Source: Antedon mediterranea (lineage: Eukaryota; Echinodermata; Crinoidea; Comatulida; Antedonidae). From it: DNA of 64,000 nucleotides. Under the pieces are notes generated by a model that saw only the letters and a list, made by a program, of their open reading frames with translations, was not told where the DNA came from and searched no databases. Location of the stretch: positions 28,998,288 to 29,062,287 of the forward strand of contig NC_092676.1 in assembly GCF_964355755.1 (NCBI RefSeq). Direction: 5' to 3'. Positions 1-64,000 of this stretch are shown here, piece after piece. How positions within the stretch are numbered: the first letter of the stretch is position 1; each line of letters begins with the position of its first letter. The position numbers and the translations under genes are program-made.

Positions 1-470
1 TTGTTGTCTGCCCTCCTCCTGTATGTCATTCTTATAGGGGAGGCCAATGTGTTTTTATGCTATAATTTGTTGTCTGCCCTCCTCCTGTATGTCATTCTTA
101 TAGGGGAGGCCAATGTGTTTTTATGCTATAATTTGTTGTCTGCCCTCCTCCTGTATGTCATTCTTATAGGGGTGGCCAATGTGTTTTTATGCTATAATTT
201 GTTGTCTGCCCTCCTCCTGTATGTCATTCTTATAGGGGAGGCCAATGTGTTTTTATGCTATAATTTGTTGTCTGCCCTCCTCCTGTATGTCATTCTTATA
301 GGGGTGGCCAATGTGTTTTTATGCTATAATTTGTTGTCTGCCCTCCTCCTGTATGTCATTCTTATAGGGGAGGCCAATGTGTTTTTATGCTATAATTTGT
401 TGTCTGCCTTCCTCCTGTATGTCATTGTTATAGGGGTGGCCAATGTGTTTTTATGCTATAATTTGTTATA
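1..470. repeat. Minisatellite, 66-bp unit, about 7 copies
   Basis: Unit begins ttgttgtctgccctcctcct and ends gtttttatgctataat. Copies are nearly identical, with single-base variants (gaggcc/gtggcc). It lies in the AP2A intron just downstream of exon 16 and may run past the left edge. Because 66 is a multiple of 3, the array is open in one plus frame; the 22-residue repeat it would encode is not taken as a protein. Confidence 0.95.
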
Positions 471-527
471 CTTTGCATCTTTGTTATGTATTCTACTTTC
501 TATTCTATTTGAATATCAATGTTTTAC

Positions 528-629
528 CAAAACTTCTGTGCTTGTCCTGTTAGAAAGCTGTAGATACTCTACAGCACGCTGTTGTAGTTCAGCATCTGCA
601 TTTCTTAGTTGGTTATCAGTTTGCAAAAC
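528..629 (-). CDS. AP2A: AP2A exon 16, last in the window
   Basis: Encodes [20 protein letters not shown] and then STEVL. It ends at gtaaaac beside the 66-bp minisatellite. Further exons lie beyond position 1. NRTSTEVL where many orthologues have a VASTDVL-like segment is a mild divergence. Confidence 0.88.
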
Positions 630-3600
630 CTGCAAGAAAAAAAGAATTTAAATTATGTTTTTACTTGATCTAATCTAGCCTGTGAAAACCTTAACGTAAC
701 TCACTATGATAAATAAATAATACTAGTAATACTAATAATAATAATACACATGCAGCCACTGTCAGCTAGATGTGTACATTGGACTTACAGTTTACAGTGT
801 TTATCTGAGAAGACTCGTTCTACCACCAGAACCATTGAGTGAGTGAGCCACAAACCCTTGCCGATGTTATGGCTAGGGATTACGGTTTCACTGTGTTAAT
901 CGCTCGGTCATAACACACACTAATATAATTTATTTTGTGATTCAATAAACTTACATCTTGAATAATGTGCTTAATCTCTGGAAAGAGGTTGATAAACTTG
1001 ATATACGTAGAGAGCAGGAGGCCTCTTGTAGGAGCACTACATAAATGAAACTTGGAATGAAGGAGCTCAAACTGCACTGAAGGACTGAAAGATAAAAGCA
1101 AGAGTCAAATATGGTAGGGATATACCCAAACATGGTAGTGATATGCCCAAATATGGTAGTGATATGCCCAAACATGGTAGTGATATGCCCAAACATGGTA
1201 GTGATATGCCCAAACATGGTAGTGATATGCCCAAAAATGGTAGTGATATGACATCTTCATGTCCATATATGGGCACATCACATTTGTTTGATAGTGTAGA
1301 CAGATCTTGAAATCATTCAGTGTTCTAGTCTAGGAGCACTATGAAATTAAAATTAGGATCTAACATACAAACAATATATCCTTTGCCATTATAATTCATT
1401 TTAGTTCATTGAAGTTACTAGTTTTTATTTATGCAACTTTTTAAAACTTTTATAAACTAACCTGGATCTGGGATCACCTGCAATTAGGTTACCGAATTCA
1501 CCAAGGATGTACCCTCCTACTTTTACCATGTTTTCGTGGCAAGCTGGTGCCTGAAGAGCCTAAAACAACAAAAAATCTTTATTATTCAGAAACAGACTTT
1601 CAAAGAATCAGAAACTTAGGAAGTCCAAAAGAATGTTTGGTATTAATGGTAGCTATGCCTAAAACTAGCCATGAGTCTCTAGTTATTAATTAATTACAAT
1701 CATTATTATTTTTTTAAACTTAAAACCTAGACTACTTAAAGCTTTTAATTACGTTAAATAATTTTTTTTAAAAGTACCTCAAAACAAGTTTTAGCTGCGT
1801 AGCCCTGGACGTCGTCTCTGTTTATGACTATCTGAATGACTCGGTACCACACCTCCTCGCTGACATAGTCTCCTGCTATTCGAATTAGATTAAGTATTGT
1901 GTCTACGTACCAAGTATAGTCTACAGCAAACTTTTCTGCTAAGATGGCCACTTTCAACACCTACAAAGAAAGAAGATAGTTCTTATAGTATTTGTTCAGA
2001 ATTTATTCATGACCTATGACCTATGGAATCAAACAATGAAGAAAGATTGTGGCGGTGAATTGTGAACTATATCTCAGATACATCCGCTTGATGATGATGC
2101 TGTCAGTATTTTTAAAAGTGTTTTTTGGTCTTTTTAATTTCAATTCAAAGTATACAGACCATTTCTTCCCGAATGGAATAGTCTGCACTCTCTAAGTAAT
2201 TCAACATTTCTGCTACTATTTCCTCCGCATTTGTTTTGTCGCACATAGCATACAGTAAGTCAACGGCTCGTTGTCGTACACTCACATCACGTTCAGTCTA
2301 TTAGGCAAACGAGAAAAAGGGTTATATATTTTAGAAACCAGTGCCAGTCTAATTAAAACATTTTTTCCCCATATCACAGATTTACAATGGATATTAAGAA
2401 TACACTTTCTTGAAGGATCTATGGTTAAAAAGTTATAATTCTAAAGCTCTGTCCACACTATCAAACTTTATGTGTCAAAAATATGTGCCCATATATGGAC
2501 ATGATGATGTCATATTACTAACATATTTGGCCATATCACTACCATATTTGGCCACATCACACTTTTTTTGTCAAACTTGTTTGATAGTGTAGACAGAGCT
2601 TAAGAGACATTTAATTAACATAACAATTGAGAAACAATGGAATACCTTCAATGCAGTTACAACTGTTTCTTGATGTTTTTTAACAGCCTCTCGTGAGAAT
2701 TCGGATGACGCTAATAAACACATGCTCTCAAGTGCAAGGTACCTGTAAACAAAAATGTCACAAAATGTTTATTATTATGAAAAATAAATCATTTTGCATA
2801 TTTGCAATAAAGATGTGTTGTCCCCCAAAAACATGAAAAATGATGATTAATTATTATTATTTTGTAGTTTTAATAAAGTTAATCACTTCCGCAGAAGAAA
2901 AATTCCATTAGCTGGCAGCCAATTTGACTATTTTTTTGCTTTAAATTACAGTTTTTTCAGGTAAATAATTTTTTCCTCAATCAAATTTTTCGTTAAGTGG
3001 ATAACTATTTATGTGACATTAAAATGAAAAAAAAAATGTTAAGAATTATTTTTCAGGGGGACAATACATCTTTAAACTACATCTTATGCCATGTTAGGCA
3101 TAGAATAAAACAATGAAGGTAGAACTACCTTAAGTTTGTCTCTCTATGTTGTAGGAACTGCCCAAGTTGATTACACGCCCTCACTAACAAATTAGGTTCA
3201 CTGAAAATGAAAAATGGATTGAGATATTTAGTAAATAAAGAGTAGCTACATTATGGTAGCTACCACATGCATTTTTAAATATTGTTTTTTTTTATTTCAT
3301 ACAGATTCAACAGTGAGTAACTTACCAATTACAGGATGGATAAACTATTTTATAATTTATCATGCTTATAAACTAAGTCTCGTTTGAGGCTTAAGGAAGT
3401 GGAGTTAAAAAAAACAAGATCTAGGAGAAAACAAAACTTACCTATCGTGGTGAATTATCAAACTAATAGCTTCAAAGAGAACAGCGTTCTTGGAGTTGGA
3501 ATGTTGGACCTTCTTAGACTTGGGCGGTTCCTGAATAAATATACAACAAAAAGAAATCAAATACATAATTCGAAATAACAAATGTTGAGAATTTTGATGT

Positions 3601-6600
3601 TGATAATGATGTCAATAACGATTATGATTATGATCAGGAACAATAACAAAAATGATCGATAAATATACGATACCTGTGCTTTGTTGAGAATAGTTTCCAT
3701 ACACTCGTTGAGACGACCTCTGACCGCTGGGTCATCCGGCGGACCAAAACATTGGAGTAGACGCAGAAGTTTGACAGACAGCCAAGGTGCTGGTACAAAA
3801 TAATATGTGTAATCCTGGAAGTCTGTGTATGATGATGTAACAATCTAAAAATAGAACAAGGTTTGGAATTATTATTACAAAGTTCTAACCATACCATATT
3901 TGGGCAAACTAACTAGTGTAGACAGAGCTTTAAACAAACATTGACAATGGATCTTACTCTGCTGAGCCTTGATACGGCCAATGAGATACAGCCTTTGAAA
4001 TCCTCTGGGTTAGCCTGCACTAAATCATGGATCAAACTCGTGGCTGCCGTAACAACACCCTAAAGAAAATAGAATAAAAAATTAGTATTTAGTACTTCAG
4101 CAGCAGTAATACCAACTATAAAGCCCCATTTCTGTCTACACTATCAAACTAGTTTGACAAAAAAAAGTGTGATATGCCCAAATATGGTACTGATATCCTT
4201 AAATATGGTAGTTCTATATCATCCATATTTAAGCACATCACATTTTTTTGTAACATAAAGTTTGATAGTGTAGATAGCAATACCAACTATAAAGCCTCAC
4301 AAAATGGTGTTCAATATTCAATAGAAAAGAAGGTCCCATTTCAAATGATACACAATCATCCAATCAAAAGACAGGCATAGTAGTACCATAACGATTTCTC
4401 CTCAACGTCAGAATCACTTTATTTGTAATGGATTGTTTCATCTCTTACCATGTGTTGATCGTTGAGAAGGTGAATGACCCTCGAAGCCCATTCTCCTACC
4501 GGCACAGATGATGGGGACGTACGGTACAACCGTAACAAACACAACGATGCACTTTGTTTAACTTCATCAATTGTATCACTGAAAAAGAACATTATATGTT
4601 TTTTAGACACATACATTGACCGCAAGACTGCTACTCTAAAGCTCTGTCTACACTAGCAAACCTTATGTGATGAAATCATGTGATGTGCCCATATATGGAA
4701 ATGATATTATTTGATTATATCACTACCATATTTGGGCACATCACACTTTTTTGTCAAACTAGTTTGATAGTGTAGACAGCGCTTTAGACATTGCTATTGA
4801 GGAGAAAAAAAATACAGGAATAACAATGGAAAACTTACGAAGAGACAAGCAACTTTGGCACCTCTTTGCCCAATTCCTCTGCCATTTCTTTGCTGCCAAT
4901 GTTTGCGATGCAGTGAAGAGCAAGGTTGATATGAGCTGGTGTACGACTGTTAAGATCATTCTTAATGTTCTGGATCACCAGTCGCATCAGGTCACTACTC
5001 TCACTCACAAGAACTGATATGAATAGGTATCCCTACAATGGACGCAAACATTAACATTAAAGACTAAGACTCAAGACATCTTTTGGTCCACTTTAAAATG
5101 GAAATTTGTTTGCTTACTGTAAGCTACAATTATATAAGTTATGTATGTTTTAAACTTGTCTTTGCCTTTAAACCTTGAAACTGAATCTTTTTGAAAAGCA
5201 GTACTACGTTACTGAAAATGCAATCCAGTCAAAAGAATAAATAAATATCATTTTAAGGTTTGTCTGGTAAATAAACACTAGTAAAGATAAGTTTTCCGTA
5301 CACAATGTGTTTCCAAAATGAAGTGCGGTTGAGAATTTCTCAATGTTTTGGTTGTTATGCTACCCGCTTCTGGCAAATTAAGATGAGTCTGCAACACATA
5401 CACAGTTGCGACTCTTTGCTATGTGCGTCTATTGCTTTGTCTACACTATCAAACTACTTTTTTTGTCAAATAAAGTTTGATAGTGTAGACAGAGCTTTAC
5501 CCCTAAAGTAAAAATTATGTACATATATGCAATTAATGAAATAAGTAGTCTGGACGATCTCACAAAAAAACTGCCAATCACAACTTACGATTTGTTTTTC
5601 TGTGTATTTATTGGAGCTTAGCAGATTAACAGCTTCCATGTGTCCAAAGTCAATGTCATGACCAAGAAGAAAGATGAAAAGTAGTTTGCAGACATATTTC
5701 TTTTTTTGATATCCATCTAGCGTCTTATCCCCTAGAAAAAAATGTATATAAAAAATAAAACCAAAATATCAATATCGTTTTAGTAATTACAGTATCACCA
5801 CTCAATTAAAATAATTCTGTAGAGATTTGATTAATTAAAAAGCATTTAAATAATTAAAAGATAAATATTTTAAATAACGATTCTTGGAACTAATGAAGCA
5901 AAACTGATTGTTTTGAAGCATGACTGAAATCACTGAAGCGTGGATAAAACCACTGAAGCATAAATAAAATCACTGAAGCAAGACAAAACCGGAAAATTGA
6001 AAACCGAAATTGCTTTATTGGAAATAGAATATGATAATGTGAAATAAGATTCACTCCATAAACACATTAAAGTATTATAAGACATTCTACGCCAAAATGA
6101 GAATTTATCGCCCCCTCAAAATTTATGATAGCATCTTAAGAAGTAAGAGTTTGAAATTCTCAAGATATTAATTTCATTCGTATTGTCTTACATTTCATTA
6201 AGTGCTGGTCTGACTCTGAGTGAATTTTAATAAGATGAAATCTGGAGTCAGCAATCTGGACAAGCAATTATGATTTGACTAATATTTATTAAAAATGTTA
6301 AATCAAAATTTAAAACCAGCCTAATTAAAAACTGTACAGTACCATAATAAAATGTAAATAATGATCATATGATTATTAATGTATATTATTAATTATGCAA
6401 TTATTATTTTTTTTTTTTTTTTTTTTCTGTCTCAAAATTTCATTTTTTTGTTATGTAATGCGTCCGTCTATGTTTTATGTTTATGCATGAGACCACAAAG
6501 ACAAGCCACTTTGGCTTCTGTGTATCTAACCGATAAAACTGTTAAATGTTGAATAAATGTTGTTAAATATAAAAAAAAAATATAATTCTTAAAAATGTTA

Positions 6601-9600
6601 AATCAAAATTTAAAACCAGCCTAAATAAAAACCGTATACAGTACCATAATTAAACAAGATTAATGTAATGATGATCATAATGTGATTATTAATGTAATGA
6701 TCATAATGTGATTATTAATGTAATGATCATAATTTGATTATCAATGTATATTATTATATTAATATAATAAATTACAAACCTATGATATTAAAAAAAAAAA
6801 TCAATAAATTGCCACTTTACTACAAAAATCTAAATTATAAAATAATTTAGCAGAGCAAGGTGAGTGCACAATAGAAACGCTGTCAAAAGCTGATACAGTC
6901 TGTTTAATAATATTCACAAATTGTTAACAATAAAAATGAATGTTTATGTTGATGATTCATTAATGGCTTAATCTAACAATTCTACTGTGGTGACTAGACA
7001 ATGACTTAGATTTAAAAATATTTTATTGGCTTTAGAATTTACAAAGAAAATTGCTTGTTTCATTAATCACTAAAAAAGGGCTACCGACTCGGACACCATT
7101 ATTCTTTTATATACAACAAAATATTACTAACAATGGCTACAACATAAAAATCTTACTAAACAAAAAAAATGGAAACAAATCATGGAAAACATGGAAAGCG
7201 AGTGAAGGTGGATGGGGGAGGGTAGACGTAGAAATATAATGTCTATTTAGCTGGTTGGTTGGTTGTAATTAAGGGCTGTACTTCACTCAATGACATAAAT
7301 AGTTCATACACAAACTCTAAGTGTTACCGCCACCAAAGGCTTTTAAATATATTGTATTGTACAGCAATAAACACTAAAGTAAAAAAGTACGACGGACAAT
7401 GACATTTAATTCATTTAACACTTAGAATTATTAATATTCTATGACAGTAATAATAATAGCTGGGCTGTTGATGAATAACTATGTGCCGTACGTCACACTC
7501 GGATAATTATGCTTATCAAAAAATAGATTATGTTTTACAAACCGTTTTTGATATGGCTTTATACGTCAGTAAATTCAAAATGTCACATATACTGATGTTC
7601 AGGAATTTCAATAAATAATATGAACAAATTGCTAATTACTATGCATACTAAAATTAAAGATTTTGGTCATAAAAACAAAATTTGATTTGAACATTTATAC
7701 TGATGATGCTTTACTGATAACATAAATGCTTGGTTCATATTCAGGAATATCTATCTATTACTATAATCGATGAAAATGTTAATACAATCAGGAATACATT
7801 TTGCAAAAAGAGCCATATAGTACCATTAACAATAACAGTACCATCTGTGATTTAGCTACAAAATGTCAGATATTTCAATAAATTCATACAAATTTAAACA
7901 TTCAGCCTCAGCGGGTTTAATGTACAGTAGCATGAACTTGGTATTTTTTATACATGTCATTATTTGGGGATCAACTTATTTTGACAAGTTACAGTAGAAA
8001 ATCAGATTTATAGTTGGGGTAGGCTGGGATTAAATTAATCCACAAACAGGCAACATTTTACAACTTTAGAAATAAGATGTCCACGTGTAATTTTAATTAT
8101 TGCCAACGTAAAGGTCAAAGTTAGCGCATCTTGTAAAGAAATCAATATATTTGTACTTGTCAAATCCCATGATTGCATGATATTTGAATATCAACTATTT
8201 ACAATAAAACATACTACAGTATGTGGCATTATTGTAATCGTATCAAAACAAATAAAATATGGTTAAATTGTTCTCCTTTCATCAGAAAATTTGGGATGAT
8301 GGTCATAATTTGATTTTGATAGAGCCATAATTTTAATTAGTAATTTTTGACAGGCTTGTTAAAAAAATCAGCTTTGTGAATACTAATGCAACATAGGTTT
8401 TGCACAGCACAACATTGTCATGTTGTCTATTACATTATCATGTTACATTGTCTTGATTAGACTGCTACTGTATGATGACCATTGGGACTGCTAGGCTGTG
8501 TCAACCAGATCTACAGTACTACTGTGCAGCAACCTATATCAAAATCAACTACTCAATTAAACCCAATGTACTGTATCAAACAGTAGCTGACCTTAGAACT
8601 AAGTATCACAGTGATCATATATAACAAGTAAAGGAAGTTGTTAACAGTAAAAATGGACTGGGAGGAAGTAGGCGGCATTGTGCCTAACACTTAAGAAGAA
8701 CGTCGTTCATTTGTATAGACAACTATAACATATTCTCAAATACTACGGAAATAAATTCAGCTATACTTAAAAAATTAATTTTAAATTATGTTATCCACCT
8801 GTCCAAAGGAAATTTTGTAGATTTCTTCTTACTATCTCTCTTCTCTATTTACCATACTGTATTGTACATTGGCTCCATAAAGCTCTGTCTACACTATCAA
8901 ACTACTGTAGTTTGAAAAAAAAAGTGTGATGTGCCAAAATATAGTAGTGATATGACATTATCATGTCAATATAAGGGCACATCACATTCACATAAAGTTT
9001 TATAGTGTAGATAGAGCTTAAGCACAATCAATGAGCTCTGGATGACATCATCATGTCAATATAAGGGCACATCACATTCACATAAAGTGTTATAGTGTAG
9101 ATAGAGCTTAAGTACAATCAATGAGCTCTGGATGACATCATCATGTCAATATAAGGGCACATCACATTCACATAAAGTGTTATAGTGTAGATAGAGCTTA
9201 AGTACAATCAATGAGCTCTGGATGACATCATCATGTCAATATAAGGGCACATCACATTCACATCAAGTGTTATAGTGTAGATAGAGCTTAAGTACAATCA
9301 ATGAGCTCTGGATGACATCATCATGTCAATATAAGGGCACATCACATTCACATCAAGTGTTATAGTGTAGATAGAGCTTAAGTACAATCAATGAGCTCTG
9401 GATGACATCATCATGTCAATATAAGGGCACATCACATTCACATCAAGTGTTATAGTGTAGATAGAGCTTAAGTACAATCAATGAGCTCTGGATGACATCA
9501 TCATGTCAATATAAGGGCACATCACATTCACATAAAGTGTTATAGTGTAGATAGAGCTTAAGTACAATCAATGAGCTCTGGATGACATCATCATGTCAAT

Positions 9601-11754
9601 ATAAGGGCACATCACATTCACATCAAGTGTTATAGTGTAGATAGAGCTTAAGTACAATCAATGAGCTCTGATTGTACAGTAGGTTGATTTTTACGTACAC
9701 ATAGAAATCTTTCTTCTCTCTCATCTCAGTTTATCTTAGATAATCACACACTGTACAGTATCACTATCACTATGAATGTATGAGCTCTGGATAGGAACAT
9801 AAATTACAATAGTACATACTGTACTGTACACATAGACAGCTGGGACATTACAGTAATAGGATCATTTGATTTGCGGTAACTATGGACCTAGGCAGGATGG
9901 GATGTGCTACCTCATTTAATTTCTCTCAGTTTTGGAAACTTGTATTGTACTGAGGTATGCATACTAAAGGACTTGCAGTAGATCCTCTGTCATCACATAT
10001 TAAAATCTGCCAGCATGCAGTTGAAAAAAAATCAATCCAACACTACTTAAAGTATATGAAATGAAAACAAGTTTAATAATATGCCATGAATATCGCGCAA
10101 GATGAGTTGCATATCAATTGTCTTTTTCACTAATAGGTTAATTTGATCATTTAAAATGTTGGTGTTACAAAGGATTAAACTAATGATAAAATAAAGGTTT
10201 TAACTACACTCAGTAATATAAACATCTAATTGTTCATTCAAAGACCTTTTAATCTGTCTTTGATAAAAATTAGTAGTTGTGCTGGTCTGTAGATACCATG
10301 TCAGTTCTACTGTAAGTTCAAATCCTGATTTGGATGCAAAGATTTCCTCACAACATTTCAAAGGACTTTGAACATACAGTACTACTATAACATCACTGTA
10401 CATTTTCATCATGATTGCAAACTGACAAAAATAATTAATAATTCAACATTCTCAATCTGAAAGGTAATTTACCGTCACGTGGTAATTCACATTACATTAC
10501 GGAGCAAGTACATTTAAATTACGAACGAACATTTAGACTAAAAGACTATGTGTATTTATCTAGCCAGCTAACATTTGGCTGAGACCGGTTTACAAGACCT
10601 GCTTACTAATCCAAGATAAGTGGCAAAGCTCAAGCAAGGTCAGAGGTCATCTGCTGCTGGATTCATTTTCTCAATGCCATTGGGGAATTGATTTTGAAAT
10701 GAAATTTACCATCAAAAAAAGCTATAAAGTTGTCATAAAAATAACATAAAATACATTAAACTACCTCATAAATGTATCTTGCAAATTAAATCAAAAGCGA
10801 ACTTATTTTGAAATGACATTGACTTTCAGAATACGGCTACATTGAAAATCAGCATTTATATTTTAAATGTGCTTATTTCTATTTATAGTAAAAGGAAAAT
10901 TAAACACACTCGCATTTCAGAATAAAAAAAATGGGTAATAAATTAATGTCAATGTTTTATTTTATTTGATTTTTAAGGTAGAAATTGTCATCAAAACAGT
11001 GAATTAACTTTTTTTAAACCACATTTAAACATTGATACTAAATATTTTAAATATTCAATATGTAATTGTAATTAAAAAAAAGCATTTTAAATAATCATAG
11101 CAACAATTACCACCTTTTGTAGACAGATTTTCTATTGATATTAATTATGTATGCTATCACAATGTATACTGACCTTTAAACTTTGACCTGATATTTGCTA
11201 ATTCTTTGTTTATCCTTTTGATCTCTGCTTCCTTACTTTTGCCTACAAAATGAAAACAAAATATAAGATTGGATTTTTTTTTGTATTTGATACATTATAT
11301 GAAACAAAGGATATAGTATTAAAACAGAGTACAGATAAATTATTTAAATCCATCACCACCTTTACCTCTAGATTCTCGACCTGTATGTACAGTAGTTGCA
11401 CTGACACACCCATTAATATGCTACTACCTTAATCTAATGTTGTGTTGATTACGCTTCTTGAATCCTAAAACCCTTGAGTCAGTGGTTTGTTAAGCTCTGT
11501 CTACACTATCAAACTAGTTTGATAAAAAGTATGATGTTCCCCATATACAGCAGTAGTGATATACCCAAATATGGTAGTGATATGACATCATCATGTCCAT
11601 ATTTGGGCACAAAGGACAAGAATGCTATGGTTTGCCTGTACCTTTACAAACTTTAGCATTGGCCTCTCAAGAGATCCATTATTAACTTACAATTTCTAAT
11701 GTCCGATATAAAGACAGCCAAACCCCTCATTCCATCTCCCTTCACGGCAGGCAT
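528..11754 (-). CDS. AP2A: AP-2 complex subunit alpha, N-terminal 594 codons (partial, continues off left edge)
   Basis: Large alpha subunit of the AP-2 clathrin adaptor, which acts at the plasma membrane, binds PIP2 and selects endocytic cargo. Coding exons in transcript order: 11754-11691, 11242-11174, 5731-5589, 5032-4839, 4578-4449, 4059-3958, 3844-3674, 3530-3442, 3200-3129, 2742-2646, 2297-2160, 1960-1778, 1559-1462, 1084-955, 629-528. All have AG/GT borders and phases that agree, giving 1,782 nt. The product is the alpha-solenoid trunk, with family-typical stretches such as [73 protein letters not shown] and HSKFHLCS. The start matches the conserved MPAV..GDGMRGL N-terminus. Hinge and ear exons are outside the window. 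Introns hold MITEs and minisatellites. I know the family well from memory but ran no alignment. Confidence 0.95.
751..908 (-). mobile_element. tRNA-derived SINE, family A, fragment
   Basis: Shares gctagatgtgtac, gaagactcgttctaccacca and cttgccgatgttatggcta with the fuller copy at 27,672-27,978. The tRNA-like head is degraded and the 3' tail is missing. Confidence 0.75.
955..1084 (-). CDS. AP2A: AP2A exon 15
   Basis: Encodes [20 protein letters not shown], continuing [19 protein letters not shown]. Donor gtaagt. Confidence 0.95.
1107..1308. mobile_element. MITE family M1, copy 1, with internal tandem repeat
   Basis: Right end (ttgatagtgtagacagatct) is intact and the left end missing. Inside, an 18-bp unit (aacatggtagtgatatgccc) is repeated about seven times. 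It sits in the AP2A intron next to exon 15. Confidence 0.8.
1462..1559 (-). CDS. AP2A: AP2A exon 14
   Basis: Encodes [20 protein letters not shown] and [12 protein letters not shown]. Acceptor ttttag, donor gttagt. Confidence 0.95.
1778..1960 (-). CDS. AP2A: AP2A exon 13
   Basis: Encodes [20 protein letters not shown] and [15 protein letters not shown], nearly invariant in animal AP-2 alpha. Confidence 0.96.
2160..2297 (-). CDS. AP2A: AP2A exon 12
   Basis: Encodes [20 protein letters not shown], ending in [12 protein letters not shown]. Phase 0 at both ends. Confidence 0.93.
2441..2602. mobile_element. MITE family M1, copy 2 (full length)
   Basis: Terminal inverted repeats aagctctgtccacactatca and its complement bound a 162-bp element with inner gtgatgtgcccatatatgg-type motifs. 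AP2A intron. Confidence 0.85.
2646..2742 (-). CDS. AP2A: AP2A exon 11
   Basis: Encodes [20 protein letters not shown] and then [12 protein letters not shown]. Confidence 0.93.
3129..3200 (-). CDS. AP2A: AP2A exon 10
   Basis: Encodes [20 protein letters not shown] plus TNLR. Acceptor ttttcag, donor gtagtt. Confidence 0.93.
3442..3530 (-). CDS. AP2A: AP2A exon 9
   Basis: Encodes [20 protein letters not shown] followed by ISLIIHHDS. The [10 protein letters not shown] segment is typical of AP-2 alpha and contributes to its central basic phosphoinositide site. Confidence 0.94.
3674..3844 (-). CDS. AP2A: AP2A exon 8
   Basis: Encodes [20 protein letters not shown], then [20 protein letters not shown]. 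Phase 0 at both ends. Confidence 0.94.
3892..3933. mobile_element. MITE family M1, copy 3 (fragment)
   Basis: Only accatatttgggca and the right end agtgtagacagagctt remain, in an AP2A intron. Confidence 0.6.
3958..4059 (-). CDS. AP2A: AP2A exon 7
   Basis: Encodes [20 protein letters not shown] and then [11 protein letters not shown]. Phase 0 at both ends. Confidence 0.93.
4131..4278. mobile_element. MITE family M1, copy 4
   Basis: Inverted ends tctgtctacactatcaaact and agtttgatagtgtagata, with two to three inner aaatatggta units. AP2A intron. Confidence 0.85.
4449..4578 (-). CDS. AP2A: AP2A exon 6
   Basis: Encodes [19 protein letters not shown] and [16 protein letters not shown]. Donor is gtaagag. 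Confidence 0.94.
4636..4786. mobile_element. MITE family M1, copy 5
   Basis: Ends taaagctctgtctacact and tgatagtgtagacagcgctt. AP2A intron. Confidence 0.85.
4839..5032 (-). CDS. AP2A: AP2A exon 5
   Basis: Encodes [20 protein letters not shown] and later [13 protein letters not shown], matching the HEAT-like repeats of the trunk. Ends in phase 2. Confidence 0.94.
5434..5499. mobile_element. MITE family M1, copy 6 (minimal, ends only)
   Basis: 66 bp made almost only of the two inverted ends with a short spacer, so it can fold as a hairpin. It is an internally deleted copy. Confidence 0.85.
5589..5731 (-). CDS. AP2A: AP2A exon 4
   Basis: Encodes [20 protein letters not shown] and the following [11 protein letters not shown]. 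The lysine cluster is the family's N-terminal PIP2-binding surface (known for the family). Preceded by a 5.4-kb intron. Confidence 0.94.
6655..6755. repeat. Short tandem repeat, about 23-bp unit, 3-4 copies
   Basis: Unit near taatgatcataatgtgatta, followed by ttaatg. Low complexity, intronic. Confidence 0.75.
8879..9020. mobile_element. MITE family M1, copy 7 (seed of adjacent satellite)
   Basis: Left end aagctctgtctacactatca and right end ttatagtgtagatagagctt. The right half is repeated downstream as a satellite. Confidence 0.85.
9021..9671. repeat. 90-bp minisatellite derived from the M1 MITE, about 7 copies
   Basis: Each unit contains gatgacatcatcatgtcaat, ataagggcacatcacattca, tatagtgtagatagagctta and agtacaatcaatgagctctg. 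The first three blocks are the right half of the M1 element; the last is flanking DNA. Period is exactly 90 (ataagggcac at 9,061, 9,151, 9,241). Confidence 0.95.
11174..11242 (-). CDS. AP2A: AP2A exon 3
   Basis: Encodes [20 protein letters not shown], the conserved basic helix at the start of the trunk. Acceptor ttttgtag, donor gtcagt. Confidence 0.93.
11491..11611. mobile_element. MITE family M1, copy 8 (right end lost)
   Basis: Left end taagctctgtctacactatc and inner aaatatggtagtgatatgac are present. It lies 80 bp downstream of AP2A exon 2. Confidence 0.8.
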
Positions 11755-11773
11755 GGTTTATGATTGATGAAAC
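11691..11773 (-). CDS. AP2A: AP2A exon 2, with start codon at 11754
   Basis: Reads [20 protein letters not shown] from the ATG at 11754. About 19 nt of 5' UTR follow an acceptor at 11774-11777. It ends in phase 1 before gtaagt. Confidence 0.92.
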
Positions 11774-14452
11774 CTAGCAATCAGAATGACAAAAAGAAAC
11801 ATACTTATAAGTGTGTAGCCTTATAAATATTACACAGATACCTAATGAGGTGTAATTAGTATGTCTGTGCAGGTAAAAAGCAACATTACTGTAGCAATTG
11901 TGTCAAAGTTCACAGCAAATTCTAGGAAACACCCAGGAAGTTCATAAAGAAAAGATGTTATGGCCTGGACAGATTTGAGAACACACATTTTTTTTAATGC
12001 AAAAATACAGTAATGTTTAATTAAGATAAAGTAATTATTAGCAATATCATGCATTAACAATGCTGAAAACGTGATTTTTATAAAAAGTTTTGCTATTTTT
12101 TAAAAAGTGTACTCTACTTAGTTGGCTGTCCATCAGAGTTATAAAGGTCAATAGTTTAATCCCAGGCAACTGAATACTTGCTTGTTTTAATTCGGTGTAA
12201 AATGTAAAATACAGTAGTAAGTGAATAATATAAAACAATAACACTGTACGGTAGTACATAGCCAAACCTTAATGTACAGTATTGTATACGAAAGTCTATT
12301 GCAATATACAGTTAATAAAATAAGTGTGACATCGATTGACAGTCCACATAAACTGTAAAATGTGAAACGTTCGTCTTAATATAATAATCTACTTTAATAC
12401 TAAAATCACGTTTTAAACTCCAATTACAACAAAACTCATTAAAATAATCGGGTCTTAAGCCAAGGTAATTATTTAAATGTTATTCAGAATGGATTAAAAT
12501 TACATTTTGACAATCATGCTTTTACCAGTTAATGTTTAGTTATGGTTGGAACGAATTTACTGTATAGTGTCTAAAAGTTATCTTCAAATCTTTTTATAGT
12601 TTTGTACTCTGAAAAGGCAATCAAAGGTTCCAAGTACAACAGGTACTTATCTGATCAGTCTTAACCTTGCATCGCTATATTACATTAATTGGCAGCTAAT
12701 GGCTGATGGGATAATGGTGTGCTGCAGGGTAAGGAAAATTACCAGGGAAACCCATTGGTAGGACAATGGTGTGCTGCAGGGTAAGGAAAATTCCCAGGGA
12801 AACCCATTGGTAGGACAATGGTGTGCTGCAGGGTAAGGAAAATTACCAGGGAAACCCATTGGTAGGACAATGGTGTGCTGCAGGGTAAGGAAAATTCCCA
12901 GGGAAACCCATTGGTAGGACAATGGTGTGCTGCAGGGTAAGGAAAATTCCCAGGGAAACCCATTGGTAGGACAATGGTGTGCTGCAGGGTAAGGAAAATT
13001 CCCAGGGAAACCCATTGGTAGGACAATGGTGTGCTGCAGGGTAAGGAAAATTACCAGGGAAACCCATTGGTAGGACAATGGTGTGCTGCAGGGTAAGGAA
13101 AATTACCAGGGAAACCCATTGGTAGGACAATGGTGTGGTGTAAGAGAAATCCTGGGAAAAACTTTGATAGAACAATACTATGCTGTATTGTAGGGGTAAG
13201 GAATAGTTCTAGGGAAAACCCTTGGTGCATTCCAACAAAACTGGTCCTACCCAAGTATTACATTAATTCTACAACAGTAAATAACTTATAATTTACTTGA
13301 TACAGTACTTATAATTACAGAAAAGAACATCCCATATCCAATAAACAATACAGGTTGAAAAATACTAATATGTTAATTTAAGTTTAAAATTGCAAATTAA
13401 ATTGAATGATTCAACTGTAATGGCTTATTCTAATTTCAAAATTTGTAAAAAGTATGACTCATGTATTTTAACATACTGTAAGAGATTGACCTGAATTTTG
13501 TATGTGATATGATGTATGTAATATACTGTATGTTTGGGATGAGATTTGTTTACTTATTTTATTACTGTAGGTCACTTTGATGCTTCATAAAGATGTAAAC
13601 AAAGATAACATAATGACGACAAATTTTGAAAAATGACTAGGAATACAGTAGACTGAGTAATGGAGTAGATTTACTGTATTAGAACAATTTTTATCGAAAT
13701 AAATTGTAGTACCGGAAAAAATATAAAGACATACAGTATGGGAGTGTATAATAATAATAATTGTAACATAATACTTTTTTACTACTACTGTAGGTTGGTG
13801 TCCAGCCTCACACACAGACTCCAAGTAGACGGCAGGCCTAGCAAGTTTAATTAATAATTTATTTGTGCATTTAAATAAAGTGTTGGTTTTGTGCATGCAT
13901 ATTGTAACCTATAGGCCTAGGCCTACTTTTGTTATTAAGGTGAAGCAAATTTGTCTACGTGAAAAAATTACCTCAAACCTAAAAACTGGGTTCTGTAGAC
14001 TGTATGCGTGTTCTTAAAAAAAACATTCCAAAAAAAAAAGGGTCCTGATAATAAAATAATGAAAATTATTCGCATTAAAAAGATTCAAAGTAACATGCTA
14101 TTTCTATACAACAATACAAGTTATTTAAGAAGAGTAGGCCTATACGTGTTGTGAAATACACTAGGCCTACCAAATGAGGCGGAGAAGGTTCAAACCAATG
14201 TCTTCCAAGGCAAGGCTAGTCCTGTAGCTAGGCCTAGAGTTCAATCGATACGTGATGATCGCCGGACAATCTACAGCCGCCTCTCCTCCCTCGACACAAC
14301 CCGATGCTGCTGCAGCAGTAGTACTAGGCCTGGGCCTAGTAGTAAGTCGAGTAGTTCCGGTGTTTTTTGTGTATTGACTAACGACTAACCATTTCAATCT
14401 GAGCTTTAAAATATACATTAGCAACAACACATATCACAAATGTAGCTAATTT
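11774..14452. other. AP2A first intron
   Basis: 2.7 kb. Apart from the 52-bp array I see only AT-rich DNA and several taggcctaggcc-type motifs near 13,910-14,340. The open frames on the minus strand at 13,585 and 14,167 show no recognisable domain. Confidence 0.6.
12713..13245. repeat. 52-bp minisatellite in AP2A first intron, about 8 copies plus degenerate tail
   Basis: Unit includes gtgctgcagggtaaggaaaa and ccagggaaacccattggtag. Period is 52 (gctgcaggg at 12,721 and 12,773). On the AP2A-sense strand each unit reads ttttccttaccctgcag, a good match to a 3' splice site. After 13,136 the copies decay. Confidence 0.93.
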
Positions 14453-14458
14453 ACTTAC

Positions 14459-14600
14459 AAAATGATAAAATATGTCCTCTGAATGCAGTACTTTTCGTAA
14501 AATCACCTTGTCAGGCACCGAATCCCTACACAATTTTTACTATCGCGCTACCGCCCAATTATGGCCGCCATGTGTAAGGTCAAATCGAGGCTCTCCACGT
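14459..14600 (-). other. AP2A: Probable non-coding first exon of AP2A
   Basis: A consensus donor gtaagt (14458-14453) follows a stretch that is GC-richer than its surroundings. It can splice to the acceptor 19 nt before the AP2A ATG. No ATG is needed here, because the conserved N-terminus lies in the next exon. The transcription start is not visible; the outer boundary is a guess. Confidence 0.5.
14561..14573 (-). promoter_or_regulatory. YY1-like motif at AP2A promoter
   Basis: The minus strand reads cacATGGCGGCcat, close to the YY1 initiator-type consensus AAnATGGCGGC found just downstream of many animal housekeeping transcription starts. Its place in the presumed first exon fits. Confidence 0.4.
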
Positions 14601-14704
14601 GTCATGTGATTTAACGGAACCGGCGTAGTGAGGTATATTCAGAGCGTCATTCTGGCGACTGGAGCATCCTCTACTTCTCTACGGAGCGCCATTTATGCAT
14701 TTAT

Positions 14705-15085
14705 TAACTTTAGCTGCTAAGGTAGCACAGTGATATAAAAAGGAAATTAAGTCACTACTTTTAATATCGTTTCGTAAGTTAATACACTGTGCTCAAGTGG
14801 ATCAAATTTGGCGCTAGTGGAGCACAGTGATATAAAATAGAAATAAAGTCATTTAAGTTTCAATATCTTTTCATATGATACACTCTGCTCAAGTGGACCT
14901 AATTTAAAGTCACTTAAGTTTAAATGTCTTTTCGTATGTTAATACACTGTGCTCAAGTGGACACGATTTGGCACCAGTGGAGCACAGTGATATAAACAAC
15001 AAATAAGTTACTGAATTGTAACATCTTTTCGTATGTTAATACACTGTTCTCTAGTGGATCCAATTTGGCGCCAGTGGTGGAGCAC
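14705..15085. repeat. Degenerate tandem repeat inside the TIR element
   Basis: Three to four divergent units each contain gttaatacactgtgctcaag, aatttggcgccagtgg and agcacagtgatataaa. The motif ends are mutually inverted (cactgtgctc / gagcacagtg). Confidence 0.75.
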
Positions 15086-15925
15086 AAATAGTCACATACA
15101 AAAACATCGAGAAAAAATACTTCTGAAAATACATATATATATATATATAGGCTATGTTAAATATCGGTTACTCAATCAAAATTAGTTTCAAGCCAAATCA
15201 GTGATTTTAATAATCTGCGTTTGTCTAAGATAAATACTTACTTAGTGTCACCGGAGAGTGCACCTATTCATTGAAATATGACATTAAATATTAAGCTGGG
15301 CCAGAGCTAGTAATGAAAATAGAGCCCATTTTTTTTTTGCACTTATACTTATTACTATACATAATCACATATGGTAATGTTGAAATTTTAACTATCCAGA
15401 TCCGAATTCAAAATTTGGGGTGGGGTTTTCTTATTTAAAACTCGACTTCGTATAAGGCCTACCCGGCGGAATTAGTCTAAGCTTCGAAATTGGTCTAGAA
15501 ATCGGCATCTTTACAAATGTTCTATATATTTGATCTTATTTCACTCTCCATTAACCCCATACAAAAACCATCGGAGACAAACTATCTGTTTAAAACATGT
15601 TTATTCTGAGGACGGTGCGGCCATATACACCAACTACCATAACAGTTTATTCATAATCAACATTAAGCCTATACAATACTATGTCTTGCATGAATCGGAC
15701 ATTTTCGCTACCAATGTAGCAACATTGATTAACAAAATCAAAATTTAACAGTGTGGCGTGTTGACCGCGAATGACAAAAACCATCTTTCCCACTACACCT
15801 GCACAACCTTTGAATAACAACGCACTACATACCAAACCGTTTCGGTGACCTGCGATGAAAATATAAAATTCATTTTTTTAATTGAGGGCGGCAAACATAA
15901 CATTTATGAGATCGAATACAGATTG

Positions 15926-16206
15926 AAAAAAAAATTAAATAAAAAAAAAAGATGTTAAATGTGCTCTCCCTGCCTCAGCACTAAGGCCCTGCCACAGCCT
16001 TTTGGGGTCGTTTCCAGCACATCACCAGATGCATTGATGTTTTCGCCTCATGATGTGTGGTGGAAAGGGGGACGTATAATTCTGTGAACCCCAAACACAG
16101 TGGCCGCATGCCTTTAACTCTATTCCACCGACCAGCGTGGGAATCGAACCCACGACATACGTGTTGTCAACACGCCGCTCAGGTGCCTGAGCTAACTGAT
16201 CAATTT
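15926..16206 (-). mobile_element. tRNA-derived SINE, family B
   Basis: The minus strand begins with a tRNA-like head: box A tagctcaggcacc and box B gggttcgattccc, about 45 nt apart. About 200 bp of unrelated body follow, ending in a T-rich/A-rich tail near 15,926. It is nested in the 2.0-kb inverted-repeat element. I see a SINE rather than a tRNA gene, because the head is diverged and a body and tail follow. Confidence 0.82.
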
Positions 16207-16299
16207 GGTATTAACAAGGTTAATGTGATATTTATAATGAAATGATGAATTACGTAATACACGTATAAATAGACTATTATCATCTGTTCAGTCATGTAC

Positions 16300-16388
16300 T
16301 ACTTTGTGGCCTAACGGGTAATGCTCAGCTTTGGGTGCTCTTAGCTCTAGTAGATTGGGTTCCAACCTCTACGGATATTTTTTTTTTA
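16300..16388 (+). mobile_element. tRNA-like SINE head fragment
   Basis: tggcctaacgggtaatgc resembles box A and gggttccaacctc box B, ending in a poly-T run at 16,377. Cloverleaf pairing is poor. Confidence 0.45.
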
Positions 16389-16633
16389 AATAAAAAATAA
16401 TTAAAAAAATAAATAAATAAAATAATGAATATAAATATACCACTGTGCTCAATTGAACCCAATTTGCCACCAGGGAAGCAAAGTGTATTAACATACAAAA
16501 TATATTAAAATTCAGTGACTGGACCAGTTGCCGTAGTACTATTTCTATTTCCGAAGTAAATAAAGGCATAAATGGCGCTCCGTAGAGAAGTAGAGAACGC
16601 TCCATTGTCAGAATGAGGCTCTGAATATACCTC

Positions 16634-17927
16634 GAGTAGTTTATGCTAAACGCACTCATGCGTACAATACTATACTTTTTTTTTACTATAACTCCAAAAC
16701 ATCTTACACAATAATAAAAGAAAAAAGTACATCATTTTTGTTTACAGTATAATCAGCTAAACATATTTCTCTTTATTTGTGTCGGAAAATTATAACTTAA
16801 ATCCCCTTCTGCCCTCATACTCATGGTTGACATAAAAAAAATCTAGTGCATTAGTTTTGCGATTTTTTTCTTTTCTGTCTTTTTCGCAACAAGAAGACAA
16901 ATTTCATATTATGACAAAGACTGTGAAACGTAAACGGTAAGGTCTGAATTAACCAACAATGGTCATGTTCTTTCTTTCTCGGACACTATATCCTTTTTCT
17001 GTATCCTAAACAATGTCATTCATTCATTTATTGTTTCCTCCATTCATACAATCTTTAATTCGGATATCTTAATTTGTGCAGACTCTCTTTTAATTTGTGT
17101 TGGGTAATAGATTAAATTGAAAACCATTCGTAAAACAACAAAAAGCAAACACCTTCATAATTTCTACACATACGATAAATTTATTACAAACGAATACTGG
17201 CGGAATTCACAGAGCAAACAAAAATTGCCATACCTAAAAATAATAAAATTTAAATAAAAACATCTATTATAATTCGTATACTTTATTCTAACAAAATGAT
17301 TTAATATCTTTTACAACTATTAAATAAGAAAGTAAAAAATAAAATACATTATGTAAATACAAATATATTTTTACCATACCATCCCATATACGATGCACCA
17401 AGGAGATTTAACTGCCTTAGTTTTACTATTTTCATTCATAATACATATTTTATTTTTCAAAATATTTAAGCAATATTATTTATAGCATTAATATATAAAT
17501 TAGATATTTATGCAATTTATACTATAGACATAATTATACTATTGCTATTTAAATTTTATTTTCATTATCTAGAATCACTTTTGAAGGGGAATATGAATAT
17601 TGCACAATATTACAGATACACACAATACAGTCCCCTCACCTCATAAATATTTTTAATATATTGAGTCATTACATTAATTATCTAGAGAAAAGGGTTGATA
17701 AATAAGAATGCTTCTTAAATCCATCGTAGTTTAGGAATACATTTTAATAATTTCAAATAAATAAGATCAGATTTTCTAGTATAGGTTTATTAATCGTTGA
17801 GTTGTTATTTTTACAGCATAGAGATAGATAAATAGCATTGGACTTAGAATGCCTTTAAAGGACCAACTAGTAAATATAAAGCATAAACCAAACAGGACAA
17901 CTAGATTTTGAAAGGATCCTTCAATAG
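16634..17927. other. Intergenic AT-rich region between AP2A promoter and MADD 3' end
   Basis: No gene or family element recognised. It contains a candidate minus-strand poly(A) signal for MADD at 17,786-17,791. Confidence 0.6.
17786..17791 (-). terminator. MADD: Candidate MADD poly(A) signal AATAAA
   Basis: A minus-strand AATAAA about 650 nt past the MADD stop, just beyond the 3' UTR minisatellite. Others may be used in this AT-rich DNA. Confidence 0.3.
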
Positions 17928-18458
17928 TGACAATTTCCAATAAGTGTGCTTATTTGCAGTGGTGACAATCCAATTAGGTTGCCTCTTCCACTGGTGACAA
18001 TCCCACCAGGTTACTTTTTTCATTGGTGACAATCCCATTAGGTTGCTTTGGTAAAAATCCCATTAAATTTTGCCAGTGGTGACAATTCCATTAGGTTGCT
18101 TTCTCCATTGGTGACAATCCCATTAGGTTGCTCTATCCATTGGTGACAATCCCATTGGGTTGCTCTATCCACTGGTGACAATCCCATAGATTGCTTTGTC
18201 CATTGGTGACAATCGCATAGGGTGCGTTTTTTCCAGTGGTGACAATCCCATAGGTTGTTCTAACCATTGGTGACAATCCCACTAGGTTGCTTTCTCCATT
18301 GGTGACAATCCTATTAGGTTGCTCTCTCCATTGGTGACAATCCTATTAGGTTGTTCTCTCTATTGGTGACAACCCCACAGGGTTGCTTTCTACATTGGTG
18401 ACAATCCTATTAGGTTGCTCTAACCATTGGTGACAATCCCACTAGATTGCTTTCATGT
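17928..18458. repeat. 32-bp minisatellite, about 16 copies, overlapping the MADD stop codon
   Basis: Unit near attggtgacaatcccattag followed by gttgctttctcc. Period 32 (ggtgac at 18,110, 18,142, 18,174). The last unit (18,422-18,458) supplies the final MADD codons and the TAG, so the array forms the start of the 3' UTR. Early copies are more diverged. Confidence 0.93.
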
Positions 18459-18623
18459 ATTCCAATCTTGTGCTTGCCATTTTAGCCTCATGTTCTTTGC
18501 GGTTGGTAGCATCTCCACTTTTGGCTGCTGCAACGTATGAAAACACACAAAGCATGGCATAACCAATGTCACTCGCCATCGATGATCGGAATCGGCGCTT
18601 GATCAAATTCTTATTGGATGAAT
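18442..18623 (-). CDS. MADD: MADD coding exon 26, stop codon within minisatellite
   Basis: Encodes [20 protein letters not shown] and ends RLEYMKAI. The TAG (18,444-18,442) lies in the last unit of the 32-bp array. Confidence 0.94.
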
Positions 18624-21600
18624 CTATCAAAACCAAATGAATGATAATAGTTAATAATTGGAGTATTAGAAATATCATTTGTAGTGGTTTTTACAAGGAG
18701 TTGAACTAAGGCCCTGAGCAAGCATGTTATAGTAATCACTATTATGAACAGTCTTTCACACCTGTTCCAGCGCGTTTCAGGTCCGGTGCTGGCAAATCAA
18801 ATCGAACGTAAATGTTTAGCTTTCACGCAGCTACGCGCATATCGATCGTGAAAATGAAACTGCGTTTGATTTGATTTGACGGCACCGGACCGGTGTGAAA
18901 CACCTTGTAAATGGTACCCACAAATTAAAAATGATGACTCCACACATTGACTTTAGTAGATATACCTCAGCATATTGAAATGTATTTTTGTTATCCAAAC
19001 ATGTTTGGTGGTTACTATCATTGTTGGTTTGTTTGTAATTGTAATCAATAAAATTTAAAAAAATAAAATAAAAATATGACAAAGATATTCCACACCTTGT
19101 TGAACATTATATGCTGAGTCAACTTACCATATTCATGTAAAATAAAAATGTCATTCTTTGTCTTGTACTCCTTAATATCTTTCAATTCAATAAATGCCTG
19201 AAAAATTAATAAAATATTAATAAATAACATAATCAGAATATGACAATGACATCGCTACAAATTGTATGAAATGTTTTTTTTAAAGAAAAGTTTAATTCTT
19301 TGTTTCTGTAAAAGTAGGGAGCAGATATCAAGCATTTAAACATTACTACAGACTACAGAAGAGTCATTCCCATAACAAATATATAATGATATATAAATCA
19401 TATATTCAAACATTCAAACAATTATCATATCATATATTTTAGTGTATGAAATATAAAAGATCTATGTAATATGCCCAAAATGCCATTAAGAACAAAAGTT
19501 CAAATAAATGCCGAAATGAATAAACATATTCAATACAGTGGAGGATCCAAGGTGGAGGAAGGGGAGGGATTCCCCCTATTGATGGGATAATTGTGAATGT
19601 TATACATTTGTAAATAATACTGGATCCACCCCTGTAATATAAAGTAAGAAACCCTCAATTTATATAAGAGTGAATAGTTATTTTAAAAAGTGTATAATAT
19701 AGTATTCAATGATATAGTATTAATGATGCCAGGAATATTAAATTATTATTGAATGGAATAGGAATATTATTTTATATGATTATAATCAATGTAATAAACA
19801 TTCTATTACACTATGTTTCTTGTAATTACATAATATTTCACAACATTTGAATCCTGAACACAAACATTTACCAACAATTAACTATATCCCAACACAGGTT
19901 CTACATTACCTCTAACATAGAGATACTAATATCTCTATGCCACTACTAAAATAATATCCCAACATATAGACAATACATTACAAATCCTAAATATACCATC
20001 AACCCCAAGCTACAGTACTAGACAATGAATTGACAAAATATACATTTTTGATCGAGTAACTTTTTGTTGTAAAAATAAATATTAAAAACCAATTTTAAAA
20101 TCCAATGGATTTATATTCATAAAAGATATTAATATAACTAAATTTAAAACAATTCTTAGTACTTCTTTTGAAAGTAAATGCACTGAACATCTTTCTACAG
20201 TAAAACCAAATTCTACTTCTAAAAACCAATTTATTTTCCAAGTTAACACGCCCACCCCAACAAAACGACTCACTCCAGCCAACATACATATTTTTACACC
20301 AACACCAGATCACGTGGCCCGAGAATAAATCACCACAAATGGGTACAGCCAAATACAAGAGTTAGCATTAAGTTTGTCCAGTAAAAATGCATGGATTTTA
20401 ATAATTATCAGATAATATACAAATTGCTTTGATGATGGACTCGGGTTTTAATTAACAATATCCCAGTCATGTTGTTCTACATGCATGCTTTCAAGACATA
20501 ATTCTTACCATTCTAACTAAAACCTGTTACAATGATGAATACCATTCTAACTAAAACCTGTTACAATGATGAATACAAAACACAACAAACGACCCAAAGA
20601 AACAGTAAGTACTCATGTAAAAATAAACTTAAGAAAAAAAAAAATAGAAAATAATATCACAAAAAAAGTACATATGTAAGCTGCAAACAAGGTGGATTAA
20701 TTAGGTTTGAACAGTAAGGCAGACAATATGGAGAGGCAAGGATCACAAAGGGTTGCAGAACCACACTACCATCAAAAATCAACTAGTGTACTATACTAAC
20801 AACAATTTCATTTATAGAAAACTCTCAATTTGTAGTAGGCAATATTACTAACAATTTAATTTAGAAAATTCTCAATTTGTAGTGTTAGGGCATCAAATTT
20901 TGGTAAAAAAATATCTTTTGCAGGATTTTGAAGGATAAAATATTTTGAATGATTTATGTACTTTGTGATATCTCATGAAATTAATAAAAGCTTTGATTAT
21001 TATAAATATGTTGGTTAATTAGAATTAATAAGTTCAATTTGTTTATATTTTACATTTTGTTATTTTACACAAGTTGAGTTAAATAGAGTAGTGTCGCTAT
21101 GGTAACAGAAGCTTAGCTTCAAAACAAATGGTTTTTAACATAGAATATACCTCTTTGTCCTGCCATGCATATTGTAATGTGAGAAAAAAAAGAAAACAAA
21201 ATGTGAAAAAAGTTTAAAAGTTGGCACAGGCTCTTAACAACTCTATCGCCACTCATCTCCTCTTGTTTCAAACTGGGAACACATTTCATTATTATCCACC
21301 TGTATTAACATGCATATTTACTTAATTAGCATAATTAATCATTATTTAAATGAATAAAACATATTAAAAAGTTGTCAAAACCCCTTTTTTATATCACTAT
21401 GGAAATTATGATTAAACAACCATAATTGTAATTACAAACTACACATTTTCATGTGAAACTAAACGTAAATATTTTGAAGATTGTTGATCATTTTGAATGT
21501 ATTTAACAAAACAAAAGCACATGTAACAATATCCTAACATTTACATTCATGCCGCAGCTTATAGAAGATGTCGTTTCGACATCCGTTTGCATTCTACGAA

Positions 21601-24600
21601 TCTGCTGATGACTGATGAAAAAAAGCATACAAATTTCATAAAATAATTTAGCTTCTTCAAGTAGCATCAGGAATGGTATAGATTTCAAGCAAGGGTAGAG
21701 AATAGTTATGATGTGGTCATGAGTGGCCTTTCTCGATTTTGATTCAAGTCTTGTTACAAAATAAAATCTTTTATTTAGAATGATAAAAGAGTATGGAACA
21801 ACACATAAATGTAGCATTTGGTATCAACATGCACTTCTTTCATGCCACAGGGATTTGAATAGTATTCAACTACAAGAATAAGACACTTTAATCATTTATT
21901 CATTGTGCTTGTTTAAACTGACCTTTGAACGTGAGAATTTCAGTCCAATGCCTTCCATAGTTACATGTAGAAGACCACCCTCACCAGTTTTCATATCTTG
22001 AATTGGAAATTCTCCTCCAAGTTCAGGTTCTTGAAAATAAAAAAAGAATATTAAAAAAAATTCATGTAAAAAAACTTAAAGTATAAAACTAAATAATTGA
22101 GTATTTACTCGTGTAAGTTAGTTTCCTGTGCCAATTATTCCTAACATTGGTGAGTAGGTCAACATCCAACCCAGGTAAATAACTTGGCCTGAATGGACTC
22201 GCTGTTTCTTCACATAGCATTCAGTTATTTTTCTTTGGATATCATCATACATAATAGATATGCTAGATTTAATATTATATGGTGAAAATATAGAAACATG
22301 AGCTAACTTGGTGGTTGCTTTGTTTTACCTCCAGACATTCCGTTTTTGAGTTTACTGGCTGCTTTCTCCATACTTTCCTTTATACAGTTATATAGTTCTT
22401 TGCACTGGAAAAAAACAACATTTAACTATTAAAATTGATGTTGTAGAGGAGCAGACAAAAAACACAGTAGCCAACCAGGAAACAGTATTGTACTTGATAA
22501 TTTAAATACAGTCTACTCTCCCAATACCAGACACCTTTGGGCTGGCCAAATATGTCTCGTTTTCCTGAAAGTTTTAGTGTTTTTAATGGTAAAAGGGAGT
22601 TTGGGACCCTTTGGTCACCAAGGAAAGTCTGGTTTTGGAAGAGTTTTTGGTTTTCAGAGAGAAGGGTATTGGGAGAGTTGACTGTATAGCATCATATACC
22701 TGTATTTGTGTAAATATAACAAACCTTTTTCGTGTAGAATTTATCAAGACGAGTTTCTCCATGAACTTGTCTTCCAAGACACAGCACTTTAGTTTTCGGA
22801 CAGAATGTCATGTTGATTAGTTGCTCGTACCAACAACGATCACAGATGGCGCCATTGCCACTACGGATAATTACACAATCATCGCAAACCTGAAAATACA
22901 CGAGACATTTGAGGTCAAAGGGGTCAACAGGAAAAAATTATGAAAGAAAAAACTTTTTAGAAAAACATGAATACCTCCATAAAAAGAACGTCTCCCTTGT
23001 TGTCACTGCCTGCGTGAACAACAAATGAATGTTTACGCATCTGACGACTTCCTGAAGGTCGAAGGTCAATGTCATTGCCATGCTAAAAAATAAAATGATA
23101 TAATCTAAGACTAGGAATATTTTATTAACTATGACAACACTAAGCAACACAACTACTATAGTAACAACAACATGCCAACTCTGAACCTTGACATATCTAC
23201 TAGTTTCATTATAGTAAAAACAACATGCCAACTCTGAACCTTGACATATCTACTAGTTTCACTATAGTAACAACAACATGCCAACTCTGAACCTTGACAT
23301 ATCTACTAGTTTCACTATAGTAACAACAACATGCCAACTCTGAACCTTGACATATCTACTAGTTTCACTGGTAAACACCAACATGCCAACTCTGAACCTT
23401 GACATATCTACTAGTTTCACTATAGTAACAACAACATGCCAACTTTGAACCTTGACATATCTACTAGTTTCACTATAGTAACAACAACATGCCAACTCTG
23501 AACCTTGACATATCTACTAGTTTCACTATAGTAACAACAACATGCCAACTCTGAACCTTGACATACATTCTACTAGTTTCACTATAGTAACAACAACATG
23601 CCAACTCTGAACCTTGACATATCTACTAGTTTCACTATAGTAACAACAACATGCCAACTCTGAACCTTGACATATCTACTAGTTTCACTGGTAAACACCA
23701 ACATCATCAAAACATTAAACCTGCTATACCACTAAAGACATTCACTCACCAATACACTCACCAACACTAGGATTAACTTACAAGATTATTAATCTGATCC
23801 AGTAGATTATTAACAGCAGCACTGTGCTTTAATCCTATGTGGGATTTACCAAGGAGACGGCGAACCTTCTTCTTAATATCTGGTTTTGGTACCTTTAACA
23901 TTACCATAAAGGCTATCATGTTGTACAAGGTATCTGTAAAAGGAAAATACAATTAATAATTAATAGATTTGTTATAATCTAAATATTTTTCTAGGATTAG
24001 TTTTTTGTAGTGTGAAGCATTTGAACTTCTAAGGCTCTAAGACAGCTGTCTACACTATCAAATTTATGTGATGTGCCCATATATGGACATGATGATGTCA
24101 TATCACTACCATATTTAAGCATATCTCTACCATATTTAGGCATATCACTACCATATTTAAGCATATCACTACCATATTTAGGCATATCACTACCATAGTT
24201 AAGCATATCACTATCATATTTAAGCATATCATTACCACATTTGTGCACATCACACTTTTTTTGTCAAACTGGTTAAATAGCATAGAGCTTTAAACTAAGA
24301 TGCAACACAGAAACGCAAGAAAAGCACAAGCGAATTGAGCGACAGTTATCTAGACAGATAATCTATTGATCTTTATTCTTCAAATTACATATGTTGTGCT
24401 TTACATACTTGCATCCTAATGAAAACCAAGCTTTAATAATTGGGATAACTTAAATAAAAGTCATGAATGATATTTATAGCAGAATATCAATATTACCCAC
24501 CGGATAACAACTTGTCTTCATCTTCCTCAAGTCGTTTCTTATCGGTTTGTCCGAGTGATTCATATCGATGGATCATCTCTGATGGTCCTTGATCCATTCC

Positions 24601-27600
24601 TACTGCATCTCTCTCCGCGGCAACCGCATCCAGGTACGCATCCTCCCAGAACTGCAGCTGGTCCCATAAAGTAGATCTGTCCTTACCTGATACAAATAAT
24701 AAACATTCATTGTTTTATTAACAATTGTATATTATATGTAAACTCAAAGGCAAATTACTGCAAAACTGCTGCTGTGGGTAACGTAATATTCAGCAAATAT
24801 ATTTATGACAGGGGCTGAGATGGACCAGTGGAACACTACTATTCTGAAAGAAGCATGGGTCTTTTAAATTTGGATTACAGGGGCTGAGATGGACCAGTGG
24901 AACACTACTATTCTGAAAGAAGCATGGGTCTTTTAAATTTGGATTACAGGGGCTGAGATGGACCAGTGGAACACTACTATTCTGAAAGAAGCATGGGTCT
25001 TTTAAACTGCACAATAACATTTTGTATACACAGGACCTTTATCTTAGACTTAGTGTATCATTCAACAGCCAGAACCATGAAGCGAGTGCGCCTCAGCCCT
25101 TTGTCGATTGTCTTGACCACTCACTCGCTTCAATACAGTACGGTATACAAGACAAAATTGAAGTTTGACATTATAACCGTACTATATAATAAATTTTTCA
25201 GTCGTATTGTATACGTTATTTTTACCTATTAACGCCTCAAAGACATAGTGCCTCAGTATACCATCAGCATTGTCTGAGTCTGTTGAAATCATCTTGTTTT
25301 TGTGATATCTGAACCCTGCACTGAAGCAGCTCTTGGCAGTTAATGTACTGATGGGATGAGGTGGACTTACAGTCAAACTTACCTATAAATAAACAATAGA
25401 AAGATATTAGTGGGTCACCATGACGATTAACCTACAAAAGATTAATTTCAAAGTACATCTCTTTTTTTAGATTGATAGAAAATTTGAATCCAATTTAAGA
25501 AAAAAAGCTACTATATCTACCTTAAATGGGCAAAGTCTGAGTTAAAATACAAACAAATAAGAAAAATAACAAAATGCTTACATCCCGATTCAACTCAATC
25601 TCACTGTCAGACACCGGTCTTATAGACTGATGGTTAATCCGTGACCTGTTGTGTGACCTCCCATCTCCGTCATTATAACTTAGATCACTGTCATCATTAC
25701 CCATTGTTTCCGAACTTGTATTGCTGACGAGCGTGCTGCCCTCGGAGGCCTCCGAATCCATGCTTAATGAACGTTTTCTACGACTCTTGACAGGCTGTTC
25801 AAGAGCTGCGTCTTCGGTTGCGGAACTTTTTGATTTAACTGGTGAGTTTCCTGTCAGAGGGGTAGTGTCTATTTTACTTCCCATTGCGCCTATAAATGTT
25901 GAAACATTTTATGTAAAAATATTTAATACAATAGAAGATCCAAAAGGAGTTGAAAAACATCAGAGAATATAAATATAAGCATCTACAATTATTTTGATAA
26001 TAATCCTACTTGCTTTACACTCCAACAATAGAACTTAAAAACTGCAAGTTAACTCTTAAAACCAACAGCATGACTTCATACAGAAAACATTGCCAAAAGA
26101 AACACATTTCCCATACATTATAATATATTGAAAACAAACACAGTAAAGCTCTGTCTACACTATAAGACTTTATTTAACAAAAAAATGTAATGTGCCCATA
26201 TATCGACATGATGATGTCATATCGCTACCATATTTGGGTACATCACACTTTTTTGTCAAACTAGTTTGATATTGTAGACAGTGCTTAAGACACAAGTTTA
26301 AAGTGAAATGTTAAAAATAGACATCTGTGAGCATTACAGTAAATTCTGACAAATATTAAGCTACACACCTACTCTGACAAATAGTAGTAAGACCGAGGAG
26401 TTGTTAATAAATTTTTCTTAATAGGCTTTTAATTCTAAATAGATGATTTCAGTAGTGAAAAAAATTGTTCTTATTTCATCACATTTTACAACATAAATAT
26501 TCATCAGTTAAAAGCATTTATTTTAACAAAAGTAATTCCACCAAAATAACATTATAGTGCATATAAATACATTAATGTGATAATGTTAATGTTGTGATTA
26601 CTATAATGTGCTAAAGTAATCTCATATTAATGTAATAAACCAAGTATGTTGCCGATTATACTCCCAAAACACATCCTAGGAAAGCAACATTAAAACATGT
26701 AATGATTTGCCCTGAATATTATTACTAAGCAGTTTTGATGGGAAACACAGTACAGGGTGTAAAAATAAAGCAAAACATGTGGGTAAAGCTCATTTGCATA
26801 TTCAAACATGTGGGTAAAGCTCATTTGCATAAAGGAAACATGTGGGTAAAGCTCATTTACATAAAGCACACATGGGGGTAAAGCTCATTTGCATATTAAA
26901 GCAAACATGTGGGTAAAGCTCATTTGAATAAAGCTGAGAAATTTGGGTAAAAAATAATAAACATGAGTATGAACAAACCTCCTTTAAATTTGGATGAAAA
27001 AGCGTGCAGCATCGTAGCACCAGCAAATTTACAGCAGCACAAAGAAAAAAATACACAAATGGTTAGAAATAGAGCATGCTAGATAGAGAGATAGAAAGAG
27101 CTTAATGTTCCACTGAATATGGTAAATGTTTTTATTAAGGTCACGATAGAGCAACTATGCAAATGAGGTCATCTATTCATTTGTATAAAATGTTCTCTTG
27201 TAGCAGGGAAGGTGGACTTTCACTCTTCCCTGCTTGTATTTATAGTTAGCAAATTTAGTACAGCTACAAGAATATTTCTGGCACCTTGGCCCAAAAGTGA
27301 CTGACATTGGCATGCTGTTTAAGGACAAATTTTTACCATATTCAGTGGAAATAGATAATAAATCGATAAATACACAATTTTTTTTTTATAAGAAACACAC
27401 ATGCTAAATGGTATAATAGAAGTAATTTTAGATTTTAGTTTAAATAAATATCTAATTAGTATTATTTTATAAGTTTTACTTTCAAGAGCATTTGATATAT
27501 TGAAGTGTTAAGACATGTTTGGTTTTGGATTCTTTTTCTTTTAAGGGGTGACCAATTGTCAAAAATGATTCTACTGAAGTAATACATTTACTCTTTAACC

Positions 27601-30600
27601 AGTTTATGGTTATGATAGCAAGCTACCATTAGTTATTGACTGCATCATAGACTTGTACATTGAATGTAGTTATTGAATTGAAATATTTTATTTATACTGG
27701 GCGACCTCTTCAGTCAAAGACTGGTCTCCCAGAGGGCCCAGTTATAATCAGTGGCTGTGTGTTTACTAGTACACCAGGGTAACCCCCTACTCGTCTCGAA
27801 AGATGTACTAGGTTCTTTAAAGTGCACATGAGCTAGATGTGTACACTGGACCTACGGTTTATAGTCCTTATCCGAGAAGACTTGTTCTACCACCAGAACC
27901 ATGGAGCAAGCGAGTCTCGAACCCTTGCCGATGTTATGGCTACGTATTACGGTTCTAACCGCTCAGCCACGCACTCTATTGCAGTAGAATAATTTATGAC
28001 AAGATCCCTAACAAATTTGAAATGTAATGTAAGAAGAATAATGTATTATTTTATAGAACATTGACTGCATTCTGTAATCCAGTTGGATATGTATGAAATA
28101 AAACTCTGTAGGAATGTGAACGTGGGTAACCCTTCAGGGAAAAATGTCAACTAGCAATATGGCTAATCAAACTGATTTTTGAGTCACGAAGCAGTTTTGA
28201 ATTGTATTTTTTGCTACGTAATTTTAGAAATGTGTACCAATAAGATTGTTTTGTATAGCTTTTTGCTATGCTACACTGGCGAAATTATTCCCTGCCTTTG
28301 ATTAAGAAAATGTTGATATGTATTGTATAAGTAATAGAGAACATCTGAAGAAATAGTATATAACATATACATGCTAAATGAATACAATGTTTCACAGCAA
28401 AGTAAGCAGAAACGATTATTAGTAAACAACTGAAAAAGAGAATTGTAAATTGTAAATGATTTAGAAAGAAGTAGTAGAAGAAAGTTATTAAGATATCACA
28501 CAGTTTTTAATCATATTTCATGGAAAAAATACAATATGGTTAGAAAATGAAAAATGTGATTTGTCTCTTTAAAATATAATGTAATGTTGTAATGTTGTAT
28601 TGTTGTATTGTTGTATTGTTGTAATGTTGTAATGTTGTAATGTTGTATTGTTGTGATGTTGTGATGTCGTGATGTTGTAATGTTGTAATGTTGTAATGTT
28701 GTAATGTTGTAATGTTGTAATGTTGCTGATGACAGAAGTTGAAATAATTTTTGAAATAGATAAAGAATCATAGAAATGATATGACACATAAAATTAGTAT
28801 AAAAAAATATATAACCTCTTTGGCAGAGGTAATAACAAATCTTCACTAAAATGATGAGAAATGGTGAATTTTAAACTGTTACTGAACTACCATAGTCAAT
28901 GTAAAAACAAAAGACTAGTTTTTAAGGTCCTGTAATTTAATACAAAATTGAACATCCCTTTTGAATTAAAACATAAACAAACATAAAAGTATTAGTAAAA
29001 TAAAGCAAGCATAAAATATTCAATTTATTCAATATTTCCACATGTGATATGTGTACCAAAATATTGACAAAAGGCTACTTTAATTATTGTTTCATAGGTT
29101 ATAAAGAATGTGTTGACCGATTGTGATGAGAGCCAAATTAATGTTCCAGTGAAAGCACATTATCTAAACATTAAGATTTTCCCACAGGTTCTAGTGTTTT
29201 GTTTTACATTTGTTTTCACATTTCTAAAATATTATCAAACTCTAAGAGTAATTAAAAAACTTGTTTTTAATTGACATGACTAAGTTCTTTATTATTACAT
29301 TAAAAATCATAGACAAAGTTAGAGCACCAGCATGGCCACAATATCACATGACTTGAGTGGTAGCAGCGTATAATGTGAGTTTGTCTTACCAAGTCTCATT
29401 AAACTTTCAAAAGCTGGGGGAGAGGGCACGAAGAATGTCATTTAACAGAGGATATTAAAATATGCTATATGATTTAGCTATGGAATGCAAAAGATGTCAT
29501 TAGAATATGAACATAACAAAAATGGTGAAATGAAAATTATGTAGTATTCGGTTTTGAGGAGTTTTAAAATGCAAGAAAATAAATCATAAATACACATATT
29601 TTATAAGTTTAAATGATTTGTTTTCTTTAAGTTTTTTACATTAATTTATTAGTAGTTAGTTATTAGTGTTGAATTCTTCTGTGTTGCTAGTAATATAGCA
29701 GGAGATAATGCCAGGTACATGGTGAAGTAATAGAAGTTTATTATTTTATATAATATTATTATCAATATATATCATTAATATATATTTATATTATCTATTT
29801 TATAATAATGCATAATGTGATAATAAAGTAATGCTACCAGTTGGAACCAAATAGTGAAAGATAATGTTATAGATTGGATAAATGTTGCAAATGTCGGTGA
29901 CAAAATGGATGTTAAAACATGACCAAAACACATACCGGTGACAGCCACGCCCGCCGCAATTCCAACAGCGCCAAAGACTCCAGCTCCAGTTTGACCACCA
30001 ATGGGCGCCTCATTCTCTTCAATCATCTCATATGAACTGTTATTGCCACCGTCATCTTTACTACCTTCTAATCGCAAGTTTTATGTAAATTAGTAATGAG
30101 ATATGCAAATTAGTAAATGAATAAATTAATAAAAATCAGTACCTAATCATGCATGTAATGAAATAAAACTAAATGTACTGTAATAGGAAAATATTTCAAA
30201 AATGTATTTTTAATCAAAGATGTATGAAAATATCAAATTAGAAATTTATTATGCAAATTTATTATGCAAAATTTATGCAAATGTCAATGCCTCTTACCGT
30301 TTTCTTCAGGTACTGGGCTTCCATTTTGGTTGCGAGCTCTCCCACGCTGCCAACCTGTTCAATAAACAAAATAGATAAAAACGTGCTACAAAAACTGGAA
30401 AAGTTACACATATACATTAAAGTATTGCAACATTGAAAAAAGTTTGTTAAAGTAAAAATTAATCTTTGATAATGTGTTACAGTGTTGACATACATTACGG
30501 TAAATTTGAATTTTAATATTTTGACATTTTATGCCAACGGCTATGTTGTTAAACTTGATAATTGATTGAATTTGCTATAGAACATTATTCATTAATGTAA

Positions 30601-33600
30601 GATTGGATATACAGAGGAAGATATCTTAAATCAAAAAGAATATAAAGTATAGATATAACAATAAGAAAAAATCCTCACTATATAATATCACTCAATAGTA
30701 TCATCATATTCACCATATTCTTACTCGCCACTATCCCTGCTTCGTCCACTGTTAATATACTTTCCTCCTCTACCTTACATACAAACTGTCATGTCTACTA
30801 CACTATTACTATTTTTTATATTTCAACCAACTTCCTTCCCAAAATTCCATTCATTTCGTATATCATTTCGAAACAACATTTCACACATCTTCAACCTTTC
30901 AAATCTTTTACTACAGCATCTAAACCCCCTCCATATGATATTTTAAACCCTTCTCTACCACCTTCCATCTCTGTTCAACCACCACAATTTTATGAAAGCA
31001 TATTTTAGCAGTTATGAACCACAAGCCAAACACAACAAACTGACCATGGTCATTTAACTGACCACAGCCATTTTAAGGAGTCATGCAAGAAAATAAAGTT
31101 TTTAAAAAATGTTGGACACACAACAAACCATCAAAGATGAGCACAAAAAATTCATACAAAGAATATTAAACTAAAAAAAAAGTGAAAATGACTAAATCTA
31201 TAATAACCTTTTAACCACTAGCAGTAATATAAAAGAACTCTGAAAAACTATGATAGGTACAGTACCTTTGTTTTACAAGACAACGCAGCTATTGAGTCTA
31301 AATGTTATTCTGCACATGTTCACATGTTTATGCGCATGTGCAGAATGAATTTACTATTTTGAAAGTTGTCTAGTCTAAAGGTAGCTATTTTCGGAATGGA
31401 TAATTTCCAGTAATGCCTTTCTAGTGTTTAAAATGGTCAGTGTATTGTAAAACAATCTCAGATACTGCATTATCAGAATGTTGACACCATTCAAAGTTGC
31501 GGTGCAATGTCTTTTTAAAAATGGAATGGAGATTTGTGATAATAATGCGATACATTAATATAAAAGAGTTCTTCTACATTGTGCTGCTAACAGTGCCAAT
31601 ACTCTATACTACAGTGACTCGTACTACAAAATAAGTACTTAAGGAAGTACTAAAGAAGATACTATGTTAAAATAATATAGTATACACACTCTGTAGACAT
31701 AACACATTGAATGCTTGTTAGTATAATACTGTCATTACAAAATAATTTAAAACTATGATTGTATCTAAATATAATTATATAATAATATATATGTAATTAA
31801 ATAATTTCCAGATATCACTGGGTGGTTTAAAGTTTCTTTATGCCTGTAAATTTATTTATATATTAAAAAATGATATAATATATATTTCTTTTGGGGGTCA
31901 ATGAAAAATATCTTTAAATGCTATATTTATTTTTTCATATAAAAATAGCAAAAATAACTGGTTTAAATAAACAAGTTACAAATCAGAACATTTGGTGAAC
32001 TATTTAATTTATGAGGTGCGGGGAAAAAAGTGTTATATTAGTAGATTAAAAACTAAAAATTAAATGAAATCTTCTTTTACAACATGCACTAGGCTTCTGT
32101 GTACAAAAGTGCAAGATTTAATCACATGACCAAGATATACAAGTCACATGGTCAGGACTTAAATAAAAAAAAATACTTTAAACTAAAAATGCTTTTATTT
32201 AAATAAAGAATACTTCATAGCAGCAGATATACAACAAGAGGTATGACAGTAGAAAGACAAACTAAGAAATGAAAGGATCGAGAAATATGATTTTGGATGA
32301 ATGATTTGCTTACTCTCTGTTCCAAAATAGCGGGCGTGCAGAGAGAAAATACAACATGATATATGAGACAAATATGATTGGTATTTTAGAGATCATTAGA
32401 TTTTACTGGACAATATCAAGCGATAATGCTCAAAAACTCAATTATACCAGAAAAGTATAATTTCACTCTTCCACGATTATTGTACACAAACAGCCTCGTA
32501 TTCAAGACTTTGCTAAGACCGTTTGGTTTCTTGATGATAACTGTTGACCTTTCTACATATATGGACTTGATGATGTCATATCACTACCATATTTGGGCAT
32601 ATCACTACCATATTTGGGCACGTCACACTAAACTGGTTTGATAGTGTAGACAGCTCAAGCTACTGTATGTGTAGGCCTTATATCATATATCATACATATA
32701 ACTCCCTGATATAACTTTATTTTATAAGTAAAAATAATGCTTGACATTTCCTTATGTTCAGTTATAAGTGAGGTATCATGACTTATTCAAAAGCATGTTA
32801 ATTGTTAATATTATCGGTTTCTCAAGCCATTCGCAATACAAACCTTAAACATACATCACTAACCCTGTAGTAAAGAAAATGTTGATTAAGTGATTCCTCA
32901 TTGTCATGAGTGACGACTAAGTGTTGTGGCAAAATAACATATAGTTTTTATCAATTAAGATAGGAAACTTGTGTTATTTGTTTAACTGGTATTGCAACAG
33001 TTGATGTACTTTTACCAAACCCTTGATTATAATAATTTTCTAACACTACATTTGTCTTACCAAAGAGGGTCTTAAGGGATTCTCGCCCTAAAAAGGGTTG
33101 AACAGTGTGATAATGTAAGATGTACAGTACCAGTAAAACATTTCTATTTTAGCAACAGGTACTTGACTGATAAGAACTTTAATAACTAAATATTGCCTTC
33201 CACAAACATATTTACACAGTGAACCACTAAGTACTATCTATTGAACCAGACAAATGAAAGTGAATCCCCTGTTTCACAATGGGTGCAAATGGTAATTGGT
33301 TATGAGAAAATGTGGAAAAAAATTGCCAATGATTTACATATGGGAGAGGGATAAACAAAAAACAGGGGGAGGGAAGCTAGCAAAAGCAACAGCATTAAGC
33401 CTCTCACCTATGGCCGCAATAAAGTTGTCCTCATTTAGACTATGAGTATTTATAGCCCCACCACCAAGACGTTTACGATAACCACTACCACTGTACCCAT
33501 ACAATGACTTGTCTCTCCCATCAACAATCCCAGCATGCTTTGTGTCCTTCACCTTGGCGGGTTTAACAGGCTCCTTACCGAAGTAGTGAGTGTGGGCAAT

Positions 33601-36600
33601 CTCAAGGAGAGCGAAGGCACTCGCCACTCCACCGGCTGCATGTACCTCATACGAATGCTCCAGGCCTGCTATGATGGCCTTAAGGACTGAAACCACTCCT
33701 TTATACACTGGTTTGGTCACTTTCTGTAACAACAAGTTTAAATACTTCACTAACCTACTAAGTTTCCAAACCCATTACAAAATAGCCATTGTATCTTACA
33801 ATAGGACACCGATTAATTTACAATTGGTAATCCTTGGCCACATGTGCCTAAAAACATATATTGAAACAAACAAATCGGAGTTATATCTAATAAAGTTGTA
33901 GAAACAGTACTAATTTAAGATTTTGAATGGTTTTTTAATTTTAAGGTTTGTGAATAATAGCATAGAATAAATGAACCATTAACTGGACACAGGACCAAAT
34001 CTATATTAGTTCTATTTCTTCTTTTGTTCAAGAAATATGAGTCTCAGAACAAACAATTGCCCATACAGGAGGCTGAGACTTGAAGTACTTACCATATCCT
34101 CAATGTAATCCTCTGTAACTGTGTTCTCCTGTGGATAAAGCTGACTGATGACTTGTGCTCGAAGGTTCTCGTTCTGCATCAACTTCTTAAGACGTGAGAA
34201 ATTAAACCAACCGACGTTGTTTCCTTCTAAAACACCTCGTGTTATATCCTTTAGGAACATTTGACTGTCACTGTAAAAAGACAAAATTAAGTTTTAAAGC
34301 TCTGTCTACACAATCAAATTTTGTTTGACAAAAAATGTGATGTGCACATATATAGATTAATTCATATCACTACTATATTTGGGCAAATCACTACCATATT
34401 TGGGCACATCACACTTTTTTGTCAAGAAAGATAGTTAGTTAGTTTGCATGTTTCCTGGTCTCTGCCACATATGACATCATCAGTACTCACAACTAGAGTC
34501 AGCCAACATTTATTTTCACTGAAACCAAAGCATCACTCGTTCTGCAATGTCCTGACTAGGATAATACCAGATATCACTTGGTACAATACTTTACCTGATA
34601 TCACTTGGTACAATACTTTACCTGATATCACTTGGTACAATACTTTACCAGATATCACTTGGTACAATACTTTACCTGATATCACTTGGTACAATACTTT
34701 ACCAGATATCACTTGGTACAATACTTTACCAGATATCACTTGGTACAATACTTTACCTGATATCACTTGGTACAATACTTTACCAGATATCACTTGGTAC
34801 AATACTTTACCAGATATCACTTGGTACAATACTTTACCAGATATCACTTGGTACAATAATTTACCAGATATCACTTGGTACAATACTTTATCAGATATCA
34901 CTTGGTACAATACTTTACCAGATATCACTTGGTACAATACTTTACCAGATATCACTTGGTACAATACTTTACCTGATATCACTTGGTACAATACTTTACC
35001 TGATATCACTTGGTACAATACTTTACCTGATATCACTTGGTACAATACTTTACCTGATATCACTTGGTACAATACTTTACCAGATATCACTTGGTACAAT
35101 ACTTTACCTGATATCACTTGGTACAATACTTTACCAGATATCACTTGGTACAATACTTTACCAGATATCACTTGGTACAATACTTTACCAGATATCACTT
35201 GGTACAATACTTTACCTGATATCACTTGGTACAATACTTTACCAGATATCACTTGGTACAATACTTTACCAGATATCACTTGGTACAATACTTTACCTGT
35301 TTGGTCTTTCATCATTATTAATTGATTTCTTCTTTTCTTTTTCGTTTGGTTTTTTGGTCGATGAATGCTTAATTAGTGGAGACCTTTCAACTAATGATTT
35401 CCGTGTATCTGATGAAGAACAAAATATACACAATTTAAGTTACACAGTGAAAGGTAGTTGTTTTTTATTCATTTTTTCATTCATTCATAATGGTATATTT
35501 ATTAAAATCATCTTCACAGAAAAACTGAATTGTGAAAATTTTTTACATTATTAAAAGGTACTTAAAATATTTAAAATGTTTTAAAAAGATAGCATAAAAA
35601 AGATAGCATGTTGGTCTTTGATGAATACCCTAAAACTCCTAGCATGCACTGTAAAAATGCAAGAAACATATTTTTAATTTGAACAAATTCATGTCATTTA
35701 AAAATATGAATTTGAGAATTCTTACTAGTAGGAAATGGTGATGTTTTTTTCTTGCGAGTTGGAATTCCCATGCCTGTGCTCATACTAGACACGCCACTAC
35801 TGCTACGATAAGGCCCCGGATCCGATGTCACGCTGGGGCTGTAGTTCACTTCTGCACCATTAGAAGATGCTGGTGATTTAGGTCGCTCATTCGAGTCCAT
35901 CGCAAAGTCCATGATCCCTTGCAACAGAGATGACTTCTTTGATTTCACAGGCGATGGCGGATTTGACGAATCGCTCGATTCAGATCGAAACAGCGCCGTC
36001 ATTTTTTCTAAAACCGATGGAGATGCCGGGTCATGGCGTCCAACGTCCACCGAATGAGATTTTCCTTGTTCCCGTAGCGTTATCTTTTTAACATTTCCGT
36101 CTGTCGGTACTTTTATCTGGTTATTATCTTCGTCAACTTGACCTGGTTGCTCTTTGATGACCTCAGACGATGTGGTAGACTTTATGGTGCTTGTTGTGTT
36201 GTTGTCAGAATCATATTTTAAGCTGTCAATCTCAGCATCGGTGTCATTGCCCGATGGTTCAATAATTTCAACTGGTTTTTTTGGCTGTTGAAATAAATAA
36301 AATATGCATGTCAATGTACAATAGAAGACAATACATCAGTTTAGCTGATACTCTATACTAAAATGTTATCCCATAATATAACTATTATAAATGTTATTGT
36401 CTATATTATTGTATAATAATGGTCAACATGCATTTAACTATACAAATAATAATATAAAAACCCTTGCTTGTTAGTACTAAAATGCAAAACAAGATTACAT
36501 CATATGTTATTTTTTAGGGCACACTCAGCCTTCTTGGTTTGATGGTTATTATGCAGATTTGCAATGGACATTTCGTATCCTTAGTTTCATAAGTACTAGA

Positions 36601-39600
36601 TCTGCCACAGGCAGGCTTTATTTTATGATTAATATTCTGAATATGATACTATGTAAACAATACTCATCGGGGCCGGTTGGTAAGGTTTCAACCTGACCAG
36701 TATTTCACAGAGGCCTTCAACAACCCTGTTTTCTGCACAGAGGTTGTGCCCTCTTTTTGCGACTACCACACCATTTTATTTCTTGTGACTACGACACTGC
36801 TCATTAGTAAGTAATTATGTAAACAGTATTGTATTGTTATTGAATTAACAATTTAAAAGGTCAAGTTTGTGTCGTGTAGTTGAGATTACATTATTTATAC
36901 AAATTATGTTAATTTGACAGATGTGCATGCAGTCATTATGCACAACAATATTCTACAGATTCAACAAAATGAAGCAGCTTTAACATTTGACATCAGTGAT
37001 GTAGCAACAAGAAATAAAGTGGTCCGGTTTTCGCAAGAAAAGGGAACAATCTCTGTTCATGCCATTTGGTTGTCAAAGGCCTCTGTGAAAAAGTGGTCAC
37101 TTTAAAACCTTACCAACCATCATGGTGGCTACGACCCTGCCTCAGTTTATTAATTTAATTTAGTAAATAATTCAATTCAGATACAGTGAAATATAACTCT
37201 ATATCTCTATGCTTTAAGCCAGTATATAATGGCATTTTTCTCTGGCTAGTTACTATCACATTTTGATAGCTTAATGGAACATTTTCATTACAAAACTATG
37301 TTTCCTGCAATCTGCAAATTCAGGTCAGTAGTTATTGCTAATCAATTTTGTTTAATGAAAATATTCCATGAGTTTTCATTTATGTATTTTTCATCTGAAT
37401 AGGGATCCTATTCCTGAATATAAAATAACACAAAGAAATGAAATCCAACTACTGTATTAATACTGTGACTAAAGCTACTGTATGCAAAACAATCAACCAA
37501 CACATCATACATATTCATAATCAAATCATAAATAATGATGATACATCTAAAGCACTGTGGGAAAAATGAAACATGCAAGAAAATGAAAGAAAAAGAACTG
37601 AAAAATGAAAGAATGAAGAAGAAAACGTTGTTGTATTCTGGACTCGGATGTTTCTTCTTTTACGTTTGGCTATTTTATCATGACTGAATTGTTAATATCA
37701 ATATTATCATTTATTTATTGTTCATTTCATTTATTTAGGATTTATCATTTAAATCATTTAAGAGATATTCCTATATATCTCTATGGTAGAATCCTATAGT
37801 TTACAAGAATATGAATATCCAATATTGTTAATGGCTATGAGACTAGACTAGATTTTATCAATATTAAGAAGTGTACTTTTACCGTTTCTGAACAACATTT
37901 TTCTTTTAATTGATTGGCAATGAGTTGTTTTAAACATGAAAAGTATCGCTTTTAATCTTTAAGTAGCCACTTATTTTAATGAGAAAATGATAATATTCAT
38001 CATGTGATATTTATTTTTAAGAAACAACATTAATTTATTTCAACATAATAATATTCATCAAATTAAAAAAAAATCACTTTGAAAAAATGTTCAACATTTA
38101 ACACTTCAGAGTTCAAAGTTAAATTTCTTATTTATCCAACGTGGATTGAATAATATTGGTATAGAGTTTATCATATTCATATTTCTCTATTTATAAAGTA
38201 TAAAATATTAAATGGATCTAGACTCTAGAAATATTATTCAATAATAAATTATTATATTAATATCTATAGGCTTAAATGTCATTGAAATATTAATTATTAA
38301 TTAAATTCCTAAATATTATGGTTTTATTTATCATAATTTCCAAACAATTAAAAAATATAAACAAACCAACTGTAAAACGCATTGTTCCATCCTTCACCAC
38401 CAAACCACCTGGACTATTCCATTAAACATAAAGGGGGAGACTTACTCTACGACAAGGATTACTAATACTGTGACAGCATACCCGCCAATTTATCTCCTCC
38501 TCATCTTCTCCGTCCGCTTCGTCGTCAGAAGACTGAGCCAATTAGAAAGTAGGCGATAGAAAGAATGGGCAAGAGTTCAAAGGTCAGATGTAAAAAGATA
38601 GAATCACGGTGCATTATCACAAAAGCCTTGTCTACACATCAAACTTTATGATGTGCCTATATATGGACATGATGATGTCATATCACTACCATATTTAAGC
38701 ATATCACTACTATATATTTGGGAACATCGCACTTTTTTTGTCAAACTACTTTGATAGTGTAGACAGAGCTTTATATACTGACGTGGTATTAAAGTTACAG
38801 AAAATATATATAATTTATTTCATTTGAATTTATAAAGTCATCACTTGTCAACACACACCATATAGATATTATAGTAAATTATCATTTTTCACAAACTTCA
38901 TTCATTAATCTTCTGCCCTGGCTGACAATAAAAAAAAGTTATACTGTATATCAAAATATTTAATAGTGGTCTTATATCCATGTCAACATTTTATACACAT
39001 TTAAATAATTGATAATAATATGCAAAAAAAACAAATAGGTTTCCACAAAGGCAATATATAGTGTGAATTGAAAAATATCAAAATGCAAATATTTATATCA
39101 AAAGTATAAATAACAATAATGCATAATTAAACAATTTAGCATAATTCTAAAGCAATGCATAATATCTCTAAAGCTCTGTCCACACTTTCAAACTTGACAA
39201 AAAAAGTATGATGTGCCCAAATATGGTAGTAATATGATATCATCATGTCCATATGGACACATCACATTTGTTGTCGTATAAAGTTTTGTGTAGACAGATC
39301 TTTCGTTTAATCCAAGAGCTATATGAATAGAAAGCTGCAATTAATGGGGAATTATGTGTCTCTAGATTCAATTCCAGATTTAAAGCCATTACTTAATAAC
39401 GAGTTAAGAAAAGTTAGATTTAGGATCTGTGGTGAACTTACATCATATGGTGGAACATCCTGACTGCTAGACGAGTCACTGTCTGGCACAGAGTATGCAG
39501 AGTCACTGGCCTGGCTCTCTGACGGCATTTGAAGTGTGTCTGGTGCATGGTAGATCTCTAGTTGGTTTACCTCACTGTGAAGGATATCTTGATGCTCTAA

Positions 39601-42600
39601 AGGATGAAAAAAAAATTAAAATTGAATGGATTTTAGTAGATTATTGATTTATAAGAATTTTGCTTCAAACAAGAAAATCAACAGAGTTTTAATTCTGAAT
39701 ACTAGTACATTTTTCTTGCTGTGCCTATAACCCCAGCCACTTGGAATATTAGAAAAATAAATATGGAGATACTGTTACGATCTTCAAATCTCTTCACTAA
39801 ATGGGAGAAAATCCTATTTTAGTGTTATTTTTCATTTGGTATTGTTTGTTGTATATATGGAATTTTTATTCTGAAATAAGATATTATGTAAAAAGTGAAA
39901 TCACAGCATACCGGGTGCATCTCCCCGAATGTCACTATTCTTCATATCAGTCACAAAATCATTCAACGACGAATATGACGAACTAGTACTGCCCCCATCG
40001 CTGTCTTCTCCACTCTCATCTGTCGGGTTTGACGAATCAGAATCAGCGGACATCATGCCTTGAATCGCTGTTGCTAATGACGAGTTCTCGGAGTAAACAC
40101 GAAATGTATTTGCTACTAATTGGTGACCAAACCACTTTGCTTTATCTCCGATGATAGCCGGGTCGTAAACACCGGTCTGTATTCTAAGAAAAGTGACGTT
40201 GAGTGGTTTTAAACACGACTCGCCAAAATATTCTATCGCCTGAAACAAAAGAAAATCTATTAGAAACATTTTTCTTTTCATATAGGCCAGATTACACAAA
40301 CCAATAGTGGTGTAGTATATGAGTGCTAGCTTACCTGGTAAACCAGACAATAACCCGTGCTCTCTGGAGGGAGGGCTTAGATACAAAATTAAAATGTTCC
40401 TAGAACATCACTGTACCATTATGGACTAATTAAGTACTATGCCATATACGGCTTTACCACGTTGAAACACCGGTTCTCGTAAGATCACCGAAGTTAAGCG
40501 ACGTTGGGCCTGGTTATAACTTGGATGGGAGACCATCTGGGAATAACGGGTGCTGTATATGGAGCTGGGGTCCCGTTAGGCATTTGAAATCAGCACTGCT
40601 GACTCTTATGACAGCCCCTGCATCTAGTATCTGCCTCAGACTTCTGGTCAAGGTGGGCACTGGACGAGAGAAGCCCTTGATCAATGTTAGGACCAATCAA
40701 GGTGCTTTAAACAGTCCTGGCTTTGTTTGTATCAAACCTGTTAGTGGCGGTAATTATCGCTGTTGGTTTCGATTGAATAAAATATAAAAAAAAACAAAAA
40801 TAAAAACAAAAGACAGGAAATACCTTGCTTACATGAAACTCAAAACATAAGCATTTCATTTAAATCATAGTCACTAACCTGTGTCCTTGCTAAGCTATTT
40901 ATATACTCAGTTTTCTTTGGTCTAGATTCCAAAAAGTTTTTAACTTGAAAAGCAACCACAGGTCTGGGATGAAGTCGTAACGTCCGTGTATGCTCATTGT
41001 GATTGGCTATCACATTTGGCGACATGAAAAATTTGACGATTGCTACTCTTGTTGCAACATCTACCGAGGCAACGTCATTACCAAATATGAGGGCGCTACT
41101 ATTGATGTTGTCGAAGAATTCTTCTGTACGTTCTTCTGTTGGAGAGGGTGACATGTTCATACTCTGTAAAGCCTGCAAGAAATGAAAAATAAAAACATGT
41201 TATCATGGTTTTGAGACACACCTATTAGAGGTACACTTTCTTGTGACATGAACAAGGGACAATAATGTTTAATACTACAGGGATATCTCATCAGGGACAT
41301 CCCTATTACGGGAACACTTTCTTGTGAAATGAGCAAGCTTGGGCAATGTATGTTTTAACACTATAATCAATATCTACTTTAGGGGACACCCCATAAAATG
41401 TGAATGATGAGTAAAATCACATCACATCAATAAGATTACAATTTCTTCTGCTTAGTAATGTTCCAGAGTTGTAAAGCTTTGTTTCCACTTAGATGAAACC
41501 CACTTACAATCCCATAGTTACTTATAAGCCCAAAGGTACATCAAGTCCGAACCACGGTTCAATAACACAATGATATCAGTAACAGCTGTTATGATGGTGA
41601 ATATAAATTTGCATATAGTCTGGAAACTGACATGTTATTGTTGCTTAATAGCAATAGCAATTATTATTATGTATACAAACAATGCTTTTAGCTCATTATG
41701 TTTTAAAGCTTTTATAAGGTAAATTAACTTTAAAAGCATTATGGTTATAAAAAAATCCTCCACCAATAATAGTAAACCATCACCACCTATGTAGATAACA
41801 GAAACAGAAACCACATTTTACTACTTTAAATATTTTCCTAGCCCAAAACTAAAAACTCTTCTTTTTTGGGGGGTTTGGTTTATGTAATATACTAGATACC
41901 ACTTTGGATCTGTACTCATAGTTCGGGTTTGTAATGACAGATGGACTCAGTGGACCAAAAACAAAAATACTTTGGAATAAAAACCATTGCACATTGTTTC
42001 CACTAGAGTTGTACTTCATACAAAAAAATTGTATGAAGTAGTAAGTTAGACTTTATTATAAATTTAATATTGAAAATGAAGTTGACGAAAAGGTGAAATC
42101 TTTTTGAGGTCAGTTGTTAATAAAGCTAATTATCAAGACTTGTCATCAAGAAATAAAATAAAGTCTTTATTTCTCCATGGATTACTTATAATTATTGCAA
42201 TTAGTGATTTAACTTGATTAATATTAAAGTGTGAACATTATTAGATTGATAATTAATTTATTGATTGTTATGTGAAAACAATTGTGAAAAAGAAGAAAAT
42301 AAATTTGAAACCCAATAAAAATATGATAAAAAAAAATATATATATATATAGACATATACCATGCACCGTTCTAAAAAATCGTAAAATTTGAATAAAAATA
42401 TTTAGAACATGCCATTCTAAGAAAACTGAAGCATGTCAAAAACTATTAATTGAGGAGAAAAAAAATGGTTATACCAAATAAAAATGGTTAAAACCAAAGC
42501 TATGCTGCAAATTTGACAATTCTATGCATTTTTCTCAAAATGATAGGGAAAAGAAGTTGTAGCGCGAGTTCATGCTTAGTTATTTACCCGAGTAAGTTGG

Positions 42601-45600
42601 TGCTCTTTTCACCAAAGTTAGCATTACTTGGTCCTGGAAGTCAACTTTAAAAGCTCTGTCTACACTATCAAACTAGTGTGATGTACCCAAATATGGTAGT
42701 GATATGCCCAAATATGGTAGTGATATGACATCATCATGTCCATATATGGGCATATCACATTTTTTTGTCACATAAAATTTGGTAGTGTAGACAGAGCCTA
42801 ATACCCAAGTAAATTGAAGCCTGAATTGAGCCTAGTGTACAATGCAATATTAGTGACAATCAATCATATTAAAAGCTTTCATTTGCATTATATGTATGTC
42901 ACTGGTGACAATTATGGTTGTTGTGATAGCTTTTGCAACAGTGCCAATTTCTGAATGACAACAGCAGTAGTGAGCATGCAGTATGTTATGGGCGATTGGT
43001 TTTGTGATGCAAGTGTCCGACATATTTCAATTAAGCGTGAGGAATGTTTAAAAGCTCCTTTGTCACCTCTTTTTTAAATCTATGTAAATTATTCTCATGC
43101 AATCTTTTTTTAGAAAACTTCCCAACAAAGAATAATAAACTGTGATGGATTATTCAAGATTGGTTTGTCAAAGATGAAAATGTTAAGTATGCAAATGCCT
43201 GATTTTACAAAGCTTACCCCATTCTCAGTCTGAACAGTAGAAACGATCTGATTGGGTGGGGCAAAAACAAAATATGAACATAAGTCAGGGAGGGAATAAA
43301 ACAAACACAATACTGATTTGATATATAGGATGAAATGTAATGATGTCCTTAGAAAACTCCATAGGTCCATGGAGTAAAGAATACTCCATGATAGGTCACA
43401 GTTCAGGTTTTTTTTTTGTATTTATTGAAGAGAAACCAAAGCATTTTGAACTGTCCTTTAACCTATAGCATTTTCTATTGATAATGCCCATAGCCAGGAT
43501 TTAACAAGTGGTTGCTTTTTTCCACTACAGGAAAAAAAAGTCATGAGGCTAGTTAGGAATATTTTAATTTTATTAAAGAGGGCCACTGAATATCAGTTAA
43601 CCCATTGGGGTAAACCGGAAGGGGGACCCTCTTTAAATATGGTTGAAAAAAAAAAATGTTATTTTTACTAGTACTCTGGATTGAATAGGACAAAAAAAGA
43701 GGGGAAAGGGGGTTTGGTTCAAATCCCCCTAGCTACAGGTTTGGTGATGTACTATACACCATGCCACAACGTGGTGAGAATGTGAGAAAGACTCATGCTT
43801 GCTAATCCATGGGATTAATTAATATTAACAGCATGCAATCTTACTATTATCCAGTTTATTTGGATTAATACTTTGGACTAATCCTCTGGATTACAGTATT
43901 TTTATAACATTTTACAAAACAAAACAAAATAATTGCATGAAGCGTAATGATCTTTCCAATTTCACCAAAAAATATTCTTATCAATTTGACGCTTTACATC
44001 AGAGAGTTAAGAATGACGTTCCATTAATCCCTTTTTAGTAATGACTTACCTGCTTCAAATGCGCCCTCAACGTCGATCCTTCTGGTTCGGGTAGCTCGGG
44101 TAAAAAATTACTATCAGTGGGTGATACAATCTATGAATTAAAAAAATGAAAAATTAGCAACATTCACAATTTTTTTGAAAAAATATTTTAAAAACATAAT
44201 GCATACATACATACACAGTACTTATATAATGTTTGATGACATTGACATGACAGAGATGATTTACAACCCCTCAATAAAAGTAACTTGTGATCCAGTAAAT
44301 GAATGTTTAGAATTTTGCTGGTTAATAAAATTTAAATGTTGAATATTCCAGAAAGAATTTGAAACAGAACTAGATTTTATTAAACAAATTACAAATTCAA
44401 ACCAACATTTATTTCATTAAATGTAATTAAAATATAAATAATACAGAGCATAAAGGAAGGATCAACCTAGAAGTTGGCCCTTTAACAAGACTGTTAATAC
44501 AAACATCGATAGATTTCTGAATGTTATTATTTTGAGGTTTTCTTTAGTGTTTTCACCTCCATTTTGCTTTCAATACTCACACTACTGTAAACTAGGCCTC
44601 AAATAAAGCTAAATTATTTTAAATGTCTACTGTAAATCATCGCCTTCACACACGACATGAATAATCCTAAATTCAGCTTGTGTTTCAAACGATAATATTC
44701 TACGATATCAACATCATCTTAAATTTGCTTTCTATCATTCCAATGTCTAAATCATTCAATTGATATTCAATAATGTGTATGTCACAAACTGTAATTTCTT
44801 AAAAACCTCTAACATTTTAAATGGGGTTCAGATACTAAGGTAAATTGACATGGTTGTAATACATTAATATAGGTATTTGTATTGTGTAATCACATACAGT
44901 ACACAGTATTTTGTAATGTGTAATCACATACACAATAAAAAAAAAAGTTGAAGTCCCTTTTTAACCATTGAAATACAGTAAATTAATCTACAATTTACTT
45001 TTTAATTTACACAGACCTGTTGATTGAATTCAAATTGTAAAAGAATTTTATTTTCTAAACAAAATGTACAAAATATATAATTCTTATGAATGAATGATTT
45101 ATTTTTTTAAATTCATGAGTATAAGTTATATTTATTGATATGGGTTCGTTTAATAGCCATTGGAATAGCATTGCCTATCATTTCTTACTAACTGTGATAA
45201 ATCCATATTCTTGCATGGTCCATATTTATTGTATGAGTGGGCTTAATGTTTCTATAGCAATTATTGATTTTCAATGAACCACCCACAGCATGTCGGAAAG
45301 ATTATGAATACAGAGCGCCACCTACAGAATGCCTGAAGATACACATGGCATAAAGAAGATTGACACTAATGTATTTCCAGAAGATAAGAAGTTTATTTCT
45401 ATTTTCTCCTTTTTTTTAATTAACAGATTTTTTAATAGTTCAGAGTTCATCCTGAGTAAAATACTTGTTTTGTGATTAAGATTATATTCTATATTCTCTA
45501 ACTTAGATATAGGCCTATACTACCACTAACATACTGTAACATTACTATTGTATAGTACAGTATCAATATATAGCCTTGTATACCAGGGAGTTGTAAAATA

Positions 45601-48600
45601 CAACTCCCTGGTATAACTGTAGGTTTTTAAAGAATATTCCAAATAAGTAAACTATACTCCATGTACTTTTATACAAATCCTATGTAGTATAGCTGTAGAT
45701 CAACACTTTATTCTCACAATATTTGTAATCTTGCTTTTTTAAACCCATGGCATATTAGAATGTTAGGCATTAGTACTCCATGTTCAAATTTACTAAACAA
45801 CCTTTAAACGACCCTTTTGTGTACGGCACACAGATGTTTATCTAACCACCACCCACGGAATTTAAGGATGTTTACTTTTATAATTTAACTAAAATTATAT
45901 TTGCTTTTAGTTATCTCAAGTACATGTTCTATAGGCTATTATTTCAAAATATTTTGGACGTGATATAATCCTATTAGTGTTTTTTACCTCAATGCAGGGA
46001 TAAATGCAGGGATAAAGACAGGCACAACACTTTGATCTAAACATAATCTATGTAATCCAATTCACCAAATTTTGTACAGTATGCAGTGGAGTTGTGTCTT
46101 GGTGGTTAAAATGCTTGGCTACCAATTCAAGTGTCCTGGGTTCAAGTCCTGTCATGTCAGGATTTTTACTAATGACAATTTGCAACTCCACTCCCAAAGA
46201 CTTGTAATAAGACTTTGTTTATGTAGAGCATCTTGTGTCTTGTGAACAAGATTAGAAGGATAGTGAATGAAATTGCTTTGGTTATCCTTGGCAATACATA
46301 TTAAACAAGACTATACTTATTTCAATTACTCTGGATGCAGAGCTGAAAAAGTGTGCCAATGTTTAAAAAATGTAGCTTCTAAATAAATTATTATTACTAA
46401 GCCTCTACATAAACCAAGTCTTATTACAAATACATTTCTCATCTTAATTACTTTTATCTGATCAATTTCCATTGACTACAGGCTTTCATCACTAAAACAA
46501 TAATTATATTTTAATACAAGGTCGCTGACTGAATAATGACTTATTAGTATTTAAGAAATAGACTAAAATTATTATGCAAATTAGTCTGTTTAATCATCAT
46601 AGAATAGAAGGCCGGAAAACTACAGTACATTAATATCTATGCTTAACGTACAGTAATATATTTTGTTCTTTCTAGTTTTTGTAGTTGTACCACTTTGAGT
46701 AACGTTGATGAAAGACAGAGTAGATGATGATAAATTTGTGATCAATAACGTTGCCAATTAATCTGTTGATACTTACTCTATTGGAATCCAAATCCACCAG
46801 CCAGACGTCGTCAGGTAGACCAAAGTTATTCTTGTAAAGAAGAAAACTCGCAGGAATCCCAATGACAAATGGTGTTGGCGCTAGTAACAACTGAAATCAT
46901 ATTATCAATTAAATCAAATTAAATATTAAAAAGACAAAATTAAAATCATTTTAATATATTCTTATTCTTAAACATATTTATTTCATACCAAATCTTATCA
47001 TGTCCCCTATTATAACATTTGAAAATAAGTACTGTAATGTACAGTATATGTACTTAAAATAAACAATTTATTGTTATTGTTTAATGTACTAAATGTATTT
47101 AAAAGACTACAATAATCTTTGCAAGTGCACTGAGATTAACTATGGAGATACAATATACTAAGTACAGACTGGAAGACGGCAATCACTACACAACTAAGGT
47201 CTGGAGAACTGATTAATTAATCTTAAGATACATTTATTAATTAATAACAAGACCTTTGGTACTGGACTATTTCAAAAGGATGACAGGTTATAAAGATAAT
47301 ATTATAACTAGTTTGTAATCAATTTTCTTACTTTTAGATTGCAGATCAAGTACCTACTATAGATACTGAAACCTACGTATGGATAATTGAAATAATCCTG
47401 TTAAATTTGCATACAAATCCATTATCTTAAGGATGTCCTTAGAGATTAAAGCCAATAATGGCATAAATAATCCGTTGTTAATCCAATGAAAATAAACCAG
47501 ATTGATTTACAATATAAACGCAAACTTAATAATCCTTCAATTTTTTAATAAATTTATAACAAAAACATTTATAAATTGGATTAAACAATTTAAAATTTGA
47601 CACCACAATCTCTTCTATTCGGAACTAGTACTTGAGTTGAAAGCTGTTGGCACACCTAAAGGATTATTAGTGTATGGCTAACAAAGAAATCATCAGGAAT
47701 ACTGTATGCATGTCCAAACAAGAGGTAATTTTCAACATATAGTACAGTAGTAGTACTGTATGTCAGTTTGCAGTAATGAACAAAATCACTGTTGGCACAA
47801 TTCTGATATTGTTGGGTAGTTTAGGAAGACAAACTTATTATATTTTGACAAAGTTATCTTGAATCTTCATCCCACTAGTCTATGAGAAACTAGTAACCTT
47901 CTTGTACTGATATCATTTTTACTAGAAAATTAACTACACACAAAATCCTGTCGACACTATCAAATTAGTTTAACAAAAATATGTGATGATGTCATCATGT
48001 CCATACTGTATGGGCACATTTTTTTTATTTTGTTGCATAAAGTTTGATAGTAGACAAAGTTTAGCATGATTAAAACTCTGTCTACACTATCAAACTTTAT
48101 GTGACAAACACATGTGATGTGCCAATATATGGACATGATGACATACGACATTTAAGCATATCACTACCATATTATTAAAAAGAGTATCTCACTGTACTCA
48201 AAACCTAGAATAAATATTGTAGAATTTGAATGCTAACATACACATTGTATGCATATTTTACATAATGCAATGTAGTTTGATACAGAGGCAATTAGTGATA
48301 ATAAATAGCATATTAAACTGTAATGAAACACCTATATTACATAATTTATGTTTAAATGGATGGTAATGGCTTCTTCATTTTATAATCGTTGTGTGGGCAT
48401 CGTATCGTATATCTTTGCTCAATCTGTTCTAATTGTGTTGCGTTTACAGTTGACAAAACATTTGATATTTTATTATGTTAAAGACACATACTTATTTTAC
48501 AGTGTTATTGAATTGATTTTGTTATACCTACAGTACATCTTTTATACTATCTTTTTTATAATGGATTATACAAAATGATATCTCATTTTGAAAAACAGGT

Positions 48601-51600
48601 ACAATTTCAATCAAATTTGTGTTAGCCTTTTGTGGATATTAAATGGGACGTAAAAAGCACAGAGTTTAGTTTGAAATTTTAAAAAATCAACAAAGTGGCA
48701 ATATGTCTGACTTCAGTTACTACAGGTATGGTGTATGCTGTTTTGAAGGCGTCATCTCCACCATTCAATACCCCACCTTAAAATCAACCGCTCCCAATTA
48801 CTCCCTTAAGGGTCTTTCACACCTGTTCCGGCATGGTTCCAGTCCGGCACGGGCAAATCAAACGTCATTGTTTCGTTTCATATTGATTGGCGCATACCCG
48901 CATGAAGCGTTGTGAAAACGAAGCATTAACATTTGATTTGAGATCGGAACCATGATTTGAAAGACCCTTCATAGACTTGATGATACAAGATACTGTACAT
49001 ACCTGTTCTGCTGATCCCATACATGTTGGTAGCAAGGGTATAACTGGAAACATATACTCCATTGGGTATATCATGTTAACAAACGCTAGTACACTCATTG
49101 ATAGTGCATTGTAATCTCTTGACTGTAAAACAACCTACAAAAACAACATTTACAGTAATTATTATATCTTATCAAGCTTATTATATTATGTTATAGTCAC
49201 ATATTTTGCTTTTTGTAGTAGTAGAGATATCACTGGGTGGTTTAGAATTTATTTCTAAATAAAAAAATTATATTTACACCTTTACTAATATAGAATCTCT
49301 TTTTAAAATATTGGAAAAAACCCTGAATATCATCTGACAGTTTAACAATGAATATGGTATAATACTGTATACTATTATTCCGTAAATTAAACAAAATATA
49401 TTTTCTGCCTAACAAATAACATGTTTTATTGTGTTTAATAATATTCTTTTCATTTGATTATTTGTTTCATAAATTTATTTAAGCTAATATTGTTGCCAAG
49501 GTTTATTTATTGTGTCAGGTTTTTATGCTTGATTACAATCATAAAAACAATCGTACATTCTGTGCAAATAGTTGAGTACATTATTCTATGAATTGATAAA
49601 TACAGCAATATCTAGATTGTTTGTTTCATCTTTTGACAATCATAATAATCATATTCGGAAACAGAGTAGTTTGCTGTGTCTGCGTCTAAAAATAATATAG
49701 ACTGTTCAATTAAGAACTAGCACAGTGACAATATGAAGGAACTACGTATATCCATAGAAGATACAATCAACAAAGAACAGAAAGCGTAACACTAAAGTGC
49801 TATCATCATAAAATATATCCTTAGTAAAATTTACTTAAACATAATAAACTATATTTAGTACAATTTAAAATATTTGAGCCTAATTAATGAATGTTTATGT
49901 GTTTATGTAACAAAAAAATAGATGAATAATACTTATGTTAATAAAGAAATATTATTATTTGATTAAATTCACTTTTTTATAATTTCAAATTTACCCAACA
50001 ATGACAACAACCATTTTCAAGGTAATGTAGTTTACTGTACTTCATACATTGTATAAAAGATCTATACATTTGACAAATGCTATTTAAAGGTAAATTTCAA
50101 TTGATTTGTACGCTAGATGATTAACTATTTTAAGTGTTATCACAACTAGATCGAAATAGAAGCAATGTTAAATGAATGAATGCAATATTGAACAAGAATC
50201 AGGATGCGAGAGAAAAAAATGCCAATAAGATGCTATTATGAGATCGACTTTTGACATCTGCAGCGTACGTCATCGTACAATTGCATCGGTTACATTAATG
50301 GTTTTCTTGAAGCAAAAGGTGTAGAGTGTGAATCGTAGCTTGCGTCATTGATGATTGTAAGTGTGTTCGGTGAAGCGTGACATTATCATTGCATACTGCA
50401 TGCTAAGTTTCAATCTATGAATGTTATCGTTCTAACACCAGATCATAATGATATATTATGAACAATTACATTAGATGCATAAACTACCCAACCAAAACTA
50501 ATTTTATTATTGTAAATTAAACAAGATCATCAAAATGTTATTTATAGCAGGCCTATTGAGCTAACACATACAGTAATGTATAACAAACTTAAGGATATCA
50601 AAATTACTTAATATTATCGATATCCAGATTTATTGTAATAATTGTTTTTCTTTATTCCACAAAAGCCAAATTCAATTAAAAATTTATTCATAGACGTTCA
50701 TCATTAAAACTAAAATATCTACCAATAAAATTAATCAAAAAATAACAGAAATTAGCAGTTTAATACTGAGCACAGTACTGTACTTCAATTGATGGGAAAC
50801 TTCAAAACTAAATTCAATGACTTTACATGATATCATTATTACAAGAAGAAAACTGTCATTTCTCAAATTCACACTGTGAACATTGGTTATAAATTATTAA
50901 ACATGAAATATGAAATTCAAAATGCTGACAATAGATGCTGACGTCAATGCATTATATTTCAGTGGAAAAAACATGAAAATGTATGTGAAAAGTAGAACAA
51001 AGTTTAAAAACAAAAAGATCAACATTTCAAATTTTAACAAGCACTGCTAGTGACATGAAAGCATTCTCTATCTATTCTCTAGGAAACATTGATCATTTTG
51101 TGCACAAATCTAAAGCTGTCTATACACTATCAAACTGTATGTGACAAAAGATGTGATGTGATATATGGACATGATGATGTCATATCACTACTGTATTTGG
51201 TCATATCACTACCATATTTGGGCTGATCACACTTTTTGGTCAAACTTGTCTGATAGTGTAGACAAAGCTTTCAGGATGAAACTAAACACAAGCTAAAATG
51301 TACATGCCTAACTTTACTGGTTAACTATAAATAAATGGAATACCAACCTTATTTTCTAAGATAATAAGCGTCAAGACTTTGAGACAGGTCTCCACGCCAA
51401 GTAACTCCAGTGGTAGATGTAAAGGATAGTCGACCAATGAGAACCTAGTATGGTCGGGTAGTGCAAACGTCAACGGAGAATGTAAATTGTTTGGCAACAC
51501 ATCTAGCTCAACTCTTGTCTTCCCTGGTACGGGCACTGGCGCACTTAATAAGCGCAAAATCCACGTTTCTATTTCACGGATGTCGTGCCGAACCATCGTT

Positions 51601-54600
51601 GGTATCTCATTGCATATACCGGTTAAAACGCCCCAAATTGAATCCCTTAAAGAAAAAATAACATGCCAGGGTTAGTAGAATTTTGTTTTTTATTATTTTA
51701 ATAAAATTTCAAAACAACAAAATATTGCATGTCATAAAGAAATAAAATGGTTAGATGGGGAAGAATTAATTAACACTTTTGTACTATTAGCATGGCAGAG
51801 AAAATTACTGTCACGGTGAAAGTATAGTTTTGATGGCGCATCCCTTTCTGATCCACAATTTATGATTTAGGGACAAATGTTAAACTATAAAACTATGATA
51901 CTGTATGATGATCAAATAAAGATTGAAACGTTGAAGCATGGCTTGCTTCTCATTTCTTGGAGTTAGTTTTATGCTATGATACTGTATTTCATTTATATAA
52001 TAGTTATTTTAGCTTTAGTATGCTAAAATAACTATTTAGAGCTAGTTAGGTAACCATATAAACCATCATATCTAGTAAATTGTCATTATTTATTGGTACA
52101 GGTACTATAGGCAGATGTTCCACTATAAAATTCTTACAGTATTTTCCTGGGAAATAGGCTTTTTTTAGTGTAGCCAGTTTTAAAAGCAATAGTCTGTAAA
52201 ATTAGATGAAAATAGATTTACCATCTATTTTCGTATTTTAGTCCCATTGGTTTGATAAAAAGAATGTTATACACATAGCTACAGCTAAGTTTCTATTGAC
52301 TATTAATTGCAGATAGTCAGTCAGTACTATTTACTTTAGCAATGAGTAAATGGGAGGAAAATAAAAAACGTGATGAACCTGATGCTTCACGTGTAAATTT
52401 CATTGATTTTATTGGACAATTCAAGGAAGAGAAATCCATAGAAAGTACAAGATAATGCATTGTATTGCATTTATTCAGCTGATGCCGCTATACAGAGTTA
52501 ACAGGGCCAGTAATAGAAAAAAACTAAATAGATTATTTTTGTATTTTTGTGGTAAAAAATAACGAACAATGGTTGCCATTGTATTAATTGTTCGTATTGT
52601 AGTCGACTTTTAAAGTGATTATTCAGTTATTTTAATGCCAAAATATTTTATATTTGAAGGTAAATTATTGTGGGGGTGTATGTATTGTATTGTATTGAAT
52701 GTGTATAACAGTTTACAGTACATTCACCCATCAAAATATAAAGGATCTTTATAAATTAATTATTTAACGAATGATCAATCATTCATTATATATTGAGTAT
52801 GATGATACTGAAAATGTTTAGAAAATTAATTTGTACATTGTTTTAACCAAAAAAATATAACAGTAGGCTTACAAACATTTGCTGCTTACATATGTTAATT
52901 TGAATGCTAATAGTATATTGCTTTTATTTTTAATTAAAATTATTTAATCAAATATTGCAACCAATTAATAGTAAACAAATAAAATTCAATAATTGAGCTG
53001 TCAAATGCATTTAGACTTTAATAATCTTATTTACCAGAAGCCTCTAGTCAAACCAATTCTAAATACTGATGACCAAACAGCACAAAACAATTAAAAGATA
53101 ACAATGACGCTGATTACGTCATACAATAATTGATTTTACTATTAGCAAAAGGCAAGCCCGAGATAATTCTTAAGAGTTATACACGTGCATAATACCGTGT
53201 GCTTGCGTGGTAAATAGCGAAGACATCAATTATGAAAAGTAGATGTCAGAGATGAATTACGTCGTTGCTGTCGTTGTACCAAGGACTTGCTATATTTCAA
53301 TAAGGTCAAAGTTTAAATATTGCTATACAGTATTATGAATCAATCATTATTAATTAAGTCTGTTTAAAGATGACAGAAATTGTGAAATATTTAATTTCTA
53401 TCATAAATTATAATTATTAATAATAAACAAGATTCATAAGGAAATTTCATGACTTTCTTCTACTGTAATACACCATCCATATCTTCTCTAATGAAATTTA
53501 ATAATCATAAAATATGAATTTTTCCAGACTTGTAAAAATGAGAATCAGCTGTTACGTGATGTTACACAACGTTCAATATTGTGTTACCGATCAATAATAA
53601 GGGTCAAAAGGTCAAACATGATGACAGAGGATCTATGTTAATGTTCAATATTAACATTTAGGCATGTACTTTACTCAATTATTATTTAATAATAATAACC
53701 CATTAAAGATTTTTTTGTTTTGTTAATAATACTGTAATTGTAATTTCACATACTGTAGTAAAGTAATACTCAATATATTATATTTCATCAGTGTATAGTA
53801 AAATAAAAATAATTCATAGTAATTGTCGTGCTACACAAATGTGCCTACATTGTATCAGTAAAACTGTATTTGATTTATTGTCAATTATCTTTTGAAATTG
53901 TTAATCTATAAAGTAAATTTTTAAAACGTTATTTGGATCTGAAGAAATCTGGAGAAATAAAGTAAAGTATTATAGAATTGAGAACAATTCTAAACTGCAT
54001 AGTACTTTATGCAATGATTGTTGACTTATTACAATATGCATAAAGCTAATTAAAGTTTAGTATGCTGGGCCCCATGTGCATGATGCTGCATACATACTCA
54101 TGACAAGCTACAGTAGGCAGTGTTGTTTAGATTTAATATAATAAAGTGATAACAACGATCTCTTGGGTTCATGTAATAACACATTGTCACATTAATGTAA
54201 TTTTGAAGTTAACATAATTACAATACAGTACATTAGCTATGTATACATCCGCTTAACATTTACAGGCTTATTGTACAGTGTAAATATGTTTTTCAGTCAC
54301 ATGACAGAAATGAGGGGTATTAATCTGTGCATAACACATATTTCAGAAATATTGTTTATTCTTTAATTTTTTAAGAAGAAAGCAAAATGAAAATATATTT
54401 ATGTTTGAAAGAATGAAGGAAATAAATGTTGTTTGATGAATGAATACTTACTGAAACTCAAAATTAATATTTAAAAAACTCAAATACTTTATATTTTTAA
54501 AAACACCCACCTTAAATTATTTTTTCCTGCATGTTTTCTACTGGTACTTCTGTCATGACATGCGTCAATTAACCTCTTCAAAATAAAAAGACATTCTCTG

Positions 54601-55139
54601 AACGTCGACACGAATGGGTGATGACTCAAGATGCACAACGACGTTAGAGAATTATTTCGCACTTTCTTTGATTGTTTTATGCGTCGTTTAGTGCGAGGAG
54701 ACCTTTTCAGTTCCTGATCGTCGGAAAGGGGTAAACTCAATGTGTCATTACTACTAGATGAATTCTGTCGGTTATTTACAAGCATTTTCTCACGTTTCCC
54801 GCCAGCAGATTTACGATCTGATGTCCTGAACGGTCGGTAGAAATTAAGACAAATTCCATAACGCATACGACCACTATCTTTATCAGTTAACGTGAAAACA
54901 AAGGACGTATTATCTCGCAAACTGTTTCGTTTTTGGCCAACCGTCAAGCAACCTTCGGGCTGGCAGAAGAATATAACGTCTGGTGGTAACCGGAAGTCAC
55001 GATGATCTTCGGCGGGGTACCGTCGCAAAAGTTCTGGTGTTTGCGCAACTTCATTGTTCCGATTTGGATGTTTAGCGCCAACGATTACAAGGTAATCTAA
55101 AAGTCTTGGACAAAGGTAGCTACCCTTCCAGTTAGACAT
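18442..55139 (-). CDS. MADD: MADD / Rab3-GEP orthologue, complete, 1,668 aa
   Basis: MAP-kinase-activating death domain protein, the DENN-family guanine nucleotide exchange factor for Rab3 and Rab27 (known for the family). Twenty-six coding exons (55139-54511 down to 18623-18442, each listed separately) have agreeing phases and sum to 5,007 nt including the stop, close to the mammalian length of about 1,650 residues. Domains: uDENN in residues 1-210, cDENN about 210-420, dDENN about 420-625. Next comes a long serine/acid-rich linker, then a conserved block at about 1,330-1,430 ([35 protein letters not shown]). A PH-like domain lies at about 1,435-1,550 and a conserved tail ends in SVLCLFSYVAA-like [11 protein letters not shown]. 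The start matches the conserved [17 protein letters not shown]-terminus. Head-to-head with the plus-strand gene at 56 kb. Confidence 0.95.
18752..18900. mobile_element. MITE family M2, copy 1
   Basis: Inverted ends tttcacacctgttccagcgc and the complement of ggcaccggaccggtgtgaaa, with inner ggcaaatcaaat / atttgatttgac arms. Long imperfect hairpin of 149 bp in a MADD intron. Confidence 0.85.
19128..19197 (-). CDS. MADD: MADD coding exon 25
   Basis: Encodes [20 protein letters not shown] and HEY. Confidence 0.92.
19536..19635. mobile_element. Small MITE with GGATCCA ends
   Basis: Inverted ends cagtggaggatccaag and ctggatccacccctg enclose about 70 bp. The ends resemble hAT-type non-autonomous elements (CAGNGG); class is an inference. 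Confidence 0.6.
20507..20575. repeat. 34-bp tandem duplication
   Basis: Two copies of accattctaactaaaacctg followed by ttacaatgatgaat. MADD intron. Confidence 0.9.
21923..22029 (-). CDS. MADD: MADD coding exon 24
   Basis: Encodes [20 protein letters not shown] and [15 protein letters not shown]. Confidence 0.95.
22329..22404 (-). CDS. MADD: MADD coding exon 23
   Basis: Encodes [20 protein letters not shown] and NGMSG. Confidence 0.94.
22507..22686. mobile_element. 180-bp MITE (family M3) in a MADD intron
   Basis: Left end acagtctactctcccaatac is the near-complement of the right end gtattgggagagttgactgt. The interior has no coding sign. It ends about 40 bp from the donor of exon 22. Confidence 0.7.
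22725..22889 (-). CDS. MADD: MADD coding exon 22 (PH-like)
   Basis: Encodes [37 protein letters not shown] and [10 protein letters not shown]. Confidence 0.96.
22975..23082 (-). CDS. MADD: MADD coding exon 21 (PH-like start)
   Basis: Encodes [20 protein letters not shown] and [16 protein letters not shown]. The 53-bp array begins about 50 bp upstream of its acceptor. Confidence 0.95.
23133..23710. repeat. 53-bp minisatellite, about 10 copies
   Basis: Unit contains caacatgccaactctgaacc, ttgacatatctactagtttc and actatagtaacaa; period 53. Two copies share a variant (actggtaaacacca), suggesting block duplication. MADD intron. Confidence 0.94.
23782..23933 (-). CDS. MADD: MADD coding exon 20
   Basis: Encodes [20 protein letters not shown] and [20 protein letters not shown], the conserved C-terminal helical block. 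Confidence 0.96.
24044..24293. mobile_element. MITE family M1, copy 9, with expanded core
   Basis: Ends gctgtctacactatcaaatt and tttgtcaaactggttaaata bound about seven inner units of ataccatatttaagcatatc (24,107-24,240). Confidence 0.85.
24501..24686 (-). CDS. MADD: MADD coding exon 19
   Basis: Encodes [40 protein letters not shown] and [13 protein letters not shown], strongly diagnostic of MADD. Confidence 0.97.
24809..25008. repeat. 69-bp minisatellite, 3 copies
   Basis: Unit contains caggggctgagatggaccag, tggaacactactattctgaa and agaagcatgggtcttttaaa; copies are almost identical, so recent. MADD intron. Confidence 0.95.
25226..25382 (-). CDS. MADD: MADD coding exon 18
   Basis: Encodes [20 protein letters not shown] and [16 protein letters not shown]. 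The exon itself opens with gtaagt, so the acceptor border (ttatag|gtaag) was set by frame. Confidence 0.93.
25582..25889 (-). CDS. MADD: MADD coding exon 17 (linker)
   Basis: Encodes [40 protein letters not shown] and [19 protein letters not shown]. Acceptor ttatag, donor gtaagc. Confidence 0.92.
26143..26288. mobile_element. MITE family M1, copy 10
   Basis: Ends taaagctctgtctacactat and gatattgtagacagtgctta; 146 bp, MADD intron. Confidence 0.85.
26777..26935. repeat. Interspersed-tandem repeat, 5 copies
   Basis: acatgtgggtaaagctcatt plus tgcata occurs five times with irregular 30-40 bp spacing. Confidence 0.85.
27672..27978 (-). mobile_element. tRNA-derived SINE, family A, near full length
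   Basis: The minus strand starts gagtgcgtggctgagcggtt (box A) with box B gggttcgagactcg about 55 nt on. The body includes gtccagtgtacacatctagc and gagacgagtagggggttacc. The 3' end has a hairpin-forming actgggcgacc/ggcccagt and tail aaataaaatatttcaattca. Looks like a tRNA-Leu/Ser-type head. MADD intron. Confidence 0.88.
28583..28728. repeat. 8-bp microsatellite (gtaatgtt)n
   Basis: About 18 units of gtaatgtt with gtattgtt and gtgatgtt variants. The open frames it makes on the minus strand are artefacts. Confidence 0.95.
29390..29413 (-). CDS. MADD: MADD microexon 16 (24 nt, candidate cassette)
   Basis: Acceptor with a strong pyrimidine tract (cgtgccctctcccccag) and donor gtaaga. Adds AFESLMRL in frame; skipping it also keeps frame between exons 15 and 17. 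Sequence alone cannot show that it is used. Confidence 0.6.
29936..30067 (-). CDS. MADD: MADD coding exon 15
   Basis: Encodes [20 protein letters not shown] and then [18 protein letters not shown], a Gly/Ala-rich hydrophobic stretch. Donor gtatgt. Confidence 0.88.
30298..30354 (-). CDS. MADD: MADD coding exon 14 (57 nt)
   Basis: Encodes [18 protein letters not shown] in the frame set by exon 13. Multiple of three, so it may be a cassette. Donor gtaaga. Confidence 0.85.
31307..31346. repeat. Short inverted repeat (hairpin)
   Basis: Arms attctgcacatg and catgtgcagaat, 12 bp, with a loop of about 16 nt. Possibly the core of an old MITE. Confidence 0.6.
32552..32653. mobile_element. MITE family M1, copy 11 (left end lost)
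   Basis: tatatggacttgatgatgtc, two accatatttgggca units and ttgatagtgtagacagc remain. Confidence 0.8.
33408..33723 (-). CDS. MADD: MADD coding exon 13
   Basis: Encodes [40 protein letters not shown] and [15 protein letters not shown]. Donor is gtgaga. Confidence 0.94.
34093..34270 (-). CDS. MADD: MADD coding exon 12
   Basis: Encodes [20 protein letters not shown] and [20 protein letters not shown], ending TEDYIEDM. Confidence 0.95.
34293..34425. mobile_element. MITE family M1, copy 12 (right end truncated)
   Basis: ttaaagctctgtctacacaa to acatcacacttttttgtcaa. It lies just upstream of MADD exon 12, between that exon and the donor minisatellite. Confidence 0.82.
34565..35297. repeat. 27-bp minisatellite carrying MADD splice-donor copies, about 27 units
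   Basis: On the MADD-sense strand the unit is caggtaaagtattgtaccaa followed by gtgatat. Its first unit is the genuine 5' splice site of exon 11. About ten inner units keep CAG|GTAAAG; most others have CTG|GTAAAG. The array fills nearly three-quarters of the 1,026-bp intron. As 27 is a multiple of 3, both strands are open over more than 700 bp; neither frame is taken as a protein. Confidence 0.95.
35297..35408 (-). CDS. MADD: MADD coding exon 11 (donor is the first unit of a minisatellite)
   Basis: Encodes [20 protein letters not shown] then [15 protein letters not shown]. Acceptor tgttcttcatcag; donor CAG|gtaaag is the first unit of the 27-bp array at 34,565-35,297. The 112-nt length is needed to join exons 10 and 12 in frame, which supports the call. 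Shifting the border by one unit would add a stop (TAA) at once. Confidence 0.9.
35726..36284 (-). CDS. MADD: MADD coding exon 10 (linker)
   Basis: 559 nt of Ser/Thr/Pro-rich linker: [55 protein letters not shown] and [16 protein letters not shown]. Ends in phase 1 at gtaaga. Confidence 0.9.
36285..38445. other. MADD intron 9 content
   Basis: Apart from the 444-bp inverted-repeat element, only AT-rich sequence seen. Confidence 0.6.
36675..37118. mobile_element. 444-bp inverted-repeat element in a MADD intron
   Basis: Left arm ggttggtaaggtttcaacct...tatttcacagaggcctt and right arm aaggcctctgtgaaaaagtg...aaaaccttaccaacc are complementary over about 45 bp. The open frame between them (36,914) has no known domain. 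Confidence 0.7.
38446..38532 (-). CDS. MADD: MADD coding exon 9 (linker)
   Basis: Encodes [20 protein letters not shown] and HSISNPCRR. In-frame 87-nt exon, possibly alternative. Splice sites ggctcag / gtaagt. Confidence 0.8.
38622..38773. mobile_element. MITE family M1, copy 13
   Basis: Ends aaagccttgtctacacatca and tttgatagtgtagacagagc. MADD intron. Confidence 0.85.
39169..39303. mobile_element. MITE family M1, copy 14
   Basis: Ends taaagctctgtccacacttt and taaagttttgtgtagacaga. MADD intron. Confidence 0.82.
39442..39596 (-). CDS. MADD: MADD coding exon 8 (linker)
   Basis: Encodes [20 protein letters not shown] and [20 protein letters not shown]. Disordered linker; phase fits both neighbours. 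Confidence 0.88.
39912..40239 (-). CDS. MADD: MADD coding exon 7 (dDENN end)
   Basis: Encodes [32 protein letters not shown], then the Ser/Asp-rich stretch [20 protein letters not shown]. Ends in phase 1. Confidence 0.95.
40441..40561 (+). pseudogene. 5S rRNA-like sequence (SINE head)
   Basis: Nearly full-length 5S with changes such as gccatatacggctttaccac at the 5' end; the terminal stem gccatata/tatatgg can still pair. It is single copy, inside an intron and fused to a SINE body, so I call it element-derived rather than a working rRNA gene. Confidence 0.75.
40441..40800 (+). mobile_element. 5S-rRNA-derived SINE (SINE3-like)
   Basis: The first 121 bp read as 5S rRNA: ttctcgtaagatcaccgaag, taagcgacgttgggcctggt, acttggatgggagaccatct and gggaataacgggtgctgt. 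This keeps the box A, intermediate element and box C of the internal pol III promoter. About 200 bp of non-5S body follow, then an A-rich tail (40,780-40,800). It lies antisense in the MADD intron between exons 6 and 7. Confidence 0.85.
40879..41172 (-). CDS. MADD: MADD coding exon 6 (dDENN)
   Basis: Encodes [20 protein letters not shown] and [19 protein letters not shown], the dDENN region. Phase 0 at both ends. Confidence 0.95.
41173..44049. other. MADD intron 5 content
   Basis: 2.9 kb: a diverged duplication (cactttcttgtga at 41,231 and 41,307), M1 copy 15, and a possible old element at 43,488-43,745 with tagccaggattt / aaatccccctagcta ends. No exon seen. Confidence 0.55.
42647..42800. 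mobile_element. MITE family M1, copy 15
   Basis: Ends aaaagctctgtctacactat and ttggtagtgtagacagagcc, with two inner aaatatggtagtgatatg units. MADD intron. Confidence 0.86.
44050..44130 (-). CDS. MADD: MADD coding exon 5
   Basis: Encodes [20 protein letters not shown] and LRAHLKQ. Phase 0 at both ends. Confidence 0.93.
45579..45615. repeat. Perfect 17-bp inverted repeat with 3-nt loop
   Basis: Arms tataccagggagttgta and tacaactccctggtata around aaa. A perfect DNA palindrome this tight is uncommon here. Confidence 0.9.
46088..46312 (+). mobile_element. tRNA-derived SINE, family C
   Basis: Head ttggtggttaaaatgc (box A-like) and cctgggttcaagtcctg (box B), then a body with ttgcaactccactcccaaag and ttggttatccttggcaatac. 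Tail unclear. Confidence 0.7.
46777..46890 (-). CDS. MADD: MADD coding exon 4 (cDENN)
   Basis: Encodes [20 protein letters not shown] and [12 protein letters not shown], matching the DENN-family APxPFxxGxP and DxDxN signatures. Confidence 0.96.
47948..48062. mobile_element. MITE family M1, copy 16
   Basis: Ends ctgtcgacactatcaaatta and taaagtttgatagtagacaa; diverged. Confidence 0.78.
48070..48177. mobile_element. MITE family M1, copy 17 (right end lost)
   Basis: ttaaaactctgtctacacta through gcatatcactaccatat; lies 8 bp from copy 16 in the same orientation. Confidence 0.78.
48807..48969. mobile_element. MITE family M2, copy 2
   Basis: Ends aagggtctttcacacctgtt and the near-complement of gatttgaaagaccctt; shares ttcacacctgttcc and ggcaaatcaaa with copy 1 at 18,752. 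Confidence 0.88.
49003..49134 (-). CDS. MADD: MADD coding exon 3 (cDENN)
   Basis: Encodes [20 protein letters not shown] and [17 protein letters not shown], the conserved cDENN core. Confidence 0.96.
49135..51347. other. MADD intron 2 content
   Basis: 2.2 kb AT-rich intron. Only M1 copy 18 is recognised. Confidence 0.6.
51110..51272. mobile_element. MITE family M1, copy 18
   Basis: Ends ctaaagctgtctatacacta and tctgatagtgtagacaaagc. About 75 bp from the donor of MADD exon 2. Confidence 0.84.
51348..51645 (-). CDS. MADD: MADD coding exon 2 (cDENN start)
   Basis: Encodes [40 protein letters not shown] and [20 protein letters not shown]. Donor is gttggt. Confidence 0.95.
51646..54510. other. 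MADD intron 1 content
   Basis: 2.9 kb, very AT-rich. A hairpin gttattttagc / gctaaaataac lies near 52,003-52,037. No exon or RNA gene found. Confidence 0.6.
54511..55139 (-). CDS. MADD: MADD coding exon 1 (uDENN)
   Basis: Starts [20 protein letters not shown] and continues with [22 protein letters not shown] and [21 protein letters not shown] possible acceptor 23 nt before the ATG (exon start 55,162) implies a separate 5' UTR exon that I could not place. Donor is gtgggt. Confidence 0.95.
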
Positions 55140-55161
55140 AATGTTCTTATTGTCATAAACT

Positions 55162-56035
55162 GCTGAACAGCATCATACTTCAAATTTTGAGTTACAAATT
55201 TGTTTATTGCTTTATAGTTATTAAGATGTCTTCAATTTACACATCCTCTCTGAGAATTTAAAAAAAAAAGTGTTATCATAAATACTCCTCAACAGTTTCG
55301 TTTCAGTACTTTATCCTTCTCTATAATCATATAAAAACAAGTGCTAGTTTAGTTATATATAGCCATACACAATCATCCCACAAATAGATATTCACTCATT
55401 ATTGACTACTACTACGTCTCTCTCTCTATGTTTAATACACCGACTCCGAAGGAGTTTCTCTTTAATTTTATGTCTGCTTTGTATCAAATCACGGACACAC
55501 AGTATCTAACTACCATCTGGGCTAAACTAAACAAAAGATGGTTTGGTATATTACGATAAAGACAACACTATCTATAAGCTAGCTACCAGCAATTCTTTCA
55601 TTTAAAACCCATCAGTGTCAGCAGGCAGCAGACAATCTCTCCGCCCCTTTTTCTACTCGCAGGCTACCACCACCAGCAGCACGTCAAAATAAAAAGATGT
55701 TTCACTCAGCCATACTCCAGTGTTTTAACATCCTATATTTTACTTACAATATAGCGCATTCGATGTAAAAATATGCAAATAAATACTACTTGATAAATAG
55801 GTTTGATATACACTGATCTGGTGAAGTAAACAAAGCAAAATTATAGTAAATTTCTAGCTTCGTTTTGCGGTCTGACATACGACTATTCAATGACCGACCG
55901 ACCTTGAAAATGAAAATAAATGATCGATACGCGATCGATAATGAGGGCGCACTTGCAATATTGTCAGTGCTTTTTTTCGATGTTTATTTCGATCACTTTT
56001 TCAGTTGGTCGTATTGTTTTTTCATATTTTATATA
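55162..56035. promoter_or_regulatory. Shared head-to-head promoter region (MADD / plus-strand gene)
   Basis: About 900 bp separate the two ATG candidates on opposite strands. It contains tctctccgcccctttttcta (GC-box-like, 55,637) and the CGATCGATA-rich stretch near 55,920-55,940. No TATA box is evident for MADD. Transcription starts are not visible, so the bidirectional reading is an inference from layout. Confidence 0.45.
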
Positions 56036-56068
56036 ATGGACGATTTCAAAATGAACGCTGCAAAAATG
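56036..56068 (+). CDS. Candidate first coding exon of the plus-strand gene
   Basis: ATG at 56,036 opens MDDFKMNAAKM, then a possible donor gtatta. The 33-nt length gives phase 0, which fits the phase-0 start needed at 57,396. Weak donor and no homology; a start in the GC-rich stretch 56,885-56,957 (donor gtatgc) is an alternative. Confidence 0.3.
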
Positions 56069-56440
56069 GTATTAATTAATTGTCTTATCGGTTCAAGATA
56101 TTGCTTTGGTAAATTTGGTTTGTAAAGGCGCCAAACGTAGATTAGATAGGCTAGGCCTAGGCTAGCTAGCTAGAGAGTACAGGTAAAGAAGAAAGCGAGA
56201 GTACGCCTGAAAGAAGACCTCATACACACATACGTTCATCTAAATGATAGGCCTAGGTGTTGGCGTCCTTAGTAACCAACCATACATATTATTATTTATT
56301 GGAAATTATTGTAGGCCTCATGAGAAAAATACATTTTAATATTTATAATAAAATATTAATTATAATAAATAATAATTATTATTAATTTATTAATATTATT
56401 TATTGATAAATAATTAATAATAAGTATTTAATAATGTATT

Positions 56441-57224
56441 TGTTATGCGCGATTTGAACGATTTGCGCAATTTGAAATTGCGCAAAAAAATCCTTGCGCA
56501 ATTTGAAATTGCGCAAATAATTCTTGCGCAATTTAAAATTGCGCAAGGATTTTTTTGCGCAATTTCAAATTGCGCAATCAACTTGCGCAATTTCAAATTG
56601 CGCAAGAAAATCTTTGCGCAATTTTAAATTGCGCTGCACAATTTGTAAATTGCGCAAGATAGTTCTTGCGCAATATGACACCTTTGCGCAATTTGAAAAC
56701 GAACTGTAAATTTTCCCATACATGGCTAGGCTAGGCCTACTAGGCAGAGGAGTTTAACATTTAGTATTTTATTATATAAATAAGACCATTTCAATGAAGA
56801 TAATGTTTAATACTCACTTTTTAAGTTTTTAATATGTAACCTTGTCAGTATCAGTAGTCCAGACCCTAGCTAGGCTAGAGTAGTATAGCCGGCCGCCCGC
56901 GCCGCGCCCGCCTGGTGGAACACCACCGCTTCGTTTTCCTTCGTCGGTTCTTCGACGGTATGCTAACTTATAACAATATTTGCACTACTAAAATAAGGAA
57001 ATGTGATATTTATCTTTAATTTTGAATCATTCTTAGAAATTACTATAAAAATATGGGTGTGCATGATTTCACAATCTGTCGAAAAACCTTGCGCAATTTG
57101 CAGATTACTTGCGCAATTTAATACGTTGCTTGCGCAATTTGAAACACATGTTTCAATTCAAATTGCGCAAGGATTTTTTTTGCGCAATTTCAAATTGCGC
57201 AAATCGTTCAAATCGCGCATAACA
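56441..57224. mobile_element. Fold-back element built of TTGCGCAA palindromes
   Basis: Outer arms tgttatgcgcgatttgaacg (56,441) and its complement (ending 57,224) extend inward about 65 bp. The element contains 20 exact TTGCGCAA octamers: 14 in 56,441-56,700 and 6 in 57,085-57,205. Many form larger palindromes of the type ttgcgcaatttgaaattgcg. A GC-rich stretch with no palindromes (56,885-56,960) lies in the middle. It probably falls in the first intron of the plus-strand gene. Confidence 0.85.
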
Positions 57225-57395
57225 TATTCACACATCTCCAGAGCTGAATCAGTTAAAGCCTAACCTTTAGAACTGAACAATTTATAAATCATTTATAAAA
57301 CTGATTTTCTTTCTAGCTGATTTACTGTATGAGGCTTTGTATCAAGAGATAATAAAAATTTCTGCAAATCAATTTTTTTTTATTTTAACCATCAG

Positions 57396-57558
57396 ATAGC
57401 TGCACAACAGCGCAAGAACAGAGCCCAGTCACCAGAGACGGAAAGCAACTGGGATAGCTCAGAACCTGAAGATAATGTTCCTCAGATAAGCTCAGATGAC
57501 GAAGAGAGTTTTAAGTACACCCCAAAAAAACAAACACAAAGGCAAAATAATAATAAAA
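57396..57558 (+). CDS. Plus-strand gene, exon A
   Basis: Encodes IAAQQRKNRAQSPETESNWD and DNVPQISSDDEESFKYTPKK. Acceptor ttttaaccatcag, donor gtaaat. Start phase 0. Confidence 0.8.
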
Positions 57559-60500
57559 GTAAATCAATTTGAAATTATTTTGTTGAACTATCGATGTAAA
57601 ATAATAAATCGTTGAATCATCCTCACATTAATTGCATCTTGATCCCATCATTCTTCTTATTAATAATGTTATATTTTGCCAGCATTATCATTTACTTACT
57701 TTTATTTTCAATTTATTTATAGTCAACTGAACTCGCAGGCATGCTAATATCCAGGGGGCCTCTTTAAAATGATAAAATATACACATCTATTATACCTACC
57801 TAAATTATGGTTATTATATCACATTCAGTAATGTCTTTGTACTTTTTATTTACATTTTTAAGGCTATAACAACAGTACAACTCAGAATTCTACCCCACCT
57901 GTTGCTGCTGCATATGTAAAGCAAGAACGACACTCAAATAGGAACTCACCTGCTCTCAGCACAAAAAGGTTGAAACACGTTTGTTTTTTTGTCATTTAAA
58001 AATAATAACCTTATTTGGAACATCTTGGCTGGAACACATTCACTAGCACTAATCATGGCCATGGTTGTTTTGCTGAAGATCATATTTTATTATCCATACC
58101 ATAGTTGGGCACATATAACACTGTTTTTGTGTCCAAAGCTGGCCTTACCAATTAGCATTTAGTTTTATATTTTCAGTGCCAGTAAAAGAAACCAAAAAGA
58201 TGTGAATGTTTTTGTTGATAATGGTTTTGATTCTGATGAGAATGAACCAGTTTCTTCAACAATTAAAAGAAAGCCAAAAGAGGAAGTACCACCATATGAT
58301 TTTAAAGGTGTAATAAAAGGTAGTGTTATTTCTGCTTCAATTGTGATATTTACAAATTTAGTTTATTTAAATCTACAGTATTATATAACACCTAAATAAA
58401 TTTCTGTCATTTTATTTGACGATTGTCGTGCAATAGTACGCACTATGTAACGATTGTTAAATAGTACTTTTTTATCGTTTATGAAAAAAATCTCATTAAC
58501 CTCATGGCATTATTTGTACCATTCCACTCGTAATCAATCAATACTAAATTGTTGTATTTATATTTTTATAGAAGGACGAGATCCAAGCAAACAAACAACT
58601 CAGCCAACAGGCAAGCATCGAAAAGGACAATTATATGATGTGTCTACTAAACAAGAGAGTAAGTATTCCTATCAATAATATGTGATGTGTCTACTAAACA
58701 AGGGAGTAAGTATTCCTATCAATAATATGTGATGTGTCTACTAAACAAGAGAGTAAGTATTCCTATCAATAATATGTTTGTATTATTTAGTTTCTAAACT
58801 TAGTAATTATTCATTTTATTATAGTTTCCATTTTAACAGGTAAAAGTCAGAATGGTTCAGCTTTCGACTCTGATGAAGAAAGGGAAATGTTGGCAGAAAT
58901 TCGCACAGAGATGAAGAAAGTGAATAAAAACCACCTTGATGTTCCAAAAGGTAAAACATAAATTATTGGAATTTTTTTGAATACATTTTTTCTCTCCCTT
59001 CCGTTCTAACACCTTGGTACAACCTGTAAGAAAATTATTATTATTTTTTTCTTATGAAGTTAAATGTTGTCATACTTTAGGGAGAGATGTTAGACAAAGG
59101 GTTTCGGACAATCAACCAACCGTCTCAAAAAGTACACCAAAGGTATCCAAGGTCAAGGAAGACAAGAAAAGTGATCTTTTTACTGTAGGAGTGCCTGCAT
59201 CCAATAGAGGACAAGAATCGTTGGAGAATACTGGACAGCTGGAGTTGCAAAGTGTGACGATGTCAGAGAAAGGTTATCCCACTCAGCCATCAGGCAACAT
59301 TGGAACCAGGTAAAGGGTACTCTTTCAATTTGTTGGGCACCGGAAAACTACTCTTCTCTAGAAATATATTCCAATCTTAATTCCCCAATGTACTAAACTT
59401 AGATTTGTTTAGAAACTCATCTTTTTGTCCAGGCTTATACATAATAATTCCCTCCATTTTAAATTTGCAATTTGATTCTGTATTTTAATCTGAGGTGATT
59501 GCATACTATAAACATCCTAAGGCGCCTTGAGTACCTTAGGTGGCGAAGTGAACTCTAGAAATCTGTATTATTATTATTATTACAAATTGTATTAATTCTT
59601 TTTACAGATATGTTTATCATTATGAGCATGGTAGCCTTGAGTATTATGACACAAGGAATGGAAGAGAGGAGATCTACATGGCAAATATTGCTGACAAGTA
59701 AGTATTGTGATTAAATATGTATTGTACATCAAACGATGCCACGACTAAGGCATTAACAGAGCCACATTTAGCTATCTATAAGCCATAGGTCCAGTGTACA
59801 CATCTAGCTCATGCACTTTAAATAACCTAGTACATCTTTCGAGACGAGTAGGGGGTTACCCCGGTGTATTAGTACATCACAGCCACTAATTATAACTGGG
59901 TCCTCTGCACACTCACGTCATATTGCGAATTTTGGACAAAAAGTGTTTTGAGAGCGCTTTTGATTTAAACATTAGCGCGAGCCTATCTTTACCGCTGAGA
60001 ATTGTATTGAGAAACCCGAAGACTTCACGCGAGCGAGACGAACTGACTAAGAACATTATTACTATAGATTTTCACTTCATACACGCTTATTATTGAACAA
60101 TAGTTAGTATAAATATCTGCTAGTTAATTAGAGACATTCGATGTTACTAAGAATACTAAAGAAATTACTTATAATACAAATTTAAAAGATTTATAACGAT
60201 TCTAGTTTAGGTAACATTCGCCCATTAACAATGAAAACAAACAAATCCTGCGTAGGAAATCGCGGAACTCTAAAAACTTTGTTTTAATATCACGCTAAAA
60301 TTGTTTCCGAATTTTTAAATACATATTTGTAAATATTATGTTAAATTTCAATATCTTTACTTTTAATCCTCAAAAAATCAAAATGTTGATATTTTTTAAA
60401 AGAATTTTATGATCATTTGAAATCGGGTATATTTACTATCGATCGCGCTCCGCCGGTGCCCGAGTAGGTGTGTACGCGTCGCTTTTGCAGGCTCTATTCC

Positions 60501-62555
60501 CAGTAGCGAGTTTCGGTCGCGCTAACATAAGCAATGTTTTCTACATTTACATGCATTAGGGGTAAATTATGTTTAATTGTTTTTACCGCATAACAAAATT
60601 CCCAAATTTATTTCTTTTGTTGCCTAACCGTTTCTGTCACCCTAAAATCAAATGCTTTAACTGCATAATTTTAAGCGACAATAACATACAAATAGGCCTA
60701 CTATAATTTGATCACTTCTGCGCAATACTTTAAAGTTGTTGTATACAATTATTTTAAGAATATAAATAAAAACACACAGAAACTAATAAAATGGCAACTA
60801 ATTGGAAAGTCAAACTCATTTATTTCATCAATTAAATATTTGAAAAAAATCAAATCAAGTAAGATACTGCTGTGTAGGCCTTAAATATGATTACTGTATT
60901 TTTTTAGTTTTAATTTGTATAATGGCCTAGGCCTAATAATATAGTACTAACAACATGTTTATTTCTAAAGGCAAGAATAACAAACAGCTTTATTTATTTA
61001 CCTTCAATATTAAATCTATGACTGAGAAACCTCAATTATGAGAATCATTTAAATTTCTGTCACCGTACATTTCATTATAATGAAAACCTTTAATTTAAAA
61101 GACATTTAATTAATAAGAGCTGGTCAAATTTTTTTTAATGTCAACATGCTGTCCATAAATAGCCGCTTTCAAGTGATGCAAATGTTTTCTGGAGTCAGAT
61201 CCTATAAAAAATATAGAAATATAAAAAGTATGTTAATTTAAATATGTATTTGAAAGATGGGCTAGAGGTGGTATAGGCCTACTGCATGATAAATTAGGCT
61301 GAAAAACCTAGCATGTGGTCCTAGGCCTACTACAAGGCCTAGCTTGATGTTTTAAATCCCATAAAACGTTTGAATTTAATACAAGTACAAAATCTAATTT
61401 ATATAGAGTTGTAAAGTGTGGTACATTCAGTACATTAATTAAAATAAATGAGAATGGGGCCTAATATTAATAAATAAACATGTAAAAAAATTGGCCTAAA
61501 CGACTACGTGTGTATCTTATACGCATTGATTAACACGCAGTACGCGTTGGACCATCAAGGCTAGGCCCAGCTTCGCACAAACCACCGTTATACATGTGAT
61601 TTGTTTACCTATTTCAATCGCCATTTAAAAAATACCTGAAAATATCAACATGCCCATTTTTTGTCAAACGAATATTTACATTACATAGTAACTTTTTATT
61701 TAGTCACTCGTTTACTCAAAAATTGAGGAATTTTTTTATGGTCTCGTAAAAATGTACAATATTATTATTGATAAAAACCGTATAAAATCTAACAAAAAGA
61801 AGAGCAAATTCAATGATTACCTGACACGATCATAACTGCTATCCTGTTCCAAAAACCAAGTCACATGCTTCTTCAACCCTTGCTTTAATTATTCTCATGA
61901 ATTATTCATAAGGAACTATAATTTAAGGCTTTCAATTGGTTAAAAGAGTTTAACCCTATTAAAATTATAAATTCACATCATTTCCGGGTGATGTTGTCGC
62001 GCTTCGATGAATCTCAGAAATCACAAATGACCGCTAGAGGGCTCACTACTTTTTGTCTAGTCTAAATGAATGTGTCTGGGAGACGAGGTCACCCAGTATA
62101 AATAAAATATTTCAATTCAATATAGTCAAATTATAGCATTAATACAAGTCTATTTTCTCTCTTTTTTCAGATCAGAGAAACTAGTTAGGCGTGGCATTCA
62201 AGAGGTTTTTGCAGCTTTCAGAATTCTAGTTGATTTCATAATAATCCTTGTACTTGAAACCATTCGGTTTTTAGCTTACAATATCCTACAAACGTTAATC
62301 GTTGGTGTCTTTACTGTATTAGGTGATTATCTATTAAAACCTATATTAACCGGTCTATTCAACAGCATTCTTCAACCTATTTCAACGTTTGTTTACAATG
62401 TTGCTGTGGCAACTCGGACAGTAATGGTACCAGTTGGGGATACTTTAAAGATCATCTTCACACCTTTGATAATGTTAGTGAAAGCTTTTAGGTTATTTGA
62501 AGTAAACTTAAGGAGTAATAAGCCGGAAAATATACACCAGATTGAAGATGTTTGA
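57396..62555 (+). CDS. Unrecognised gene: acidic disordered N-terminus, hydrophobic C-terminus (437 aa seen)
   Basis: Eight exons (57396-57558, 57863-57968, 58177-58319, 58572-58658, 58840-58950, 59081-59309, 59608-59697, 62171-62555) join in one frame to 438 codons ending in TGA. I do not recognise the family. Residues 1 to about 275 are rich in Ser, Asp, Glu, Lys and Gln and look disordered, with repeated SDDEE / DSDEE patches. Next comes the aromatic segment RYVYHYEHGSLEYYDTRNG. The last exon has two to three hydrophobic stretches (AFRILVDFIIILVLETIRFL; LQTLIVGVFTVLGDYLLKPI; TLKIIFTPLIMLVKAF) with interspersed charges, so membrane association or insertion is plausible. The N-terminus is incomplete. 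Consistent splice phases across eight exons argue for a real gene. Confidence 0.85.
57863..57968 (+). CDS. Plus-strand gene, exon B
   Basis: Encodes STTQNSTPPVAAAYVKQERH and NSPALSTKR. Donor gttgaa is weak. Confidence 0.75.
58177..58319 (+). CDS. Plus-strand gene, exon C
   Basis: Encodes SKRNQKDVNVFVDNGFDSDE and IKRKPKEEVPPYDFKGVIK. A second in-frame donor 12 nt upstream (58,307) gives the same phase, so the end is uncertain by four codons. Confidence 0.8.
58572..58658 (+). CDS. Plus-strand gene, exon D (3' edge tandemly triplicated)
   Basis: Encodes GRDPSKQTTQPTGKHRKGQL and YDVSTKQE. Donor GAGA|gtaagt. The last 22 nt of the exon and the donor recur twice downstream. Confidence 0.82.
58637..58777 (+). 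repeat. 47-bp tandem triplication of exon edge and splice donor
   Basis: Unit gatgtgtctactaaacaaga, gagtaagtattcctatcaat, aatatgt; starts at 58,637, 58,684 and 58,731. Copy 2 has one change (aaggga). 47 is not a multiple of 3 and reading through copy 1 meets TAA, so use of donors 2 or 3 would truncate the protein. Confidence 0.95.
58840..58950 (+). CDS. Plus-strand gene, exon E
   Basis: Encodes SQNGSAFDSDEEREMLAEIR and TEMKKVNKNHLDVPK. Acceptor attttaacag, donor gtaaaa. Confidence 0.82.
59081..59309 (+). CDS. Plus-strand gene, exon F
   Basis: Encodes RDVRQRVSDNQPTVSKSTPK, KVKEDKKSDLFTVGVPASNR and GYPTQPSGNIGTR. Donor gtaaag. Confidence 0.85.
59500..59582 (+). mobile_element. Possible SINE 3' end
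   Basis: aaggcgccttgagtacctta and tggcgaagtgaactctagaa, then a (tta)n tail. This resembles the hairpin-plus-TTA tail of some marine-animal SINEs/LINEs. No head seen. Confidence 0.4.
59608..59697 (+). CDS. Plus-strand gene, exon G
   Basis: Encodes RYVYHYEHGSLEYYDTRNGR and EEIYMANIADK, the aromatic segment before the hydrophobic region. Donor gtaagt. Confidence 0.87.
59757..59906 (+). mobile_element. tRNA-derived SINE, family A, 5' piece of an interrupted copy
   Basis: Contains gtccagtgtacacatctagc, tacatctttcgagacgagta, gggggttacc and aattataactgggtcctct, then family resemblance stops and resumes at 62,073. Confidence 0.8.
59907..62072. mobile_element. 2.17-kb insertion splitting a SINE in the last intron of the plus-strand gene
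   Basis: Flanked on both sides by family A SINE sequence. CpG-rich patches lie near each end (59,940-60,030; 60,435-60,530; 61,975-62,040). Imperfect end symmetry: ggacaaaaagt near the left and actttttgtct near the right. No long open frame, so non-autonomous or very old if a transposon. A minus-strand donor-like gtgtcag|gtaatc (61,823) and an acceptor-like tttttatag (61,206) hint at an antisense transcript. Confidence 0.6.
62073..62126 (+). mobile_element. tRNA-derived SINE, family A, 3' tail of the interrupted copy
   Basis: tctgggagac, gaggtcacccagtataaata and aaatatttcaattcaat match the 3' end of the copy at 27,672 (read on its own strand), with a short internal deletion. Confidence 0.82.
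62171..62555 (+). CDS. Plus-strand gene, exon H with stop codon (hydrophobic domain)
   Basis: Begins SEKLVRRGIQEVFAAFRILV, includes KPILTGLFNSILQPISTFVY and ends FEVNLRSNKPENIHQIEDV before TGA (62,553-62,555). Acceptor tctcttttttcag. Confidence 0.9.
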
Positions 62556-62875
62556 CTGTTTTATATGCTAGTTTATGTAAATGTGTTTATTAAGTTCATC
62601 TAATAAGACAAAGCTTAAGCCTTGTCCATAATTCCGTCCATTTCTATATAATTTTAAACGTTTTGATTTGTTATACAGCCTAAGTGTAGTGAGCTTTAGC
62701 TTGTTAAAAAATGAAAAATACTGTAATTAATTTTTTAAGAAGTTGAATGAATTTAGTACCGGTATCTGATATCCTAATGTACAATACTAAATTATTCATA
62801 TAGTACAGGTACTATTATTGTATCAAATTAATTAATCAGCCTTTGCTATATACCAAATATACAGTTGTTTTATAA

Positions 62876-62881
62876 AATAAA
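62876..62881 (+). terminator. Candidate poly(A) signal AATAAA of the plus-strand gene
   Basis: First AATAAA after the stop, 320 nt downstream, giving a normal-length 3' UTR. Confidence 0.5.
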
Positions 62882-64000
62882 TGTTACTCATATAAATATA
62901 CATTTTAATGTTCCAAAAGAGTAAATGTATAAGCTTTCTTGCCAAAGTGTGATGGTATAGGCCTCTGTTTTAAAATCAGCTTACCTCGACTATCAATCAT
63001 GCCGGTGTACAAAAAGTAGTTTATAAAATAAATTGCAACATATTTTTGTAAACGGATAAATGTTTAAACAGATTACTGTAGTTTTTTTTCTCTTTTTATA
63101 TATTTAATACCAAACTAGAGCTTATAAAGGAAGCACGTTTAGGAGTCACTATTATTTTGGAAAAAGGTAAATGAAATGAGAAAATATTTATTTTTCAACA
63201 TTCTCACTCCTGATAGGACGATTGAAGCATATTGATCAAGAAACTCAACAGTACATGTGATCTACCACAACATTTATATCAACATTTCTCCAATAAAAGT
63301 AATTAAATTACTGCAGGAGTTTGATATAATTATGTAAAATGGAGGAAAATAAATGCAATACTCAGAGAGTAATCCAAATGCATGCAGAAATTAAAAGAAA
63401 TATAAAGTACAGCACAGTACATGCAATATCATCAATTTAGACTGATTAACACAAAATGGCCGCCATCTTCACTGATTGCTGAGTTGAACAGAACAAAAGA
63501 AACTAAATGCAAATGCAAGTGGTTCTAACCACCTGCATTTACATAATATGCAAATACAGGGACATCTGAATAAATGGTTTACAAATATCCCCAAAACTGT
63601 ATATAGAATAAAAACTGTAGAATGTGCATTAGTGAGAAATAAAATGGAAAACAACAAGAAATCAAAAGATTTGTAAGAAAATTGGACAAAAATAAGACAC
63701 ACAAGTCAAAAATTGCAAATGTTCAATTGCACATTTATGTATTGTTACTGTTAAATCTTTCATATATCAAACATTAATAAGGTTTAATGTTAGGATAAAA
63801 CACAATGTCAAAGTTCAAGTTGTACCCCGACATTAAAATTTAAATTTCATACCTATTTATCAATTATTAATATTACATTTTGGTCCCTAATTAGCACTCT
63901 CACTGGTCTAGTGCAGTATATATTTGACCTATTGGACCATTTAAAAACACTACATTTTAAATTAAAAGAATATACTCTAATAGATAATATGTTTATATAT
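62882..64000. other. Right-hand intergenic DNA
   Basis: AT-rich, no gene recognised. A minus-strand open frame at 63,469-63,702 has a skewed hydrophobic composition and no domain; not called. Confidence 0.55.

Follow-up and report, generated by a model that had tools for sequence, protein, structure and literature searches.

A 27-bp minisatellite in intron 11 of MADD begins exactly at the border of exon 11 and has the exon's own 5' splice site as its first unit. We think it likely that this array was born in place at the splice junction, that it is tolerated, with the exon-proximal donor being the one used, and that it belongs to a class of arrays that recurs in the genome.

The array at the border of MADD exon 11

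The window is the whole 64-kb stretch of DNA that was analysed (G000:C7:28998288-29062287), within an assembly of 354 Mb in 18 contigs; as two of these measure no more than 20,646 and 13,000 bases, the chromosome number may differ from 18. MADD lies on its minus strand, where matches to the uDENN domain (E 1.7e-16), the DENN domain (7.1e-9) and the MADD death domain (3.3e-14) sit on other minus-strand exons of the window, not adjacent to exon 11. The reality of exon 11 (35297-35408, minus strand, 112 nt), which has no database match of its own, rests on its open frame, phase and splice signals: it carries an AG acceptor and a GT donor, and one open frame spans the joined exons 10, 11 and 12. 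Omission of exon 11 brings a stop in exon 12, and so exon 11 appears to be needed. The start of exon 12 (34100-34270, minus strand, first base 34270) gave nothing useful against solved structures (best E 0.83); we take this exon to be linked to vertebrate MADD. Between the two exons lies intron 11 (34271-35296, minus strand, 1026 nt), whose acceptor, TTTTTACAG, is outside the array.

The 5' splice site of exon 11, CAG/GTAAAG, occupies 35291-35299 on the minus strand and is probably the site used in the cell. It is also the start of unit 1. Unit identity begins at the donor C(-3), the preceding base differs from the unit, and unit 1 holds the donor together with three exon bases, in register. 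TRF reports a 27-bp unit in 27.1 copies with 97% matches at 34565-35297; TRF and unit-by-unit reading together give 27 full 27-bp units, head-to-tail, at 34571-35299 on the minus strand. Eleven of these are CAGGTAAAG (the CAG form) and 14 are CTGGTAAAG (the CTG form), and the remaining two, CTGATAAAG (from 34894) and CTGGTAAAT (from 34867, both on the minus strand), have damaged donors. The original prediction, that the array starts exactly at the exon 11 border with the true donor as its first unit and runs to about 27 units, roughly ten of them CAG and most others CTG, is thus confirmed by the reading of the units. Besides position 2 (A/T), only two private changes occur across the 27 units, and GGTAAAG is kept in 25 of them. 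The CAG and CTG units show no clustering pattern along the array (13 runs, P 0.41). After the last full unit come a partial unit of 6 nt, CTGGTA (34565-34570, minus strand), and then TTATCC.

The array seems to be a local product. A search of the 354-Mb assembly for the MADD unit at up to 3 mismatches returned at least 27 matches, 27 of 27 in the array, and none elsewhere (a reversed-pattern control gave 0), which makes it probable that the array originated where it now stands. Exact copies of CAGGTAAAG or CTGGTAAAG in the window number 25 on the minus strand, all of them units of the array, and 2 on the plus strand. One account of minisatellite birth is the seed model, in which short similar sequences start the process. 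The array ends in CAGGTA at its 5' side and in CTGGTA at its 3' side, and the A/T difference between these two is the only polymorphism that the units share. It is plausible that CAGGTA and CTGGTA, standing 27 bp apart in a putative single-copy ancestor, were a slippage seed, with the partial unit at 34565-34570 as its 3' member; the proposal is fitted to what the two array ends look like, and the event itself is inferred. Replication would have slipped between the donor CAGGTA and the near-identical CTGGTA 27 bp on, duplicating the stretch between them, and further slippage or unequal exchange would then have built up the 27 units.

Several features of the surrounding sequence may be recorded here. 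Plus-strand open frames of 296 and 329 codons traverse the array (34435-35554), since a 27-bp period, being divisible by three, preserves the frame and the unit has no stops in those frames; they are likely to mislead gene prediction. Farther into intron 11, past the array, lies a short dispersed element that has inverted repeats (34298-34432). Ends of this kind, like AGCTCTGTCTACACTATCAAA, have 30 matches in the window against 0.01 expected (for example at 2445-2465, 2580-2600 and 34298-34318). Seven pairs of ends face each other, the distance between their starts being 43-135 bp, and some hold 21-bp CATATCACTACCATATTTGGG repeats. Eight of the 30 fall within an array at 8952-9670, which consists of 8 copies of a 90-bp unit that contains the end of the element.

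Arrays at the donors of other genes

The sample for this comparison consisted of 27 listed arrays with tandem triples of donor words, taken with their upstream flanks; they are a part of the arrays listed, come mostly from contigs C1-C3 and are not random. In six of the 27 the array begins at, or extends across, an exon donor, and the exon has homology at E < 0.001. The four stronger cases are an SLC35A-type transporter exon (Pfam 1.4e-23, solved structures 6.2e-21; 10 units of 25 bp in an intron of 1041 nt), a DHX8 exon (E 9.8e-20; 22 units of 37 bp, intron 886 nt), a TDP2 exon (E 1.4e-10; 28 units of 31 bp, intron 1092 nt) and a SUGCT exon (E 8.7e-19; 23 units of 20 bp, intron 1151 nt). The two weaker cases are an eIF3L-like exon, where the match to Pfam Paf67 (7.3e-5), a family that we take to be eIF3L, is under the family's curated cut-off, and an MPP2-like PDZ exon (L033, G000:C2:40519950-40521150, minus strand, E 1.2e-4).

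In all four stronger cases, splicing from the first donor to the following coding exon preserves the reading frame. SUGCT has four acceptors that do so, of which the last, CCACAG/GTCCAG, was taken; it presumably restores the conserved protein. When the sequence is read on past the first donor, a stop follows after 9, 9, 7 and 3 codons in SLC35A, DHX8, TDP2 and SUGCT, respectively. The units in DHX8, TDP2 and SUGCT carry exon codons as well as the donor, which shows that these arrays were copied from the exon-intron junction. The MPP2-like array is of another kind. Its 36-bp unit (GKVLQGGMIDKQ repeated) is open as far as it was read, and later donors would therefore add multiples of 12 residues.

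Two more arrays were too weak to count as verified: one (L004) adjoins a Ku80-like match (E 0.75), and another (L031) has an open frame with no Pfam match and one poor match in solved structures (E 0.7). For 19 of the 27 no exon on the array donor was verified. In 13 of these 19 the frame was searched against Pfam (L011, L021, L022, L007, L010, L013, L015-L019, L030 and L034), the other 6 having frames of 12-29 codons; a family was found for a single one of the 13, L021 (EGF_CA, 2.1e-9). In L021, L011 and L022 an apparent exon donor precedes the array by 29, 53 and 64 nt, respectively, and is not part of it. Sorted by word, verified donors were found in 4 of 12 sampled AGGTRAG arrays listed on C1, in 0 of 7 AGGTAAA arrays and in 2 of 8 others. 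Because AGGTAAA is MADD's own donor type, the 0 of 7 speaks against a simple generalisation from MADD.

The wider result is that exon-border arrays, judged from sequence, recur in one animal genome, and in conserved genes. They provide natural pre-mRNAs in which 10-28 similar 5' splice sites are evenly spaced. As such, they open to direct study the spliceosome's choice of the exon-proximal donor and the question of whether minisatellites are seeded by splice motifs.

Donor choice, selection and chance

A pre-mRNA of this kind would offer 27 donor-like sites in a row. The first of them would win, going by general splicing knowledge, as it is made first, is flanked by the signals of the exon and has the CAG form, which is the better one. 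We read out MADD donors 2, 3, 10 and 27, and each gives ...ERPNR followed at once by a stop, as had been predicted for skipping of the first donor; all later donors keep that stop because all of them keep unit 1. Past the first donor the stop comes after 1 codon, and among the donors read out only the first keeps the MADD message readable. Messages from later donors would undergo nonsense-mediated decay. The array is probably tolerated rather than selected.

It is less straightforward why the first donor should be used exclusively. Of the 26 later units, ten match the true donor in all nine donor letters, and exclusive use of the first must thus depend on context. A different account holds that several of the first units are really used, as in IFI6, yielding a ladder of transcripts that in MADD would bear stops and lower the output of the gene according to copy number. 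The identity of those ten units favours this account, as does the statement, in the passage on IFI6, that two downstream repeat units are used as donors (PMC4526556). Nevertheless, since later MADD donors give an immediate stop, their use must be limited if MADD matters, and the amphioxus arrays known as mirages are reported, in the passages available from the source, without disturbance of regular splicing (PMC3087553). We regard such a ladder as unlikely.

One way of sparing the later donors would be to mask them in RNA structure. As a general mechanism this was rejected, as strong folding proved to come mostly from repetition as such. Compared with whole-sequence shuffles, the first 248 nt of the array have a folding z of -9.0. 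When arrays were instead built from shuffled units, 15 of 300 (CAG unit) and 27 of 300 (CTG unit) folded as well as MADD, and the same held for 225, 44, 121 and 134 of 300 in SLC35A, DHX8, TDP2 and SUGCT, respectively. Predicted accessibility places the first MADD donor 2nd, 2nd and 1st among the 27 when the window is 120, 200 and 400 nt, respectively, but 23rd when the window is 70 nt and the target 7 nt, and the masking of later donors thus depends on the settings.

Could the array have been selected as a U1-binding decoy, a sponge or an enhancer of exon definition? The retention of GGTAAAG is in line with this idea, and U1 pairing can be modelled for both CAG units (-10.2 kcal/mol, with one bulge) and CTG units (-7.2), the consensus donor giving -14.0. 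The pairing is weaker, however, in the CTG form that 14 of the 27 MADD units carry. Moreover, selection for U1 binding should make the donor letters vary less than the others. With the first unit excluded, differences from the commonest letter in the nine donor positions and in the rest of the unit number 12/234 versus 0/468 in MADD (ten of the twelve being the A/T site), 12/198 versus 3/242 in SUGCT, 11/189 versus 42/588 in DHX8, 5/243 versus 29/594 in TDP2 and 0/81 versus 1/144 in SLC35A. The donor letters are thus clearly less variable than the rest in TDP2 only, which favours selection there; they are more variable in SUGCT and in MADD, where all variation among the 27 units falls in the donor letters, about equal to the rest in DHX8, and almost without variation, like the rest, in SLC35A. 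The five fully read arrays are also heterogeneous, with units of 20-37 bp in 10-28 copies. Selection for U1 binding or exon definition consequently seems very improbable.

These results divide the interpretation that was originally offered. Growth of the array from the splice site is well supported, as no other copy of the MADD unit was found in the assembly, the seed pair fits the array ends and other arrays hold exon codons together with the donor. Of the three consequences that had been put forward, a neutral array is the likeliest, and there is no positive evidence for a U1 sponge or decoy or for an aid to exon definition.

A further possibility is that nothing but chance is at work: in a genome rich in minisatellites a number of arrays will lie next to exons, and the agreement of this one with the donor would then have no causal meaning. 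The window holds 11 arrays of at least 5 copies, and with 30-50 donors assumed, the chance that the edge of one of them falls within 3 nt of a donor is 0.036-0.058, or some 4-6%. With many such arrays genome-wide, some would presumably be expected without any special mechanism. Genome-wide counts of tandem triples of donor words against reversed words give no clear excess for AGGTRAG (1370 versus 1300), AGGTAAA (508 versus 1448) or AGGTAAG (812 versus 896), which suits chance, but CAGGTAAGT (38 versus 13), TGGTAAGT (732 versus 386) and AAGGTAAG (364 versus 134) do exceed their reversed controls. As the matches behind all these counts overlap and long arrays dominate them, they show neither a hot spot nor a cold spot. 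Among the matches listed on contig C1 there are 7 distinct AGGTAAG arrays (3 on verified donors) versus 5 GAATGGA arrays, too few to claim a hot spot.

Arrays of the reversed word GAATGGA served as controls. The flanks of 6 listed arrays were taken, and edges were testable in 4, of which none (0 of 4) was on an exon at E < 0.001. Five control edge frames (34-56 codons) gave no Pfam family below E 0.12; against solved structures, searched with two of these five, one was empty and one had a single match, to a designed repeat protein (E 0.79). The control is small and not fully clean, the hint at one control array and the Ku80 hint at a donor array being equally weak. The control array at L043-L044 (G000:C1:40778300-40780700) has a unit of 42 bp, or 14 codons, and an open frame with the weak match to a designed repeat protein (E 0.79) runs into it; this array may also be coding or lie at an exon border.

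The register of the arrays also argues against chance: the MADD unit contains the donor with its exon bases in place, and units elsewhere contain exon codons. We think that coincidence is a very improbable explanation, and prefer birth at the splice junction followed by tolerance.

That preferred reading can be extended. If donors were a recurrent birthplace of minisatellites, array length could set how frequently later, stop-bearing donors are taken, and copy number could act as a heritable dimmer of MADD, DHX8, TDP2 and others. An MPP-type array, being open on read-through, would instead lengthen a PDZ domain in steps of 12 residues. We offer this extension as a long shot.

Known systems

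Turri et al. in 1995 reportedly described a minisatellite with multiple splice donor sites in human IFI6 (6-16). The MADD array is like that of IFI6 in having a donor within its unit and in beginning where an exon ends. In IFI6, use of two downstream repeat units gives isoforms, according to the passage available (PMC4526556), and this implies later donors that leave the message readable; in contrast, every later donor in MADD gives a stop.

The second parallel is with the mirages of amphioxus. Here an exon-intron boundary is repeated in tandem, minisatellite-like, beside the real junction, and many of the copies have AG/GT; the passages available from the source describe such repeats in Adh3 and in the globins BflGb6 and BflGb9 (PMC3087553), all from cephalochordates. 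In the genome analysed here a search for the GFP family found none, but it found none in any control genome either; cellulose synthase, which marks tunicates, was not found (controls positive in 3 of 14). In Adh3 the units are 10-72 bp and unstable in length, and RT-PCR, as given in the same passages, suggests that splicing is undisturbed (PMC3087553). The MADD units similarly include the exon-intron boundary, and at 27 bp fall within the Adh3 range. The differences are that MADD is another gene, that its 27 units are near-identical and that what is copied is the 5' splice site with 3 exon bases. Further, splicing and length polymorphism were measured for the mirages, whereas the MADD array is known from the sequence of one assembly.

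The third parallel is more distant. In polyubiquitin UBC each unit of a tandem array has an AG/GT dual-specific splice motif, as stated in the part of the paper available (PMC10809524), and the tandem units of MADD carry an AG/GT motif too. Unlike the UBC units, which are coding, 228 nt long and able to act as 3' sites, those of MADD are intronic, 27 nt long and without a pyrimidine tract. Tandem repeats at human exon-intron borders have also been linked to new introns (PMC2812944, in the portion available). It is nonetheless extremely improbable that intron 11 is new, by tandem AG/GT duplication, or that the CAG/GT units are dual-specific or recursive splice sites: the CAG units do show the AG/GT form and such models are published (PMC10809524, PMC3087553 and PMC4974935, each as far as the available passages go), but the real acceptor is not drawn from the unit, the intron ending at 34271 and the array at 34565, and pyrimidines make up 45% of the sequence upstream of the unit AG versus 70% at the acceptors of exons 11 and 12.

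In the literature searched, which comprised open-licence papers, we found neither the MADD case nor a genome-wide set of such arrays. The kind of array is already known from the amphioxus mirages and human IFI6; by this comparison, the MADD case is assigned to the mirage class and resembles IFI6.
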